Source: Candidatus Kuenenia stuttgartensis (lineage in GTDB: Bacteria > Planctomycetota > Planctomycetia > Planctomycetales > Planctomycetaceae). From it: 53,554 nucleotides of DNA. Of this stretch, positions 1 to 53,554 are shown in pieces (position 1 is the first letter of the stretch; the number at the start of each line of letters is the position of its first letter). Both the position numbers and the translations under genes were made by a program. The stretch covers positions 1 through 53,554 of the forward strand of contig CAMAVB010000017.1 in the NCBI GenBank assembly GCA_945861465.1. The letters run 5' to 3'. The notes beneath the pieces are model-generated. The model was not told the DNA's origin, made no database searches, and saw nothing but the letters and a program-made list of their open reading frames with translations.

Positions 1-22
1 TGATAGTGTCAGATCCAGCGAA

Positions 23-214
23 TAACCCCCTCATCCGGCCTCCGGCCACCTTCTCCCCCTTACCAGGGGGAGAAGGGACTTCGAGAAACCGTGTGAAAAC
101 ACGACGATAAATCCTTAACGGCGTTACCCCTCACCCCAGCCATCTCCCCCCAATTTGTTTGCGACCACACTGCCAGGATAAACCACGCAATCTCCGCAAA
201 CAAATCGGGGGAGA
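23..214. repeat. Composite foldback repeat region upstream of uxaA
   Basis: This gene-free stretch is built from dispersed repeats. Positions 26-60 carry a C-rich motif (CCCCCTCATCCGGCC, then GGCCACCTTCTCCCCC) that recurs at 28563-28597. Positions 50-126 recur in reverse orientation at 50851-50929. Positions 143-163 and 195-214 form an inverted repeat ending in GTTTGCG/CGCAAAC, the same design as the perfect hairpin at 28441-28520. The combination suggests small non-autonomous foldback elements. No gene is seen between 1 and the start of the dehydratase at 342. Confidence 0.75.
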
Positions 215-341
215 GGGGGCAAAGTGGCGCTGTCCAGTTAAGTCCACGCCACTGCTCCGCCTTCAGAATGATTACAATTGTGAATTCAGAGTGGTATCGT
301 TCGTAAACAGTCAACATATTTTAACCCTTGAAGGAAATCCC

Positions 342-1895
342 GTGACCGCGCAGGAACCATTGCTGCTTCTTCATCCCTCTGACAACGTTGCAGTCGCACG
401 GCGCGCACTGCAGGCTGGGGAAATACTGACCGTGGCAGGCAGAACACTCCAAATTGTGGACGCCGTTCCCGCGAATCATAAAGTTGCGATCAACGACATT
501 CGAGAACGTGAAGTCATTCGCAAGTTTGGACAGCCAATCGGTTCGGCCAGCACAGAGATTGCCAGTGGCCAGTGGGTCCACGTGCAGAACGTCAGTATCG
601 AACGTGACAAAACCGGTTATGAATTCAGCACCGACCTTGTGGAGTTTCCAAAACCTGCCGACAGTCGCACGTTTATGGGATTCCGCCGCAAGGATGGGCG
701 GGCAGGTACTCGCAACTACATCGCATTGATCAGTACGGTAAACTGTTCGGCAACAACCGCTCGGTATGTCGCTCAGGAATTGGCGAAAACTGACCTCAGC
801 CGCTTTGGAAACATCGATGGCGTCATTCCGGTGGTCCATAAAAGTGGCTGCGCATTTGCCTATAACGGCGAAGATCATCTGCTGCTGAATCGTACGCTGG
901 CAGGATTCGCGCGGCATCCGAACATCGCCGCGTGCCTCGTGCTGGGCCTTGGTTGTGAGACCGCTCAGGCCGGACATCTTCAGGAATCGCAGGGACTGGT
1001 GCAACTCGGCGGTGCCTCGCGGCGCGAGCCGGACGAATCGCTGCCAATGGTGCTCAACATTCAGGAGGTCGGCGGTGTCCGCAAGACCGTGAACAAAGCC
1101 GTGGGAGTGATGCGGGAGTTGATGGTGCATGCCGATTCGGCTCGACGCGAACCGATTTCGATTTCCGAGCTGACACTGGGTCTGCAATGTGGAGGCAGCG
1201 ACGGTGCCAGCGGCATCACGGCGAATCCCGCACTGGGTTATGCCAGTGACCTGCTGGTCGCCTATGGCGGCGGTTCTGTCCTTGCGGAAACGCCCGAAGT
1301 CTATGGAGCCGAACAGTTGCTCACGCGTCGTTCAGTGTCCCGCGCCGTCGGCGATCGACTGCTGGAAAAAATCCGCTGGTGGGAAGATTACGCGAAAAAA
1401 CACAACGCTTCGATTGATAATAATCCGTCGTACGGAAACAAACAGGGTGGTCTCACCACGATTATCGAAAAATCACTGGGGGCGGTCGCGAAAGGCGGCA
1501 CTGCGCCGCTGCGAGCCGTCTACGAGTTCGCGGAACCGATCACAGAACGCGGATTTACGTTCATGGACACGCCGGGTTACGATCCGATCTCAGTCACCGG
1601 ACTTGTCGCTGGCGGATGTCAGTTGGTCGTATTCACCACTGGACGCGGAAGCTGCTTTGGATGCAAGCCGACTCCGACGATCAAAGTCGCCACGAATTCG
1701 GCGATGTACCACCGGATGCGTGACGACATGGATATCAACGCCGGAACAATTCTGGAAGGTGCGAGTGTCGAATCCGTCGGTAGGGAGATATTCGAAAAAC
1801 TCATCGCGACCGCCAGTGGCGAAAAGACGCTCAGCGAACAGCAAGGCATCGGCGACGAAGAATTCTGCCCGTGGATGCCGGGCCCGATTTTTTAG
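342..1895 (+). CDS. uxaA: Altronate dehydratase (UxaA family)
   Basis: This 517-residue protein matches the UxaA/GarD family, which removes water from altronate (or a related sugar acid) to give 2-keto-3-deoxygluconate in cytoplasmic hexuronate breakdown. An N-terminal SAF-like domain covers about residues 1-95. The catalytic part begins near GRAGTRNYIALISTVNCSAT and holds the conserved Cys/Gly-rich segments KSGCAF, GLGCETAQ, LQCGGSDGASGITANPALG and RGSCFGCKPTPTIK, probably metal-binding. I chose GTG at 342 because AAGGAA lies 5 bases upstream and the protein then begins at the SAF domain; the frame is open further upstream but reads through repeat DNA. No other uronate genes are next to it, so altronate versus another aldarate is inferred from similarity only. 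Confidence 0.88.
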   Translation: MTAQEPLLLLHPSDNVAVARRALQAGEILTVAGRTLQIVDAVPANHKVAINDIREREVIRKFGQPIGSASTEIASGQWVHVQNVSIERDKTGYEFSTDLVEFPKPADSRTFMGFRRKDGRAGTRNYIALISTVNCSATTARYVAQELAKTDLSRFGNIDGVIPVVHKSGCAFAYNGEDHLLLNRTLAGFARHPNIAACLVLGLGCETAQAGHLQESQGLVQLGGASRREPDESLPMVLNIQEVGGVRKTVNKAVGVMRELMVHADSARREPISISELTLGLQCGGSDGASGITANPALGYASDLLVAYGGGSVLAETPEVYGAEQLLTRRSVSRAVGDRLLEKIRWWEDYAKKHNASIDNNPSYGNKQGGLTTIIEKSLGAVAKGGTAPLRAVYEFAEPITERGFTFMDTPGYDPISVTGLVAGGCQLVVFTTGRGSCFGCKPTPTIKVATNSAMYHRMRDDMDINAGTILEGASVESVGREIFEKLIATASGEKTLSEQQGIGDEEFCPWMPGPIF

Positions 1896-2060
1896 CGAGC
1901 GAGGTCAGGAGTTCTGACGTCACTCCCATCACGACCCGGCTCGTCCGGGTAGGAGGATGATCGCGGAAAATGCTGGCATCATGATCATCGCTCACAAAAC
2001 CTCAAATCTGACCGCGCGGAGTATGGCGAGCGGCAGGATAGAACTTACCATTCGCAATTT

Positions 2061-2120
2061 GTACGACGGACTTCCAGTCCGTCGAGTAGCACCATGCGAC
2101 GGACTGGAAGTCCGTCGTAC
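2061..2120. repeat. Perfect 24-bp inverted repeat (hairpin)
   Basis: The arms at 2061-2084 and 2097-2120 are perfect reverse complements separated by 12 bases. Each arm contains a smaller palindrome (GGACTTCCAGTCC). It sits between the dehydratase and a decayed aminotransferase, with no gene of its own. It could be a REP-like element or a transcription barrier. There is no T-tract, so it is not a classical terminator. Confidence 0.85.
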
Positions 2121-2162
2121 CGGTAAATTCATTTCTGCCGCTCGCCTATAAGTACGACCTGG

Positions 2163-2472
2163 GCAATCTCTGACACGGGGGCCAAGTCTGTGTTTGTGGA
2201 TATTGATCGAGATTCATGGAATCTTGGTCCGAATCTTGTTGAAGCGGCGATTACTCTCCATGTTGGGCCGTTTTTTCGAGTGCATTTATGGTCAGGCGGT
2301 TGATATGATGGCCCTGCGAGATATTTGCGAACGACATGGTCTGCTAATAATAGAGGATGCCGCTCAGGTTCATGGTGCGCAGCCGACGGTCGGTTCGATC
2401 GGAGATGCTGGTTGCTTTTTCTACCCCGGTACGAGTCTGGGTGCGTTTCGATGCCAGTGTTTCCGGAATTGA
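2163..2472 (+). pseudogene. Decayed DegT/DnrJ/EryC1 aminotransferase fragment
   Basis: Two reading frames join into part of a DegT-type PLP aminotransferase. Frame one, from 2163, reads AISDTGAKSVFVDIDRDSWN and continues to about 2305. Frame two, from about 2287, reads YGQAVDMMALRDICERHGLL, then IIEDAAQVHGA and GSIGDAGCFFYPG. These are family hallmarks: the AxPVFVDID strand, the LYGQ...D loop, the EDAAQ motif with the PLP-binding Asp, and the segment just before the catalytic Lys. The frame change falls near 2285-2295. Both the N-terminal third and the C-terminal half are missing. It is a remnant of a sugar aminotransferase, probably once part of the neighbouring glycan cluster. Confidence 0.7.
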
Positions 2473-2568
2473 CGGCTGCGCCACGGGAATACGTCGTTTC
2501 AGCATTTCGTGAAGTTCATAGTTCGCCTGCGATTCGGTCCTGTTCAGCTGAAAATGGATACTGTTCAG

Positions 2569-3606
2569 ATGAAAATTCTGGTGACGGGCGCTGCGGGATT
2601 TATCGGTTCACACTTGACGGACGAGCTGCTGTCGCGGGGACACCATGTTGTCGGGCTTGATAATCTGAGGAACGGCCGCAAGGAGAATCTGTGCGACGCG
2701 ATGATGAAGGATCAATTTCAGTTTGTTCAGGCCGATTTGCTGGCTGACGAGACTTGCCACAGCGCCTGCCGTTCCGCCGACATTGTGTTTCATCTGGCAT
2801 GTCTTGGCGTCAGACATTCGCTGCACAGCCCATTTGAAAACCATCGAGTCAACGCCGAAGCCACTCTGAAGCTTCTCGAAGCGGCAAAGCAGGCCGGGAT
2901 CTCGAGATTCTTCTACATTTCGACATCAGAGGTTTATGGAAAGACGAATTCGTTCCCGATTCGGGAAACCGATATAACGGCTCCCACGACGGTTTATGGG
3001 GCGAGCAAGCTGGCTGGCGAGCACTATGCTCTGGCGTATCGCGAGTGTTTCGGCCTGAGTACTACCGTATTGCGAATATTCAACAACTATGGGCCTCGCG
3101 CCCATTATGAAGGCGACGCCGGAGAAGTGATTCCTCGGACGATTGTTCGAATTTTGAATGGCCTGAACCCTGTGATCTTTGGGGACGGCAGCGTGACTCG
3201 CGACTTCTTCTTTGTGAAAGATACTGCGCGCGTCCTCGCGGATCTGCTTGATGTTCAGAATATCACGGCTGAAACAATCAACGTCGGCACGGGCGTGGAA
3301 ATCACCATGCGATGTCTAATCGAGAAATTAGTGAAACTGATGTCCGACCATCGTGTCCAGATTGATTACCTCGACGACCGTCCTGCGGACGTTCCTCGCC
3401 TGTGGGTGGATAATGCAAAACTGAAGTCCCTCGTGTCACTTCAGCGACTGAAGGAATTCGACGAGGGCCTGCAGGAAACTGTAGAATTCTATCGGGGACT
3501 TGGCAAACCGAGCGAATTATTGTCATCTGTAGCGCTGCGGAACTGGTACACGGCTAGCCCGACTGCGACATCCGATGTGGAGTATCCCTGGAGAAACCGG
3601 CTTTGA
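2569..3606 (+). CDS. NAD-dependent epimerase/dehydratase (nucleotide sugar, SDR)
   Basis: This 345-residue extended short-chain dehydrogenase has the NAD-binding GAAGFIG motif at residues 8-14 and the catalytic set STSEVYG with YGASK (Tyr-x-x-x-Lys). C-terminal nucleotide-sugar-binding stretches include FNNYGPR and DGSVTRDFFFVKD. The family interconverts or dehydrates UDP- or dTDP-sugars in the cytoplasm; the exact substrate cannot be read from sequence. The start follows the canonical MKILVTG opening; an in-frame ATG at 2554 is possible and neither has a clear ribosome site. It opens the glycan cluster, and its TGA overlaps the TTG start of the aminotransferase (TTGA at 3603-3606), implying translational coupling. 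Confidence 0.88.
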   Translation: MKILVTGAAGFIGSHLTDELLSRGHHVVGLDNLRNGRKENLCDAMMKDQFQFVQADLLADETCHSACRSADIVFHLACLGVRHSLHSPFENHRVNAEATLKLLEAAKQAGISRFFYISTSEVYGKTNSFPIRETDITAPTTVYGASKLAGEHYALAYRECFGLSTTVLRIFNNYGPRAHYEGDAGEVIPRTIVRILNGLNPVIFGDGSVTRDFFFVKDTARVLADLLDVQNITAETINVGTGVEITMRCLIEKLVKLMSDHRVQIDYLDDRPADVPRLWVDNAKLKSLVSLQRLKEFDEGLQETVEFYRGLGKPSELLSSVALRNWYTASPTATSDVEYPWRNRL

Positions 3607-4748
3607 TTCCAATCACAATCCCGATGACTGGTGAGGAAGAAGCACTGGCGGCAGCCGAAGTTGTACGCAGTGGCTGGCTCACGCAAGGGCCAAAGGTTGC
3701 TGAATTCGAACGAGCGGTGGCTGGGTATTGCGGAACTGAACATGCAGTTGCCGTGGCAAATTGCACAGTGGCGCTACAACTTTCGATGGTCGTTCTTGGA
3801 GTCGGGCCGGGCGACGAAGTCATTTGTCCGTCGATGTCATTTATTGCAACCGCAAATGCAATCGTGCATACAGGGGCCACACCGGTCTTCGCTGATGTGG
3901 ATCCCGGGACATACAATCTGGATCCTGAAGCTGCCGAGGCTGCCATTACATCCCGCACAAAAGTGATCATGCCGGTGCATCAGATCGGCATGCCAGCTGA
4001 TTTAGATCGCTTTAACGAGATCGGCAAGAAGCACGGCGTGAAGATCTTAGAGGACGCCGCCTGTGCTATTGGCAGTCGCTACAAGGGCCACATCATCGGC
4101 GGGCACAGTGAAATGGCGTGCTTTAGTCTGCATCCGCGCAAAATCATTACGACCGGTGACGGTGGGCTGATTACAACCAACAATGCGGCCTATGCCGATC
4201 GATTGCGATTGCTTCGTCAGCACGGTATGAGCATTCCGGATACGGTTCGGCATGGGGCCAGGAAAGTCATGCTGGAAAGTTACACTGAAGTGGGCTACAA
4301 CTACCGTCTGACTGACGTGCAGGCGGCGATTGGGATCGAGCAGTTGAAGCGGTTGGACTGGATTGTCGAACGCCGCCGGGCAATTGCGGCAAGGTACACT
4401 GCAGCACTGTCGGGACATGCCTGGCTGATACCCCCATTTGAGCCCGAATATGCGACCAGCAATTTTCAGAGCTATGCAGTTCAACTCGCTGATGACGCAC
4501 CGATCAGCCGCAATGACCTGATGCAGTGGATGCTCGATCAGGACATTGCAACTCGCCGCGGCGTCATGCTGTCACACCTTGAGCCTGCTTTTGCCGGGCG
4601 GCCGGTTCCGAACGACTTGTCCAACAGCGAAGCCGCCAGCGCAAAATCGATCATCCTGCCGCTCTATCCTCAGATGACCGAACATGATCTGGGGAAAGTG
4701 CTCAGCACTCTGAATGCAGTGACCAGGAGTCGTGAGGCGGCACGATGA
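3603..4748 (+). CDS. DegT/DnrJ/EryC1/StrS sugar aminotransferase
   Basis: This full-length (381 aa) PLP-dependent aminotransferase would add an amino group to a keto-nucleotide sugar. Visible hallmarks are RSGWLTQGPKVAEFE near the N-terminus, the AFxDVDP-like FADVDPGTYNLDPE, the PLP-phosphate/pyridine region ILEDAACAIGS, and the Schiff-base lysine in HPRKIITTGDGG. I chose the TTG at 3603 because the family usually begins a few residues before GEEE; the first ATG (3624) would clip this. It overlaps the epimerase by 4 bases and the acetyltransferase by ATGA (4745-4748). With the Gfo/Idh dehydrogenase and acetyltransferase downstream it would form a WbpB/WbpE/WbpD-like route to a 3-acetamido sugar; that assignment is inference. 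Confidence 0.9.
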   Translation: MIPITIPMTGEEEALAAAEVVRSGWLTQGPKVAEFERAVAGYCGTEHAVAVANCTVALQLSMVVLGVGPGDEVICPSMSFIATANAIVHTGATPVFADVDPGTYNLDPEAAEAAITSRTKVIMPVHQIGMPADLDRFNEIGKKHGVKILEDAACAIGSRYKGHIIGGHSEMACFSLHPRKIITTGDGGLITTNNAAYADRLRLLRQHGMSIPDTVRHGARKVMLESYTEVGYNYRLTDVQAAIGIEQLKRLDWIVERRRAIAARYTAALSGHAWLIPPFEPEYATSNFQSYAVQLADDAPISRNDLMQWMLDQDIATRRGVMLSHLEPAFAGRPVPNDLSNSEAASAKSIILPLYPQMTEHDLGKVLSTLNAVTRSREAAR

Positions 4749-5173
4749 GCTTACCTCCGAACCCCTACCACGATTTGTGCTGGATCGTCGGCGATCCCCG
4801 GATTGGCGAAGGAACCTGGATTGGTGCGTTTACCCTCATTGATGGGCAGGGTGGTTTGGAGATTGGCAGGGGGTGCAACATATCAAGTGGTGCACAGATC
4901 CTGACGCATTCCACTGTCCAGCGATGCATTTCCGAACGAATTTATGATAAGGTCGATCGAGCGGCGACATTGATAGAAGATTTCGTATTTATTGGTTCTA
5001 ATGCCGTGGTGCTCATGGGCTGTCGAATAGGACACCATTCTGTCATTGCAGCCGGGGCTGTCGTTCCTGAGCATACCATTGTCGAACCCTTTAGTCTTTG
5101 GGCGGGAGTTCCTGCCAGATTTATTCGTTCTGTCCAGGAAGATGTGCACAACCTGCGGAAAGACCATTCGTGA
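4745..5173 (+). CDS. Left-handed beta-helix (hexapeptide) acyltransferase
   Basis: This 142-residue protein consists largely of hexapeptide repeats ([LIV]-G-x4), for example WIGAFTLIDG, LEIGRGCNISSG, FIGSNAVVLMG and IGHHSVIAAGAVVPE, and ends in the usual WAGVPARFIR loop. The His of ILTHST is a plausible catalytic base. Such enzymes move an acetyl group from acetyl-CoA to an amino or hydroxyl group of a sugar, acting as trimers in the cytoplasm. The ATG overlaps the aminotransferase stop (ATGA) and its own TGA overlaps the GTG of the glycosyltransferase, so four genes from 2569 to 6189 are translationally coupled. This is one of two acetyltransferases in the cluster, the other being at 9818. 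Confidence 0.88.
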   Translation: MSLPPNPYHDLCWIVGDPRIGEGTWIGAFTLIDGQGGLEIGRGCNISSGAQILTHSTVQRCISERIYDKVDRAATLIEDFVFIGSNAVVLMGCRIGHHSVIAAGAVVPEHTIVEPFSLWAGVPARFIRSVQEDVHNLRKDHS

Positions 5174-6189
5174 GTATTCCAAGAATCAGTGTGATCACGG
5201 CATTTCTGAATGAGGCGGACAATCTGCCTGCGTGGAAACAACGGGTCGAAGCTGCCCTGAGTGAATGCCGGGAAACCTTTGAGTTAGTGTTTGTCGATGA
5301 TCACTCGGCCGATGGCAGCACAGATTTGGTCCGCCACTGGTCGTTCGCCGATCCTCTAATCCAGTATGTGCGTCTTTCTCGCAACTGTGGTTCACACGCG
5401 GCATTCTCGGCTGGTCTGGAATCCTGTCGCGGTGATTGCGCTATATTACTGGCAGCAGACCTCCAGGATCCCCCCGAGGCGATTCCTCGTCTTCTTCAAG
5501 AGTGGCAAGCGGGCTACGGTGTGGTTTGGGCAGCTCGGTCAGAACGCCTGGGGGAATCATGGTCGACCAAGCTGTTTTCGTCAGCCTACTACTTTATCAT
5601 GCAGAAGCTCGCACTGCCGGAGATGCCTCGGCAGGGTGCCGATTTTGTACTTCTTGATCGTAAAGTCATTGACGCTTACAACGCCATTCCGGAAAAAAAC
5701 ACCAGTTTTCTGGCAATGATCCTGTGGTTGGGGTTTCGGCAAACGACGATCTCCTACGTCAAGGAAGCTCGGGCTGCGGGAAAGAGTAAGTGGACATTCG
5801 CAAAGAAACTCAAGCTCCTCGTCGATTCGATTGTTTCCTTCAGTTTCGCACCGATTCGCTTTGCCAGTTATCTTGGAATGCTGGTGAGTCTGACCGCATT
5901 TGGTTTCTCCATCCACGTTTTTGTGAACGCCATTTTTGGCCACCCCATCGAAGGATTTTCGTCCTTGATGATGGTCGTGCTGTGGATTGGCGGTATCCAG
6001 TTGTTGATTCTCGGGATTCTCGGCGAATACCTATGGCGGGCATTTGATCAGGTGCGGGGTCGGCCTTACTACGTCGTGGAAGAACGATCTGGATCGCCCA
6101 TTAATGTTGTAGTGCCAAAGGAGATGGTACAAGTTGATTCCGCCGTGTCGCAGCCCCTTGCGGATGGAGCGATAAATTCGGCCAGTTGA
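5170..6189 (+). CDS. Family 2 glycosyltransferase, ArnC/GtrB/DPM-like, with two C-terminal membrane helices
   Basis: This 339-residue enzyme resembles polyprenyl-phosphate glycosyltransferases such as ArnC, GtrB and dolichol-phosphate mannose synthase. The N-terminal GT-A domain has VITAFLNEADNLP, the nucleotide-binding FVDDHSADGS, and DLQDPPE containing the metal-binding Asp. An amphipathic/Arg-rich segment leads to two strongly hydrophobic helices (about residues 230-255 and 265-290). The expected role is to load a nucleotide sugar onto undecaprenyl phosphate at the inner face of the membrane. The start is GTG 5170, overlapping the previous TGA; the frame is open further upstream but lies wholly inside the acetyltransferase gene. 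The neighbouring four-helix protein and the GT39-like protein complete an Arn-like logic. Confidence 0.9.
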   Translation: MSIPRISVITAFLNEADNLPAWKQRVEAALSECRETFELVFVDDHSADGSTDLVRHWSFADPLIQYVRLSRNCGSHAAFSAGLESCRGDCAILLAADLQDPPEAIPRLLQEWQAGYGVVWAARSERLGESWSTKLFSSAYYFIMQKLALPEMPRQGADFVLLDRKVIDAYNAIPEKNTSFLAMILWLGFRQTTISYVKEARAAGKSKWTFAKKLKLLVDSIVSFSFAPIRFASYLGMLVSLTAFGFSIHVFVNAIFGHPIEGFSSLMMVVLWIGGIQLLILGILGEYLWRAFDQVRGRPYYVVEERSGSPINVVVPKEMVQVDSAVSQPLADGAINSAS

Positions 6190-6241
6190 GGTTTTCGGAT
6201 CGATTCGGTTGACTTGGCAGCCCTTGTAGAGGTGAAGTTGC

Positions 6242-6685
6242 ATGATGCGTTTATGGTCGAGTTGGGGACTCGTTGTACTCTCCGCGATTTGCGATTCCTA
6301 CGCCGCGTATGTCGTGAAGCACAAATTCAACATGCAGGGAGACATGGACTGGACATCCTTTGCTGCCGTCAGAGCTTATTTGTGGGAATTCATCCAATCC
6401 CCATTGCTGTTGACGGCGATCGTGACATTTTCTGCTGCGCCGGCATTATGGTTTTTTGCGTTGAATCGTCTTGACCTGTCCGCAGCTTATCCCGTCCTTG
6501 TCGCGTTGCACTTAGTCTTCGTGATGTTGACCGGGGCGTTGCTGCTCGGTGAAGACGTGAACGCATACAAGGTGGCAGGTACGGTACTGCTGGTGGCAAG
6601 TCTGGTACTTTTCGGAATTGGCAGCTTAAAGAAGAATTCGAAGGAACACGTCGGTGAAGATCACATTGGGACAACTGCTCGTTGA
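6242..6685 (+). CDS. EmrE/ArnE-like four-helix membrane protein (DMT superfamily)
   Basis: This 147-residue protein has four hydrophobic helices, with FFALNRLDLSAAYPVLVALH in the third and the GEDVNAYKVAGTVLLVASLV segment typical of small multidrug-resistance and ArnE/ArnF-type proteins. It is longer than EmrE by an insertion after helix one. GAGGTGAAG about 10 bases upstream of the ATG is a good ribosome site. Placed straight after a polyprenyl-phosphate glycosyltransferase, it more likely flips a lipid-linked sugar across the membrane than exports drugs; this is inferred from context and from the ArnE/ArnF precedent. Its 3' end overlaps the nitrilase gene by 32 bases. Confidence 0.85.
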   Translation: MMRLWSSWGLVVLSAICDSYAAYVVKHKFNMQGDMDWTSFAAVRAYLWEFIQSPLLLTAIVTFSAAPALWFFALNRLDLSAAYPVLVALHLVFVMLTGALLLGEDVNAYKVAGTVLLVASLVLFGIGSLKKNSKEHVGEDHIGTTAR

Positions 6686-7523
6686 AGGGGGCGAGCCTGC
6701 GCGAAATCTTGAGCGAGCGCAGTCAATGGTCAGGGCCGCAGCGCAGCATGGCTCAGATTTGATACTGCTTCCGGAGACCCTGGACTTCGCATGGACTCAC
6801 CCTTCAGCGTTGCGAGAGGCAGAGCCAATACCAGGGAGGTTGAGCGACCAGCTTTGCAGCTTTGCCAGAGATTCTGGAATTTTTGTCTGCGCAGGCCTGA
6901 CAGAGGCCACTGCCAGAGGGAACTATAACACAGGAATCCTGATCGACCGGTGCGGACAGATCGTCGCGGTGCATCACAAAATTAATCTTTTGGATGTGGA
7001 ATTACCGTTTTATCGCGTGGGTCAGCAGTTAAGAGTCGTCGATACGGAGTTGGGGCGAATTGGCCTGAATGTGTGTGCAGACAATTACATTGATGGTCTG
7101 GCAATTGGCCACACGCTGGGACGCATGGGAGCGCAGATCATCCTGTCGCCGTCGTCCTGGACTTCTTCATTTTCGGTAGATGAAGTGGTCGATCCCTATG
7201 CGGACAAGTGGCTCGCACCATTTTTCATGCTCGCGAAAATGTACGACATGTACGTTGCCAGTTCGACCAGCGTGGGATACATTGTGGGCGGGCCTTATGA
7301 AGGTAAAAAAATGGTTGGGCGTTCTCTTGTCGCGGGGCCGCAGGGGATCGTTTGTCAGGGGCCATTCAATGAGTTTGCGGGCGATGTGGTCCATGCAGAG
7401 CTGCACTTGATGCAAAGTCCGGCGGTTGGCACAGCGATTGGCAGTCGCTTGCAGGGATTGGGGTACCAGCTGGACGACACACAGTGGCCAGCATTCAAAC
7501 GTGCCCATTATCATTCAAAGTAG
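6654..7523 (+). CDS. Carbon-nitrogen hydrolase (nitrilase superfamily), possible ammonia-supplying amidase
   Basis: This 289-residue nitrilase-fold enzyme shows the full catalytic triad: Glu41 (LLPETLDF), Lys109 (HHKINLLDVE) and Cys141 (NVCADNY), with the usual spacing. Members hydrolyse amides or nitriles; some, such as the glutaminase domain of glutamine-dependent NAD+ synthetase, release ammonia from glutamine. The start is GTG 6654 with AAGGA 8 bases upstream, inside the end of the previous gene. It lies 9 bases before a PP-loop sugar amidotransferase, and no HisH/HisF-type ammonia source is seen nearby. I infer that it may feed ammonia to that enzyme. An independent amidase on a glycan intermediate is the alternative. 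Confidence 0.88.
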   Translation: MKITLGQLLVEGGEPARNLERAQSMVRAAAQHGSDLILLPETLDFAWTHPSALREAEPIPGRLSDQLCSFARDSGIFVCAGLTEATARGNYNTGILIDRCGQIVAVHHKINLLDVELPFYRVGQQLRVVDTELGRIGLNVCADNYIDGLAIGHTLGRMGAQIILSPSSWTSSFSVDEVVDPYADKWLAPFFMLAKMYDMYVASSTSVGYIVGGPYEGKKMVGRSLVAGPQGIVCQGPFNEFAGDVVHAELHLMQSPAVGTAIGSRLQGLGYQLDDTQWPAFKRAHYHSK

Positions 7524-7532
7524 GGGCGATTC

Positions 7533-8729
7533 GTGTATCATGACTATTTCACCCTTACTCCTCGGGGAAAGGACGGTTATCGAATCTGCACGCGATGTAC
7601 TGTGGACACGACCGTGCCGGGTGCCACGTTCGACAGCGATGGCGTCTGTAATTTTTGTCACCTGCATTCGAAGTTGGAACAGCAGTTCCCGCTCAACGCG
7701 ACAGGCGAGGTGAGAAAGCAGCAATGGCTGGATGAGATTCGAAGAATAGGCCGGAACACGGAGTTCGATTGTATTCTCGGGGTAAGCGGTGGCCGAGATT
7801 CAATGTATACGCTCTGGCTGGCGGTGAAAGAATGGGGCCTTCGTCCTTTGGCCGTTCACTTTAACGACGGATTCGGAAATCCGACCGCTGGCGAAAACAT
7901 GTATAAGGCCGCCTCCAAACTTGGTGTGACGCTCCGCACTGTGACTTCTGATTGGCGGGAGTCCAAAGATATTAAGCTCTCGTTGCTGAAAGCAGGCGTT
8001 CCGGATCTGGAGGTGGGTACTGACATCGGAATCGCGACTGCACTTTACAGTATGGCTGTTCGAAACAACCTGCGGAGTGTGATCGTCGGGCAGTCGTTTC
8101 GAACAGAGGGGATTGCTCCCCTTTCATGGAATTACCTGGATGGCAAGTACTTGTCTGAAATCCACAGGAAATTCGGAACGGTAGAACTGAGACCGTGGAA
8201 AGCGGAAGATCCGGGGTTTCGCCTTGGCCTTCGGCAGATCTTCGACTATACCGTACGCCGACGAATACGGACTTATCCACTTCTTTATTTGACTAATTAC
8301 AACCGCGCAGAGGCGGAGAAAATCATTAAGCGTGACCTGGACTGGGTGTATCCAGGGGCACACTATTTCGACGATCTCTTTCAGAGCCTGATGCACTGGT
8401 ATCACCGTACAAAGTTCGGCTTTGACCGCAGAACGTACAATTATGCTGCTCTGGTTCGCGATGGGCAAATGCTCCGTGAAGACGCAATCAGGAATTTGGA
8501 AACGCCTTACTGCATTGAGGACCCAAAGGTGATCGAACTCTGCGTCAGGCGGCTAGGGCTGTCTCAGGATGATTTTGCAGAATTAATGAAAGTACCGGCG
8601 ATGAATTTTCGCGATTATCCAAATAGTTATAGCTTAATCCGTAAGCTTCGACCTGCGATCTGGTTGTTGAGCAGGCTGAATCTGGTTCCCGCGACGGCCT
8701 ACGATAAATATTTTCACGCAGGTCTGTAG
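7533..8729 (+). CDS. N-acetyl sugar amidotransferase (WbpG/PseA-like PP-loop ATPase)
   Basis: This 398-residue PP-loop enzyme has the adenylating loop SGGRDS at residues 85-90, preceded by ICTRC (Cys19/Cys22) and CNFC (Cys39/Cys42), probably a zinc site. This arrangement fits the WbpG/PseA group, which turns a sugar carboxylate into an amide or amidine using ATP and ammonia. The start is GTG 7533 with AGGGG upstream. In Pseudomonas O-antigen clusters WbpG works with HisH- and HisF-like partners; here the immediate neighbour is a nitrilase-family amidase instead. The final product is probably a carboxamide- or amidine-bearing amino sugar, by analogy only. Confidence 0.88.
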   Translation: MYHDYFTLTPRGKDGYRICTRCTVDTTVPGATFDSDGVCNFCHLHSKLEQQFPLNATGEVRKQQWLDEIRRIGRNTEFDCILGVSGGRDSMYTLWLAVKEWGLRPLAVHFNDGFGNPTAGENMYKAASKLGVTLRTVTSDWRESKDIKLSLLKAGVPDLEVGTDIGIATALYSMAVRNNLRSVIVGQSFRTEGIAPLSWNYLDGKYLSEIHRKFGTVELRPWKAEDPGFRLGLRQIFDYTVRRRIRTYPLLYLTNYNRAEAEKIIKRDLDWVYPGAHYFDDLFQSLMHWYHRTKFGFDRRTYNYAALVRDGQMLREDAIRNLETPYCIEDPKVIELCVRRLGLSQDDFAELMKVPAMNFRDYPNSYSLIRKLRPAIWLLSRLNLVPATAYDKYFHAGL

Positions 8730-8763
8730 TTCATCGATATCACCCACGGGAGTTGACCGCCAA

Positions 8764-9777
8764 ATGATCCGTGTTGCGCTCGTCGGAGCTGGCTATTGGG
8801 GCCCCAACCTGATCCGAAACTTTTTTGTCTGCCCTGATACCACCCTTGTGGCGGTGTGCGACATGGACCGTGCTCGACTTGACAAGGTGCTGGCCGGTTA
8901 TCCCGGCGTGGACGCCGAAGACAGCTTCGCCGCACTCGTGAGGCGAGACGACGTTGACGCACTGGTCATTGCGACACCTGTGGGGAGTCACGCGCCACTG
9001 GCGCTCGCCGGGCTGCGGGCGGGAAAGCACGTGCTGGTTGAAAAGCCAATGGCGGCGTCAGTACGTGAGGCGGAGGCGATGGTTGCCGCCGCCAGGGAGG
9101 CGGGACGCGTGCTGATGGTCGATCACACTTTCGTTTACAGCGGCCCTGTCCGGAAGATCAAGGAGATCGTTGATTCCGGTGAGTTGGGCGATATCTATTA
9201 TGTTGACAGCGTCCGCATCAACCTGGGTCTGTTCCAGCATGATGTCAATGTGGTCTGGGACCTTGCTCCTCACGACCTTTCAATCGTGGACTACCTGATT
9301 GGACGACTGCCCAGGAGTCTGTCTGCATTCGGCACATGTCACACTGACGCTGCCAGCGGGATTGAAGATGTGGCGTATCTGAATCTCGATTTTGGCGATG
9401 GCTTGTTGGCGTCTTTTCACGTCAACTGGCTCAGCCCTGTCAAAATCCGCAGTTTTCTTATCGGTGGCAGCCGGAAGGGGCTCGTCTACAACGACCTTTC
9501 TCCGGACGAGAAAATCAAAGTCTACGATCGCGGGATCACATTCGCTGACGACGCCGAGTCAAGGCATGGTGTGATGATCGGTTATCGAACGGGCGACGTG
9601 TGGTCTCCGCGAATCCAGGGCCATGAGCCACTTCAGGCGATGGTTCGCCACTTTGCCGAGTGCATCCGCGACGGCATAACTCCCTTGACCGATGGCGACG
9701 CCGGTTTGAGAATTGTGCGGATTCTGGAAGCTGCACAGCGAAGCATCAAGGCCCAGGGCGGCAGGATCACGCTTTGA
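8764..9777 (+). CDS. Gfo/Idh/MocA oxidoreductase (WbpB/WlbA-like nucleotide-sugar 3-dehydrogenase candidate)
   Basis: This 337-residue NAD(P)-dependent dehydrogenase has the Rossmann motif GAGYWGPN (from residue 8), the EKPM motif with its conserved Lys, and the DLAPHDLSIVDYL segment with the expected catalytic His. In O-antigen clusters enzymes of this type (WbpB, WlbA) oxidise C3 of a UDP-N-acetyl-hexuronate so an aminotransferase can install a 3-amino group. The aminotransferase at 3603 and the acetyltransferase at 9818 would supply the next steps. GGGAG lies 11 bases before the ATG. The 34-base gap to the previous gene keeps it in the same probable operon. The exact sugar is inferred. Confidence 0.88.
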   Translation: MIRVALVGAGYWGPNLIRNFFVCPDTTLVAVCDMDRARLDKVLAGYPGVDAEDSFAALVRRDDVDALVIATPVGSHAPLALAGLRAGKHVLVEKPMAASVREAEAMVAAAREAGRVLMVDHTFVYSGPVRKIKEIVDSGELGDIYYVDSVRINLGLFQHDVNVVWDLAPHDLSIVDYLIGRLPRSLSAFGTCHTDAASGIEDVAYLNLDFGDGLLASFHVNWLSPVKIRSFLIGGSRKGLVYNDLSPDEKIKVYDRGITFADDAESRHGVMIGYRTGDVWSPRIQGHEPLQAMVRHFAECIRDGITPLTDGDAGLRIVRILEAAQRSIKAQGGRITL

Positions 9778-9817
9778 CACAGATTCCGCAGGTTCATAGC
9801 ACGTCTGAGACTCGATT

Positions 9818-10330
9818 ATGTCTACACCAGAAAACGGTGAACGCCCTCAAGAATCAACAAAAAACGAATCCGGTCCAGTTCGCACAATCTCCATTTCGAT
9901 CCGGAATGTGCAGTTTGGCGAAGGAGTGACTGTCGTTGAACCATCGAATCTCTACGAATGCAGGATCGGCGACAACTCATTTATTGGGCCATTTGTTGAA
10001 ATTCAAAGGGGAGTGGTAATCGGCTGCCGTACCAGAATCCAGTCGCATACATTCATCTGTGAACTTGTGACCATCGGAAACGATTGCTTTATCGGACATG
10101 GTGTCATGTTTATCAACGATCTGTTCTCAGATCGTGGGCCTGCGGTGAGTGCTGCCGGCTGGAAGCAGACGACCATTGGAGATCATGTGTCGATTGGCTC
10201 AAATGCGACGATACTTCCTGTACAGATTTGTAATGATGTTGTGATTGGTGCCGGTGCTGTTGTAACAAAAGACATCAGCATTTCGGGAACCTACACTGGA
10301 AATCCGGCCAGATTGCTTCGAACTTACTGA
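9818..10330 (+). CDS. WlbB/WbpD-like N-acetyltransferase (hexapeptide)
   Basis: This 170-residue left-handed beta-helix enzyme resembles WbpD/WlbB, which acetylate the 3-amino group of UDP-2-acetamido-3-amino-hexuronates. After a polar 25-residue leader come repeats such as CRIGDNSFIGPFVEIQ, VVIGCRTRIQSH, VTIGNDCFIGHGV, TIGDHVSIGSNATI and VVIGAGAVVTKD, ending in GNPARLLRTY. Asn-Asp in MFINDLF and the His of FIGHGV are likely active-site residues. It follows the dehydrogenase by 40 bases and is the last coupled biosynthetic gene; a 394-base gap with a foldback element follows. It is placed better than the 4745 enzyme for 3-N-acetylation, by pathway order. Confidence 0.87.
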   Translation: MSTPENGERPQESTKNESGPVRTISISIRNVQFGEGVTVVEPSNLYECRIGDNSFIGPFVEIQRGVVIGCRTRIQSHTFICELVTIGNDCFIGHGVMFINDLFSDRGPAVSAAGWKQTTIGDHVSIGSNATILPVQICNDVVIGAGAVVTKDISISGTYTGNPARLLRTY

Positions 10331-10501
10331 CAGCATCTATTCCGGGATTATACCTGTTTTCAGCCGTGGCCCAAGGCAGACCGTCTTATGGTGTTAAAAC
10401 AAATAATGCAACAGCGAATGCGGCTCCACCCATGTCTCACCGCGATCACCGCCCGATCCGCTTGTACGTGTCGCACGCAAACGCAACAATTGACCGGGTA
10501 T

Positions 10502-10600
10502 GGACTGGGACAGAAATCAGTGGGGCACGATTCCATCGTGCTGGGCACGTTACAAACGTGCCCCACGTCCGGAAGACGACAGTTATTTCTGCCCCAGTCC
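10502..10600. repeat. MITE-like foldback element, copy 1
   Basis: A 99-bp element with 16-bp terminal inverted repeats (10502-10517 and 10585-10600, one mismatch). Nested inside are GTGGGGCACG/CGTGCCCCAC and two small palindromes (CACGATTCCATCGTG and CACGTTACAAACGTG). A diverged second copy lies at 16891-16985. It carries no gene. It fills part of the 10331-10724 gap, in which I see no other gene. Confidence 0.8.
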
Positions 10601-10724
10601 TGAATGCCTCGCATTCCAGACACCCGCTGAAGAATTCTTTACACCCAACTCAACGGCCCACTCCTGTCGCACTCCAGGTTTGAATTGGCCTTTGTCGCCA
10701 TGCCATAAATTGAAAGATGACCCG

Positions 10725-12332
10725 ATGGAACGAATTCACAAGGTTCTTACCTGGGTATTGACAGCTTCATTCGGGGGCTGGTTGATCGTTGCCACCAGTT
10801 CCCTGTGGCTGATGACGCTGGGGACTGATGAAGCATGGAATCTGAATGGACTCCGGAGTGCGATAGAGGCGGATACACCCGGTCTCAGCAGCGAACTCAT
10901 CCCTACCAGCGGTGGACTCTTCGCGATCGCAAATCTGATCATTCAGTATGTGGTCGGAAGTCAAGTGTGGGCTCATCGACTGTTCTCACTTTTGTGTTAT
11001 CTGGCCCTGCTCATGATCCTGGTTCGGCAGCCGTGGGGCTGCCAAAGTGGGGTTTCTTCGCCGATCTCCCGCTGGCTGCTGATCACTCCCGTGTTGGCAG
11101 TCCCGGGATCGGCCGAAATCAGCGGAATGGCGGTGGGCTCGACTTCGGCCGTGCTGCTGCTGGTCATAGTATGCGTCGTGTGGTGCCGCGTTCCTGCCCC
11201 TGGAATTGGCAGAGCAATCCTGTGCGGATGCTTGTGTGGCCTGAGCGCTGCGTCTCGCTTTGAGTTGATTCTGGCCGTTCCGGCACTGCTTTTGTTCTTG
11301 ACCATCCGACGTCGCATCCAGGCCCGCAACGGGCAGCGGTCGAACACATCCGAAGTGCCTGAGATCCTCTTCGCCGTCATTGCGGCGGCTGTTTTTATTG
11401 CAAATGTGGCTTTGATGAACGGATTTCAGATTGGCGAACAACTAGCCTATTCGACGGGTTTAGACAGCCCGCACAAATTTCTGTTTTATCCTTTACTGCT
11501 GAACAAGGTATTAGTCGCGCAGAGCTTTGTACCATTCGGAATTCTGGTCATGTTGTCGGTGCTGCCATTCTGGGCTTCGACGAACGCAGTCGCCGGTCAG
11601 CAGTCCCGGAATCTTTCACTTCTGTTGCTGACGATCGCGTGGGTCCTGGCGTGCGCCTGGTTCCTGCAGGCTCCAGTTCCCAACTTCCGATATCTGTGGC
11701 CGTCGCTGGTCTGCTTTTCTATTCCCGCAGGATTTGTGATGCGGGACTTATATGAAACGGCGACCGCCGAAAGCCAGGCCTTGCGAAAAATTGGCTGTCT
11801 GGCGATTGCCTCAGCGCTTGTGGCGGGCAGTACCGCAGGCTCGCTGCGTTCCGTGACGATGGGCGAGCAGGATTATGTGAGCTGGGAATGGTCTCGGGAG
11901 CAATGCGCGGACTGGTTTTACGGATTCCAACATGTCAAGGACCAGAATGCCGCTGCCGCGTTTGTTCGCGAACTTCCGGCTGACGCAATCGTCACATGCT
12001 TCATGTATCCCTATCCCCTGAGGTACATCACGCACCGCCCGATCCTGCGGATGAATGACTATGCGAAAGAGCAGAGCAAGCATCCAGGACGCCTGTTTCT
12101 GGTCTTAGAACCGGGCACAGGCATCTACGAACATTTGTCGCCAGGAGCCTGGCTTTGGATGGAGGAGCATTGCCAATTGCAGGCACAGTTCGGCCGGTAT
12201 TCGATTTTTGAAGTTCCGGCAGAGTCATTGCAGACTGCTCCAAATAGGTTGCACACCCTGCCGAGAGAATATTCTGGACATCCATCATCCGAAGTCTGGT
12301 TCGGTCGCACACCCGCCCCCGATGCACTGTAA
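10725..12332 (+). CDS. Polytopic glycosyltransferase, GT39/ArnT-like
   Basis: This 535-residue membrane protein has about ten hydrophobic helices and, after the first one, a short loop with TDEAWN, the acidic pair typical of the first extracytoplasmic loop of GT39/ArnT-type (GT-C) glycosyltransferases. The soluble C-terminal part (about residues 400-535) is likely extracytoplasmic. Such enzymes take a sugar from a polyprenyl-phosphate donor and transfer it to lipid, protein or glycan outside the membrane. The start ATG at 10725 begins with a charged stretch followed by helix one; the frame is open back to 10500 but runs through repeat DNA. It may accept the lipid-linked sugar made by the upstream genes. 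Confidence 0.75.
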   Translation: MERIHKVLTWVLTASFGGWLIVATSSLWLMTLGTDEAWNLNGLRSAIEADTPGLSSELIPTSGGLFAIANLIIQYVVGSQVWAHRLFSLLCYLALLMILVRQPWGCQSGVSSPISRWLLITPVLAVPGSAEISGMAVGSTSAVLLLVIVCVVWCRVPAPGIGRAILCGCLCGLSAASRFELILAVPALLLFLTIRRRIQARNGQRSNTSEVPEILFAVIAAAVFIANVALMNGFQIGEQLAYSTGLDSPHKFLFYPLLLNKVLVAQSFVPFGILVMLSVLPFWASTNAVAGQQSRNLSLLLLTIAWVLACAWFLQAPVPNFRYLWPSLVCFSIPAGFVMRDLYETATAESQALRKIGCLAIASALVAGSTAGSLRSVTMGEQDYVSWEWSREQCADWFYGFQHVKDQNAAAAFVRELPADAIVTCFMYPYPLRYITHRPILRMNDYAKEQSKHPGRLFLVLEPGTGIYEHLSPGAWLWMEEHCQLQAQFGRYSIFEVPAESLQTAPNRLHTLPREYSGHPSSEVWFGRTPAPDAL

Positions 12333-12399
12333 TTCACCGTGTTCACTTCCCGCGCTAATCCATATCGTGATTCTGTCTCCATGATCTGCAGGACCTGGC

Positions 12400-13626
12400 G
12401 TGCATATGGGTGAGTCAAACCAGCCAGACGTGCCCACGAACAATCGGGCTCCGAAGTCACTACAATGGTGGCTGTGTGTCGCGAATGCCTGCGTCGCATT
12501 GTGCTTTTACATCACCACCGCCCACCTGGGTGTCGGTCATCGAGGTGATCTGGGCCGGATGTGGATGGCCGGTCGGCTGGTGGCAGAGGGACAGGGAGAG
12601 TCTCTCTATGACCAAGTACAGCAGGAAGCCACGCTGCGCCACTATTTAGATAAAGACACCATCCAGGATCTTCATCAGAAAGGAATCGGCTGGCTGACTT
12701 ATCCACCGGTCCAGGGGATTCTGTATGCGCCACTTGGGGCAACCTCGCCCGCTGCAGCTCAATGGTGGATGGTTCAAATCAGTCTTTGCGCAGTCATCTT
12801 AGCTGCGTTCGGAATGAGTCGGGCGACCAGCGGAGTCGTTCCCGCGTCAATCGTAGTGCTGACACTGTTGTTTCAGCCCGCATTTTTTTGCAATGTGGGA
12901 TCGGGACAGAACGCCACCGTAACGCTGGCCATTGTTGTCGTTGGCTGGAGTCTGCTGCAGCGAGATCGATCAGTCCTGGCCGGAGCGGTGTTAGGCTTAT
13001 TGGCCTACAAGCCGACGTGGGGACTCGCCGTCTGCTGGATTCCCATGGTGACGGGACATCCCAGGGCGTATTTGGGAATGTTTGCATCCGGCATGTTTTT
13101 AGTGATTGCCTCCATCGCCATCTGTGGAGCACATGCCTGGGCGGAGTGGTTTGAAATCGCTCGCCAGGTGGAAGTGGGATATGCCTCGCACGGGGATTGG
13201 GTGTGGGCGAGGCGAGATTTGGTTGGCCTGGTGGAACACGGATTTGGCAAGGTTTCTTCCGTCGTGAGCTGGGGGATTTCGACATGTGTGGTTCTGTTGA
13301 CCGCGCTGGCCCTTCATCAGGGGTCAGGCAAAAGCAGCGAACGTATTCAGGGATCACTGTTGTTTTGTGGAGTCGTCCTTTCCTGTACGAAATTTATGTA
13401 CTATGACATCCTGATGGCGACTCCGGCGTTTCTGCTGGCATGGTCAGAATGGAAACAGTTGACCCGGGCACGGGCTTTCGTCTTGACTATTCTGTCCTCA
13501 CTGTTTTTCGGGGCGTTTTTATTTGCCTACGATACCTGGCCGTTGTGCCTGCCATTGGAGACGGCAGCCACTCTTGGGCTTTGGATGTGGTGCATTTGGT
13601 TACTGATGAAGCGGCAGGCTGTCTGA
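12400..13626 (+). CDS. Polytopic glycosyltransferase, GT87/DUF2029-like
   Basis: This 408-residue protein has about ten membrane helices. The first loop carries GDLGRMWMAGRLVAEGQGESLYD and a Tyr-Pro-Pro (YPPVQGILYAPL) typical of the GT87/DUF2029 GT-C family, polyprenol-phosphate-sugar dependent transferases. I chose GTG 12400 with CAGGA upstream; ATG 12406 is equally possible. It follows the GT39-like gene by 67 bases, so the two may act one after the other on the same glycan. The substrate is unknown. Confidence 0.78.
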   Translation: MHMGESNQPDVPTNNRAPKSLQWWLCVANACVALCFYITTAHLGVGHRGDLGRMWMAGRLVAEGQGESLYDQVQQEATLRHYLDKDTIQDLHQKGIGWLTYPPVQGILYAPLGATSPAAAQWWMVQISLCAVILAAFGMSRATSGVVPASIVVLTLLFQPAFFCNVGSGQNATVTLAIVVVGWSLLQRDRSVLAGAVLGLLAYKPTWGLAVCWIPMVTGHPRAYLGMFASGMFLVIASIAICGAHAWAEWFEIARQVEVGYASHGDWVWARRDLVGLVEHGFGKVSSVVSWGISTCVVLLTALALHQGSGKSSERIQGSLLFCGVVLSCTKFMYYDILMATPAFLLAWSEWKQLTRARAFVLTILSSLFFGAFLFAYDTWPLCLPLETAATLGLWMWCIWLLMKRQAV

Positions 13627-13741
13627 ATTCTGCTGTTTCGGCCGGAGCAGCTTGTTTTTTTTCAAGCAAGCACGATGATGTCGAATTCACGTGTGACCCG
13701 ATCGCTAACGTCGTGTCTGGAAAGATTGGATGGCGTAAACA

Positions 13742-15415
13742 ATGGCGGAACCCGAGCCTGAAACTAAGTCGAAGAGCGCATTCGCTGATACCCGGACAAC
13801 GATCAAGTCGCTGCTGGCAGCTGTGGGGATTGGCTTGGCGATTGGCTTTGTAGCTGCCTGCATCAAGGCTTCCCGCGAAGTCGATATGCGCGCCACTTAT
13901 TTGGGACTCGATGGATTGTGGTGGCCAATCATCACAGTGGCGCTGAGCGTCGTTGCCGCCGGAGTGACAATCGCAGTTCTCCGGCCGCGCAGGCGGACAG
14001 TGGTGGTGATTTTCGGCATTGTGGCTGTCTGCGGGGGCGTCTTTCGCTCGCTGGTCAGAATTGATAGTTTCTACGGCAATATGATCCCGCGGCTCGCTTG
14101 GCGCTGGCAGCCTTCTGCAGAATCGGAGTTCGATCGATACCGGTCATCGGTGGTGCCTGGCGAGCCACCATCAATTGATACCGCAGCGCCGGAAGTGAAG
14201 CTCACAGCAACGGAGCGTGACCATGCGGGCTTCCTCGGCCAGCACCGTGACGGAACCGTGGCGGGGGTTCGGTTGGAACCGAACTGGGTGTTGCATCCAC
14301 CCCGGGAGCTGTGGCGTCATCCGATAGGCACCGGCTGGGCTGGTTTCGCCGTCATGGACGAAGCTGCAATCACGATGGAACAGCGTGGGGACCAGGAAGC
14401 GATCGTGTGCTACAACCTGCACACCGGCACCGAACTCTGGTCTCATGAAGAAAAGGTGCGATTCGTGGATGGCCACGGTGATGGTCCGCGTACGACTCCC
14501 ACGATCTCGGATGGTAACGTCTATTGCTTCGGAGCGACGGGAGTCCTGACGTGTCTGGACGGAGTTTCTGGAAAGCGGATCTGGAGACGTGACACGCTGG
14601 AAGATCCGCAGAAATCCAATCTGGAATGGGGCATGTCTGGCTCGCCGCTGCTCGTCGCTGGGCAGGTGATTGTGACTCCCGGCGGTGGATCTGGCCGGGC
14701 TATTATGTCGTTTCGTGTGGAGGATGGATCACCTGTCTGGTCGCATGGGGACGACGCAGCCGCCTATGCGTCACCTGCGATGGTGGAGCTGGCAGGAACA
14801 CAACAATTGCTCAGTTTTAATGGCGTCGGGTTGCGTGGTTACGATGATCGTGGCCACGAGCTGTGGATTCACCCCTGGGTGACGCAGGGAGAACTACAGC
14901 GGGTCAATGTAGCGCAGCCGATCGTGGTCTCCCCCGCTGGATTCGATTCGAAATTGGCGGGATACGTCGTGGTCTCATCTGGATACGATGAGGGTGCCGC
15001 TTTGCTCAAAGTCGAACAGTCCGGCGGCCGATGGAGCGTCAGCGAAGTCTGGAAGTCCAGAAACCTAAAAGCGAAAATGTCGAATTTCGTGGTGCGCGAC
15101 CAGTTCATCTATGGGCTGGACAATGGAATCATGACCTGTTTATCGCTGCAGGACGGCAAGAAGCTCTGGAAGGGAGGCCGATACGGTCACGGACAAATAC
15201 TGCTGGTGGACGACATGGTGCTGGTGCAGGCGGAATCCGGCGAAGTGATTCTGGTCGAGGCGACTCCGGACGAACATCGTGAACTTGGCAGATTCGCAGC
15301 ACTGCCCGGCAAGACGTGGAATCATGCAGCGCTGGCCGGCAATATTCTGGTAGTTCGCAACGACGGTGAAGCGGCCGCTTATGAACTGGCTCTTCGCACC
15401 ACGCCCATGCACTGA
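13742..15415 (+). CDS. Membrane-anchored PQQ-type beta-propeller protein
   Basis: This 557-residue protein begins with three hydrophobic helices (about residues 20-110) followed by a large extracytoplasmic propeller. Repeated blades carry the PQQ/BamB-like signature, for example TGTELWSHEE, DGVSGKRIWRRD, EDGSPVWSHGDD and DGKKLWKGGRYGHG. Such propellers usually bind partners rather than PQQ, and quinoprotein catalytic residues are not apparent. Its function in planctomycetes is unknown; a scaffold or assembly role at the membrane is a guess. The ATG at 13742 lacks a clear ribosome site. It is 19 bases upstream of the symporter and probably co-transcribed with it. Confidence 0.82.
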   Translation: MAEPEPETKSKSAFADTRTTIKSLLAAVGIGLAIGFVAACIKASREVDMRATYLGLDGLWWPIITVALSVVAAGVTIAVLRPRRRTVVVIFGIVAVCGGVFRSLVRIDSFYGNMIPRLAWRWQPSAESEFDRYRSSVVPGEPPSIDTAAPEVKLTATERDHAGFLGQHRDGTVAGVRLEPNWVLHPPRELWRHPIGTGWAGFAVMDEAAITMEQRGDQEAIVCYNLHTGTELWSHEEKVRFVDGHGDGPRTTPTISDGNVYCFGATGVLTCLDGVSGKRIWRRDTLEDPQKSNLEWGMSGSPLLVAGQVIVTPGGGSGRAIMSFRVEDGSPVWSHGDDAAAYASPAMVELAGTQQLLSFNGVGLRGYDDRGHELWIHPWVTQGELQRVNVAQPIVVSPAGFDSKLAGYVVVSSGYDEGAALLKVEQSGGRWSVSEVWKSRNLKAKMSNFVVRDQFIYGLDNGIMTCLSLQDGKKLWKGGRYGHGQILLVDDMVLVQAESGEVILVEATPDEHRELGRFAALPGKTWNHAALAGNILVVRNDGEAAAYELALRTTPMH

Positions 15416-15434
15416 AGATACGGAATGATCAAAA

Positions 15435-16865
15435 ATGCCAGACCGAAAAAAACAGTCGCCCGGAGCGCATTCAGGAAGCGGTCATATCCGTATTCTGATT
15501 GGACTTGCCGCCGGTGTCTTCGCAGGTCTTATCGCGAATTTCTGTCAACAGCCGGACCTTGGCGGAGGAGTCATGCAGCAGTACTTTGGCGGCGTGGTCT
15601 CGTTCATTGATCGCGTCTTTTTCGACTCGGACCCGGCTGGTCGGACGCAGTTCGTGGCCCTGCTGGTCTCAATCGCCAGTCCCATCGGGAAGCTGTTCCT
15701 GCGTCTGATGCAGATGATGGTGCTGCCGCTGGTTGTGTCCGCCCTGTTTCTGGCCGTTGTCGATGTTGGCGATCTCCGGAAGCTGGGCCGGATCGGGCTC
15801 ACAACGCTGTTCTACACGGCCATCCTGTCTGTCTCTGCCGTGTTGATCGGGATTACGCTGGTGAATGTGGTCGAGCCTGGGCGAACGATTTCACCGCCTG
15901 TTCGCGAATCCCTCAAAGAGAAATATGCGGCCACAGCAGACGAAGGCGTGAAGAAGGCCGATGCGGCGAAACCGCTTGGGCAAACGCTGGTTGACCTCCT
16001 GCCAGAGAACCCTGTCCAGGAAATGGTTGGGGCGGTTGATGGGTCATCCAAGGGAAACGGGATGCTGGCCGTGATGTTCTTCGCGCTGTTGTGCGGTATT
16101 GCGGCAACCACGTGCCTTGAAAGCACAGCAGCCCTTGTCGGTACGTTGCGCGGCATCTATCAGATTTCGATGGCGGTGATCGGCTGGGCTCTGACGCTGG
16201 CACCACTCGGTGCCGGGTGCCTGGTGTTCGTGGTCACGACTCAGATGGGTCCTGATATTCTAAAAGCACTGGCTGCGTTTGTGGCAGTTGTGCTGGGAGG
16301 CCTCGCAATCCATCTTGTGATCGTCTACTCCGTCGTGCTCTGGGCTTTCGGCAAGCGGTCACCACTTTCGTTCTTTCGGAGTATTTCCGATGCCATGCTT
16401 GTCGCCTTCAGCACGTCATCGTCCAGCGCGACGCTGTCGACATCGCTGAAAGTGGCTCAGGAAGAACTCAAACTCCGACCTGAGATATCGAACTTTGTGC
16501 TGACTGTCGGGGCGACAGGAAACCAGAACGGCACGGCACTCTTTGAAGGCGTTGTCGTACTTTTTCTGGCGCAGGTTTTCGGCGTGGAACTGAACTTCGG
16601 ACAACAGATCACCGTAGTCCTGATGTCGGTGCTGGCGGGAGTCGGAACGGCCGGAGTGCCTGGCGGTTCGATTCCACTGATTATCGTCGTCCTGAAATCC
16701 GTTGGAGTTCCCGCTGACGGGATTGCCATCATTCTTGGCGTGGACCGACTGCTGGATATGTCACGAACGCTGGTGAATGTCGTAGGGGATCTGGTTGTTG
16801 CGACCTGCGTCGATGCTTCCGCGTCCCGTGCTCTGAAATCCGCAGGTGGGGCACCCAGTGCCTGA
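15435..16865 (+). CDS. Dicarboxylate/amino acid:cation symporter (SLC1/DAACS family)
   Basis: This 476-residue inner-membrane transporter has the family's serine-rich reentrant loop FSTSSSSATL (residues 325-334), a second loop with AGVGTAGVPGGS, and the TM8 signature with Asp437, Asp441, Arg444, Asn448 and Asp452, spaced exactly as Asp390-Asp405 in GltPh. The Arg at the 397-equivalent position suggests an acidic substrate such as glutamate, aspartate or a C4-dicarboxylate. Unusually, the TM7 NMDGT motif reads NQNGT (363-367), replacing the sodium-binding Asp with Asn. A roughly 70-residue charged insertion with an EKYAATADEGVKKADAAK segment lies between early helices. It sits 19 bases after the PQQ-propeller gene. 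Confidence 0.9.
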   Translation: MPDRKKQSPGAHSGSGHIRILIGLAAGVFAGLIANFCQQPDLGGGVMQQYFGGVVSFIDRVFFDSDPAGRTQFVALLVSIASPIGKLFLRLMQMMVLPLVVSALFLAVVDVGDLRKLGRIGLTTLFYTAILSVSAVLIGITLVNVVEPGRTISPPVRESLKEKYAATADEGVKKADAAKPLGQTLVDLLPENPVQEMVGAVDGSSKGNGMLAVMFFALLCGIAATTCLESTAALVGTLRGIYQISMAVIGWALTLAPLGAGCLVFVVTTQMGPDILKALAAFVAVVLGGLAIHLVIVYSVVLWAFGKRSPLSFFRSISDAMLVAFSTSSSSATLSTSLKVAQEELKLRPEISNFVLTVGATGNQNGTALFEGVVVLFLAQVFGVELNFGQQITVVLMSVLAGVGTAGVPGGSIPLIIVVLKSVGVPADGIAIILGVDRLLDMSRTLVNVVGDLVVATCVDASASRALKSAGGAPSA

Positions 16866-16890
16866 GAGTGGATTGGTCCAGCGTAAGCAC

Positions 16891-16985
16891 GGAGACAGGA
16901 ATAAGTGGGGCACGATTCCATCGTGCCGAGCACGTTAAAAACGTGCTCCACGTCCGGAACACGACAGTTATTTCTGCGCCAGTCC
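16891..16985. repeat. MITE-like foldback element, copy 2
   Basis: A diverged copy of the element at 10502-10600 in the same orientation. It shares GTGGGGCACGATTCCATCGTG, CACGTTAAAAACGTG, CCACGTCCGGAA and the right end ACGACAGTTATTTCTG. The left terminal repeat has decayed. It lies in the 336-base gap after the symporter; the rest of that gap (16986-17201) shows no gene. Confidence 0.78.
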
Positions 16986-17201
16986 TAAGTCGCGGAAACT
17001 CTGGAAGAGTACAGCCGATCTGGAACCCTATCTTTGCTCCATTTGGCGGGCGAGGTTTGCCCGCTGGTGGATCTCGCTGTCAAGGTTGATCATTCCTCTT
17101 TTGCATGACAGCGGCGCGGCCAGACATTATACTCGATGAAGTCCGTAACGGTCGTCAATTCCTGATGACTCGGACTCTTGATCATCGTGAAGGTCTCTCG
17201 C

Positions 17202-18290
17202 ATGTCTGTCCCTTCGGTGCCTCCTCAGTCATCCGCTCCCGCAGCGGATGCGTCTTTGCCGACCGAAATCAATGGTTCGTCCACGGTCGAGTCGCTGATG
17301 AACGGGCTGCTCTATGGGATTTCATTGCCCGAGCGATTGGTTCGCAGTGCTGTCGGGGTCACGGCGGGAACGGCAAAGGAAATCGCGGAGTTTGTGGTCC
17401 CGCAGGCGTTTCAGGATTCCAAGAGCTATGAAGTGATGGTTCGGAACTCGCTGGGATTTCTCCTGACGAATGTCGCACAGGTTTCAGAATCAAATCCGGC
17501 TGTCGCCACGCAGTCCGGCTCACCAATGACGACCACGGATGTCAGCGGTGACATTGCTGGAAATCCTTCACGATTTATTGCCCGCAAGGCCGCAGGAAAT
17601 TTCATCGACATCGCGGGCCTTGCTACGTTGCATGTGTCGCCGCTCTGGGTGCTGGCGATCGTCAGCGATGCCGCGTACGGAACGAAGACCTACCTGAATG
17701 AGCTGGCTCAGGAACTTCAGTCGCAGGGGCTGATCGACGACAGCTCCAGCATTCACAAAGTGGAAGATCTGTTCAACGCCGTCAAGCAGGCCAGTGGTTC
17801 CGCAGCGAGTACGTTCGACCAGCCGCCACTTTCGCTGGAAGAACTCCGCACGAGCGTTGAGCAGACGCGCAAGGCCATCAACGAAATCGATCCTCGAAGC
17901 CTGATCCCGGAATCGGAAATCAGTCGCTACTGGTCCGAAATGCGATCGATTGCCAGCCGTGAGCAAGTCAGCCTGCTGGGTGTTTCGGCGGCAATCGCGA
18001 TGGAGACTGTCGAAGGTGTCAAGAACCTGTCGCAGGGAACGCTCACGGGGTTGTTCGTGGCCGGAAAGATCATCAACCGAAATATTTTCAACCACTACTG
18101 GGATTCACTCGCCAGCATCAACGACGTGGGCATCTGGAATTCTGTACGTAAGACCTACACTCCTTACGTCGATCTGGCCTGGGGCAATTTCACATCATCG
18201 AGAAAGACGTGGACTGAATCCGTACTTAACCCAGGACGCTTTGCACGCCTGTGGCAAAAGATTCTGAATTTGTTTTATCGACGGCATTAG
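17202..18290 (+). CDS. Conserved-looking protein of unknown function
   Basis: I do not recognise this 362-residue protein. It has a Ser/Pro/Ala-rich N-terminus (about 25 residues), then mixed helical sequence with LLYGISLPERLVRSAVGVTAG and FIDIAGLATLHVSPLWVLAIVSDAAYG, hydrophobic enough for membrane association, and a polar Glu/Arg-rich middle that may be helical (EELRTSVEQTRKAINEID). The C-terminus is aromatic and basic. The start is the ATG with GAAGG 8 bases upstream; the frame also opens at 17178. Codon use is like its neighbours, so it is a real gene. It is convergent with the WD40 gene, separated by a hairpin-containing 189-base gap. Confidence 0.75.
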   Translation: MSVPSVPPQSSAPAADASLPTEINGSSTVESLMNGLLYGISLPERLVRSAVGVTAGTAKEIAEFVVPQAFQDSKSYEVMVRNSLGFLLTNVAQVSESNPAVATQSGSPMTTTDVSGDIAGNPSRFIARKAAGNFIDIAGLATLHVSPLWVLAIVSDAAYGTKTYLNELAQELQSQGLIDDSSSIHKVEDLFNAVKQASGSAASTFDQPPLSLEELRTSVEQTRKAINEIDPRSLIPESEISRYWSEMRSIASREQVSLLGVSAAIAMETVEGVKNLSQGTLTGLFVAGKIINRNIFNHYWDSLASINDVGIWNSVRKTYTPYVDLAWGNFTSSRKTWTESVLNPGRFARLWQKILNLFYRRH

Positions 18291-18314
18291 TCAATGGCGT
18301 GGACTTACGGCGAG

Positions 18315-18411
18315 CGGCCCAAATGTATTTGCTGTCTTCAGGCCCAAAGGGCTGGTCGTATGTCAGCCTGGGCGATGCCCCAGGCTGACAAAGCACTGGC
18401 TCGTTGGGCCG
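18315..18411. repeat. Nested hairpin between convergent genes
   Basis: A perfect 12-bp stem (18361-18372 with 18379-18390, 6-base loop) lies inside an outer pair CGGCCCAA/TTGGGCCG (18315-18322 and 18404-18411). It sits between the stops of two convergent genes, so it could act as a bidirectional terminator, though there is no T-tract. It may equally be one of the dispersed palindromic repeats. Confidence 0.65.
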
Positions 18412-18479
18412 GAATTCACCCGTAAGTTTGGTTTTCCTGACTGCACATAGAATCCGGTAGAGTCAGGAAGTTGTCATCC

Positions 18480-21400
18480 TCAGAAGCCACTCGGCACAAT
18501 ACTGGCAGTACCGTCGCCGTTCGCGACCACGATGTGTTTGCCGCTGGGGGAGAACCGGGCTGTGTTTCCGATGCGGCCGATGCGGCTTTCACGCAGCAGC
18601 GTGCCGTCAGCGGTATTCCAGTGTTTGAGTTGTCCGGCGTAGCCATACGACATCAGCCGCGATCCGTCAGGGCTGAATGTCACGCTGTGCAGATAGTCTG
18701 AATGCCCGGTCATCGCCTGCCGCTCCGTGCCAGTGATCATGTCGAGGAGATGGACTTTGCGATCCGCTCCGGCCGCAGCGATCAACGCGCCTTGAGGCTG
18801 AACGGCAATGGAATACATCGTCGCGTCGTATGTAATCAACTGCTTCAATTGCCGACCACCGACGATGTCCCACAGACGCAACGTACCGTCTGCGCCGGAT
18901 GAAACCGCAAATGTTTCATCGGAACTCAGCGCGACGGCATGGATGGCACCGACGTGGCCGTTGAGCTGGAACTTCTGCTGCCCAGCAAGCGTATCCCAGA
19001 CCCGGACTGTCTGATCAGTGCTGCAAGACACAATGGTCGAACCATCACGTGTCACGGCCACACCGTACACAGGCCCGCCGTGATTAAACTGCCGACGCTG
19101 TTCGAGCCCCGCGTACGCCCATTCTTCGATCTGACCGTCGGCCAATGCGGACCACACCGAACGGCTGTCGGCAGCGAACAGCAATCGGTTGACCGGACTT
19201 GCGACTGTAAACTGCTGATGCAGTATCAATTCCACCGGAGGCTGAACACCCTGGATTGACGGTGCGAAAATGTGAATCATATTTTTTGCGGTGGCAACGG
19301 CCAGCTTGCGATTGTCGGGACTCCATGCCATCCCCGTCACTGCGGCATCGACACTAAGAACCTGGAGCGTGTTTGTTCCGTCATTTGCATTCCAGACTAG
19401 AATTTCGCCCGCTTGGCAGCCTGCTGCAATCCGTTGCGCGTCCGGACGGACGGTGACGACGACCGGCTTCCGGTCGCCGACCGCGAATTCGCGATCTTTG
19501 TTGCCACTTGCCAGATTCGTCATGACAACTTTGGCGTCATCGCCGACTGTGATCACCTGCACGCCACCATTGAAAGCGACCATGCTGCGGGTGGCTCCCG
19601 TGTGGACCGCAATCGATCGGCTCACCGTCGTCCGATGGGAGAAAAGCGACTTGTCATCACCGGACGAAACGATTGTCTGGCCGTCACTCAGAAAGCGAAC
19701 GCACTGAATGGCTGTCTCCGTCGTGTGATCAGCAAACGATTCCAGTAACTGCCCCGTCGGAACGTCCCACAATCGCACGATCCCATCGGTACAGCCGGTC
19801 ACAACCCGTGTGGAATCTGGAGACACGGAAACTGACGCCACAGCTTTCGGATGTTCGATCACGTGCACGATTGAGCCGTCGGCGATTTTCCAGACACGAA
19901 GTGTTTTATCTTCGCTGACCGAACACAGGAGCAGTCCATTGGGTGACACGCTGAGTTCCGCCACAGGTGCCGCGTGGCCGCTGAAAGTTCTCACGGGCTC
20001 GACGTTTGCCGGATTTGCGTCTGTCAGATTCCACTGACGAAGCGTACCATCCGCCCCACCGCAAAATGCAACTTGCTGATCGGGCGATAACGTGACGGCA
20101 GTCGCACCGTCTTTGATCCCGCCCCAGAGTTTCAGCAAAGCCCTCTGCACGAGCACGCCGTCATTGCCGGCGGCGACGCAGACGATGCTCCCCTGATCCT
20201 GACCTGTCCAAACGGCATCAATCACTGCAATTCCTGTCGCAAGTTCTTCATGTACCTGACCGGTGGCCACATTGACCGTTTGTACGAACGGCTGAGCCCT
20301 GCACACGGCCACAAACGCAGCGTCCCGATCAAAGCGGGCTGATGTCAACCCGGTGATAGGTGCCAGGGACCTTCGCAGCGTGCCGTTGATTTCAAACACA
20401 TGCACCTGTCCCGCATCGCTGGTTGCCAGAAACGCCATTCCGCTGGCAGCGACATCAAGAAGTTTCAAAACTCCGCCGGGGGATGCGATCGGATCGGCGG
20501 GCGTTCCGTCCCAGCGAAGACGCACAATTGATGTGCCGACGGCTGTCAGTGCCACCAGTCCCTGCTCCTGTGACAGCCTCGCCAGTTGCTGAATGCTGGC
20601 CCCGTCGGGCGACTTGAATTCCCACGCAGGTTTGATCGGTTCTGTTCCATCGGCAGGCTTTTGAGCGGGCAAGGGCAGCGTCCAGCTTCGAATCGTGCCG
20701 TCGATCGCCGCCGTAATCAGACTGCTGCGATCTGCAGAAAATTCCACAGCGGTCACGGCTGCGGAATGGGCCCTGACAACTCCCTGTGCCGTACCGTTTG
20801 CGGCATCCCAGACCCAAACCGTGCCTTCCGCATCGCCCGTCGCAAACAATGCGTCGTCGTCGCGAATCGTGACAGCTCGCAATGGCTGCGTGTGGTTTCC
20901 ATATTGAGCGGACAGTACACCAGCCGCATTCCAGCGACGGGTGGTCATGTCATCTGAAATCGTGAGCGACCAGAGTCCGCCGCTCGCGACTGCCAAACCA
21001 CGGACGGTGCCGGTGTGACCAGGCATCGGCAGGGCCGCAATCGGTTGTTTCCAAAGTCGCATCGTGCCGTCTACGCCTGCGGTGACGAAGCGGAGACCAT
21101 CCTGACATACGGCCACATCTTTAATCGCTCCCTCGTGTCCGGCAATCGAACCGATCAGACTCGCGTCGTTGACGTTGATCAACTGCATGCGGCCTGCCGT
21201 ATTCGCTCGCCCGAACCACGCATTCGTCGGTGAGACGGCGATTTGCGTTGTCTCGCCGTCGGGCTGCGGAAACTCACGCTGAACTTCACCCGTCAGGAGG
21301 TTGACCAGGCGACACAGTCCGTTCGCCAATGCGTAGACAGCCACTTGCTGTCCTGGCAAAACTGCAATTGTGCCCCCGGCGACGTCGGATGCCACCAGTT

Positions 21401-22157
21401 TTTTCGGGGACGGTGACGGAAGCTGCCAGACGCGGATGATCCCGTCGTCGCCAGCTGATGCCAACCGCTGATCGTTGTTCGGCAGAACAAGCGCCGTCAC
21501 TTTGCCCGGATGTCCCTGGAGTCGAGCCAGCGGCTGATCAAGATCGGGGCTCCAGATCATGACATGACCGGCGGCATCCGCCGTGGCGAACGACGTTCCA
21601 TCGTTGCGATACGCAGTGGCAAGAACATCCATCGAATGCCCGACTCTCTGAAGTGCCGTCGGCAGCACCGCAGCCTGATCCGGCGCAGCAGCCGAATGCG
21701 TCCGAAGATCGATCAACCGGACGCTGTGATCCGCCGAACCTGCCAATAGCATTGTGCCATCCGGACTGAAAGCAAAGTCCATTACGGCGGCACCAGGAGC
21801 TGCCACGCGCCGCATGGAATGACTCAACGGCAAATCCCAGACACGCAGCGTGTTATCCTGCGCGCCGGTCACCAGCGTTCGTCCGTCGGCACTCACGGCC
21901 AGACAATACAACGGTCCCGTATGCTGGCTGAAGGACTGCAACTCCGCACCGGTAACAGCATCCCAGAGTTTGGCGGTCTGGTCAGTACTGGCCGTAACGA
22001 CTCGCCCGTCCTCTGCGGCAAAAGTGGCCATCATCACGGCTCCCGAATGTCCCTCGAGCATGACTTCCTGGGCCGATAAGTCTCCGGACGGTTTCTGCAG
22101 AAGAAGACACAGCAATGCCGGGAGGAAGATCTGATTTCGGTACTGAACCTGATGCAT
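18480..22157 (-). CDS. Secreted multi-propeller WD40 repeat protein
   Basis: This 1225-residue protein starts with a signal peptide (LPALLCLLLQ core, cleavage probably near LSAQE) and is then almost wholly WD40 repeats. I can recognise at least 18, for example GHSGAVMMATF...KLWDAVTG, GHVGAIHAVAL...RLWDIVGG and GHSDYLHSVTF...HWNTADG, enough for three or more seven-bladed propellers. There is no catalytic domain, so it is probably an extracytoplasmic binding scaffold. Large WD40 proteins of this kind are common in planctomycetes. It lies 160 bases downstream of devA on the same strand, with its own possible promoter in that gap; whether it works with the exporter is unknown. Confidence 0.9.
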   Translation of the reverse strand: MHQVQYRNQIFLPALLCLLLQKPSGDLSAQEVMLEGHSGAVMMATFAAEDGRVVTASTDQTAKLWDAVTGAELQSFSQHTGPLYCLAVSADGRTLVTGAQDNTLRVWDLPLSHSMRRVAAPGAAVMDFAFSPDGTMLLAGSADHSVRLIDLRTHSAAAPDQAAVLPTALQRVGHSMDVLATAYRNDGTSFATADAAGHVMIWSPDLDQPLARLQGHPGKVTALVLPNNDQRLASAGDDGIIRVWQLPSPSPKKLVASDVAGGTIAVLPGQQVAVYALANGLCRLVNLLTGEVQREFPQPDGETTQIAVSPTNAWFGRANTAGRMQLINVNDASLIGSIAGHEGAIKDVAVCQDGLRFVTAGVDGTMRLWKQPIAALPMPGHTGTVRGLAVASGGLWSLTISDDMTTRRWNAAGVLSAQYGNHTQPLRAVTIRDDDALFATGDAEGTVWVWDAANGTAQGVVRAHSAAVTAVEFSADRSSLITAAIDGTIRSWTLPLPAQKPADGTEPIKPAWEFKSPDGASIQQLARLSQEQGLVALTAVGTSIVRLRWDGTPADPIASPGGVLKLLDVAASGMAFLATSDAGQVHVFEINGTLRRSLAPITGLTSARFDRDAAFVAVCRAQPFVQTVNVATGQVHEELATGIAVIDAVWTGQDQGSIVCVAAGNDGVLVQRALLKLWGGIKDGATAVTLSPDQQVAFCGGADGTLRQWNLTDANPANVEPVRTFSGHAAPVAELSVSPNGLLLCSVSEDKTLRVWKIADGSIVHVIEHPKAVASVSVSPDSTRVVTGCTDGIVRLWDVPTGQLLESFADHTTETAIQCVRFLSDGQTIVSSGDDKSLFSHRTTVSRSIAVHTGATRSMVAFNGGVQVITVGDDAKVVMTNLASGNKDREFAVGDRKPVVVTVRPDAQRIAAGCQAGEILVWNANDGTNTLQVLSVDAAVTGMAWSPDNRKLAVATAKNMIHIFAPSIQGVQPPVELILHQQFTVASPVNRLLFAADSRSVWSALADGQIEEWAYAGLEQRRQFNHGGPVYGVAVTRDGSTIVSCSTDQTVRVWDTLAGQQKFQLNGHVGAIHAVALSSDETFAVSSGADGTLRLWDIVGGRQLKQLITYDATMYSIAVQPQGALIAAAGADRKVHLLDMITGTERQAMTGHSDYLHSVTFSPDGSRLMSYGYAGQLKHWNTADGTLLRESRIGRIGNTARFSPSGKHIVVANGDGTASIVPSGF

Positions 22158-22317
22158 GACATAGACCTTCAGAACTTTGACTTATGATTGCACTGCAAGT
22201 CCGCATGCACAACTTCCTGCACAGTTGACGCTTGCGAATGAAGGTAATGTAGCGGTCTCGCTCTGCCGAGACGAGTGTGAGAACTACCCAAAGCTGTTCG
22301 GCACATCGTACGCTGAT

Positions 22318-23016
22318 CTACGCGACCGCCTGAATTCGTCCATCTTCCATGTTGATAATACGGTCAGCGATGTCAAGAATTCGGGGGTCGTGAGTCACCA
22401 TCAAAATCGGGCAATTGCGATCTCTCGCCAGTTCCTGCAGTAACGTCACAACATCGCGTCCGGAGTGGCTGTCGAGAGCTGCAGTTGGTTCGTCGGCCAG
22501 AATGAGTTTGGGACTTGTCACTAGCGCCCGCGCGACAGCGACGCGTTGCTTCTGGCCACCCGAAAGTCGCGCCGGATAGTAGTCCAGTCGATCAGAAAGC
22601 CCCACACTTGTCAGTAACTCCACAGTCAGGCGTGAGGCTTCGCTGTGACTGACCTCGGGATGCAATTGAAACATCAGTTCCACATTCTGCCGGGCCGTCA
22701 TGAACGGTAACAGGTTGTGCTGCTGGAAGATGAATCCGATCTCCCGGCGAACATCGACAAGATCATGCAGAGTGGCGGTGTGCAGTGATCGCGACAGCAC
22801 CTCCAGTTCCCCTTCCCGTACTTTCCGCAACGCACCGATCAGCGTGAGTAACGTCGTCTTGCCACTCCCACTCGGGCCCGTCAGCAGGACAATCTCACCC
22901 GCCGCAACTTCCAGGGTCACATCAAATAACACTTGTTTTTTCAGATCACCTTCGCCAAATGAGAAGTTGATATGCCGCGAAGAAATCACGGGGAGTTCAG
23001 AAGATGCAACGGTCAT
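22318..23016 (-). CDS. devA: ABC transporter ATP-binding protein, DevA-like
   Basis: This 232-residue ATPase has Walker A GPSGSGKTT, the signature LSGGQKQR, Walker B LILADEPTAALD and the H-loop VTHDPR. It resembles DevA/MacB/LolD-type ATPases. The preceding genes encode DevC-like permease and DevB-like adaptor, so it powers a DevBCA-type exporter, which in cyanobacteria exports heterocyst glycolipids through a TolC-like channel. The start could be the GTG at 23028 or the ATG at 23016; I prefer the ATG, which has a weak AAGTG upstream. The gap to devC is about 45 bases. Confidence 0.88.
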   Translation of the reverse strand: MTVASSELPVISSRHINFSFGEGDLKKQVLFDVTLEVAAGEIVLLTGPSGSGKTTLLTLIGALRKVREGELEVLSRSLHTATLHDLVDVRREIGFIFQQHNLLPFMTARQNVELMFQLHPEVSHSEASRLTVELLTSVGLSDRLDYYPARLSGGQKQRVAVARALVTSPKLILADEPTAALDSHSGRDVVTLLQELARDRNCPILMVTHDPRILDIADRIINMEDGRIQAVA

Positions 23017-23060
23017 CGGGATGAACACTTTCTGAATGCGATCTGCTGGCAGGTCAAATG

Positions 23061-24215
23061 TCAGAACACATCAGCCGGGTCGGCCGTTTTGACTTTTCGA
23101 ATTGCAACCAGTGCTGACAAACCGCACATCACCATCGTCAACGCAAACACGCCCACCGCGCGCCCGACCGTCATCGAGAACTGCATCTGAATAGCATTGG
23201 TTGCCACTCGATACAAGCCAAGTGCCAGCACGAAGCCCGGGAAGAAACCGAGAAACGACAAGATCAGAGCCTGGCTCACCACCATGCGCAACAAGTACTG
23301 ATCGCTGAATCCCATCGCTTTCAATGTCGCATATTGTGGCATATGGTTTGTCACCTCCGTGTACAGAATCTGATAAACGACAACAAACCCGATAAAGAAG
23401 CCGATTGCTGCACCCATGCCGAAGATAAAGTCGATGGGAGCATTTTCCCGAATGAACAGGATCTCCGCATCAATCAGCTGATCACGAGTCAGAACTTTGG
23501 CTTCCTGACCCACATAATGACTCAGCTGGTCACGGACTTTCTCAGGATCAGCGCCCTCCCGAAGTCGAATCAGTCCCAGATCGACGGAGCCCGGCTGACG
23601 ATCCGGGAACATTCGCCGAAAGTTGGCAGGCGACATGAACAGGTTGCCGTCTGAGTTGATTGAAATTCCGATTTCAATCGAATCGATCAGCTGAATCTTG
23701 CGGAGGTTCACTTCCACGTTGAGCGTGCCATGCTCCTTGAGATAATTCCCAACCGGGCCGTAACTTTTTCGACTCAGGCCGTCAAAGAGGACGCGATCGA
23801 TTTCTTCCAGCTGATCTGCGAATCGCTCGATCCCGGGAAGATTCATCATGGGTGACTGCGGGTTGATTCCGTAAATGCTGACCGGGAATTCGAGCTTGTC
23901 CCAGGGGTTCCGGAACCTGCCCTGCCCCATATACATCTCCCCGACTTCCACGACATCATCCGACGAGCCAAGACGATACAGCAGACGACGGGGAAACTGC
24001 GCGGACGCAAAAATCGTTTTCGTTCTCGGACTGACGACCACCAGGTCAGCAGTCACGCGTCTGGCCACGGCCACGCTGTTATCCATCGCTCCCTGGCGAA
24101 TGCCAAGCTGCACGAGCATCAACATGACAGCCACAACGACTCCCGCCGCTGCCACAGCAAGTTTCACCTTGTTGTGGCTTAACTGATACCATGCGAGTAA
24201 AAAACTGGAGTACAT
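23061..24215 (-). CDS. devC: ABC transporter permease, DevC-like
   Basis: This 384-residue permease has one N-terminal helix (KLAVAAAGVVVAVMLMLVQL), a large extracytoplasmic domain (about residues 45-260) and three C-terminal helices, the MacB/FtsX-type layout. Features such as YATLKAMGFSDQYLLRMVVSQA before the last helices are typical of DevC. It would use mechanotransmission to push a substrate (a lipid or siderophore-like compound in relatives) through the adaptor. Gene order tetR-devB-devC-devA with short gaps indicates one operon. Confidence 0.88.
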   Translation of the reverse strand: MYSSFLLAWYQLSHNKVKLAVAAAGVVVAVMLMLVQLGIRQGAMDNSVAVARRVTADLVVVSPRTKTIFASAQFPRRLLYRLGSSDDVVEVGEMYMGQGRFRNPWDKLEFPVSIYGINPQSPMMNLPGIERFADQLEEIDRVLFDGLSRKSYGPVGNYLKEHGTLNVEVNLRKIQLIDSIEIGISINSDGNLFMSPANFRRMFPDRQPGSVDLGLIRLREGADPEKVRDQLSHYVGQEAKVLTRDQLIDAEILFIRENAPIDFIFGMGAAIGFFIGFVVVYQILYTEVTNHMPQYATLKAMGFSDQYLLRMVVSQALILSFLGFFPGFVLALGLYRVATNAIQMQFSMTVGRAVGVFALTMVMCGLSALVAIRKVKTADPADVF

Positions 24216-24239
24216 GAGTCACTGCACTGATTGAACGAG

Positions 24240-25460
24240 TCAACGTTGAGATCTGTAGGCCGCATCGCCGGAACTCACTTCGTTCGGTCCGGCCTCGGGA
24301 AATCCGCGACTGGAGGGCTGACGAATGCGAGCCGTTTCTGAAGTCACGTCGATGTGGCTGCTCTTGATCGCTGGTCGGCCGTCCACAGGTTTCAGTGAGA
24401 TTCTGACCTCAACACGAGCGTTCGACAGTCGCGCCACGGATGCGAGATGTTCGGCATTCAGGTCCACGCGAACTTCCACGACCCGAGCATCCGTGTCGCT
24501 GACCGGGTCATTTGTCAACACAATCTTCCGCGCGACGATATATCCAATCTCTGCGATTTGCCCTGTGAGCAACTCTGACGATGAATCGAGTTTGATTTCT
24601 GCATCCATTCCCACTTCCAGAATCGCGACGTCTGCTTCAAAGACCTCTGCCACGGCCTGCATTCTGCGGACGTTGCCCAGTTCCAGAATTCCGACATCAC
24701 TCATTCGTTCGCCGGGATACGCATGAATTCGCAGAACTCGTCCTGCGACAGGAGCCCGCAATTCCGAGGCATCCGCATCAGCATCAGCTTTCACGACAGC
24801 CGCTTCCGCTGCCAGCACGTCTTTTTCGGCCACAAGGATATCGACGTCGCGAACCTCGCGAAGACTCGCCAGTTGAGCCGACGCACGCCTGACCTCCAGC
24901 TGCAGGCGATCATACTCCCACTGTTTCTGTTCAACCATTTCGATCGCGGAAGCATTTCGTTTCTGCAACTCCCTTTCTCGAGTCAGTTCACGACTGGCGA
25001 CTTTTGATTGTTCTTCAGCCAGAGACACGGCAGCCTGCTGAGCTTCAATGTCGCCAGTCTTAACGCCAGCCTTGACCTGAAGCAACCGGGCCTGGGCTGC
25101 TGCCAGTTTTCCCTGCGATTCCTTCAAGGACGCAACTCGTCGAGCCTTGTTGTCAAGGACTGCCAGTGTCGCGCCGGCCTCAACCTCGTCGCCCTCTTTC
25201 ACCAGAAGTTGCTCGACAATCGCACCTTCGTTTCCAGATTTTGGCATCAACTGCAGAATTGTTCCCGCAGGCTCCAGTCGTCCCAGGGCATGCACATGCG
25301 TCCGTGGCGGCGGGGACGACTCAATCGCTGTCGTGGACACTGTGGCTCCGCGAGTCCTGATGTAGACGAGCGCCATCAGCACGCCAACCAGGATCGTGAG
25401 GATCACAAACCGTGTTCCGCGACCGGACGAAGCGTGCGGATTTGAAGCTGTGGAATTCAT
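24240..25460 (-). CDS. devB: HlyD-family periplasmic adaptor, DevB-like
   Basis: This 406-residue membrane-fusion protein has an N-terminal membrane anchor (FVILTILVGVLMALVYI), the biotinyl-lipoyl half motif HALGRLEPAGTILQLM, a long coiled-coil hairpin rich in Glu/Ala/Arg (about residues 105-235), the second lipoyl half ELRAPVAGRVLRIHAYPGE, and a beta-barrel domain. The LGRLEP motif is typical of DevB. It would link the permease to an outer-membrane channel, not encoded in this window. Its ATG overlaps the TetR stop by 4 bases, so expression is coupled to the regulator. The C-terminal 50 residues are polar and variable. Confidence 0.87.
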   Translation of the reverse strand: MNSTASNPHASSGRGTRFVILTILVGVLMALVYIRTRGATVSTTAIESSPPPRTHVHALGRLEPAGTILQLMPKSGNEGAIVEQLLVKEGDEVEAGATLAVLDNKARRVASLKESQGKLAAAQARLLQVKAGVKTGDIEAQQAAVSLAEEQSKVASRELTRERELQKRNASAIEMVEQKQWEYDRLQLEVRRASAQLASLREVRDVDILVAEKDVLAAEAAVVKADADADASELRAPVAGRVLRIHAYPGERMSDVGILELGNVRRMQAVAEVFEADVAILEVGMDAEIKLDSSSELLTGQIAEIGYIVARKIVLTNDPVSDTDARVVEVRVDLNAEHLASVARLSNARVEVRISLKPVDGRPAIKSSHIDVTSETARIRQPSSRGFPEAGPNEVSSGDAAYRSQR

Positions 25461-26110
25461 TGAATTCCCCCTTGTGTGTTGCCCGCATCGCTCAGCAGTC
25501 GTTCCTGAGGCAGTTTCAATGTGACACCGCCATCCTCAAGTTTCGTCCGAATCCTCGCGCGGAGCGTCGCACCCACCTGTGCGATCATCAGATCGTTGCT
25601 TTCAATGAGTCCCAGAAACTGCCACAGGAAGAGGCCATCAATCGCCAGCCAGACAAGGATCTGTTCCATCCCGTCATTCGGGTCGCTCATGAAGCGTTTT
25701 CGCATACGAGTCGCAAGGTCGCGAAGTGGCAGCATGGAGGCCGGACTCGTGACCGCTCCAGCCAACATCGCCATGAAGAAGCGACTCAGGATCTCGGAAG
25801 ACATCTCTCCGGCATCCGAACGTATGTCAGATTCTGCTGACTCGGGAAACAAACAGTCCAGCATACAGCGAGCCCACCGCAGCCGAGGCTCCGGATCGTC
25901 CGCGACGCGACGCATCAGCATCGTCTCACACTGTTGACTGAAATAATCCAGCACTCCGCGAATTAACTCCTCTTTGCCCGGAAAGTGGTACATGACGCCA
26001 CCCTTGCTGATCCCGGCCTCCCGGGCCACATTGTCCAGCGTCATTGCCAGCAAACCGTCGCGGATTGCAAGTTGCATGGCCGCTTCGCAAATTTTGTCTT
26101 TCGTAACCAT
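25457..26110 (-). CDS. TetR/AcrR-family transcriptional regulator
   Basis: This regulator of about 217 residues has the N-terminal TetR helix-turn-helix, TLDNVAREAGISKGGVMYHF followed by PGKEELI, and a helical ligand-binding C-terminal domain with no close family recognised. It is the first gene of the DevBCA-like operon and probably represses it, being induced by the exported compound or a membrane stress signal; that is inference from position. ATG 26110 is chosen; GTG 26122 is an alternative. The divergent 353-base region up to the CocE-like gene would hold its promoter and operator; a repeat element (26253-26331) sits there too. Confidence 0.87.
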   Translation of the reverse strand: MVTKDKICEAAMQLAIRDGLLAMTLDNVAREAGISKGGVMYHFPGKEELIRGVLDYFSQQCETMLMRRVADDPEPRLRWARCMLDCLFPESAESDIRSDAGEMSSEILSRFFMAMLAGAVTSPASMLPLRDLATRMRKRFMSDPNDGMEQILVWLAIDGLFLWQFLGLIESNDLMIAQVGATLRARIRTKLEDGGVTLKLPQERLLSDAGNTQGGIQ

Positions 26111-26252
26111 CGTCGCTATCACTCTGTTCCAACCAGGAAGTTTGTTTTACTGTACCGCACAGTCTGTGACCCGGTAACTCAATTTCTTGTTGGTATTCAC
26201 CATTTTTTCGCAAACCGGAACCTCGATGACATGGCCACCAGTTTGCAAATTC

Positions 26253-26331
26253 GTAGGGTGGGACCAGCGGAGCGCAGGCCCACCAGATCGAATGAAATGG
26301 TGGGCCGGCGCTGTCGCTTGTCCCACCCTAC
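26253..26331. repeat. Inverted repeat with GTAGGGTGGGA ends
   Basis: The element is bounded by GTAGGGTGGGA (26253-26263) and its reverse complement TCCCACCCTAC (26321-26331), with inner halves around GGCCCACCA and TGGTGGGCC. A short direct repeat CAGTTTGCAAA flanks it at a distance (26238-26248 and 26342-26352). A truncated copy of the left end lies at 50753-50769. It occupies the divergent gap between the TetR and CocE-like genes and could affect either promoter. Confidence 0.75.
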
Positions 26332-26463
26332 ATTCAACTTCAGTTTGCAAACTGGCCAGACGTTACCTTGAACAACAGTCGCTTGTGGCTGGCGGTATCA
26401 CTGGCATATTATGTGGAGTCACCTGCCACACAAACAGATGCAAATTCAAGGAACCATTTCCAT

Positions 26464-28353
26464 ATGAGAAACGTCGTAAACGCAGCGCTGATCCTGTGTT
26501 CCTGTCTCGCCGTTTCGGGAGGTGTCACTGATGCCGTTGCTCAGGAGATTCAACAGACCGAAAGTTACATCCGATTGCATTACACCAAGCACGAGTACAT
26601 GGTGCCGATGCGAGACGGAGTGAAGCTCATGACGTCGGTCTTCGTGCCGCAAGATACGACAAAAACCTACCCGATGCTGATGAAACGCACGCCGTACAAC
26701 GTCGCGCCCTATGGTGAGGACAAGTATCCCTCGAAGCTGGGGCCGAGCGAACTCTTCATCACCGCCGGGTACATCTTCGTCAATCAGGACGTGCGCGGTC
26801 GATTTGCATCCGAAGGCAAGTTCACTCAGGTGACACCGCACTTGCCGAACAAGACGAAACCGACGGATGTTGACGAGAGTTCCGATACTTATGACACCAT
26901 CGAGTGGCTCCTGAACAACGTGCCACACCATAACGGTCGCGTCGGCATGTACGGGATTTCTTATCCCGGTTTTTATGCGGCCGCCGGAATGATTGACGCG
27001 CATCCGGCACTCAAGGCCGTCTCGCCGCAGGCACCTGTAGGGGACTGGTACTTTGACGACTTTCTGCACCACGGTTCGTTTTTCCTGGCGCATGCCTTTA
27101 AGTGGTTGAGTGGCAACGCGACCGAACGGGCGACGCCGACGACGGAATCGGCAAAGCCCTATGTCTACCCGTCGGCAGACGGTTACAAGATGTTTCTGGA
27201 GGCTGGTTCGATCGAGAACATCGATCGGCTCTATCTGAAGGGTACAATCCCGTTCTGGCAGGAAATGATGCAACATCCCAATCGAGACGAATTCTGGCAG
27301 CAACGGGCGTTGATTCCGCATTTGAAAAATGTTGCTCCGGCGGTGATGACCGTGACTGGCTGGTACGATGCCGAGGATCTTTACGGATCGTTCAAAACAT
27401 ATCAGTCGATCGAGATCCAAAATCCAAAGGTCAACAGTGTGCTGGTCGTCGGCCCATGGCATCATGGTGGCTGGGCTTCGTACGATGGAGACAAGCTTGG
27501 AAACGTGACATTCGGGTCAAAGACTTCAGCATTTTATCGAGCTGAAATTGAACTGCCGTTTTTCGAAAAGTATCTCAAAGATAAAGATTTCCCGGCACCT
27601 GCTGAAGCCACGGTCTTCGAAACCGGCTCTAACGTCTGGCGAACTTTTGACCACTGGCCACCGCGAGCGACGGAGCTTAAGCAACTGTATTTGCACGATC
27701 GCGGACGCCTGGACTGGACCGCTCCGCAGAATACACCAGGCCCCGAGAATGAAGAATCCAATGACGTGTTCATCAGTGATCCGAACAAGCCTGTTCCATA
27801 CAGTGAGATCATTACTCCGAGAATGACGATCGAATACATGGTCGATGACCAGAGATTTGCTTCGCGCCGACCTGACGTGCTGACATACCAGACAGATGTG
27901 TTCACCGCAGACACGGTGTTGGCCGGTCCCATCGAAGCGGACCTCTGGGTTTCAACCACCGGGACTGACGCGGACTGGATCGTCAAGTTGATCGACGTGC
28001 GTCCGGATGCTCCGGAATCCACACCGCTGGCCGGTTACCAGATGCTGATTCGCAGCGAAGTGATTCGTGGCCGGTTCCGAAATGATTATGCGCAGCCGGA
28101 GCCCTTTGTTCCAGGTGAGCCAACACGAGTCCGCTTTGAATTGCTGGACGTGCTGCATCGTTTTCAAAAGGGCCATCGCCTGATGGTGCAGATCCAGAGC
28201 ACATGGTTTCCGCTGGTCGATCGCAATCCGCAGAAGTACGTTCCAAATATCTACTTCGCGAAGCCGGACGATTTCCAGAGCGCTACGCATCGTGTCTTCA
28301 GATCCTCAGCGCATCCGACCAATCTGAAAATCGGAATTCTGCCAGCCATGTAG
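26464..28353 (+). CDS. CocE/NonD-family serine hydrolase (S15-type), secreted
   Basis: This 629-residue enzyme begins with a signal peptide (ALILCSCLAVSGG, cleavage probably after AVAQ). The alpha/beta-hydrolase domain has the nucleophile Ser166 in GISYPG, Asp302 in WYDAED and His333/334 in GPWHHGG. The C-terminal half is the jelly-roll domain of X-Pro dipeptidyl peptidases (RVRFELLDVLHRFQKGHRLM). Relatives include cocaine esterase, alpha-amino acid ester hydrolases and glutaryl-7-ACA acylase, so it cleaves an ester or amide in the periplasm or outside. I chose ATG 26464 because it starts the signal peptide and AAGGA lies about 11 bases upstream; the frame is open back to 26368. Confidence 0.9.
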   Translation: MRNVVNAALILCSCLAVSGGVTDAVAQEIQQTESYIRLHYTKHEYMVPMRDGVKLMTSVFVPQDTTKTYPMLMKRTPYNVAPYGEDKYPSKLGPSELFITAGYIFVNQDVRGRFASEGKFTQVTPHLPNKTKPTDVDESSDTYDTIEWLLNNVPHHNGRVGMYGISYPGFYAAAGMIDAHPALKAVSPQAPVGDWYFDDFLHHGSFFLAHAFKWLSGNATERATPTTESAKPYVYPSADGYKMFLEAGSIENIDRLYLKGTIPFWQEMMQHPNRDEFWQQRALIPHLKNVAPAVMTVTGWYDAEDLYGSFKTYQSIEIQNPKVNSVLVVGPWHHGGWASYDGDKLGNVTFGSKTSAFYRAEIELPFFEKYLKDKDFPAPAEATVFETGSNVWRTFDHWPPRATELKQLYLHDRGRLDWTAPQNTPGPENEESNDVFISDPNKPVPYSEIITPRMTIEYMVDDQRFASRRPDVLTYQTDVFTADTVLAGPIEADLWVSTTGTDADWIVKLIDVRPDAPESTPLAGYQMLIRSEVIRGRFRNDYAQPEPFVPGEPTRVRFELLDVLHRFQKGHRLMVQIQSTWFPLVDRNPQKYVPNIYFAKPDDFQSATHRVFRSSAHPTNLKIGILPAM

Positions 28354-28440
28354 AGGAGACAGGCGATGCGCAAAAGAGAAACGTTCGGCATGTTCATCTT
28401 TGGATGAAGCTTGTTCTATCTGGAACGTCCCAAAAGTGTT

Positions 28441-28597
28441 CCCTCTCCCCCAAATTCGTTTGCGTGTTTTCGCACTGCATAATGAGGCAGCGTCGCCGCA
28501 AACGAATTTGGGGGAGAGGGCAGGGTGAGGGGGCTTTTTTCGAACGTTGCCATACGACACAACCCCCTCATCCGGCCTGTCGGCCACCTTCTCCCCC
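28441..28597. repeat. Perfect 24-bp hairpin plus C-rich repeat between convergent genes
   Basis: Arms 28441-28464 and 28497-28520 are perfect reverse complements. They are followed by GGGTGAGGGGGCTTTTTTCG, whose T-run could give terminator activity for the CocE-like gene. Positions 28563-28597 repeat the CCCCCTCATCCGGCC motif found at 26-60. The same two modules occur together near 23-214, in a different order. The gap 28354-28659 contains no gene. Confidence 0.8.
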
Positions 28598-28659
28598 GAT
28601 TTCGGCGGAGACGGGACTTGTCGATACGTTGTCCTTTCAACGTGGAACAGCGTGACCAA

Positions 28660-29805
28660 CTATTCAAGAATGCGAATACACGAAGGCCCCGGTATTTCCA
28701 CAGGCTCGCCCGCCGATGTCAGCATTCCTGTGTCGGCATTGATTCTGAAAACTGCAACAGTGTTCCCAGGCATATTGGCACAGAGAAGCAGGGTTCCGGC
28801 TTTGGAAATCGCAAGGTTTTGCGGACCTTTTCCGAGGCTCGCCTTGATTTCGATCAGACTGAGAGTGCCGTCATCCGCGATTCGATACGCCGCGATACTG
28901 TCGTGGCCTCGATTGGTACCGTACAAGTACTTACCGTCTGGAGTGATCTTGAGATCAGCCGTGTGACTTATGCCCGCGAAATCGGCGGGCAGCGTTGAGA
29001 TCGTTTGACGTTGGGTCAGCAATCCGGAGTCCGGGACGAAATCAAACAGCGTCACCGAATTTTTCAGTTCGTTAATCACGTACATGAACTTCCCGTTCGG
29101 ATGAAACGTCAAATGCCGCGGACCTCCTCCGGGCCTTGTAGGCACGAAAGATGGCTGATTCGCCGTGAGTTTCGCCGTCGCGGGATCTAAAACGTAGCAG
29201 ACGATCTGATCAATTCCGAGATCTGCCGAGTACGCAAAACGGTTGTTCGGACTGATGACAAAGCAATGCGCATGTGGCTCTTTCTGACGCGCGGCATCAA
29301 TACTCGAACCATGATGCTGCACGAACGAAACTTGCTTCGACAGTGAGCCATCCGACTGCACCGAATAGGACGCAACGCTGCCCGTTAAGTAGTTCGCCAG
29401 CAGTACAGTCCTGCCTGTCGCATCCACGTCCAGATAACACGATGCGGTGCCTGCGGTGGATTGCCGATTGAGCGGGCTGAGTTTTCCTGATCGTCCTGCT
29501 AACCGGAATGCCGCGACTTGTTCGTGCTCTGTGCCGCCAAACGTCGGAGCGTAGATCGAATAGAGAAATCGGTGATCCGGCGAAACGGCTATGAAGAAGG
29601 GATTCTCCACACCCTCTGTTCGATGCAGCGGCTTCAGAACTCCGGCCTTCTCATTCAGCGTAAACGCCTGAATTGCACCTTGCTCGCCGGAAGCAAATGA
29701 GGAGATAAATACGAGTGGTTCCTCAGCGAAGGTTACATCGTGTTGTGCCATCAGGGTGACGCCTGCAATCACAAAAGTGAGTTGTGAAACATAACCAATC
29801 GCCAT
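28660..29805 (-). CDS. Lactonase/YbhE-like beta-propeller, secreted
   Basis: This 381-residue protein matches the 6-phosphogluconolactonase (YbhE/Pgl) seven-bladed propeller family. Landmarks are ENPFFIAVSPDHRFLYSI, EPHAHCFVISPNNRFAYSAD (with the His-His-like region), GPRHLTFHPNGKFMYVINE and GPQNLAISKAGTLLLCANM. A hydrophobic N-terminal segment (LTFVIAGVTLMA) with likely cleavage before EEPL implies export, whereas true YbhE is cytoplasmic. The exported version may hydrolyse other lactones or only bind. It is convergent with the CocE-like gene. Confidence 0.85.
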   Translation of the reverse strand: MAIGYVSQLTFVIAGVTLMAQHDVTFAEEPLVFISSFASGEQGAIQAFTLNEKAGVLKPLHRTEGVENPFFIAVSPDHRFLYSIYAPTFGGTEHEQVAAFRLAGRSGKLSPLNRQSTAGTASCYLDVDATGRTVLLANYLTGSVASYSVQSDGSLSKQVSFVQHHGSSIDAARQKEPHAHCFVISPNNRFAYSADLGIDQIVCYVLDPATAKLTANQPSFVPTRPGGGPRHLTFHPNGKFMYVINELKNSVTLFDFVPDSGLLTQRQTISTLPADFAGISHTADLKITPDGKYLYGTNRGHDSIAAYRIADDGTLSLIEIKASLGKGPQNLAISKAGTLLLCANMPGNTVAVFRINADTGMLTSAGEPVEIPGPSCIRILE

Positions 29806-29940
29806 GATTTGTGTCCTCGAATTGAATCCGGCCAGCTATTGAAGAAGGAAATCTCACAGGGTGTGACAAGCACCAGTGTACATCGTCCCCTTGCGCGAAC
29901 TCAAGCGAAACGTGTCGCAGAAGGACTTGATCTGCCGGTA

Positions 29941-30042
29941 AGGACCGTTCGAGAAATAATTGACCGCATCCTCCTCTCCCCTGGAAGGGGAGAGGGCAGC
30001 GTGAGGGGTATAGAGAGAGACAGTTATTTCTCGAGCGGTCCT
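29941..30042. repeat. Foldback element with 19-bp terminal inverted repeats
   Basis: Arms 29941-29959 and 30024-30042 match in 18 of 19 positions. The inside holds CTCTCCCCTGGAAGGGGAGAG, another palindrome. The end ACAGTTATTTCT followed by GGTCCT resembles the right end of the elements at 10502 and 16891, so it may be a distant relative. It ends 3 bases before the stop of the next (- strand) gene at 30046. Confidence 0.7.
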
Positions 30043-30045
30043 AAC

Positions 30046-32193
30046 TCAGTACGCGATATGATGCAGCACGAAGCTGTCAGCAGTTTGCTCCACTTCGAAA
30101 AACTGCACTCTATTCCCGTCCGTGCGGAACAATTCGTCCCGCAACAGGGCTGTCCACTCATGAGATGTCGCAGCATCAATGCTCGTGCGAGTCGTGCATT
30201 CAATGCGTCCATTCAGGGCAATCGCGATCTGCACGGGTTGTGTAATCTGAGGACCGTCAAGATTTCCAAAAAAATAGCACGGCACGAAGTCGGGGTGCGC
30301 GGGATCGATTTTTTCCCCGCCACGACTCAGGCTGCATGTCCATGGCGATGCACGTCCGATGTCCAGCGCGGCCAGTTCGATACCGACAAGTTCGGGAACG
30401 GTGTTCAACTTCCACATTCGATCGTCAGTGCTTCCCGAACCAAATACCGCCAGCATCCGATCGACGTAGTTGAACCGTTGAGGGAACTCGGGATTGATCA
30501 TCGTCACCTGGTCATAATCAAAGTGCATTGTCTTTCGAGGTCGCTCCTGGACGTTTTCATCCGCGAGTGACTCACCGTCAACAACGCCGGGCAGCTCCAT
30601 TCGAATGACGTCTGCGATTGTAGGCAGCACATCGATCGTTTCTACGCTGCGATCGGTTGTCTGACCGCCGGACTGCTGAGGAGTCTTGATAAAGATGGGA
30701 ACCGACATCAGATCAGCCAGCGTCTCATTGGCGGGTGTTCTGCGGTCTTGTCCTGCGACAAATGCCATGCCATGATCTGCCACGACGACCAGCAGCGACC
30801 GATTGAATTCGCCAGTGGTTTCCAACTGGGTCAGGATCTTCCCGAGGCATCGATCCGCAAACTGGAGCTGCAAGAGGTAGCGCTGCCAGCCGAGATGGAC
30901 CTGCAGTTCATCCGACCCCCACATCGCACCGTATGATTCCTGCGTGCCTGGAGTTTGTTCCGCAATTCCGCTTTTCAGCAGGTATGACTTTCCCGACGGC
31001 ATGAATCTCCACGGGTCATGCGGAATGACGACATGCAGAAAGTGGAACCCGGGCTTTTCAGCGCGTTGCAGAGTTCTTGTGAAGTGGGCGACCTGAACGT
31101 CTTGCCCCCCATCCCAGTGGTGGCTCACCAGCCCTCTTGCGAGTTGCTGCTGGCCGCTGTCGTCCCTCAAAAATCCAAACCAGACTTTGGGAACGATTTG
31201 CTGGAACAAATTGATGTCAGCAGGTGCGGTTGTTGCGACGTAGACTCGCAGCAGCATATCCGTCAGCCGCGATACCTGATCCGCAAATGAAACTGTCTGA
31301 TCCAGCTGGCGCAGTTCCGTGGGACAAAGATGAGTCACCGGCTCAAATACGGTCATCTCGTATTGTTCCGTATCATGGATCAGGCGAAACAGATTCTCGG
31401 GGTATTCGCTTTCGACGGGACTGACTCCGTTTGGCCGGGGCAGTTGTCCTGTCAGAATCGCTGGCAACGCATGAGCGGTCCTGGAATGCACCGACGTCGC
31501 GTTTCGATAGAACGTACTTTGGCTGGCAAGCCGCGCAAACGAAGGATATCGAACGGCGTCGATTTCATGCTTTTCGTTCAGCAGGGCCATGCTGCATAAT
31601 CCGTCGAATGCAATCATCACAATGGGTACCGGATTGGCGGCGCGCAGATCGATCGTCTTCTTTACCCGAATGCCCAGCAGTTCCGCGCGCATCGCCGGAG
31701 TTGACAGCAGGTTGAGCGGAAACAGAACGATTCCGATCGCCGCGAGATTGAGGATTTGTGCTGGCCACCTGAAGACGCAATACATCCACGCGCACCCGAT
31801 CCCGAGCGGCAGGCTCATTGATGCAAGGAATACGTCAGGTACGCCCGCGCTCCGCAGATCGAACCACCACTGTATCCAGCGAAAAGCGATGTTGATCACT
31901 AACGCGACGAGCAATATGCCCATGATGGCGAAAACGCCGCCAGCGACTCTCGGAAGTTTCAACAGCCGCAGAACAGCCACACTCGCCGTCACACAGCAAG
32001 GGATCGCGAGCAGAAACAGGCTCACCACGGCAGTGATCGCAACACCCGAATATCCTTCCAGCCGCAGATACTGCGGATTAGAAATCACTCGATCGAACAC
32101 CGGCTGCGCTACGGCAAAAGCATTGAGCGTACCGATATGCAGCAGGCAGGTGAGCAGCGTAGGTGAATTGTCGTACTTCTCGACGTCTGACAT
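30046..32193 (-). CDS. Membrane sulfatase/alkaline-phosphatase-fold enzyme
   Basis: This 715-residue protein has about five N-terminal helices (residues 15-165) and a soluble domain of the alkaline phosphatase superfamily. Visible landmarks are VMIAFDGLCSMALL (first metal-binding Asp), SVHSRTAHALPAILTG (candidate Thr nucleophile), HVVIPHDPWRF and VVVADHGMAF (metal-binding Asp-His). The layout recalls LtaS or phosphoethanolamine transferases, which move a phospho-group onto surface lipid or glycan, rather than soluble sulfatases; no C-x-P/A-x-R sulfatase motif is seen. It lies downstream of a methyltransferase and a tiny membrane protein on the same strand, a likely three-gene operon acting at the cell surface. 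Confidence 0.82.
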   Translation of the reverse strand: MSDVEKYDNSPTLLTCLLHIGTLNAFAVAQPVFDRVISNPQYLRLEGYSGVAITAVVSLFLLAIPCCVTASVAVLRLLKLPRVAGGVFAIMGILLVALVINIAFRWIQWWFDLRSAGVPDVFLASMSLPLGIGCAWMYCVFRWPAQILNLAAIGIVLFPLNLLSTPAMRAELLGIRVKKTIDLRAANPVPIVMIAFDGLCSMALLNEKHEIDAVRYPSFARLASQSTFYRNATSVHSRTAHALPAILTGQLPRPNGVSPVESEYPENLFRLIHDTEQYEMTVFEPVTHLCPTELRQLDQTVSFADQVSRLTDMLLRVYVATTAPADINLFQQIVPKVWFGFLRDDSGQQQLARGLVSHHWDGGQDVQVAHFTRTLQRAEKPGFHFLHVVIPHDPWRFMPSGKSYLLKSGIAEQTPGTQESYGAMWGSDELQVHLGWQRYLLQLQFADRCLGKILTQLETTGEFNRSLLVVVADHGMAFVAGQDRRTPANETLADLMSVPIFIKTPQQSGGQTTDRSVETIDVLPTIADVIRMELPGVVDGESLADENVQERPRKTMHFDYDQVTMINPEFPQRFNYVDRMLAVFGSGSTDDRMWKLNTVPELVGIELAALDIGRASPWTCSLSRGGEKIDPAHPDFVPCYFFGNLDGPQITQPVQIAIALNGRIECTTRTSIDAATSHEWTALLRDELFRTDGNRVQFFEVEQTADSFVLHHIAY

Positions 32194-32337
32194 TCTGCGA
32201 TCGATTTCCGGTTCAACGACACATGAAGTGCGAAATTATGGCACGAGAATTTCAAATTTTACAGGTTTTCGTTGAACCTGAATTCCAGCGAATTCAGCTA
32301 CGGTAAGTTTTTCGCGTGCCGTTCGCCTTAACAAGCG

Positions 32338-33771
32338 TCAGTCTTTCGGCTGCAGCCAAAATAACGTGCGCGTCCCGTCTGCCAGCGATTGTTCCCGCAC
32401 TACCACAAACGCTCGATCAACCTGCGCACGAAATGCTTCCCGGTTGTAGTCAGAGAATACATCTTCGCGGTTCGCCAGCAATTGCTGCACTTGAGCGTCC
32501 CGACGGTCCACATATTCGAGTACGACTGTCGCCTTCAATGACGCCAGCCAGTCAATGACGTCGGCCAACAACAGATTGCTGCCGATCACCAGATGATGAA
32601 TCAACGCCAGACAGAAGACCAGTTCTGGCTGCGACCGATGTTCCAGCGACTGTCGTTCCTGCAATCGCCAGCCAAGCGACGGAGCCGGGTCGGCGAGATT
32701 GCAGACCACGGGTGTGATCGTTCGATTGCGTTCTGCATTCAGCACTACAAACAATCGATCTACGCTGAGGTGATCTGAATCAATCGCCAGCACAGTCTCC
32801 GCGTGCTTTGCCGCCAGACGTGAATAGCGTCCCTGATTGCAGCCGAGATCCCAGATGGTCTTCCAGGTCTTCGACTGTCCCGATCTCGACTGTCCCGATC
32901 TCGACTGACAGACGTCCTCAATGAACTTTTCCTTTGCTGCCGCATCGCGTTTCACCGGTGCGGAGGCCCTGTCATAGTCGGACCATGTGGATGTGCTGGC
33001 TTTCCAGAAAATTCGTTCCACAATTCGCCGCAACCCTCGCACGTTGTTGATGATCATGTCGCGACTGAACCCGCTCGCCTTCATCGAATCAGCGACCCTG
33101 GGCCTGACTGACTGCTGCGATTGCAGTCGGGCATGAAGCCAGACGTGTGAAAATGCTCCACGCCGGAACAAATCTCTGAGCGAGAGCAGCGACGAAATAT
33201 CCCGAGGCGATATGCCTTCCAGTGAACCACGGAGCCACGGCTGAAAATCAACATTCTTCCAGCTTTGCAACATCAGCGGATAGAGAAACATCTGACAAAA
33301 CTGACGATAGCCTTCCCAGATCTGACCAGGCTCAAACGGCACAATGGATCCCGTATCTATGAAGACCGGACAAGATCCGACAAACTGCACATTGTAAGGC
33401 GTGGCGTCTTTCAAAATGGCCCCTTCGCATAGCGCGTCTTCCAGCAATTCCAGGGTCAGCAAAGCCGCCGATCTCAGCATACTGAAGGACCATTCAAATG
33501 GCCAGGTGATCACCGGAATCGTCGCATGGTTCAGGACTGCTGTGCAGTCAAAATCAATGCCAGGTGGGAAGACATCTGTGACTGTGTCGGTCCGGACGAT
33601 GGACCCGGATTGCATTGCAGTCTGCAGGAATGCTTTCTGCGAAACCGCTTCCCAATCCTGCAGGCCGTCACGCCCCAGCGCTCGAAATACCTGGCCGTGT
33701 CTAAGAAAAACACGTCCGGAACGATCGCGAAACGAGCCACGTTCAAACGTGGGCATGGAGTCGAGTGACAT
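32338..33771 (-). CDS. Class I SAM-dependent methyltransferase with long N-terminal domain
   Basis: This 477-residue protein has a SAM-binding motif WDLGCNQGRYSRLAAKHAET at about residues 310-330, with the acidic AIDSD after strand two and CLALIHHLVIGSNLLL as motif IV/V. The N-terminal 290 residues contain ILKDATPYNVQFVGSCPVFID, which looks like the catalytic-loop layout of a kinase or phosphotransferase (Asp-x-x-x-x-Asn then ID), so the protein may combine a kinase-like and a methyltransferase domain. A 15-bp tandem repeat (32872-32908) encodes SRSGQSRSGQ in the linker. The ATG lies 9 bases after the stop of the 55-residue membrane protein. The substrate is unknown. Confidence 0.8.
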   Translation of the reverse strand: MSLDSMPTFERGSFRDRSGRVFLRHGQVFRALGRDGLQDWEAVSQKAFLQTAMQSGSIVRTDTVTDVFPPGIDFDCTAVLNHATIPVITWPFEWSFSMLRSAALLTLELLEDALCEGAILKDATPYNVQFVGSCPVFIDTGSIVPFEPGQIWEGYRQFCQMFLYPLMLQSWKNVDFQPWLRGSLEGISPRDISSLLSLRDLFRRGAFSHVWLHARLQSQQSVRPRVADSMKASGFSRDMIINNVRGLRRIVERIFWKASTSTWSDYDRASAPVKRDAAAKEKFIEDVCQSRSGQSRSGQSKTWKTIWDLGCNQGRYSRLAAKHAETVLAIDSDHLSVDRLFVVLNAERNRTITPVVCNLADPAPSLGWRLQERQSLEHRSQPELVFCLALIHHLVIGSNLLLADVIDWLASLKATVVLEYVDRRDAQVQQLLANREDVFSDYNREAFRAQVDRAFVVVREQSLADGTRTLFWLQPKD

Positions 33772-33780
33772 AGACGACGG

Positions 33781-33948
33781 TCAGCCTTCAACCGTGTCGG
33801 TCGATTCTTTTACATTGGCGTAACGAAAGGATCGCCAGACGTGCCGTATAAGCACAAACAACCCAGCGCTGCCGCCGACGATTGCCTGAAGCAGCATGCT
33901 GCCAGTGCCGGGGTCAAGATAAGCGAGTGTCGAAAAGTATGAGTTCAT
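33781..33948 (-). CDS. 55-residue membrane protein with YLDPGTGSMLLQ motif
   Basis: This short gene encodes 55 residues: a brief N-terminus (MNSYFSTLA), the motif YLDPGTGSMLLQAIVGG, one hydrophobic helix (about residues 19-35) and a basic then acidic tail. AGGAC lies 9 bases upstream of the ATG. The YLDPGTGS...LQ motif followed by a helix is a pattern I associate with small membrane proteins next to sulfatase-fold genes; that association is from memory and not checked here. It is 9 bases upstream of the methyltransferase gene and probably the first cistron of that operon. Function unknown; perhaps an anchor or subunit for the membrane enzyme. Confidence 0.75.
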   Translation of the reverse strand: MNSYFSTLAYLDPGTGSMLLQAIVGGSAGLFVLIRHVWRSFRYANVKESTDTVEG

Positions 33949-34381
33949 CTGAGAGTGTCCTGCGAAAACTGGTCACAACGTGCAGGGATCAATTGGTAAC
34001 CACTCGCCTGAATCGCCGCAGTTCCTGCAGAAACGCTCTCCAGAAAACCACTGCTTAATTTTCAATTGTCATTCCATTGCAAGGCGATAGGCATCGAACC
34101 ACGCTCAGGCCAGATTGGTGTCGCAGAATGTTTCAGTTTTTCGGATGTTAGACTTTCCTGTCCAGCTGACCACTCCATTTCGACGGCCCGCCCGGCAGCG
34201 TCGGCGTCCAGATGAAATGTCAACTGAGAATGCGTCGCATGGACGAATCTCAGATCTCAAATATCAGATTCGAAATTCTCCGGTGATACGCAGACTTGAA
34301 TGTTCAGTGGCATGGGGAAATCACGGACGTGACGCGCAGTGTCACATTTCAGGCTTCTCACTTCATCCGGAATCCGGAGCG
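33949..34381. other. Gene-free stretch
   Basis: This 433-base gap separates the CdsA stop from the start of the small-membrane-protein operon, both on the - strand. It presumably holds the promoter of the latter. I see no convincing gene and no strong hairpin; short AT-rich direct motifs (CAGATCTCAAATATCAGATTC near 34251) are the only notable feature. Confidence 0.5.
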
Positions 34382-35278
34382 TCATGACACGGGAGGAATC
34401 AGCGTCCACCAAGCCAGGGCAAACGGGCCGGCAAAGAGCGGGCTGTCGAGCAGATCCAGCAGGCCGCCGAAGCCGGGCATCAGGATCGCTGAATCTTTTT
34501 TCTGCACGTCTCGCTTGATCAGAGATTCACAAAGATCACCCACCAGCCCGATCAGTCCGATCACAGCTGAAAACGCCAGAATATTCCATACCGAACTCAC
34601 CGTGACCGAAGAACCAAACAACGTTCCGGCATACGTCAGCCACAACCAACCACCAAGTGTGCTGCCGCAGATGGCGCCCACGAGTCCCATCTGCGTCTTG
34701 CCAGGACTCAGGATCGGCGCAAGTTTTCGCTTGCCCCATAAGCGGCCAAACGTGTAGGCAAACGTGTCTCCGCATTTGACGCAGATGATCATGGATGCGA
34801 ACGCAAAATATCCCGTCTGCGGATCTGGAAACCATCGCAACTGAGCGGTGACAGCAACGAGTCCTCCGGCGTAGAAAACCGACAGCAGATTTCCGCCGAG
34901 AGATTCCATCGAATTTCCAGGTGCCTGATACAATAACGCTTCCAACACGAGCAATATGACAAATGATATCGTGAGAGCTGCTCCGATCCAGCCAAACGAA
35001 ATCAGCAACGACATTGAGCCTTCAACACTGCCCGGGAACCAGAGATGCCCCCAGCCCGCCAGAACCACAAAGCTGCTCAGTGCAGCAGTTGCGGCAAACT
35101 GCGGCCGAATGTTTCGCACGTTAAGCAGGTCCGTCAACTCGTATGCATTGCGCACGGCGGCGAACAGACAAAACGCCAGCAGGATAAGTGCCGATGTGCC
35201 TGACTTCTGATCCAGCCAGAACAGCGCGATGATGGCTGGCACCAGAATCGCAGACATCATCAATCGCCAACCGAGCAT
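34382..35278 (-). CDS. cdsA: Phosphatidate cytidylyltransferase
   Basis: This 298-residue polytopic protein with about eight helices makes CDP-diacylglycerol from CTP and phosphatidate. The family signature near the C-terminus is present: SLIKRDVQKKDSAILMPGFGG followed by LLDLLDSPLFAGP (consensus S-x-x-KR-x(4)-K-D-x(5)-P-G-H-G-G-x(2)-D-R-x-D). Two usual residues differ: the His in PGHGG is Phe and the Arg in DRxD is Leu-Asp. It lies 78 bases downstream of uppS, the common uppS-cdsA pairing in bacteria, which supports the call despite the substitutions. Confidence 0.88.
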   Translation of the reverse strand: MLGWRLMMSAILVPAIIALFWLDQKSGTSALILLAFCLFAAVRNAYELTDLLNVRNIRPQFAATAALSSFVVLAGWGHLWFPGSVEGSMSLLISFGWIGAALTISFVILLVLEALLYQAPGNSMESLGGNLLSVFYAGGLVAVTAQLRWFPDPQTGYFAFASMIICVKCGDTFAYTFGRLWGKRKLAPILSPGKTQMGLVGAICGSTLGGWLWLTYAGTLFGSSVTVSSVWNILAFSAVIGLIGLVGDLCESLIKRDVQKKDSAILMPGFGGLLDLLDSPLFAGPFALAWWTLIPPVS

Positions 35279-35356
35279 TTTCTCAAAGTCCTTATTTCGA
35301 GGAGAAACCGGGCGGCGGCAACCTCAGGAAAGTACGTCCCGGACCAGGATTACGCA

Positions 35357-36127
35357 CTATGACGACACGGGCGACAGACCGCCGTAGCGTCGATCTCGCC
35401 GCGCGAAATCGCGAATCGCTGCACGCAAATCGACTTCGCGAAACTCCGGCCAGAACTTGTCAGACACCCAAATCTCGGAGTAACTGATTTGCCATAACAG
35501 GAAATTGCTGATGCGGTATTCGCTCGCCGTACGGATGAGCAGATCCGGGTCCGGCATCCCGGCAGTCATCAGATGATCGGCGACGGTTTTTTCCGAAATG
35601 TCTTCCGGACGAAGCTGACCGCACTGCACGGATTCCGCAATCCGCTGCACGGCTTCCGTAATCTCCATGCGGGCTCCGTAGTTGATCGCAAGGCACAGCA
35701 TCATCCCATCGTTGCCTGCAGACGCATCAATGGTCTTCTGCATCTCAGCCTGAATCATGGGATCCAGTTCAGCCGTTTTGCCGATCACGCTGAATCGCAG
35801 TCCCTGGCGCTGAATCTCGCGCCGCTCTTCGACGAGATATTGTTTGAGCAGGTGCATCAGCAGCGTCAGTTCTTTCGGCGGGCGCTTCCAGTTTTCGCTG
35901 GAAAAGCAGTAGAGCGTCAGTTGGTCCATTCCCAGCCGTGACGCTTCTTCAACAATACTGCGGACTGAAGCGACGCCACGTCGATGCCCTTCGATTCGCG
36001 GCCAGCCGTGTTTCTGAGCCCAGCGCCCGTTGCCATCCATGATGACGGCGACATGCCTCGGAATTCCTGCGCGATCGATGCCAAATGCTGCCAGTTGGGC
36101 GTCTGAATACTTTTCTTCCCGTGACAA
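35357..36127 (-). CDS. uppS: Isoprenyl transferase / undecaprenyl pyrophosphate synthase
   Basis: This cis-prenyltransferase of about 256 residues has HVAVIMDGNGRWAQ (catalytic Asp, diphosphate-binding), the GHRRG motif, FSSENWKRP, and the C-terminal DLLIRTASEYRISNFLLWQ with SEIWVSDKFWPEF. It makes the C55 carrier used in peptidoglycan and glycan assembly, so it feeds the lipid-linked sugar genes elsewhere in this window. The usual RT-[SG]-G-E box reads RTASEY. No ATG fits before the catalytic motif; I chose TTG 36127, which has GGAG 7 bases upstream, over TTG 36148. Confidence 0.9.
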   Translation of the reverse strand: MSREEKYSDAQLAAFGIDRAGIPRHVAVIMDGNGRWAQKHGWPRIEGHRRGVASVRSIVEEASRLGMDQLTLYCFSSENWKRPPKELTLLMHLLKQYLVEERREIQRQGLRFSVIGKTAELDPMIQAEMQKTIDASAGNDGMMLCLAINYGARMEITEAVQRIAESVQCGQLRPEDISEKTVADHLMTAGMPDPDLLIRTASEYRISNFLLWQISYSEIWVSDKFWPEFREVDLRAAIRDFARRDRRYGGLSPVSS

Positions 36128-36232
36128 CTCATGTCTCCGTGGATTCAACGCATAATCTCATAGTTCTTATGCTTCCCATAAATCCCATGTGAGTACGGGA
36201 GGCATGGGAATGATGTGATTCGGAAGCAACCA

Positions 36233-37270
36233 CTAGGTGCCCGTCTGGTACACCAATTTCCCGAAAATCATCCGCCCCGCGCTGCTTTGCAGGACGCTGG
36301 TCACAATGACACTGACGTCCTTGCCTGCCAGATGAGCGGTATTCTCACAGACAACCATTGTGCCGTCGTCGAGATAACCGACGCCCTGCCCCGGTCCTTC
36401 CCCTTCCTTAATGATCTTGATCTGCAGACGTTCGCCGGGAATGTAGCGTGGCCGCAGTGAGTTCGAGACGTCGTTCAGGTTGATAACGGGAATCCCCTGA
36501 ACGCTCGCCACTTTGTTGAGATTGAAGTCGTTCGTGATCACTCCGCCGCGAATCTGTTTTGCTAGTGCCACAACTTTCTGATCCACAGTCATGCTCTTGT
36601 AATCTGCGCGGTTTGTTTCCATGACTTTGACGTCTACGTGAACGCTCTGCTGCATCTTGGCCAGCACTTCCAGCCCGCGACGACCTCGAATGCGGCGGTT
36701 CTTGTCGCTGCTGTCGGCAACGTCCTGAACTTCAGCCAGAATGAAGTCCGGCACGATCAACTGCGATTCAATGATCTGCGTTTCGACCACGTCTGCAATG
36801 CGTCCATCAATGAGCGAACTACTGTCAACCACGAGCGGTCGTCCGCTCTTCAGGTCGCGCTGGAATTCTACATACGGAATCACAAACCGGAAATCATCCT
36901 TGGTCTGCAACAGGAGTGACACACAGATGTAAGGGAATGCCAATAACGTGATCAGCACAATCACGGTATGATATGGATGCGTGTGCGGAATGACGGGGGT
37001 CAGAGCCTGAATGAACAGATACGCCAGCAGGATCCCGACAAGCACGCCGAAGTAGATGCCGGAAATCACATCAATGCGTTTTTTGCGAATTATGAGATCC
37101 ACCACCGTGAAGATCTGTGAAATCGCCACCAAGGTAAGAAACGCTGCCACTTTGTGGTTTTGAATCACTGTCGGCATCGTCGCGCCCTGATCCACGTCAG
37201 ACGTAATATATGCAAGAATAGCGCCTGCACAGATCAGCAGGTACGCTACCCGCAGAATCATGAGCAACAT
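36233..37270 (-). CDS. Membrane PIN-TRAM domain protein (YacL-like)
   Basis: This 345-residue protein has four N-terminal helices (about residues 1-125), a PIN nuclease-like domain starting VVDSSSLIDGRIADV with further acidic residues (FILAEVQDVAD, GVITNDFNLNKVA), and a C-terminal TRAM RNA-binding domain. YacL-type proteins are widespread and may cleave RNA at the membrane; activity is inferred. ATG 37270 starts the membrane domain; the frame runs open upstream to 37399 in unlikely sequence. It lies 106 bases upstream of uppS on the same strand, with a small TCCCATG/CATGGGA hairpin (36183-36209) between. Confidence 0.87.
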   Translation of the reverse strand: MLLMILRVAYLLICAGAILAYITSDVDQGATMPTVIQNHKVAAFLTLVAISQIFTVVDLIIRKKRIDVISGIYFGVLVGILLAYLFIQALTPVIPHTHPYHTVIVLITLLAFPYICVSLLLQTKDDFRFVIPYVEFQRDLKSGRPLVVDSSSLIDGRIADVVETQIIESQLIVPDFILAEVQDVADSSDKNRRIRGRRGLEVLAKMQQSVHVDVKVMETNRADYKSMTVDQKVVALAKQIRGGVITNDFNLNKVASVQGIPVINLNDVSNSLRPRYIPGERLQIKIIKEGEGPGQGVGYLDDGTMVVCENTAHLAGKDVSVIVTSVLQSSAGRMIFGKLVYQTGT

Positions 37271-37460
37271 GAGTGGGGGCTCGCTTTTGTTGGTAGGTAA
37301 CTCGCACGGGACCTTGGCGGAAGGTCGCCCGACTGTGATTTTGGCAGAAAATCTCTGAGAAGCAACTCGTTTGGCGGGCTTTGAGCAGATTCTCGGCACC
37401 GGGTTGTTCTCGCCAGACCTTCAACAGGAACGCGAGTCGCCGTGGGAAAAATGCCTGTAC

Positions 37461-37509
37461 AAAAACAGAAACGGCGATGAGCCGCCAGGAAGCAGACCTC
37501 ATCGCCGTT
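37461..37509 (-). terminator. Rho-independent terminator
   Basis: On the - strand an 11-bp perfect stem (37509-37499 with 37481-37471, 17-base loop) is followed directly by TTCTGTTTTT (37470-37461). It begins 11 bases after the stop codon of the small ORF at 37521, and also stops transcription coming from the cysteine-rich gene towards the PIN-TRAM gene. It is the clearest terminator in the window. Confidence 0.75.
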
Positions 37510-37520
37510 CTGATTTTCAC

Positions 37521-37707
37521 CTACGATTCCACCCGTTTGCTGATCCTTCTGGTGGAACCGCAGTTCGGGACGAATCCCTCGGGCGTGTTCCCCATGATCA
37601 TCTGTTCGTCGCTGAACAGATTCAGATTATTCAGCAGTTCTGGGCGGAAGGATCGACTCTTACCCTTTCGACTCGGTTACTCGGCGGCAACCTTCTGAGT
37701 TCTTCAA
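37521..37707 (-). CDS. Possible small protein gene with a +1 frameshift
   Basis: From TTG 37707 the - strand reads MKNSEGCRRVTESKG then TAA. One base skipped at AAAGGG-TAA (37660-37668) continues as KSRSFRPELLNNLNLFSDEQ, MIMGNTPEGFVPNCGSTRRI and SKRVES before TAG at 37521. The last 26 codons, from ATG 37601, are strongly G/C at the third position, and a terminator begins 11 bases after the stop. This supports a real small gene of either about 62 residues (with frameshift, natural or sequencing error) or 26 residues. I do not recognise it, and neither start has a good ribosome site. Confidence 0.4.
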
Positions 37708-37828
37708 TCCGCACTGATCGAATTGTCAGAGGCGGTTGAGAGAGTGAATCACGACATCCACTCTCTCTTGTACCGTCAGCACCTGATATCTCATCGGGTA
37801 ATCAGCTTACCCTCTCGCCGATTCGATA

Positions 37829-38392
37829 TCAGTTACAAGGGCAAGCACATGAAGCTTCAACTGGAGCACAGCAGCTTGGATCAGCAGCTGCACCGCATGA
37901 TGAACCGCATGATGAACCGCATCCGCTGCCGCAACCGAAGTGCATCTTAGGCAGGCGAATTTTTGGGCAGTGCAACTTTGGCATACGGATTTTTGGGCAA
38001 CGCAGCTTTGGCATCTTGAAGCACTTTTGTCCGCAGCTGTCACCGCAGCTGTTTCCGCAGCTGTTTCCGCAGCTGTTTCCGCAGCCTGCTGGAGCACAGC
38101 AGCTTGGGTCAGCAGCTACACCGCAGCCTGCTGGAGCACAGCAGCTTGGATCAGCAGCTACGCCGCAGCCATTGCCATTTCCGCAACCTGCCGGAGCACA
38201 GCAGCTTGGATCAGCAACTACGCCACAGCCATTACCATTTCCGCAGCCTGCTGGAGCACAGCAGCTGGCTTCAGCTGGAGCACAGCAGCTTGGCTCTGTA
38301 GAGCATCCGCTGTGCTTGTGGAACAAACCAGCCTGTACGCTGCTTGCGATCGAGAATACGACCATCGCAACTGTAAGTGTAAACGCCTTCAT
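37829..38392 (-). CDS. Secreted cysteine-rich tandem-repeat protein
   Basis: This 187-residue protein has a signal peptide (FTLTVAMVVFSIASSVQA) and a mature part with 33 cysteines, about one residue in five. Tandem units read ADPSCCAPAGCGNGNGCGV (four PSCCAPAGCG copies), followed by a GNSC run (GNSCGNSCGNSCGDSCG), a basic segment of near-repeats MPKLRCPKIR/MPKLHCPKIR, a GCGSGCGSSCGSSCG run and a final SCCAPVEASCACPCN. AGGAG lies 8 bases before the ATG. Function unknown: a disulfide-bonded surface or stalk material, or a metal binder, are options. The repeats on the DNA level make it prone to length variation. Confidence 0.85.
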   Translation of the reverse strand: MKAFTLTVAMVVFSIASSVQAGLFHKHSGCSTEPSCCAPAEASCCAPAGCGNGNGCGVVADPSCCAPAGCGNGNGCGVAADPSCCAPAGCGVAADPSCCAPAGCGNSCGNSCGNSCGDSCGQKCFKMPKLRCPKIRMPKLHCPKIRLPKMHFGCGSGCGSSCGSSCGAAADPSCCAPVEASCACPCN

Positions 38393-38891
38393 AGAAAACT
38401 CTCCTGGACATCGTTCTTTGAGTTACCGCCCGGACCACTTCGAATGCACACGCAGCACTCTTGTTTTATTAGTGATCTGACTTGTTACTCGCGGGGACCA
38501 CCGCAATTGTTTTCGGACTGAATCGCTCCAGTAGTGGAGTCGAACCGCAATGTTTGCCGGTTTGTTTTCAGACAGCTACCGAAGCTAGCGATCGTGATGA
38601 TTGTGAAAGTGAGCCGGATTTCTGACCAAACCTGAGACACAACGAGGTGCATCTCACTGCAGTCAGTTGCTAACTTGCACGTCAACGGGCTATCCTCTTG
38701 TCTGTGCCGCAGAGTGTTCATTAGTGTGTGAACCATGGAACACGAGCCGCCAGAAATCTGACTACGTTGTGACAGACATTGCTTCCCCGGATAACGGCAG
38801 GAGGCATGTGACGGCGACACGCAAAGTCTCCGTCGCGCTCAAAGAACCCCGATAGAATCCAGACACCCGTGCTACGAATTGCCTAACTCAC
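38393..38891. other. Divergent intergenic region
   Basis: This 499-base stretch separates the starts of the cysteine-rich protein (-) and the cyclase (+) and must hold promoters for both. On the - strand an AT-rich ACTAATAAAAC (38463-38473) about 75 bases upstream of the cysteine-rich start could be a -10 region. No convincing gene is seen; short frames on both strands lack ribosome sites and family features. Confidence 0.45.
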
Positions 38892-40079
38892 ATGACACGA
38901 AATCCTGATCGCGCAGCGTCGGCTTCGCGAATTTCCGTGGATGTCGATTTTAACGTCGCCTTTCGGCATCGCCTGAGATTTACCGGTGATGTGCTTGGTG
39001 CCGATTCTGACGTCCTTGCGGATTTAATCGAATCTTCCGAATCACGCACGCCGCGAGTCCAGTTCTGGCTCGACGAACATGTCGCGGAAGCCAACCCGGA
39101 CCTTCGTCAGCGACTTCATGCGTTCGCACGCAGAAACAACCACCGCTTTCAGATCGTCGGCAACCCTCAGACAGCACCGGGCGGTGAAGCGGTAAAGAAC
39201 GATGTGCATGTACTGGAACGCATGCTGAAGGTACTCAACGAAGCCGACATGGATCGGCGCAGCTATGTTGTCGTCATCGGGGGCGGTGCCGTTCTGGATG
39301 CGGTCGGTTTTGCCACGGCGATCGCGCATCGCGGCCTGCGACTGATTCGCATCCCGACAACGACTCTGGCTCAGGCTGATTCCGGGATTGGTGTGAAGAA
39401 TGGTGTCAACCTGTTTCAGAAAAAGAACTGGCTGGGTGCTTTCGCAGTCCCCTGGGGAGTGATCAATGATCGCACACTGTTGGAGTCTCTCAGCGAACGT
39501 GACTTCCGCTGCGGCTTTTCCGAAGCAGTAAAAGTGTCGCTGCTCAAGGATGCGAATTTCTTCGATCGCATCCTCCGCGATGCGGCTTCCATTGCCGCGC
39601 GCGGCCCAGCCTGCTGGTCCGTGATCGAAGAATCCGCCAAATGGCATCTGCGGCACATTACGGGCGGTGGTGATCCCTTTGAGATGCTTGAAGCCCGGCC
39701 TCTGGACTACGGTCATTGGTCGGCTCACAAACTCGAGGCGATGAGCAACTTTGATTTGCGCCACGGTGAAGCCGTGGCGATCGGCGTGGCCGTCGATACT
39801 GTGTACTCGAGCCTGGTTCATGGACTTCCCGCTGAAGACGCCGACCGCGTCCTGTTGGCGCTGGAACGACTTGGACTACTCTGCGACCATCCCGCGTTGC
39901 GGCGAACCGATGAATTGTTCAACGGCCTCGAAGAATTTCGTCAGCACCTCGGCGGACAGCTCACCGTCACGATGCTCGACGCCATCGGTCATCCGATCGA
40001 CGTCCACGAGATCCATCGCCATCGAATGGCGGAGGCCATCCAGATCGTTGTCGATCGTGTACGGGAGAAGTCCCAGTAA
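38892..40079 (+). CDS. Sugar phosphate cyclase, 3-dehydroquinate synthase-like (EboD type)
   Basis: This 395-residue protein belongs to the dehydroquinate synthase superfamily: [19 protein letters not shown] (NAD/metal region), [32 protein letters not shown], and the metal-binding His in [11 protein letters not shown] and [10 protein letters not shown]. True AroB has LLAQVDSSVGGKT; here [14 protein letters not shown] with LFQKKNWLG is closer to EboD-type cyclases. Ebo operons are linked to export or maturation of membrane-related metabolites in other bacteria, but no other ebo gene is seen nearby. So it may be an AroB substitute or a specialised cyclase; the fold is certain, the substrate is not. 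Confidence 0.82.
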
Positions 40080-40146
40080 GCCAACTCCCAAAAAAGGCTC
40101 GCGATTCCTTCTATGATCTGGAATGCGTTACACTCCAAGCGGTGAT

Positions 40147-40221
40147 GAGCGGAATGGCGTTAGCCACCGTTGTTTTCGTCGTGTTTTCAGACATTCACCG
40201 GCAGCTAGCGCGGAGCCGCTC
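40147..40221. repeat. Imperfect foldback in the gap upstream of the charged protein
   Basis: Arms 40147-40169 and 40199-40221 pair imperfectly (GAGCGG...TTAGCCACCG with CGGCAGCTAGCG...CCGCTC). The rest of the 352-base gap 40080-40431 shows no gene. It resembles dispersed palindromic repeats more than a terminator. Confidence 0.45.
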
Positions 40222-40431
40222 GCTAAATCAACAGACCGCTGGAGCATTGCGACTCACGGTCTTCGAGTCAAAAGGTGGCAGAACGTGCCGGAAATTCTCA
40301 CGTTTCCCCCATCGCTGGAAACTGATTCCACACCATGCTATCCTGTAGGCTCAAGAATTCTGCGGGGATGCTCTGGAAGTCCGGTTGGTGGCCGGTACAG
40401 GTGCCTCAACATTTGTTGTCGGGTAGGAAAC

Positions 40432-40986
40432 ATGGCCAAGAGTCGTCTGTCAATGCGTCGTGAAGTGGAAGCTGCTGAGGCCGCTGAAGCTGGAACGACC
40501 AAGAAAAAAGCCACCCGAAAAGCCGCTGGCGAAAAGGACGAAGGTACAACCAAAAAACGTGCCAAAAAGGGTGATACTGACCCGGCTGCTCCGAAAAAAC
40601 GGAAAGCCGCCAAACCTCGCACGAAGCGTGCCAAAGAGGCGATGCAGCGGCGGCGCCTGATCTGGGTCGTGTACAGCAGTACAATGCGGGAAGAAGGTCG
40701 TTTCCTGTACCACGAAAAGAATAAGGCCGACGAACTACTCGCGACCCTACTGGGCCGCGGCAAGAGGCGGTATTTCATACAGCCTATGAAGGAAGCTCTC
40801 AACCCTGATGGTACGCCGGTCGTTCACTCAGGGCCCGCGATTGCCATCGACGAAATTGAGTTCGAAGAAGCCAAGGTCGAATTGGATGCGGAAGCTGCGG
40901 ACGATGTGGATCTCGACGTCGATCTCGAAGGCGACGACGAGGAAGTCGAAGAAGCGGAAGCTGAAGAGGCGACACCAGAAGCCTGA
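40432..40986 (+). CDS. Charged protein: basic N-terminus, conserved core, acidic tail
   Basis: This 184-residue protein has three parts. Residues 1-75 are Lys/Ala/Thr-rich (TTKKKATRKAAGEK, KRKAAKPRTKRAKEA), like histone H1-type or other DNA/RNA-binding tails. Residues 76-135 form a compact core (RRLIWVVYSSTMREEGRFLY, LLATLLGRGKRRYFIQPMKE). The last 40 residues are almost all Asp/Glu. The start ATG has AGGAA 4 bases upstream; an open frame further upstream crosses a foldback repeat. I do not recognise the family. A nucleic-acid or ribosome-associated role is suggested only by charge. Confidence 0.8.
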   Translation: MAKSRLSMRREVEAAEAAEAGTTKKKATRKAAGEKDEGTTKKRAKKGDTDPAAPKKRKAAKPRTKRAKEAMQRRRLIWVVYSSTMREEGRFLYHEKNKADELLATLLGRGKRRYFIQPMKEALNPDGTPVVHSGPAIAIDEIEFEEAKVELDAEAADDVDLDVDLEGDDEEVEEAEAEEATPEA

Positions 40987-41079
40987 TCTTTCGGTAGCTC
41001 TACGCGCCGTAATTCAGCCACATTGCTCGCAGCCTCACATTCGTTTTTTTTGTTTCTCGCAGGACGCATGGTTTGCTCT

Positions 41080-41829
41080 ATGACGCAACTCCTGGTCTCA
41101 GTGAGAAATGTGGATGAAGCGATTGCTGCTGTCGAGGGCGGTGCTGACATTATCGACGTCAAGGAACCGAACCGAGGCTCTCTGGGGTGTGCGGCACCAG
41201 ACGTGATCCTCGCAATCGCCGACGCCATCAGCCGATTCAAGGTCGCGAAGCCACCTTTGAGTCTGGCGTTGGGCGAGTTGCATGAATGGCAATCCAGCGA
41301 CCCGACATCGCTGCGATGCGCGATTCAGAACTCCGCGCCGCAGTTCCTGAAACTCGGCCTGGCTGCGGCTTGCACTTTGCCGGGCTCGGGCTCGTGGGTC
41401 GCGGAATGGCAGCAGGTTCGATCCACGATCTGCGGCGCTCACGAGTGGGTTGCAGTCGCGTATGCGGACGACAAACAGGCACGTTCCCCAGACATCGATT
41501 GGGTTCTCCAGGCCGCCATCTCAGGCGGTTGCAGAGTCCTGTTGATCGATACCCACAACAAGAATGGCAGGTCATTGCTCCATCAGATGCCCATGGATTC
41601 CCTGCATGCCCTGCGCGGGCAGACGCGGGAACACGGGCTGAAACTGGCACTTGCCGGAAGCGTCGCCATATCAAACTTGCCGCTGCTCTTGCAGATTCAA
41701 CCGGACATCATTGCCGTGCGAGGTGCTGTGTGTGCGCAGGGCGACCGAACGGCAACCGTCAGCAAGTCTCTTGTGCAGCAATTCCGAATTGCGATGGGCC
41801 ACGCGCGGCGATCCGACGGATCAGTCTGA
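41080..41829 (+). CDS. mfnB: (5-Formylfuran-3-yl)methyl phosphate synthase
   Basis: This 249-residue TIM-barrel enzyme matches MfnB, which joins two glyceraldehyde-3-phosphates into the furan precursor of methanofuran-type C1 carriers. The N-terminus LLVSVRNVDEAIAAVEGGAD, then IIDVKEPNRGSLG, contains the Schiff-base lysine Lys28, equivalent to Lys27 of the Methanocaldococcus enzyme. Planctomycetes are known to carry archaeal-type methanopterin C1 genes. ATG 41080 matches the family start; ATG 41068 is also possible. The last six codons and the stop lie in a repeat (41811-41832), so the C-terminus RSDGSV may be a late replacement. Confidence 0.87.
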   Translation: MTQLLVSVRNVDEAIAAVEGGADIIDVKEPNRGSLGCAAPDVILAIADAISRFKVAKPPLSLALGELHEWQSSDPTSLRCAIQNSAPQFLKLGLAAACTLPGSGSWVAEWQQVRSTICGAHEWVAVAYADDKQARSPDIDWVLQAAISGGCRVLLIDTHNKNGRSLLHQMPMDSLHALRGQTREHGLKLALAGSVAISNLPLLLQIQPDIIAVRGAVCAQGDRTATVSKSLVQQFRIAMGHARRSDGSV

Positions 41830-41832
41830 TCC
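41811..41832. repeat. Palindromic repeat at the mfnB stop codon
   Basis: Positions 41811-41831 are the exact reverse complement of 42347-42367. The repeat supplies the last codons and the stop of mfnB. Confidence 0.75.
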
Positions 41833-41853
41833 ACCCGATGGCCGCCAAGTCAG

Positions 41854-42186
41854 CTAGTGTTTACGTGGCGTTCCCTGAATCTCCCGAGCCCGAGCCATTG
41901 CTTCTTCGGCCTCAAAGATCTTGCCACAGCGCTGGTAGATCACTGACAATTGTGTGAACGAAAACGCATCGTCGGGACTCAGCTCTGCTACTTTCTTCGC
42001 GTGCGCGATCGCTTCCTCCGGACGTCCCAGTTTCTGAAGATGGACTCCCAGTGCCAGATGTGTCTGCACATGACCTGGATCGATGGTCAGAATATGCTGC
42101 AACGCAGCCACACAGCCTTCCAGGTCGCCCTGGTCCTTGAGCTTGCGTGCGGCATCGTAGAGTTTCTCGGGATTGGATTCAGACAT
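41854..42186 (-). CDS. Small TPR-repeat protein
   Basis: This 110-residue protein is made of about three tetratricopeptide repeats: AARKLKDQGDLEGCVAALQH, ILTIDPGHVQTHLALGVHLQ with KLGRPEEAIAHAKK, and VAELSPDDAFSFTQLSVIYQ with RCGKIFEAEEAMARA. It should be a cytoplasmic adaptor that binds a partner by its concave surface. It is convergent with mfnB (24-base gap) and divergent from the GT39-like gene, so its partner is not evident. Confidence 0.85.
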   Translation of the reverse strand: MSESNPEKLYDAARKLKDQGDLEGCVAALQHILTIDPGHVQTHLALGVHLQKLGRPEEAIAHAKKVAELSPDDAFSFTQLSVIYQRCGKIFEAEEAMARAREIQGTPRKH

Positions 42187-42298
42187 AGGGAGCTCGTTCA
42201 GGATTCAGTATCGCGGAATGAAATTGGATCTCGGCGTATGGTAGACAATCGCGACGCAGCGACAAACGATGCCGAATTCGTTCCCGTCCACGTAAATC

Positions 42299-42316
42299 GT
42301 GTTCCCCGTGGAACAC
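42299..42316. other. parS-like palindrome
   Basis: GTGTTCCCCGTGGAACAC differs at one position from TGTTCCACGTGGAACA, a known variant of the ParB-binding parS site. It lies in the gap before the GT39-like gene. Related but weaker matches lie inside that gene (43313-43328, 44014-44029). No parA/parB gene is in the window. Confidence 0.4.
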
Positions 42317-42326
42317 AGGATTGGGT

Positions 42327-42370
42327 TTCATCCGACGGATTGGTCTGATCAGACTGATCCGTCGGATGAA
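42327..42370. repeat. 44-bp near-palindrome
   Basis: TTCATCCGACGGAT and ATCCGTCGGATGAA flank a GGTCTGATCAGAC centre; the whole reads almost the same on both strands. Its right half is the reverse complement of the repeat at the mfnB stop (41811-41831). It lies in the divergent 259-base gap between the TPR and GT39-like genes, so could also serve as an operator. Confidence 0.7.
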
Positions 42371-42445
42371 AGTCGGAACCATTCGTAGTAACATTACGCA
42401 GCAATTGCCACGCGAGGAAACGGGAACAAACATGGAAGCGGCTAC

Positions 42446-44386
42446 ATGAAACGACCTTCGATGCTCATTGAATCCATTGCTGTCGCGGGATTCTTCATTC
42501 TGGGCATGTCGCTGCGAATTGCACATCTGGAACGCGAAGCCGTCGAACACTTCGACGAAGGCATCTATGCCTCAGTGCTTTGGTACGATGGACAATTCAG
42601 CGAACCCTATCCAGCGCGGCATTTGTTCGCACCACCGCTGGTTTCCAGCATGATGGAATTCGTCAGTTGGATTTTCGGACTCTCTTATTACACTCCGTTC
42701 CTGCCGTCAGCCCTCCTGGGAAGTGCGACCATTCCTGCCATGTGGCTGCTCGCCCGAAGCTGGTTCGGGAAACCTGCGGGAATCTTTATTATCGCCGTTG
42801 TCGCCATGAGCGACTTTCATGTGCTGTACTCCCGGATGGCACTCACAGACGTCGCCTGCCTGTTCTGGATCATTGTGTCGGTAGGCCTTGGAACCCGGGC
42901 AGTCTCCCGGCAGTGCTTTCGAACCGCAGCGGCAGCAGGATTCGTCTGTGGCCTCGCATGGTGGACGAAATACACGGGCTGGCTGCCACTGGCGATCCTG
43001 TTCAGTGGGAGCGGGCTCTGGTGGATTTTGCAGGGCCGCAAATCGATGTCCATCATGCGGTTCACAGGAATTCTGGCAATGATGATTGTCGTCGCCACTG
43101 TGACTTTTGCCCCGTGGTGGTGGCAGCTTCGGGACGTCGGCGGATACCAAGCGGTCGCGGCGACTCATGAGTCGTACATCACCGGGTGGTCGTCATGGAC
43201 GAAAAATTTCGCGCAGCAGCTCACGGATCAGTTCCTCTTTGACGGGTTTACAGGACAGCTCTCGCTCGGCTTGGGACTCGGCATCGCTGGACTACTTCGA
43301 TGGACGTCGGGGCGTTCCACATGGAACGCGACACCAGGAAGTTCAAATTTCACAAATTCCGTCCGGTTACCCCCCCTGACTTTGTTGGTCCGATTCACAA
43401 CGGCCGCGATTGCGCTTTCGGTTATTTCAATTCGAATCAGAACACCGTTGATGCTTGTCTGCCTTGCGGTCGGGGGATTGAGCGGTATTTATCTGTGGCC
43501 CGTGCTGCAGCGTTTATGGCAACGTCGCGAGTTGAATGACCTGTCCCCGACGTCGCCCGGAGCCCTGCCACTCTCCGAGATGGATCTTGAATGTGCGCCG
43601 ACGATTGATCCGACACTCGGATTCTGCACGACGCTGACATGGTTTGTCGGGTTGTTGATTGCCACGCCGATGTATTCGCCGTTCAGCCGACTCTTCTTTC
43701 CCCTGTTGGCTGCAGTCTGGCTGGCGGCAGCAGGGGGCGTCGCGTGGTGGCTGGAATCCAATCTCAGTGTCGCGCGACGGATGGCAGGAACTGGTGAGAC
43801 CGCTCCGAAGCGTACATGGGGACATCAACTCGTGGCTGCGATGCTGGCCGCGGCGGTCGTGTCGTCATTCTTTCAATTCAATGACGACAACAAACTGGAA
43901 CTCTTGTCGAAGGCCGATCTGTTCCGCACATCACTCTTCGTCGATCGGAGTTCGATCGTGGCAGCCGCAGACAAGATTGCGGATGCGTGTGTCGAGGACG
44001 CAGCCGATCGTGACGTTCCACGTGGCACCGAACCGCCAGATCATCGCAGCCGCATTAAGACGATCATTTATGCCTATGGCGAACCCGCGCTGCTGTTTCA
44101 CCTCAACCGGCTCGGAGTCACCGTAGCGCCCGTAAGTCATCTTAATCTTCGCGACCCAGGCGACCGGGCACCCGCCGTCCCGACGTTTGTAGTGTTCGGC
44201 CCGAATGCCAAACGAACGGAGGGTTTCTGGGAGGAGCTGATGCAGCGTTCACACCACTTTCGACCCGTGACAACAATCAACTACAGCCCCGGCAACGTCA
44301 CGCTGCTGGATATGTTCAATCCCGGATGGCTTAAAGAACATCCGGAAGCCGCCTTCCAGACTCTGGAAGTGCATCGCGTAGAATGA
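42446..44386 (+). CDS. Polytopic glycosyltransferase, GT39/ArnT-like
   Basis: This 646-residue GT-C enzyme has about eleven helices. The first extracytoplasmic loop holds the acidic motif HFDEGIYASVLWYDG, followed by FAPPLVSSMMEFVSW and the RMALTDVACLFWIIVSVGLG segment, all typical of ArnT/PMT (GT39) enzymes that take sugar from polyprenyl phosphate. The C-terminal 150 residues are a soluble extracytoplasmic domain. GGAAG lies 8 bases upstream of the ATG. The stretch GRSTWNATPGSSNFTNS (about residue 290) and DVPRGTEPPD (about 525) are encoded by copies of a GTTCCACGTGGAAC-like palindrome and may be inserted repeats. Substrate unknown. Confidence 0.85.
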   Translation: MKRPSMLIESIAVAGFFILGMSLRIAHLEREAVEHFDEGIYASVLWYDGQFSEPYPARHLFAPPLVSSMMEFVSWIFGLSYYTPFLPSALLGSATIPAMWLLARSWFGKPAGIFIIAVVAMSDFHVLYSRMALTDVACLFWIIVSVGLGTRAVSRQCFRTAAAAGFVCGLAWWTKYTGWLPLAILFSGSGLWWILQGRKSMSIMRFTGILAMMIVVATVTFAPWWWQLRDVGGYQAVAATHESYITGWSSWTKNFAQQLTDQFLFDGFTGQLSLGLGLGIAGLLRWTSGRSTWNATPGSSNFTNSVRLPPLTLLVRFTTAAIALSVISIRIRTPLMLVCLAVGGLSGIYLWPVLQRLWQRRELNDLSPTSPGALPLSEMDLECAPTIDPTLGFCTTLTWFVGLLIATPMYSPFSRLFFPLLAAVWLAAAGGVAWWLESNLSVARRMAGTGETAPKRTWGHQLVAAMLAAAVVSSFFQFNDDNKLELLSKADLFRTSLFVDRSSIVAAADKIADACVEDAADRDVPRGTEPPDHRSRIKTIIYAYGEPALLFHLNRLGVTVAPVSHLNLRDPGDRAPAVPTFVVFGPNAKRTEGFWEELMQRSHHFRPVTTINYSPGNVTLLDMFNPGWLKEHPEAAFQTLEVHRVE

Positions 44387-44398
44387 AGTTGTCCCACC

Positions 44399-44471
44399 AA
44401 TCTTAATCCTACTCTTAATCTTAATCACTCGCGCCGTCGCATCGATTAAGATTAAGAGTAGGATTAAGATT
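44399..44471. repeat. Perfect 28-bp inverted repeat between convergent genes
   Basis: Arms 44399-44426 and 44444-44471 are perfect reverse complements with a 17-base loop. They are built of repeated ATTAAG/CTTAAT words (GATTAAGATTAAGAGTAGGA). It lies 13 bases after the stop of the GT39-like gene and 48 bases from the rpoN stop on the other strand, so it is well placed as a bidirectional terminator, and may also be a dispersed repeat. Confidence 0.85.
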
Positions 44472-44518
44472 AGGAGTCGAACACGAACAGTCTCCACGTC
44501 TCGACTGCAGAGCGTAGC

Positions 44519-46042
44519 TTAATACTCACGTCGTTGTCGCGAACTGGGGATCTGCATTTGTTTGCGGTACTTGGTGATCGTGCGGCGGGCCAGCTTGATG
44601 CCGTCTGCAGCAAGCGCATCGACCAGCGCGTCATCGCTCAACGGATCTTTCTTGTCTTCCTTGTCGATCAGTTCCTGCAGTTTGATCCGGATCGTGTCCC
44701 ATGCAACTTCGTCTCCGTCGGCTGTCTGAGTTCCACCGCCGAAGAATCGCTTGAGTGGAAACAAACCACGATGCGTCTGAATCCATTTTTCGTCAACCGC
44801 GCGGGACACCGTCGTGACATGCACGCCAACCCGATCGGCGATCTGCTGCATCTTCAGTGGATGAATGAACTCCGGTCCCTTGTCCAGGAACTCGCGCTGG
44901 TGATCGACAATTTCCTGAGCGACTTTTCGAAGCGTCGTGTAACGCTGTTCGATCGATTCGATCAGCCAGCGTGCAGATTCAATCTTGCGCTTAATCCAGT
45001 CTCGCGTTTCCTGGGTTGGATTTTCCTTCAGCATCTTTTGATACCGAGGACTGATGCGGAGCTCCGGGACATATTCGTCCAGTAGCTTGACGATGTAGCG
45101 ACCGGACTCATCTTCTTCGATCGCCAGATCGGGAGACACACGCTGCACATGCCGCTGCTCGAACCCCCGACCGGGATACGGATTGAGCGATTGAATTTGT
45201 TCGATCCCGACTTTAATCAGGTCGATCGAATAGCCAGTTGCCTTCTGAATCACGGGCAACCGATTGAAGGCTATATCTTCCAGGTGCTCACGAATCAGCA
45301 CTTCCACGACTTCGTGAAAAGGCAAATGATCATCGACCTGCAGCAACAACATCTCGCGATGATCGCGGGCACCAACACCGGGAGGGTCAAGATGCTGAAT
45401 CAGCCTCAGGACTTCCTCCGCCTGTTCCATGGAAATGCTCTGATCGTACAGCCGGTTGAACTGCTGTGCGATCTCTGGCAGCATGCTTTGCATTCTCCCG
45501 TTGTGATCCAGATGCTGGATGAGGTATTCACCAAATTCCCGCATGGCATGATCAATGCTGAAGAACGAAAACTGTTCCAGCAGGTATTCCTGAAGTGACT
45601 GTGGGCGAGCCACCATGTTGGACATCATGTCGTTCTGACGGTCCATGTCGTCGCTCATCTGATTCGACGACGGTCGAGATCCACCAAATCCGACATTGTC
45701 TTCCGACCAGTCAGCCGAGATTTCCAGCAGCCGTTCAAAGTCAGATTCGTTGTTCTCTTCTTTCCCGGCAACCAGTTCGCGATTCTCGACGTCCTTTTTT
45801 AGCTCGCGCACTTCACGTGGATCATCAGACGGAACGGAAAAGTCTGCAGCGTCCGGCTCGGGCGAAGGGGCGTCTTTATCCTTTTCGACACGTTCGAGAG
45901 TGACGTTTTCGACCAGTTCCTGCTCGATCCGCTCGTTGAGCGCCATCATGTTCAGCTGCAGGATTTCCATAGACTGGATCATCCGCGGAGCCAGCTTCAT
46001 TTGCTGGCTCATTTTCATTTGCTGAGAGATGTTTAGATGCAT
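44519..46042 (-). CDS. rpoN: RNA polymerase sigma-54 factor
   Basis: This 507-residue sigma factor has the Gln/Leu-rich activator-responsive region I (LNISQQMKMSQQMKLAPRMI then QSMEILQL), an acidic region II (about residues 60-135), the core-binding domain, the helix-turn-helix MQQIADRVGVHVTTVSRAVD with WIQTHRGLFPLKRFF, and the RpoN box as ARRTITKYRKQM. It directs RNA polymerase to -24/-12 promoters and needs AAA+ activators, none of which is in the window. ATG 46042 starts the canonical region I. The usual downstream hpf/ptsN-type genes are absent; the next gene is convergent. Confidence 0.95.
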   Translation of the reverse strand: MHLNISQQMKMSQQMKLAPRMIQSMEILQLNMMALNERIEQELVENVTLERVEKDKDAPSPEPDAADFSVPSDDPREVRELKKDVENRELVAGKEENNESDFERLLEISADWSEDNVGFGGSRPSSNQMSDDMDRQNDMMSNMVARPQSLQEYLLEQFSFFSIDHAMREFGEYLIQHLDHNGRMQSMLPEIAQQFNRLYDQSISMEQAEEVLRLIQHLDPPGVGARDHREMLLLQVDDHLPFHEVVEVLIREHLEDIAFNRLPVIQKATGYSIDLIKVGIEQIQSLNPYPGRGFEQRHVQRVSPDLAIEEDESGRYIVKLLDEYVPELRISPRYQKMLKENPTQETRDWIKRKIESARWLIESIEQRYTTLRKVAQEIVDHQREFLDKGPEFIHPLKMQQIADRVGVHVTTVSRAVDEKWIQTHRGLFPLKRFFGGGTQTADGDEVAWDTIRIKLQELIDKEDKKDPLSDDALVDALAADGIKLARRTITKYRKQMQIPSSRQRREY

Positions 46043-46274
46043 GATTGCGACCGAGTGTCTGGAAAAAATAAAAATTCTACGAAAATCAACAAAAAACTGA
46101 CACGTCACAGCGGCTCGACCAGTTTCCTGTATTTATCAGGTGAATGACCGCTGAAAATTCCTGTTGCTGCACTGCGTCCACGCACCGTTTGCCAACTCTA
46201 CTCTATCCTGATGGTCTCGTCGATCCGATTTTGGCATTGTTCTTGCAAACGTCCAGCGACTTTGAACAAATATT

Positions 46275-46599
46275 GCGATTCCGTAGCTTGACTCTCTGAG
46301 TCGAGTTCTGCGACTCTCGACGAACTGATCGGCGTCCGTCCGCTACGGCGGTCGGTTGAAGATCGCGAACACGTTTAACCGCTTGGGCAACAACCCTCGC
46401 TTCGTATTTCAAATTTCAAATACGAAATTTCAAATGGAACAATCGTGGCCCGCTGGGCACACGGTTAATCGAGCCGATGCCGACCACGTGAGGATTTGTC
46501 GCGGCATTGGCTGGAATTTTGTGGCGAATCCAGCGGCGATCTCGACTCAGAGAGTCAAGCTACTGGATCTCGACTCAGAGAGTCAAGCTACGGGATTGC
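46275..46599. repeat. 325-bp foldback element with 31-bp terminal inverted repeats
   Basis: Arms 46275-46305 and 46569-46599 are near-perfect reverse complements around GTAGCTTGACTCTCTGAG. The right arm is preceded by a second direct copy of its core (46541-46563), giving a 28-base tandem. The inside holds AT-rich near-repeats (TTTCAAATTTCAAATACGAA, 46407-46426) and no convincing gene. The right end stops at the last base of the DUF1501 stop codon. The remaining gap 46043-46274 shows nothing else. Confidence 0.75.
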
Positions 46600-47927
46600 T
46601 AGCCCAGCAGCGCGTCAATCGCGGTCGCACCATGATCTGCGAGCGGGATTGGACGGCCGATGTTGCTCAGGTTCGTAATGGCCGGGTCGAGGTCAAGCGC
46701 CCGGCAGATCGTGGCCATCAGGTTTTGGACGGTGACGGGACTTTCCTTGATCTCTGTGCCATCGTCACTTGTGACGCCGTACACCTGACCGCCCTTGATC
46801 CCTGCTCCGCCAAGCGCTGTACTCCAGCTACCCGGCCAGTGATCACGCCCGGAGTTGTCGTTGATCTGCGGAGTGCGGCCGAATTCTCCCATCCAGACGA
46901 CCAGTGTGTCATCGAGCAGACCGCGCTGCTTCAGATCAGTCATCAGTGTGGCCCACGCAGGATCCAGCACTTCACAGAGCGACTTCACTGCTGTGAAGTT
47001 TTCGGCATGTGTGTCCCAGCCGGCACCGGGAGCTCCGTCGATGCCTGTGAGCGAAACTTCGACAAATGACACGCCGCGTTCGATCAGGCGTCGGGCGAGC
47101 AGACATCCCTGGCCGAAGGTTGAACGTCCGTAAGCATCCCGAAGCATTTCGTCTTCTTCGTCCAGCTGAAACGCGCTCACAGCGTCCGACTTCATCATAC
47201 GGACGGCCTGCTCGTACGACTGGAGATGGCTGCTTCCCGGTGCATCCGGACGCTCGGCAAGGAATGAAGTTTCCAGCGTACTGAGCATGCTCAGTCTCGC
47301 ATCGACCTGCGCACTGGACAGACGAGCCGAGGGTTTCAGGTTGCGTACCTGAAACGATACGTTTTTGTCTTTGTCAGTTTCTGACGAAACAACCAGCGGT
47401 GACCATGCGGAGCCCAGAAAGCCGGGTCCATAGGCCGCTGGACTGAACGCGCGGAACGGATTGATGCTGACGTACGATGGCAGATCGCACGCCTCTTTCT
47501 TCAGCTGCTTTCCCAGGAACGCGCCCATCGATGGATATTGAATCGGCCCCTGAGGCAGGTACCCGGTGCGTATGAAATATGTCGCACGGGTGTGGTCGCC
47601 TTCTTTGGTTGACATGGACCGAATGGGCGCGAGGTGTTCCATCACACCAGCAATCTTTGGCAGGTTCTCGGCGATGCGAATTCCCGCAACACTCGTGTCG
47701 ATGGCTTTGGTCGGACCGCCATTCGCCTGGCCCTCTTTCGGGTCAAATGTTTCCATCTGACTTGGCCCGCCTGACATCCATAGCAAAATGCAGGATCGCT
47801 GCGGCCTCTTTCCGGATTCGGCCAACTGCGCAGCCAGCAGCGGCATCCAGCCGGACATCGACGCGCCAAGCAGTGACAGGCCTGAGTACCGGGCAAAACT
47901 CCGTCGGGTCATTGAGTTGTTGGGCAT
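46599..47927 (-). CDS. DUF1501 family protein (Tat-exported, sulfatase-like fold)
   Basis: This 442-residue protein belongs to DUF1501, a family expanded in planctomycetes and related to alkaline phosphatase/sulfatase folds. The N-terminus MPNNSMTRRSFARYSGLSLL is a Tat-type signal. Family landmarks are CILLWMSGGPSQMETFDPK, MSTKEGDHTRATYFIRTGY, GWDTHAENF, VVWMGEFGRTPQIND and GRDHWPGSWS, with metal-ligand-like Asp/His. It usually travels with a DUF1549/DUF1553 cytochrome protein, which is absent here. Function is unknown, perhaps breakdown of sulfated polymers. The start could be 47927 or 47936; longer frames lack the signal-peptide logic. Confidence 0.9.
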   Translation of the reverse strand: MPNNSMTRRSFARYSGLSLLGASMSGWMPLLAAQLAESGKRPQRSCILLWMSGGPSQMETFDPKEGQANGGPTKAIDTSVAGIRIAENLPKIAGVMEHLAPIRSMSTKEGDHTRATYFIRTGYLPQGPIQYPSMGAFLGKQLKKEACDLPSYVSINPFRAFSPAAYGPGFLGSAWSPLVVSSETDKDKNVSFQVRNLKPSARLSSAQVDARLSMLSTLETSFLAERPDAPGSSHLQSYEQAVRMMKSDAVSAFQLDEEDEMLRDAYGRSTFGQGCLLARRLIERGVSFVEVSLTGIDGAPGAGWDTHAENFTAVKSLCEVLDPAWATLMTDLKQRGLLDDTLVVWMGEFGRTPQINDNSGRDHWPGSWSTALGGAGIKGGQVYGVTSDDGTEIKESPVTVQNLMATICRALDLDPAITNLSNIGRPIPLADHGATAIDALLG

Positions 47928-48390
47928 GGCTATCATCCCGAAAAGAACGCTGTGGTCGGCACAGCGACAGTATAACGATGGCTCATGCCAACCGTCGATC
48001 GGAGACACTCTGCGGTCGATTTTGTTTATTTTTTTGCTCTCAGCGTTTGCTTCCATACTCCGGTAAATTGATCAGCACCCACAGCAGGTCCTTGAGACCG
48101 CAGCGAAGGTTCGGACACTTTCCGTTTACTTTCATCTGGACATTTCTGCCCGAGACTTCCCAAAAAAGTTCTCGTACGCGAAGTTCGAACCCTGGACGTT
48201 TGTGCCGGGAGTCGGCAGAAATGCAGGTGATGGGGACACTACCGGGGAAGAGTGAAATTGTTGAAGTCAGGGATTCACGGGACTTGCACAGACAGAAACT
48301 GGAACAGGACCCGCAATTGACTTAGATTGTGGACCGCTCGGCACATGTGATGCAAAGCGACTGTTGCCAAAAATTGAGGCCAAAAGTTCC
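47928..48390. other. Divergent intergenic region before the Hsp70 set
   Basis: This 463-base stretch lies between the DUF1501 start (-) and DUF2760 (+), and should carry promoters for both. Long open frames cross it on both strands but without family features. I see no strong hairpin and no clear promoter. Confidence 0.45.
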
Positions 48391-48954
48391 ATGGGACGTA
48401 TTTCACTTGCCTGGCAAATCCTCACAAGCGGTGCTTTCGCCGCCAGAGTGGCGACACTGCTTACGGCTCCTCCGGCGGTCGCCGCGCTGGCACCTCCCGC
48501 CACATCGCCAGGACCCGTCAAACCACCAGGTGCCCCTGCGCCGCCCAGATCCGTTGTTTCGGCAAAGCCACTTCGAAGCGATGCTGTGACTTTACTGGCA
48601 GGATTGCAGCGGGAAGGTCGGCTGATCGACTTCCTCAAAGAACCGATTGAAGCCTATTCGGACGCTCAGGTCGGTGCCGCTGTGCGAGACATCCATCGCG
48701 ACTGTGGCGGAATGCTGGAGCGGCAATTTGCGATTCGTCCTGTGCTGGATCAGGCCGAAGGCAGCAACGTGACGATCGGTGCCAGCGCGCAGCACGGTCG
48801 AATCAAACTCACGGGCAAAGTCGGCGACACGGCGCAGTGCTCAGGCACTCTGGTGCATCATGGCTGGCTGGTCACAAAAAGCGATGTCCCTGTGTGGACC
48901 GGTGATGCTGAAGCGGCATCGATCGTGACACCGGCAGAAGTGGAAGTACGCTGA
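48391..48954 (+). CDS. DUF2760 domain protein
   Basis: This 187-residue protein has a hydrophobic/amphipathic N-terminus (MGRISLAWQILTSGAFAARV), an Ala/Pro-rich linker (about residues 25-60) and the DUF2760 core (SDAVTLLAGLQREGRLIDFL, EPIEAYSDAQVGAAVRDIHRDCG). The second half ends in beta-rich sequence (GRIKLTGKV, GTLVHHGWLVTKSDVPVW). DUF2760 genes are found beside Hsp70-like genes; here the first Hsp70 starts one base after the stop. The start is ATG 48391 with GAGG 10 bases upstream. Function unknown; it may be a substrate or adaptor for the two ATPases. Confidence 0.87.
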   Translation: MGRISLAWQILTSGAFAARVATLLTAPPAVAALAPPATSPGPVKPPGAPAPPRSVVSAKPLRSDAVTLLAGLQREGRLIDFLKEPIEAYSDAQVGAAVRDIHRDCGGMLERQFAIRPVLDQAEGSNVTIGASAQHGRIKLTGKVGDTAQCSGTLVHHGWLVTKSDVPVWTGDAEAASIVTPAEVEVR

Positions 48955-48955
48955 C

Positions 48956-50755
48956 ATGTCGGCTCAGTTTGTGATCGGGATTGATCTTGGCACGACAAAC
49001 AGCGTACTCGCCTACAGTGCTCTGCATGCTGCGCAGCCTCAGGTCCTGTTGTTGCCGATTCCTCAGCTGATTGCCGCCAACACCATTGAGTCGCGGTCAA
49101 TGCTGCCGTCATTCCTGTATCAATGCACGCAGGATGAATCTGCTGCGAGGTCGTATTCGCTACCATGGAACGAAGACGTGATGTTTATGGTTGGCCATGG
49201 TGCCAGATCACTCTCGGCGGAATTTCCCGACCGCACAGTCGGGGCGGCGAAGTCGTGGCTCGGGCACAGCAAAGTTGACCGACATCAGCCAATACTGCCC
49301 TGGCACGCTCCCGGTGATGTCACGAAGATTTCTCCGGTGACTGCGTCGCGACGTTACCTGGAACACATGATTTCGGCATGGCATCAGGCGTTTCCGGATG
49401 CGCCGTTTTCAGACCAGAATGTGGTGTTGACCGTTCCCGCATCGTTTGACGCCAGCGCCCGTGAACTGACGCGAGAAGCCGCTTTGGCAGCCGGGCTGCC
49501 TGAGAAGTTTCTCCTGCTGGAAGAACCGCAGGCGGCCACCTACGCATGGCTGAACGCAGTCGGTGATCGCTGGCGAAAACTCCTCAAAGTTGGCGACCGC
49601 ATGTTGGTCTGCGACATTGGCGGAGGCACCACCGATCTGACTCTCGTCGAAGTCGCCGAAGAAAATGGTCACCTCACACTTCAACGCGCGGCAGTCGGGA
49701 ACCATTTGCTCGTTGGCGGCGACAACATGGATCTCGCGTTGGCGCACTATGTGGCGCAACTTTTCGAAGGCAAAGGGTTGACGCTCGATCCGTGGCAATC
49801 AGTCTCGCTCTGGCATTCCTGCCGCAATGCCAAAGAAGCCTTGCTGTCAGAATCCGGCCCCGACGCGCACACGATTTCTGTTCCCGGTCGCAGCAGTCGT
49901 CTGATCGGCGGGCTTGTTTCGATCCACGTGGAACGAGCCCAGACAACGGAGTTGTTGCTGAACGGATTCTTTCCCGACGCTCAGCTGTCCGATCGACCTG
50001 CACGATCGCGTGCTTCAGGGTTTCGCGAAATCGGACTCCCCTACGAAGCAGACACCGGGATCACTCGACACCTTGCCGCGTTTCTGAATCAATCGCTCGC
50101 GGGGAACAAGCTGAGTCACGTCCTGTTCAACGGCGGCGTGTTCAAAGCCAGAGTCTTGCGGACACGACTCCTCGATCAATTGCAAAGCTGGTTTCCTGAT
50201 TCTCCGCCGAAAGTGGTCGATGGATCGGACGATCTGGATTTCTCCGTTGCCCGCGGTGCGTGCTTTTACGGTTGGACAAAACTGCGTGGCGGCGTCCGAA
50301 TTCGCGGCGGCACCGCGCGGTCGTATTATGTCGGAATTGAAACTGCGGGCCTCGCGATCCCCGGTGCCGGGCGACCACTGAAAGCTCTCTGTGTCGTGCC
50401 GAACGGGATGGAAGAGGGAACGGAAGTCGATGTGCCGTCAGATCCCATTGGTTTGATCGTCGGCGAATCCGCTCGTTTCCGCTTTTTCAGTTCCGCCAAT
50501 CGCCGAACCGATCAACCGGGCGACCTGCTCACACGCTGGTCGCCCGAAGAATTATGCGAGACCGATTCACTCGAGACCACGCTGCCCGCGTCCGTTAGTG
50601 CTGAAGCTGGCACCGTGACAGACGATGATTATGTGCCGGTGACTTTCAATTCCCGCATCACCGAGCTTGGCGTCCTTGAACTCTGGTGTGTCCATGAATC
50701 CGAAGACAAACGCTGGAAACTCGAATTCAGCGTACGAGATGACGCCGAATCGTAG
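48956..50755 (+). CDS. Hsp70-like ATPase 1 (divergent DnaK family)
   Basis: This 599-residue protein has the Hsp70 ATPase motifs: phosphate-1 GIDLGTTNS (residues 8-16), VVLTVPASFDASARELTREA, LLEEPQAATYAWL, and phosphate-2 CDIGGGTTDLTLVEV. Instead of the canonical substrate-binding domain it continues with DNMDLALAHYVAQL, SHVLFNGGVFKARVLRTRLL and a beta-rich C-terminus (FRFFSSANRRTDQPGD, ITELGVLELWCVH). It is the short partner of the paired Hsp70 set with DUF2760. The stop TAG lies inside a GTAGGGTGGGACCAGCG repeat end (50753-50769). It may remodel proteins at a membrane through DUF2760; inference only. Confidence 0.9.
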   Translation: MSAQFVIGIDLGTTNSVLAYSALHAAQPQVLLLPIPQLIAANTIESRSMLPSFLYQCTQDESAARSYSLPWNEDVMFMVGHGARSLSAEFPDRTVGAAKSWLGHSKVDRHQPILPWHAPGDVTKISPVTASRRYLEHMISAWHQAFPDAPFSDQNVVLTVPASFDASARELTREAALAAGLPEKFLLLEEPQAATYAWLNAVGDRWRKLLKVGDRMLVCDIGGGTTDLTLVEVAEENGHLTLQRAAVGNHLLVGGDNMDLALAHYVAQLFEGKGLTLDPWQSVSLWHSCRNAKEALLSESGPDAHTISVPGRSSRLIGGLVSIHVERAQTTELLLNGFFPDAQLSDRPARSRASGFREIGLPYEADTGITRHLAAFLNQSLAGNKLSHVLFNGGVFKARVLRTRLLDQLQSWFPDSPPKVVDGSDDLDFSVARGACFYGWTKLRGGVRIRGGTARSYYVGIETAGLAIPGAGRPLKALCVVPNGMEEGTEVDVPSDPIGLIVGESARFRFFSSANRRTDQPGDLLTRWSPEELCETDSLETTLPASVSAEAGTVTDDDYVPVTFNSRITELGVLELWCVHESEDKRWKLEFSVRDDAES

Positions 50756-50929
50756 GGTGGGACCAGCGTGGGCGTAAGAGGCGAATTCCCTATGTTCAAC
50801 CTTGGCACGATTTGTACTGTTTGGAACGACTCAGAACTGCCCCATCTCCCAACGCCGTTAAGGATTTATCGTCGTGTTTTCACCGAGTTTCTCGAAGTCC
50901 CTTCTTCCCCCTGGTAAGGGGGAGAAGGG
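50753..50929. repeat. Repeat remnants between the two Hsp70 genes
   Basis: Positions 50753-50769 match the left end of the element at 26253. Positions 50851-50929 match 50-126 in reverse, including the palindromic CCCCCTGGTAAGGGGG. They split the two Hsp70 genes, which otherwise look like partners. No gene lies in the 233-base gap. Confidence 0.75.
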
Positions 50930-50988
50930 CAAATGCCGGAACTGCGATCCGCTTCGGTCCGGCCTACATTACTTCTGATTCTGAAATA

Positions 50989-53554
50989 ATGCCTTCAATG
51001 AATGCGCGTTCAAAAATTGTCGATCCCGATTCCATCGAACCCAACCGCCCGCGTTATGTCGTTGGGATCGATCTGGGTACGACAAACTCTGCGATGTGTT
51101 TTGTTGATACGGACACGGAACGATGGAAGATTGAGACGTTCACGATCGCGCAGGTCGTCGCCGCAGGACAGGTCGAACGACTCGAAACCCTGCCGTCATT
51201 TTACTACGAAGCGTTGCCGGTGGAACGTACGTCGGGGGCGACTCGATTGCCGTGGCTCAAGGAAGGATCTGCGGGAACCGTCGGAGTGTACGCTCGGGAT
51301 CACGGCCGCACCTTGCCTGGACGTATGATCGAATCGGCGAAGTCATGGCTGTGCCACAACGGAGTGGACCGCAAAGCCGCATTGCTGCCATGGCACGGTG
51401 CGGCGGATGTGGAACGCCTGTCACCAGTCGAAGCCACCGCCCGTTATTTGCGACACATGAAAGATGCCTGGGACGCCTCGTACGCCGACCATCCGCTGGC
51501 TGAGCAGGATGTGGTGCTCACGATTCCTGCGTCATTCGACGAAGTGGCGCGCGAATTGACCGTCGCTGCCGCGCGAATCGCCGGGCTGCCACGCATCGTG
51601 CTGCTGGAAGAACCGCAGGCTGCATTCTATTCCTGGGTGGATGCGCACCGTGACGAATGGGACCAGATCGTCTCTCCCGGCCAGACCATCCTCGTGTGCG
51701 ACATCGGCGGGGGCACGTCGGACTTCAGTTTGATTCACGTGCGCTCGGGAGCAGACAGCCGCCTGCAGTTCCATCGCGTCGCGGTCGGCGATCATCTGCT
51801 GCTGGGCGGCGATAATCTTGATCTGGCTCTGGCACATTTTGTGGAGCAAAAACTTGCTGCTGGCGGACGGCTCGATCCGCGCCAATGGAGCATGCTCATC
51901 CCGGCCTGCCGTCATGCCAAAGAAATCCTGCTGAGTGCAGACGCACCGGCAACTCACACCGTGGTCCTGTCCGGTTCTGGGTCACGCCTGATCGGCGGAG
52001 CGCTGCAGGTGGAACTATTCCGCGATGAGGTTCTGAAATTGTTCGTCGACGGGTTCCTGCCCGATGTCGACTTGCATGAGCGGCCTCAGAAGCGGCAATC
52101 GGGATTTCAGGAGTTCGGATTGCCGTATGCTGCCGATCCGGCCATCACGAAATATCTGGCGACATTTCTCCAGACACATGCACAGGACACTGTCACAGGT
52201 GCCCGGCCCGATATTGTCCTGTTCAATGGTGGCTTCTTCGCGTCGCCAATCCTGCGGACGAGGCTGATCGAATCGCTGGAAAACTGGTTTCGGCCACTGG
52301 ATGCAAACTGGTCTCCGACCGTGCTGCGGAACGATCGACTTGATCTGGCGGTAGCGCGGGGCGCGGCGTATTTCGGAATGGTGCGGCGCGGGATCGGCAT
52401 TCGGATCGTCGCGGGTCTGGCACGCACCTATTATATCGGGATCGAACAGGCCGACGGGCAACAGGCCGCCTTGTGCCTCGTTGCAGCCGGGACCGAATCT
52501 TCCTCGAAACCGACCGTGATCGACCGCACGTTCAAAGTCCGCACGTCTGAACCCGTGGAATTTCCTATCCTTGTTTCAGGCACGCGACTCACCGATCAAC
52601 CGGGCGAGATCATTCCGTACGATCCGGAACAACTTTCAGCACTGCCACCGATTCGAACAGTTCTGACGACTCGGAAACGTGGCGATATGGCAACGGTCGA
52701 TGCGCGACTTTCCGCCACGCTGACGGAAATCGGCACCCTTGAATTATGGTGCGAACAAATCGATTCAACGCGTCGTTGGCAATTGCAGTTTGACGTACGA
52801 TCCGCGACGGAGACAGATCGCGCAGCTCATACTGGCTCCGCAGAGCAATCCGGTATTGTCGATCAGGAACTGGTTGCAGCAGCAATTGCCGTGCTGCGCA
52901 GCGTCTTCGGGCCGAACAGCACAGTCCGAGCCGAGGACACGATGAAACAACTGACCGAGGTCACTGGTCAGGCACGGGCGGAGTGGCCATCGTCATTACT
53001 CCGCGCGTTGTGGGCGGAATTGCTGGAACTCAGTGACGGTCGTCGCCAGAGTCCCCAGCACGAAGCAAGATGGCTCAACCTCACCGGATTCTGCCTGCGT
53101 CCAGGCTTCGGCATGGCTGCTGACGATTGGCGCGTAGAAGAAACGTGGCGCGCGACCAACGGGCGGCTGATTCATTCGACACCCGCGTGTCTGGCCGAAT
53201 TACGCACGTTGTGCAGGCGTATATCGGGGGGCCTTGCTGCAGGCCGTCAGACCCAGATTGCATCCACAGTCCTGCCCGCCATCCGCCAGCGATTTCGGCA
53301 GGTCCAGACCGGTCGAGGCAAAGCCGCACTGTATGCTTCAGGCAATCATGAAGCCGCAGAAATCTGGCGGATGCTCGGATCAATGGAACTGCTCGCGCCG
53401 CCGGTGCGGATCGAACTTGGCGACATGATCATCGACCTCCTGAATCGACCTGCTTTCGAATCTGTTCGCAACGCCCTGATCTGGAGCCTCGGTCGGATCG
53501 GCGGTCGCGTGCCGGTCTACGGCCCGTTGAACCTTGTCGTTCCCCTCAGTCCGG
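50989..53554 (+). CDS. Hsp70-like ATPase 2, long form, 3' end outside the window
   Basis: This frame is open for 855 codons to the window edge. The first 580 residues parallel the previous protein: VVGIDLGTTNSAMCFVD, VVLTIPASFDEVARELTVAA, LLEEPQAAFYSWV, CDIGGGTSDFSLIHV, DNLDLALAHFVEQ and ILRTRLIESLENWF. Beyond about residue 610 a helical extension follows (MKQLTEVTGQARAEWPSSLL, ARWLNLTGFCLRPGFGMAADD), which fits the DUF3731-type C-terminal region. The start is ATG 50989 or 50998; neither has a clear ribosome site. Divergence plus the extra domain suggests an unequal pair of ATPases rather than a simple duplicate. Confidence 0.9.
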   Translation, partial: MPSMNARSKIVDPDSIEPNRPRYVVGIDLGTTNSAMCFVDTDTERWKIETFTIAQVVAAGQVERLETLPSFYYEALPVERTSGATRLPWLKEGSAGTVGVYARDHGRTLPGRMIESAKSWLCHNGVDRKAALLPWHGAADVERLSPVEATARYLRHMKDAWDASYADHPLAEQDVVLTIPASFDEVARELTVAAARIAGLPRIVLLEEPQAAFYSWVDAHRDEWDQIVSPGQTILVCDIGGGTSDFSLIHVRSGADSRLQFHRVAVGDHLLLGGDNLDLALAHFVEQKLAAGGRLDPRQWSMLIPACRHAKEILLSADAPATHTVVLSGSGSRLIGGALQVELFRDEVLKLFVDGFLPDVDLHERPQKRQSGFQEFGLPYAADPAITKYLATFLQTHAQDTVTGARPDIVLFNGGFFASPILRTRLIESLENWFRPLDANWSPTVLRNDRLDLAVARGAAYFGMVRRGIGIRIVAGLARTYYIGIEQADGQQAALCLVAAGTESSSKPTVIDRTFKVRTSEPVEFPILVSGTRLTDQPGEIIPYDPEQLSALPPIRTVLTTRKRGDMATVDARLSATLTEIGTLELWCEQIDSTRRWQLQFDVRSATETDRAAHTGSAEQSGIVDQELVAAAIAVLRSVFGPNSTVRAEDTMKQLTEVTGQARAEWPSSLLRALWAELLELSDGRRQSPQHEARWLNLTGFCLRPGFGMAADDWRVEETWRATNGRLIHSTPACLAELRTLCRRISGGLAAGRQTQIASTVLPAIRQRFRQVQTGRGKAALYASGNHEAAEIWRMLGSMELLAPPVRIELGDMIIDLLNRPAFESVRNALIWSLGRIGGRVPVYGPLNLVVPLSP

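Follow-up and report, generated by a model that had tools for sequence, protein, structure and literature searches.

Genes at the locus

We analyzed a 53,554-nucleotide stretch of DNA (the window) from an assembly of Candidatus Kuenenia stuttgartensis. It contains a cluster of amino-sugar genes, all read from the same strand, in which a gene for a CN-hydrolase is followed directly by a gene for an N-acetyl sugar amidotransferase (NASAT). Roles assigned to the pair as subunits are proposals. The features are:

2509 to 3606, + strand: NAD-dependent sugar-nucleotide dehydratase/epimerase, LegB / dTDP-glucose dehydratase-like (below NCBIfam equivalog cut-offs)
3603 to 4748, + strand: DegT-family sugar aminotransferase, PseC/ArnB-like (below NCBIfam equivalog cut-offs)
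4745 to 5173, + strand: hexapeptide-repeat acyltransferase
5098 to 6189, + strand: GT2 glycosyltransferase, PgfS/ArnC-like, polyprenyl-phosphate sugar type (below NCBIfam equivalog cut-offs)
6242 to 6685, + strand: small EamA/SMR-type membrane protein, a possible flippase
6654 to 7523, + strand: CN-hydrolase (nitrilase superfamily), proposed glutaminase subunit; PF00795, triad E41/K109/C141
7533 to 8729, + strand: NASAT, proposed synthetase subunit; TIGR03573, PP-loop SGGRDS, tetracysteine motif
8764 to 9777, + strand: Gfo/Idh/MocA oxidoreductase, UDP-GlcNAc 3-dehydrogenase-like (165 bits, cut-off 450)
9818 to 10330, + strand: second hexapeptide-repeat acyltransferase

The membrane protein gene overlaps the start of the CN-hydrolase gene by 32 bases, and a homologue of it is also found upstream of the CN-hydrolase in other loci that have the pair. 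Nine bases separate the CN-hydrolase and NASAT genes. The first-pass annotation had claimed a nitrilase-fold enzyme with an intact Glu41-Lys109-Cys141 triad just upstream of a WbpG-like amidotransferase. That claim held: both open reading frames were found where it placed them, on the same strand, and their families were confirmed with PF00795 and TIGR03573.

The CN-hydrolase (GTG start, 289 amino acids) matched PF00795 with E=1.8e-33 and 116.4 bits (cut-off 23.2). It scored far below the cut-off of every NCBIfam model, including those for NAD+ synthase (41 bits to NF010588; cut-off 479). The closest profile was that of an archaeal nitrilase (60 bits; cut-off 500). E41, K109 and C141 were invariant in two alignments, in 10 of 10 and 17 of 17 rows; the alignments share three rows (the window, L051 and L078). 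A second glutamate near the lysine, E116, was present in 15 of the 17 rows of the larger alignment, that is, not in all. It is conceivable that E116 corresponds to the second Glu of NadE.

The NASAT (GTG start, 398 amino acids) scored 206.6 bits to TIGR03573, over the curated cut-off of 203.2. It has SGGRDS at residues 85-90 and an intact tetracysteine motif (C19, C22, C39, C42). In the NCBIfam scan it matched TIGR03573 only and had no NadE synthetase domain. All 12 aligned NASATs of its clade matched TIGR03573 at E<=0.001, with the PP-loop SGG[KR]DS and the tetracysteine zinc motif invariant. The seven clade members that were scored all exceeded the cut-off, by just 3-29 bits. One of the 12 matched NAD+ synthase NF010587, weakly (6e-4).

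The pair is conserved across phyla

We compared the best 80 NASAT loci of at least 515 relatives. In nine of the 12 loci closest to that of the window (47-60% identity), a CN-hydrolase gene was directly upstream on the same strand. HisH or HisF was found in none of these 12; the presence of either beside the same amidotransferase in close relatives would have counted against the first-pass reading. Among the other 68 loci, 53 had HisH and/or HisF and none had the CN-hydrolase. Neither partner was found in 15 of the 68, so loci without a neighbouring HisH/HisF also occur outside the clade with the pair.

The pair was found in Planctomycetota, Bacteroidota, Omnitrophota, Verrucomicrobiota and Pseudomonadota. 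Among Hymenobacteraceae, 71 of 200 genomes had a NASAT of the close clade. We examined 30 of these 71 for the CN-hydrolase, and it was upstream of the NASAT in 28 of the 30 loci. In the remaining two genomes it was beside a second copy of NASAT, so it was present in 30 of 30. Among Omnitrophota, 13 of 384 genomes had a close-clade NASAT, each with a linked CN-hydrolase (12 adjacent, one 3.3 kb off). Counted by locus, linkage was found in 12 of 14 close-clade loci; 30 of 34 places were retrieved for this phylum. The conserved linkage that the first-pass annotation had named as a check was therefore found.

By longest ORF, the two genes overlap by 4-11 bases in four loci (L047, L049, L050 and L062). 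In a further locus, L159, the CN-hydrolase occupies two reading frames. At L045 and L048, two Hymenobacter loci with long flanks, the pair occurs without sugar genes; there, the mutual link alone keeps the two genes together. Outside Hymenobacter, one or more of the amino-sugar cluster genes of the window had a homologue in the retrieved stretch at 15 of the 16 other pair loci.

We also searched whole genomes for the paired type of CN-hydrolase. It was found in all four pair genomes searched (485-510 bits) and in none of 24 genomes with other NASATs, four of which had weak matches (77-85 bits). The nearest homologues outside the clade (39-43% identity, in six genomes of the same phylum) were not next to a NASAT, and thus the fold alone does not imply a glutaminase. 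Three of these six contigs were short, and adjacency was judged in the retrieved stretches only. This phylum-wide search seemed at first to oppose linkage; the relatives of the pair proved to lie in other phyla. A search of viral contigs for the NASAT and of plasmids for the CN-hydrolase found none.

HisH and HisF2 in genomes with the pair

The first-pass annotation had also claimed that no HisH/HisF partner genes were to be seen. This held for the genome, which has one NASAT and one HisH, but no HisF2 over the NF038364 cut-off and no HisH/HisF among the scanned proteins of the cluster. (The assembly has a completeness of 100, a contamination of 3.71 and 474 contigs.) The criterion for an acetamidino system fed by HisH/HisF2, that is, HisH2 and HisF2 paralogues beside the NASAT, is not met in this genome.

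A distant HisF2 serving the pair in trans was considered and rejected. Of 13 clade genomes searched, one had a HisF2 over the cut-off, which lay at the end of a contig as part of a separate HisF2-HisH-NASAT triad. The search for HisH was genome-wide in the window genome only; elsewhere it was confined to the retrieved loci.

Three NASATs from Elusimicrobiota fall inside the clade and have neither CN-hydrolase nor HisH/HisF in their loci. A genome search found no paired-type CN-hydrolase in these three genomes either. Two of the three loci lie among nitrogen-assimilation genes, near genes for an ammonium transporter and PII. These members count against a reading in which the nitrilase is a subunit. 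They are also a natural comparison to ammonia-dependent NadE.

NASATs linked to the CN-hydrolase form one clade

In a tree of 115 NASAT rows, all 20 CN-linked NASATs fell in a single clade of 25 rows (SH-aLRT 99). The other five rows of this clade had neither partner found, and none of the 70 HisH/HisF-linked rows was in it. The tree omits L062 and L171, whose NASAT matches were too short, L167, for which no NASAT row was obtained, as well as L013 and L040-L044, and it includes only three of L126-L155. For L161, L174, L175, L179, L180 and L182, the label of no partner rests on 1.5 kb flanks and means that none was seen so near. Some places carry two identifiers (L045/L130, L046/L156, L047/L157, L048/L126, L062/L171, L010/L081, L011/L076 and L038/L115), so that the 70 HisH/HisF rows include the last three of these places twice.

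The trees of the two proteins were correlated. A mirror-tree comparison of 20 pairs gave r=0.86, and none of 2000 permutations was as high; there was no correction for organism relatedness. Two rows of the CN-hydrolase tree (L195_far and L196_far) were the wrong ORF (the longest, not the CN-hydrolase). They are absent from the mirror-tree, and because of them we did not use the placement of the whole paired group in the CN-hydrolase tree.

Predicted structure of the pair

The first-pass annotation had proposed co-folding the two proteins as a check. Folded jointly as a single chain, they gave a pTM of 0.80 and a mean pLDDT of 88. A control fold of two other proteins (the AT and GT2 of L046) gave a pTM of 0.64 and a mean pLDDT of 82.4. 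The inputs were unmatched: 40 rows, 15 of them paired (the window included), for the test and 15 rows, one paired, for the single control. A pTM of ~0.55 is estimated for independent domains from the pTM formula; the control shows that this baseline is too low. With one weak, unmatched control and no PAE, we regard the predicted fold as moderate evidence for a complex, and a physical complex is inferred.

Foldseek aligned the joint chain with the glutamine-dependent NAD synthetases 5kha, 4f4h, 3n05 and 3dla over 627-740 columns, long enough to span both parts (the aligned ranges were not shown). The rmsd was 18-26 A and no NadE-like placement of the two parts was seen. That is, the parts are arranged differently from those of NadE. 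This is not decisive, because the arrangement varies even between NadE enzymes: those of human and M. tuberculosis are set apart by a rotation of 103 degrees and by intra- versus inter-subunit tunnels (PMC6946656).

A proposed two-subunit amidotransferase

Our results establish the gene pair, its intact catalytic residues, its linkage across phyla, the mutual exclusion with HisH/HisF at the level of the locus, the single clade of CN-linked NASATs and the correlated trees. As expected of a class IV glutaminase subunit, the CN-hydrolase gene also stays linked, across genomes, to that of an ATP-dependent synthetase; that the enzyme hydrolyses glutamine and passes on ammonia is inferred. We think it likely that the two proteins are a two-subunit glutamine-dependent amidotransferase, in which a nitrilase-type (class IV) glutaminase feeds a sugar-amidating NASAT. 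The glutamine donor, the complex, the transfer of ammonia, the sugar substrate and the amidine product are all inferred. The first-pass proposal of a split, sugar-specific design like that of NAD synthetase is thus supported by the genomic tests, with glutaminase activity, ammonia path and sugar substrate remaining inferences.

In this view, the CN-hydrolase would split glutamine at Cys141 and the ammonia would pass to the NASAT. The PP-loop of the NASAT, with ATP, would activate the N-acyl group of a sugar, which would become an amidine. The group would probably be the N-acetyl of an amino sugar carried by a nucleotide or by polyprenyl phosphate. In much of the remaining NASAT family, ammonia is supplied through HisH/HisF2, for which the nitrilase would stand in.

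A bolder reading is one that we could as readily see fail as hold. Nitrilase-type glutaminases may have been recruited twice, once for NAD synthetase and once, in a separate event, to feed another PP-loop synthetase. The NASAT family would then have three ammonia routes: HisH/HisF2, a nitrilase subunit and, after loss of the nitrilase in Endomicrobiaceae, free ammonium at a locus with AmtB, PII and glutamine synthetase. The two-gene unit would be a portable module for amidation that has passed between phyla and, in Hymenobacter, can stand alone.

Alternative explanations

It is possible, though less likely, that the pair is a two-subunit amidotransferase with a product other than an amidino sugar, one that amidates the carboxylate of a uronic acid or a non-glycan substrate. 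The two long-flank Hymenobacter pairs lie outside sugar clusters, the margins over TIGR03573 are small, the nearest design (NAD synthetase) turns a carboxylate into an amide, and two of the three Elusimicrobiota loci have a nitrogen-assimilation context. Against this, all 12 aligned members match TIGR03573 with tetracysteine and PP-loop intact, and homologues of the amino-sugar cluster accompany nearly all pairs outside Hymenobacter.

It seems improbable that the CN-hydrolase acts on something other than glutamine (a nitrile, asparagine or a different small amide) and that the NASAT takes up the ammonia so released in free form, without a channel. The archaeal nitrilase is the closest profile, though at a score far under its cut-off, and two of the CN-free Elusimicrobiota members are near ammonium transporter and PII genes. 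However, the conserved adjacency of the genes, the correlation of their trees and the joint fold indicate a specific partner.

We also doubt that the CN-hydrolase is a separate amidase of the pathway (for example in deformylation or deacetylation of a sugar, ArnD-like, or acting on another amide) and not an ammonia donor. CN-hydrolases mostly cut amides, a deformylase acts in the Arn pathway, and ArnB-, ArnC- and SMR/EamA-like genes are present in the window's cluster and at several pair loci. However, the two long-flank Hymenobacter loci keep the pair without Arn-like genes. In addition, the absence of the CN-hydrolase from the 68 other loci and of HisH/HisF from the 12 close ones is the pattern predicted by replacement of HisH/HisF.

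Gene order in glycan clusters is shuffled, and the two genes might be chance neighbours in a glycan operon, but this is virtually ruled out by linkage in five phyla, by two loci where the pair is all that is shared and by the single clade of CN-linked NASATs.

Relation to known systems

There are few classes of glutaminase domain in ATP-dependent amidotransferases; in one published classification, the nitrilase class belongs to NAD synthetase (PMC3376133). If the two-subunit reading is correct, the pair would be a second user of a nitrilase-type glutaminase, and the fold could be recruited repeatedly as a source of ammonia. It would also offer a simple, probably soluble two-gene system for asking how NASATs obtain ammonia. 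The annotation of the pair, whose NASAT is as frequent in Hymenobacteraceae as described above, would then need correction.

We found no paper in the open-licence literature that joins a nitrilase with a NASAT, and this absence is the only basis for calling the pair undescribed. Stand-alone nitrilases, Nit2 and N-carbamoylputrescine amidase have the fold and catalytic triad of the window's CN-hydrolase, which is 17-25% identical to its nitrilase-fold matches in Foldseek; to our knowledge, these families have no NASAT partner.

The structure and function of NASATs have been called little known (PMC10607449). LpNASAT (PDB 8WEX), whose crystal structure was superposed on NadE, shares family, tetracysteine zinc site and PP-loop with the window's NASAT (PMC10607449). 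Its sequence is only distantly similar (E=2.4e-8, partial match), and no ammonia partner is named in the relevant parts of that paper. The acetamidino systems WbpG/WbuX-HisH2-HisF2 (TIGR03573 with HisH and NF038364/TIGR03572) use the same family of PP-loop amidotransferase, and the neighbours of one locus of this type (L010) also resemble those of the window (3-dehydrogenase-like and PseC-like). These systems draw ammonia via HisH/HisF2, whereas the pair described here has the CN-hydrolase in that place and belongs to a separate clade.

The first-pass claim of an undescribed ammonia route is supported, but a split nitrilase glutaminase and PP-loop synthetase is already known for NAD synthetase (PMC3376133). 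In the same paper, a table note defines the class IV glutaminase as the nitrilase-like component of NADS, and an experimental complex is described for the two-gene nitrilase-type NADS of Thermus thermophilus (TTC1538-TTC1539). Like this type C glutamine-dependent NAD+ synthetase, the pair has a nitrilase-type glutaminase (here putative) and a PP-loop synthetase encoded by separate, adjacent genes. In contrast to it, the synthetase subunit of the pair is a NASAT (TIGR03573) and not NadE.

A nitrilase-family gene paired with a sugar amidotransferase gene

We found that the CN-hydrolase (nitrilase superfamily) and N-acetyl sugar amidotransferase (NASAT) genes are two open reading frames on a common strand with a 9-base gap, exactly as the first-pass annotation had placed them. 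The CN-hydrolase matched PF00795 (E=1.8e-33) and was under all NCBIfam cut-offs. The NASAT, a distant relative of the solved LpNASAT 8WEX, scored 206.6 bits against TIGR03573 (cut-off 203.2).

Genes of the pair and its cluster
from 2509, +, LegB-like dehydratase/epimerase, upstream of the pair
from 3603, +, PseC/ArnB-like aminotransferase, upstream
from 4745, +, hexapeptide acyltransferase, upstream
from 5098, +, PgfS/ArnC-like GT2, upstream
from 6242, +, EamA/SMR-like membrane protein, upstream
6654-7523, +, CN-hydrolase, 289 aa
7533-8729, +, NASAT, 398 aa
from 8764, +, Gfo/Idh oxidoreductase, downstream
from 9818, +, second hexapeptide protein, downstream

Judged from sequence alone, this cluster resembles an amino-sugar pathway; the identity of the sugar is undetermined. 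A galactarate dehydratase-like ORF (159-1895; 370 bits vs a cut-off of 731) lies directly upstream of the sugar cluster.

The annotation had also seen no HisH or HisF, the usual ammonia-supplying partners, near the NASAT, and this held. Genome-wide searches of the 8.2-Mb genome (estimated completeness 100) found a single HisH, a single NASAT, seven CN-hydrolases and no HisF2 over the NF038364 cut-off. A NASAT from the same genome family (L010, 38% identity) adjoins HisF2 (315.8 bits, cut-off 310), so the usual HisF2-type system is present near this organism in the tree of organisms.

Linkage to the CN-hydrolase is conserved among close NASAT relatives

Taking a single genome from each species, we analysed the best 80 of at least 515 NASAT relatives; 12 were 47-60% identical to the window NASAT and the remainder at most 41%. 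In 9 of the 12 closest loci (four from Omnitrophota, two from Hymenobacter, and one each from Verrucomicrobia, Chitinophagales and a Pelagibacteraceae record), the gene directly upstream of the NASAT encodes a CN-hydrolase that shares 51-61% identity with the one in the window, and HisH or HisF was in none of the 12. The remaining 68 loci had HisH and/or HisF2 in 53 cases and this CN-hydrolase in none; 15, some of them on short contigs, had neither partner.

Wider surveys gave the following. A close-clade NASAT, resembling the window's, was present in 71 of 200 Hymenobacteraceae genomes, with a CN-hydrolase immediately upstream in 28 of the 30 loci fetched. The two exceptions were NASAT copies in genomes (G490, G614) where a CN-hydrolase adjoins the other copy. 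Four further genomes matched, three with distant NASATs only and one (G642) with a short fragment containing a stop. Among 384 Omnitrophota genomes, 26 had a NASAT at 1e-60. All 13 with a close-clade NASAT had a linked CN-hydrolase, adjacent in 12; one genome (G712) has two NASAT copies, with the CN-hydrolase 3.3 kb from one. Sixteen fetched loci of distant Omnitrophota NASATs had no CN-hydrolase, and 12 had HisH and/or HisF2 within 1.5 kb. Two genomes (G827, G449) contain both systems, each NASAT beside its own partner. In 294 Elusimicrobiota genomes, a close-clade NASAT was found only in three, all known beforehand. CN-hydrolases of the paired type (485-510 bits) were in 4/4 pair genomes searched and in none of these three Elusimicrobiota genomes. 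Of 24 genomes that carry other NASATs, none had one, although four gave weak hits of 77-85 bits.

Either HisH/HisF beside close relatives or a lack of conserved linkage would have refuted the proposed ammonia-delivery reading. Both were looked for, and neither test refuted it.

Within the phylum (392 genomes), window-like NASATs were in 8 genomes (1e-25) and CN homologues in 7 (1e-35); only the window genome had both. None of the other phylum CN homologues (39-43% identity) adjoined a NASAT in the stretches fetched. Some of these unlinked CN-hydrolases (L031-L036) adjoin FGE-sulfatase-like or xylose-isomerase-like ORFs, by sequence inspection only. Four Larkinella NASATs (L089, L092, L093, L103) had no HisH/HisF and no CN-hydrolase in the locus, and paired-type CN was absent from both Larkinella genomes searched (L089, L093).

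Neighbourhood of the pair

At least one homologue of the window SDR, aminotransferase, hexapeptide, GT2, Gfo/Idh or EamA genes was within the stretch fetched in 15 of 16 non-Hymenobacter pair loci; the sole exception, L166, was covered for only 1.5 kb. An EamA-type gene was upstream of the CN-hydrolase in 10 of the 16. Neither of the two Hymenobacter loci with long flanks had sugar genes beside the pair. Neighbours were assigned by family search for L047 and L062. By longest-ORF calls, the pair ORFs overlap by 4-11 bases in L047, L049, L050 and L062.

NodU-like carbamoyltransferases recur next to CN-linked and HisH/HisF-linked NASATs alike (L050:5756-7372, L078:11118-12779, L054:12029-13690, L066, L077, L079, L080). 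Three Planctomycetaceae loci (L059, L067 and L081, the same place as L010) have a NASAT with a NodU-like carbamoyltransferase and HisF2, and no HisH was detected in the locus. At L012:8358-14273, a TPR protein is followed by a NASAT, an ORF of no assigned family and a RarA-type ATPase gene, with no HisH/HisF within the locus and no obvious sugar cluster around the NASAT.

The trees of the two genes are correlated

We compared 115 NASAT rows, of which 20 were CN-linked, 70 HisH/HisF-linked and 25 neither (within 5 kb or the shorter flank held). The tree was made by a quick method without bootstrap and midpoint rooted, and a few places were entered twice. One clade (SH-aLRT 99) of 25 rows held all 20 CN-linked rows, three from Elusimicrobiota and the two G712 copies; no HisH/HisF-linked row fell inside it. 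The NASAT and CN trees were correlated (r=0.86, 20 pairs; 0/2000 permutations were as high). The CN tree also joined Verrucomicrobia and Chitinophagales, but weakly (87/15). We infer that the two genes were transferred as a unit.

The Elusimicrobiota NASATs cluster with CN-linked Verrucomicrobia and Chitinophagales rows (support 100). This nesting suggests that the CN-hydrolase was lost in Elusimicrobiota rather than primitively absent. Two of the three loci are from Endomicrobiaceae (L052:1762-11865, L053:4452-16758). There the neighbours of the NASAT include genes for ammonium transporters and PII; domains of glutamine synthetase and of class-II glutamine amidotransferases are encoded nearby, and neither CN-hydrolase nor HisH/HisF is at the locus. 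Neighbours were identified mainly by profile search in L052 and mostly by sequence likeness in L053. It is possible that this NASAT is ammonia-fed. The third NASAT, at L054, adjoins HAD hydrolase, GT2-like and NodU-like genes. Motifs near-constant in CN-linked NASATs have drifted in all three loci; in L052, HFNDGF is HSDDWF and SDWRESKD is YPKELAYE.

Paired CN-hydrolases and a predicted joint fold

The catalytic triad was invariant across the aligned CN-hydrolases. The paired ones share residues missing from six unpaired homologues, notably TSVG-x-[IV]VGGPYEGKK and NEFA (the latter in 16 of 17 aligned rows). Beyond the triad Lys, 15 of the 17 have another Glu (E116), which might be equivalent to the second Glu of NadE (PMC6946656), a match by position only.

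Folded as a single chain of 691 residues, with an alignment of in-frame homologous pairs, the two window proteins gave a mean pLDDT of 88 and pTM of 0.80; pLDDT was <50 only at the junction (275-307). Two neighbouring, presumably non-binding proteins gave a pTM of 0.64, but this control had fewer paired rows. The proposed interface is thus a model prediction with moderate support. In Foldseek, the first part of the joint model matched nitrilases, and glutamine-dependent NAD synthetases (NADS) were matched over 549-740 alignment columns at an rmsd of 18-26 A. A domain rotation of 103 degrees likewise separates human from tuberculous NadE (PMC6946656).

Comparison with known systems

We found no report of a nitrilase together with a NASAT in the open-access literature searched (titles, abstract openings). 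One cluster has a WbuX-family NASAT with HisF2 and HisH genes (PMC11340318), and extra hisH2/hisF2 copies are reported without mention of NASAT (PMC8305728). Work on the crystal structure of a NASAT overlaid it on NadE and put forward a reaction that converts ATP to AMP (PMC10607449); in that main text 'glutamin' is absent and 'ammonia' appears once.

The first-pass annotation had proposed a split nitrilase-NASAT design for ammonia delivery. This held on genomic evidence, and the CN-hydrolase is likely a nitrilase-type glutaminase subunit for NASAT; the glutamine donor, the complex and the product are inferred. That the design is independent of NADS was also part of that reading, and there is no tree evidence either way.

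Class IV (nitrilase-like) glutaminases are classified as a component of NADS, and ammonia is argued to be the substrate of typical single-domain NADS (PMC3376133). The two-gene NADS of T. thermophilus forms a complex and accepts glutamine as well as ammonia. It resembles the proposed pair in its nitrilase-type glutaminase (PMC3376133), but in the pair the place of the synthetase is taken by NASAT.
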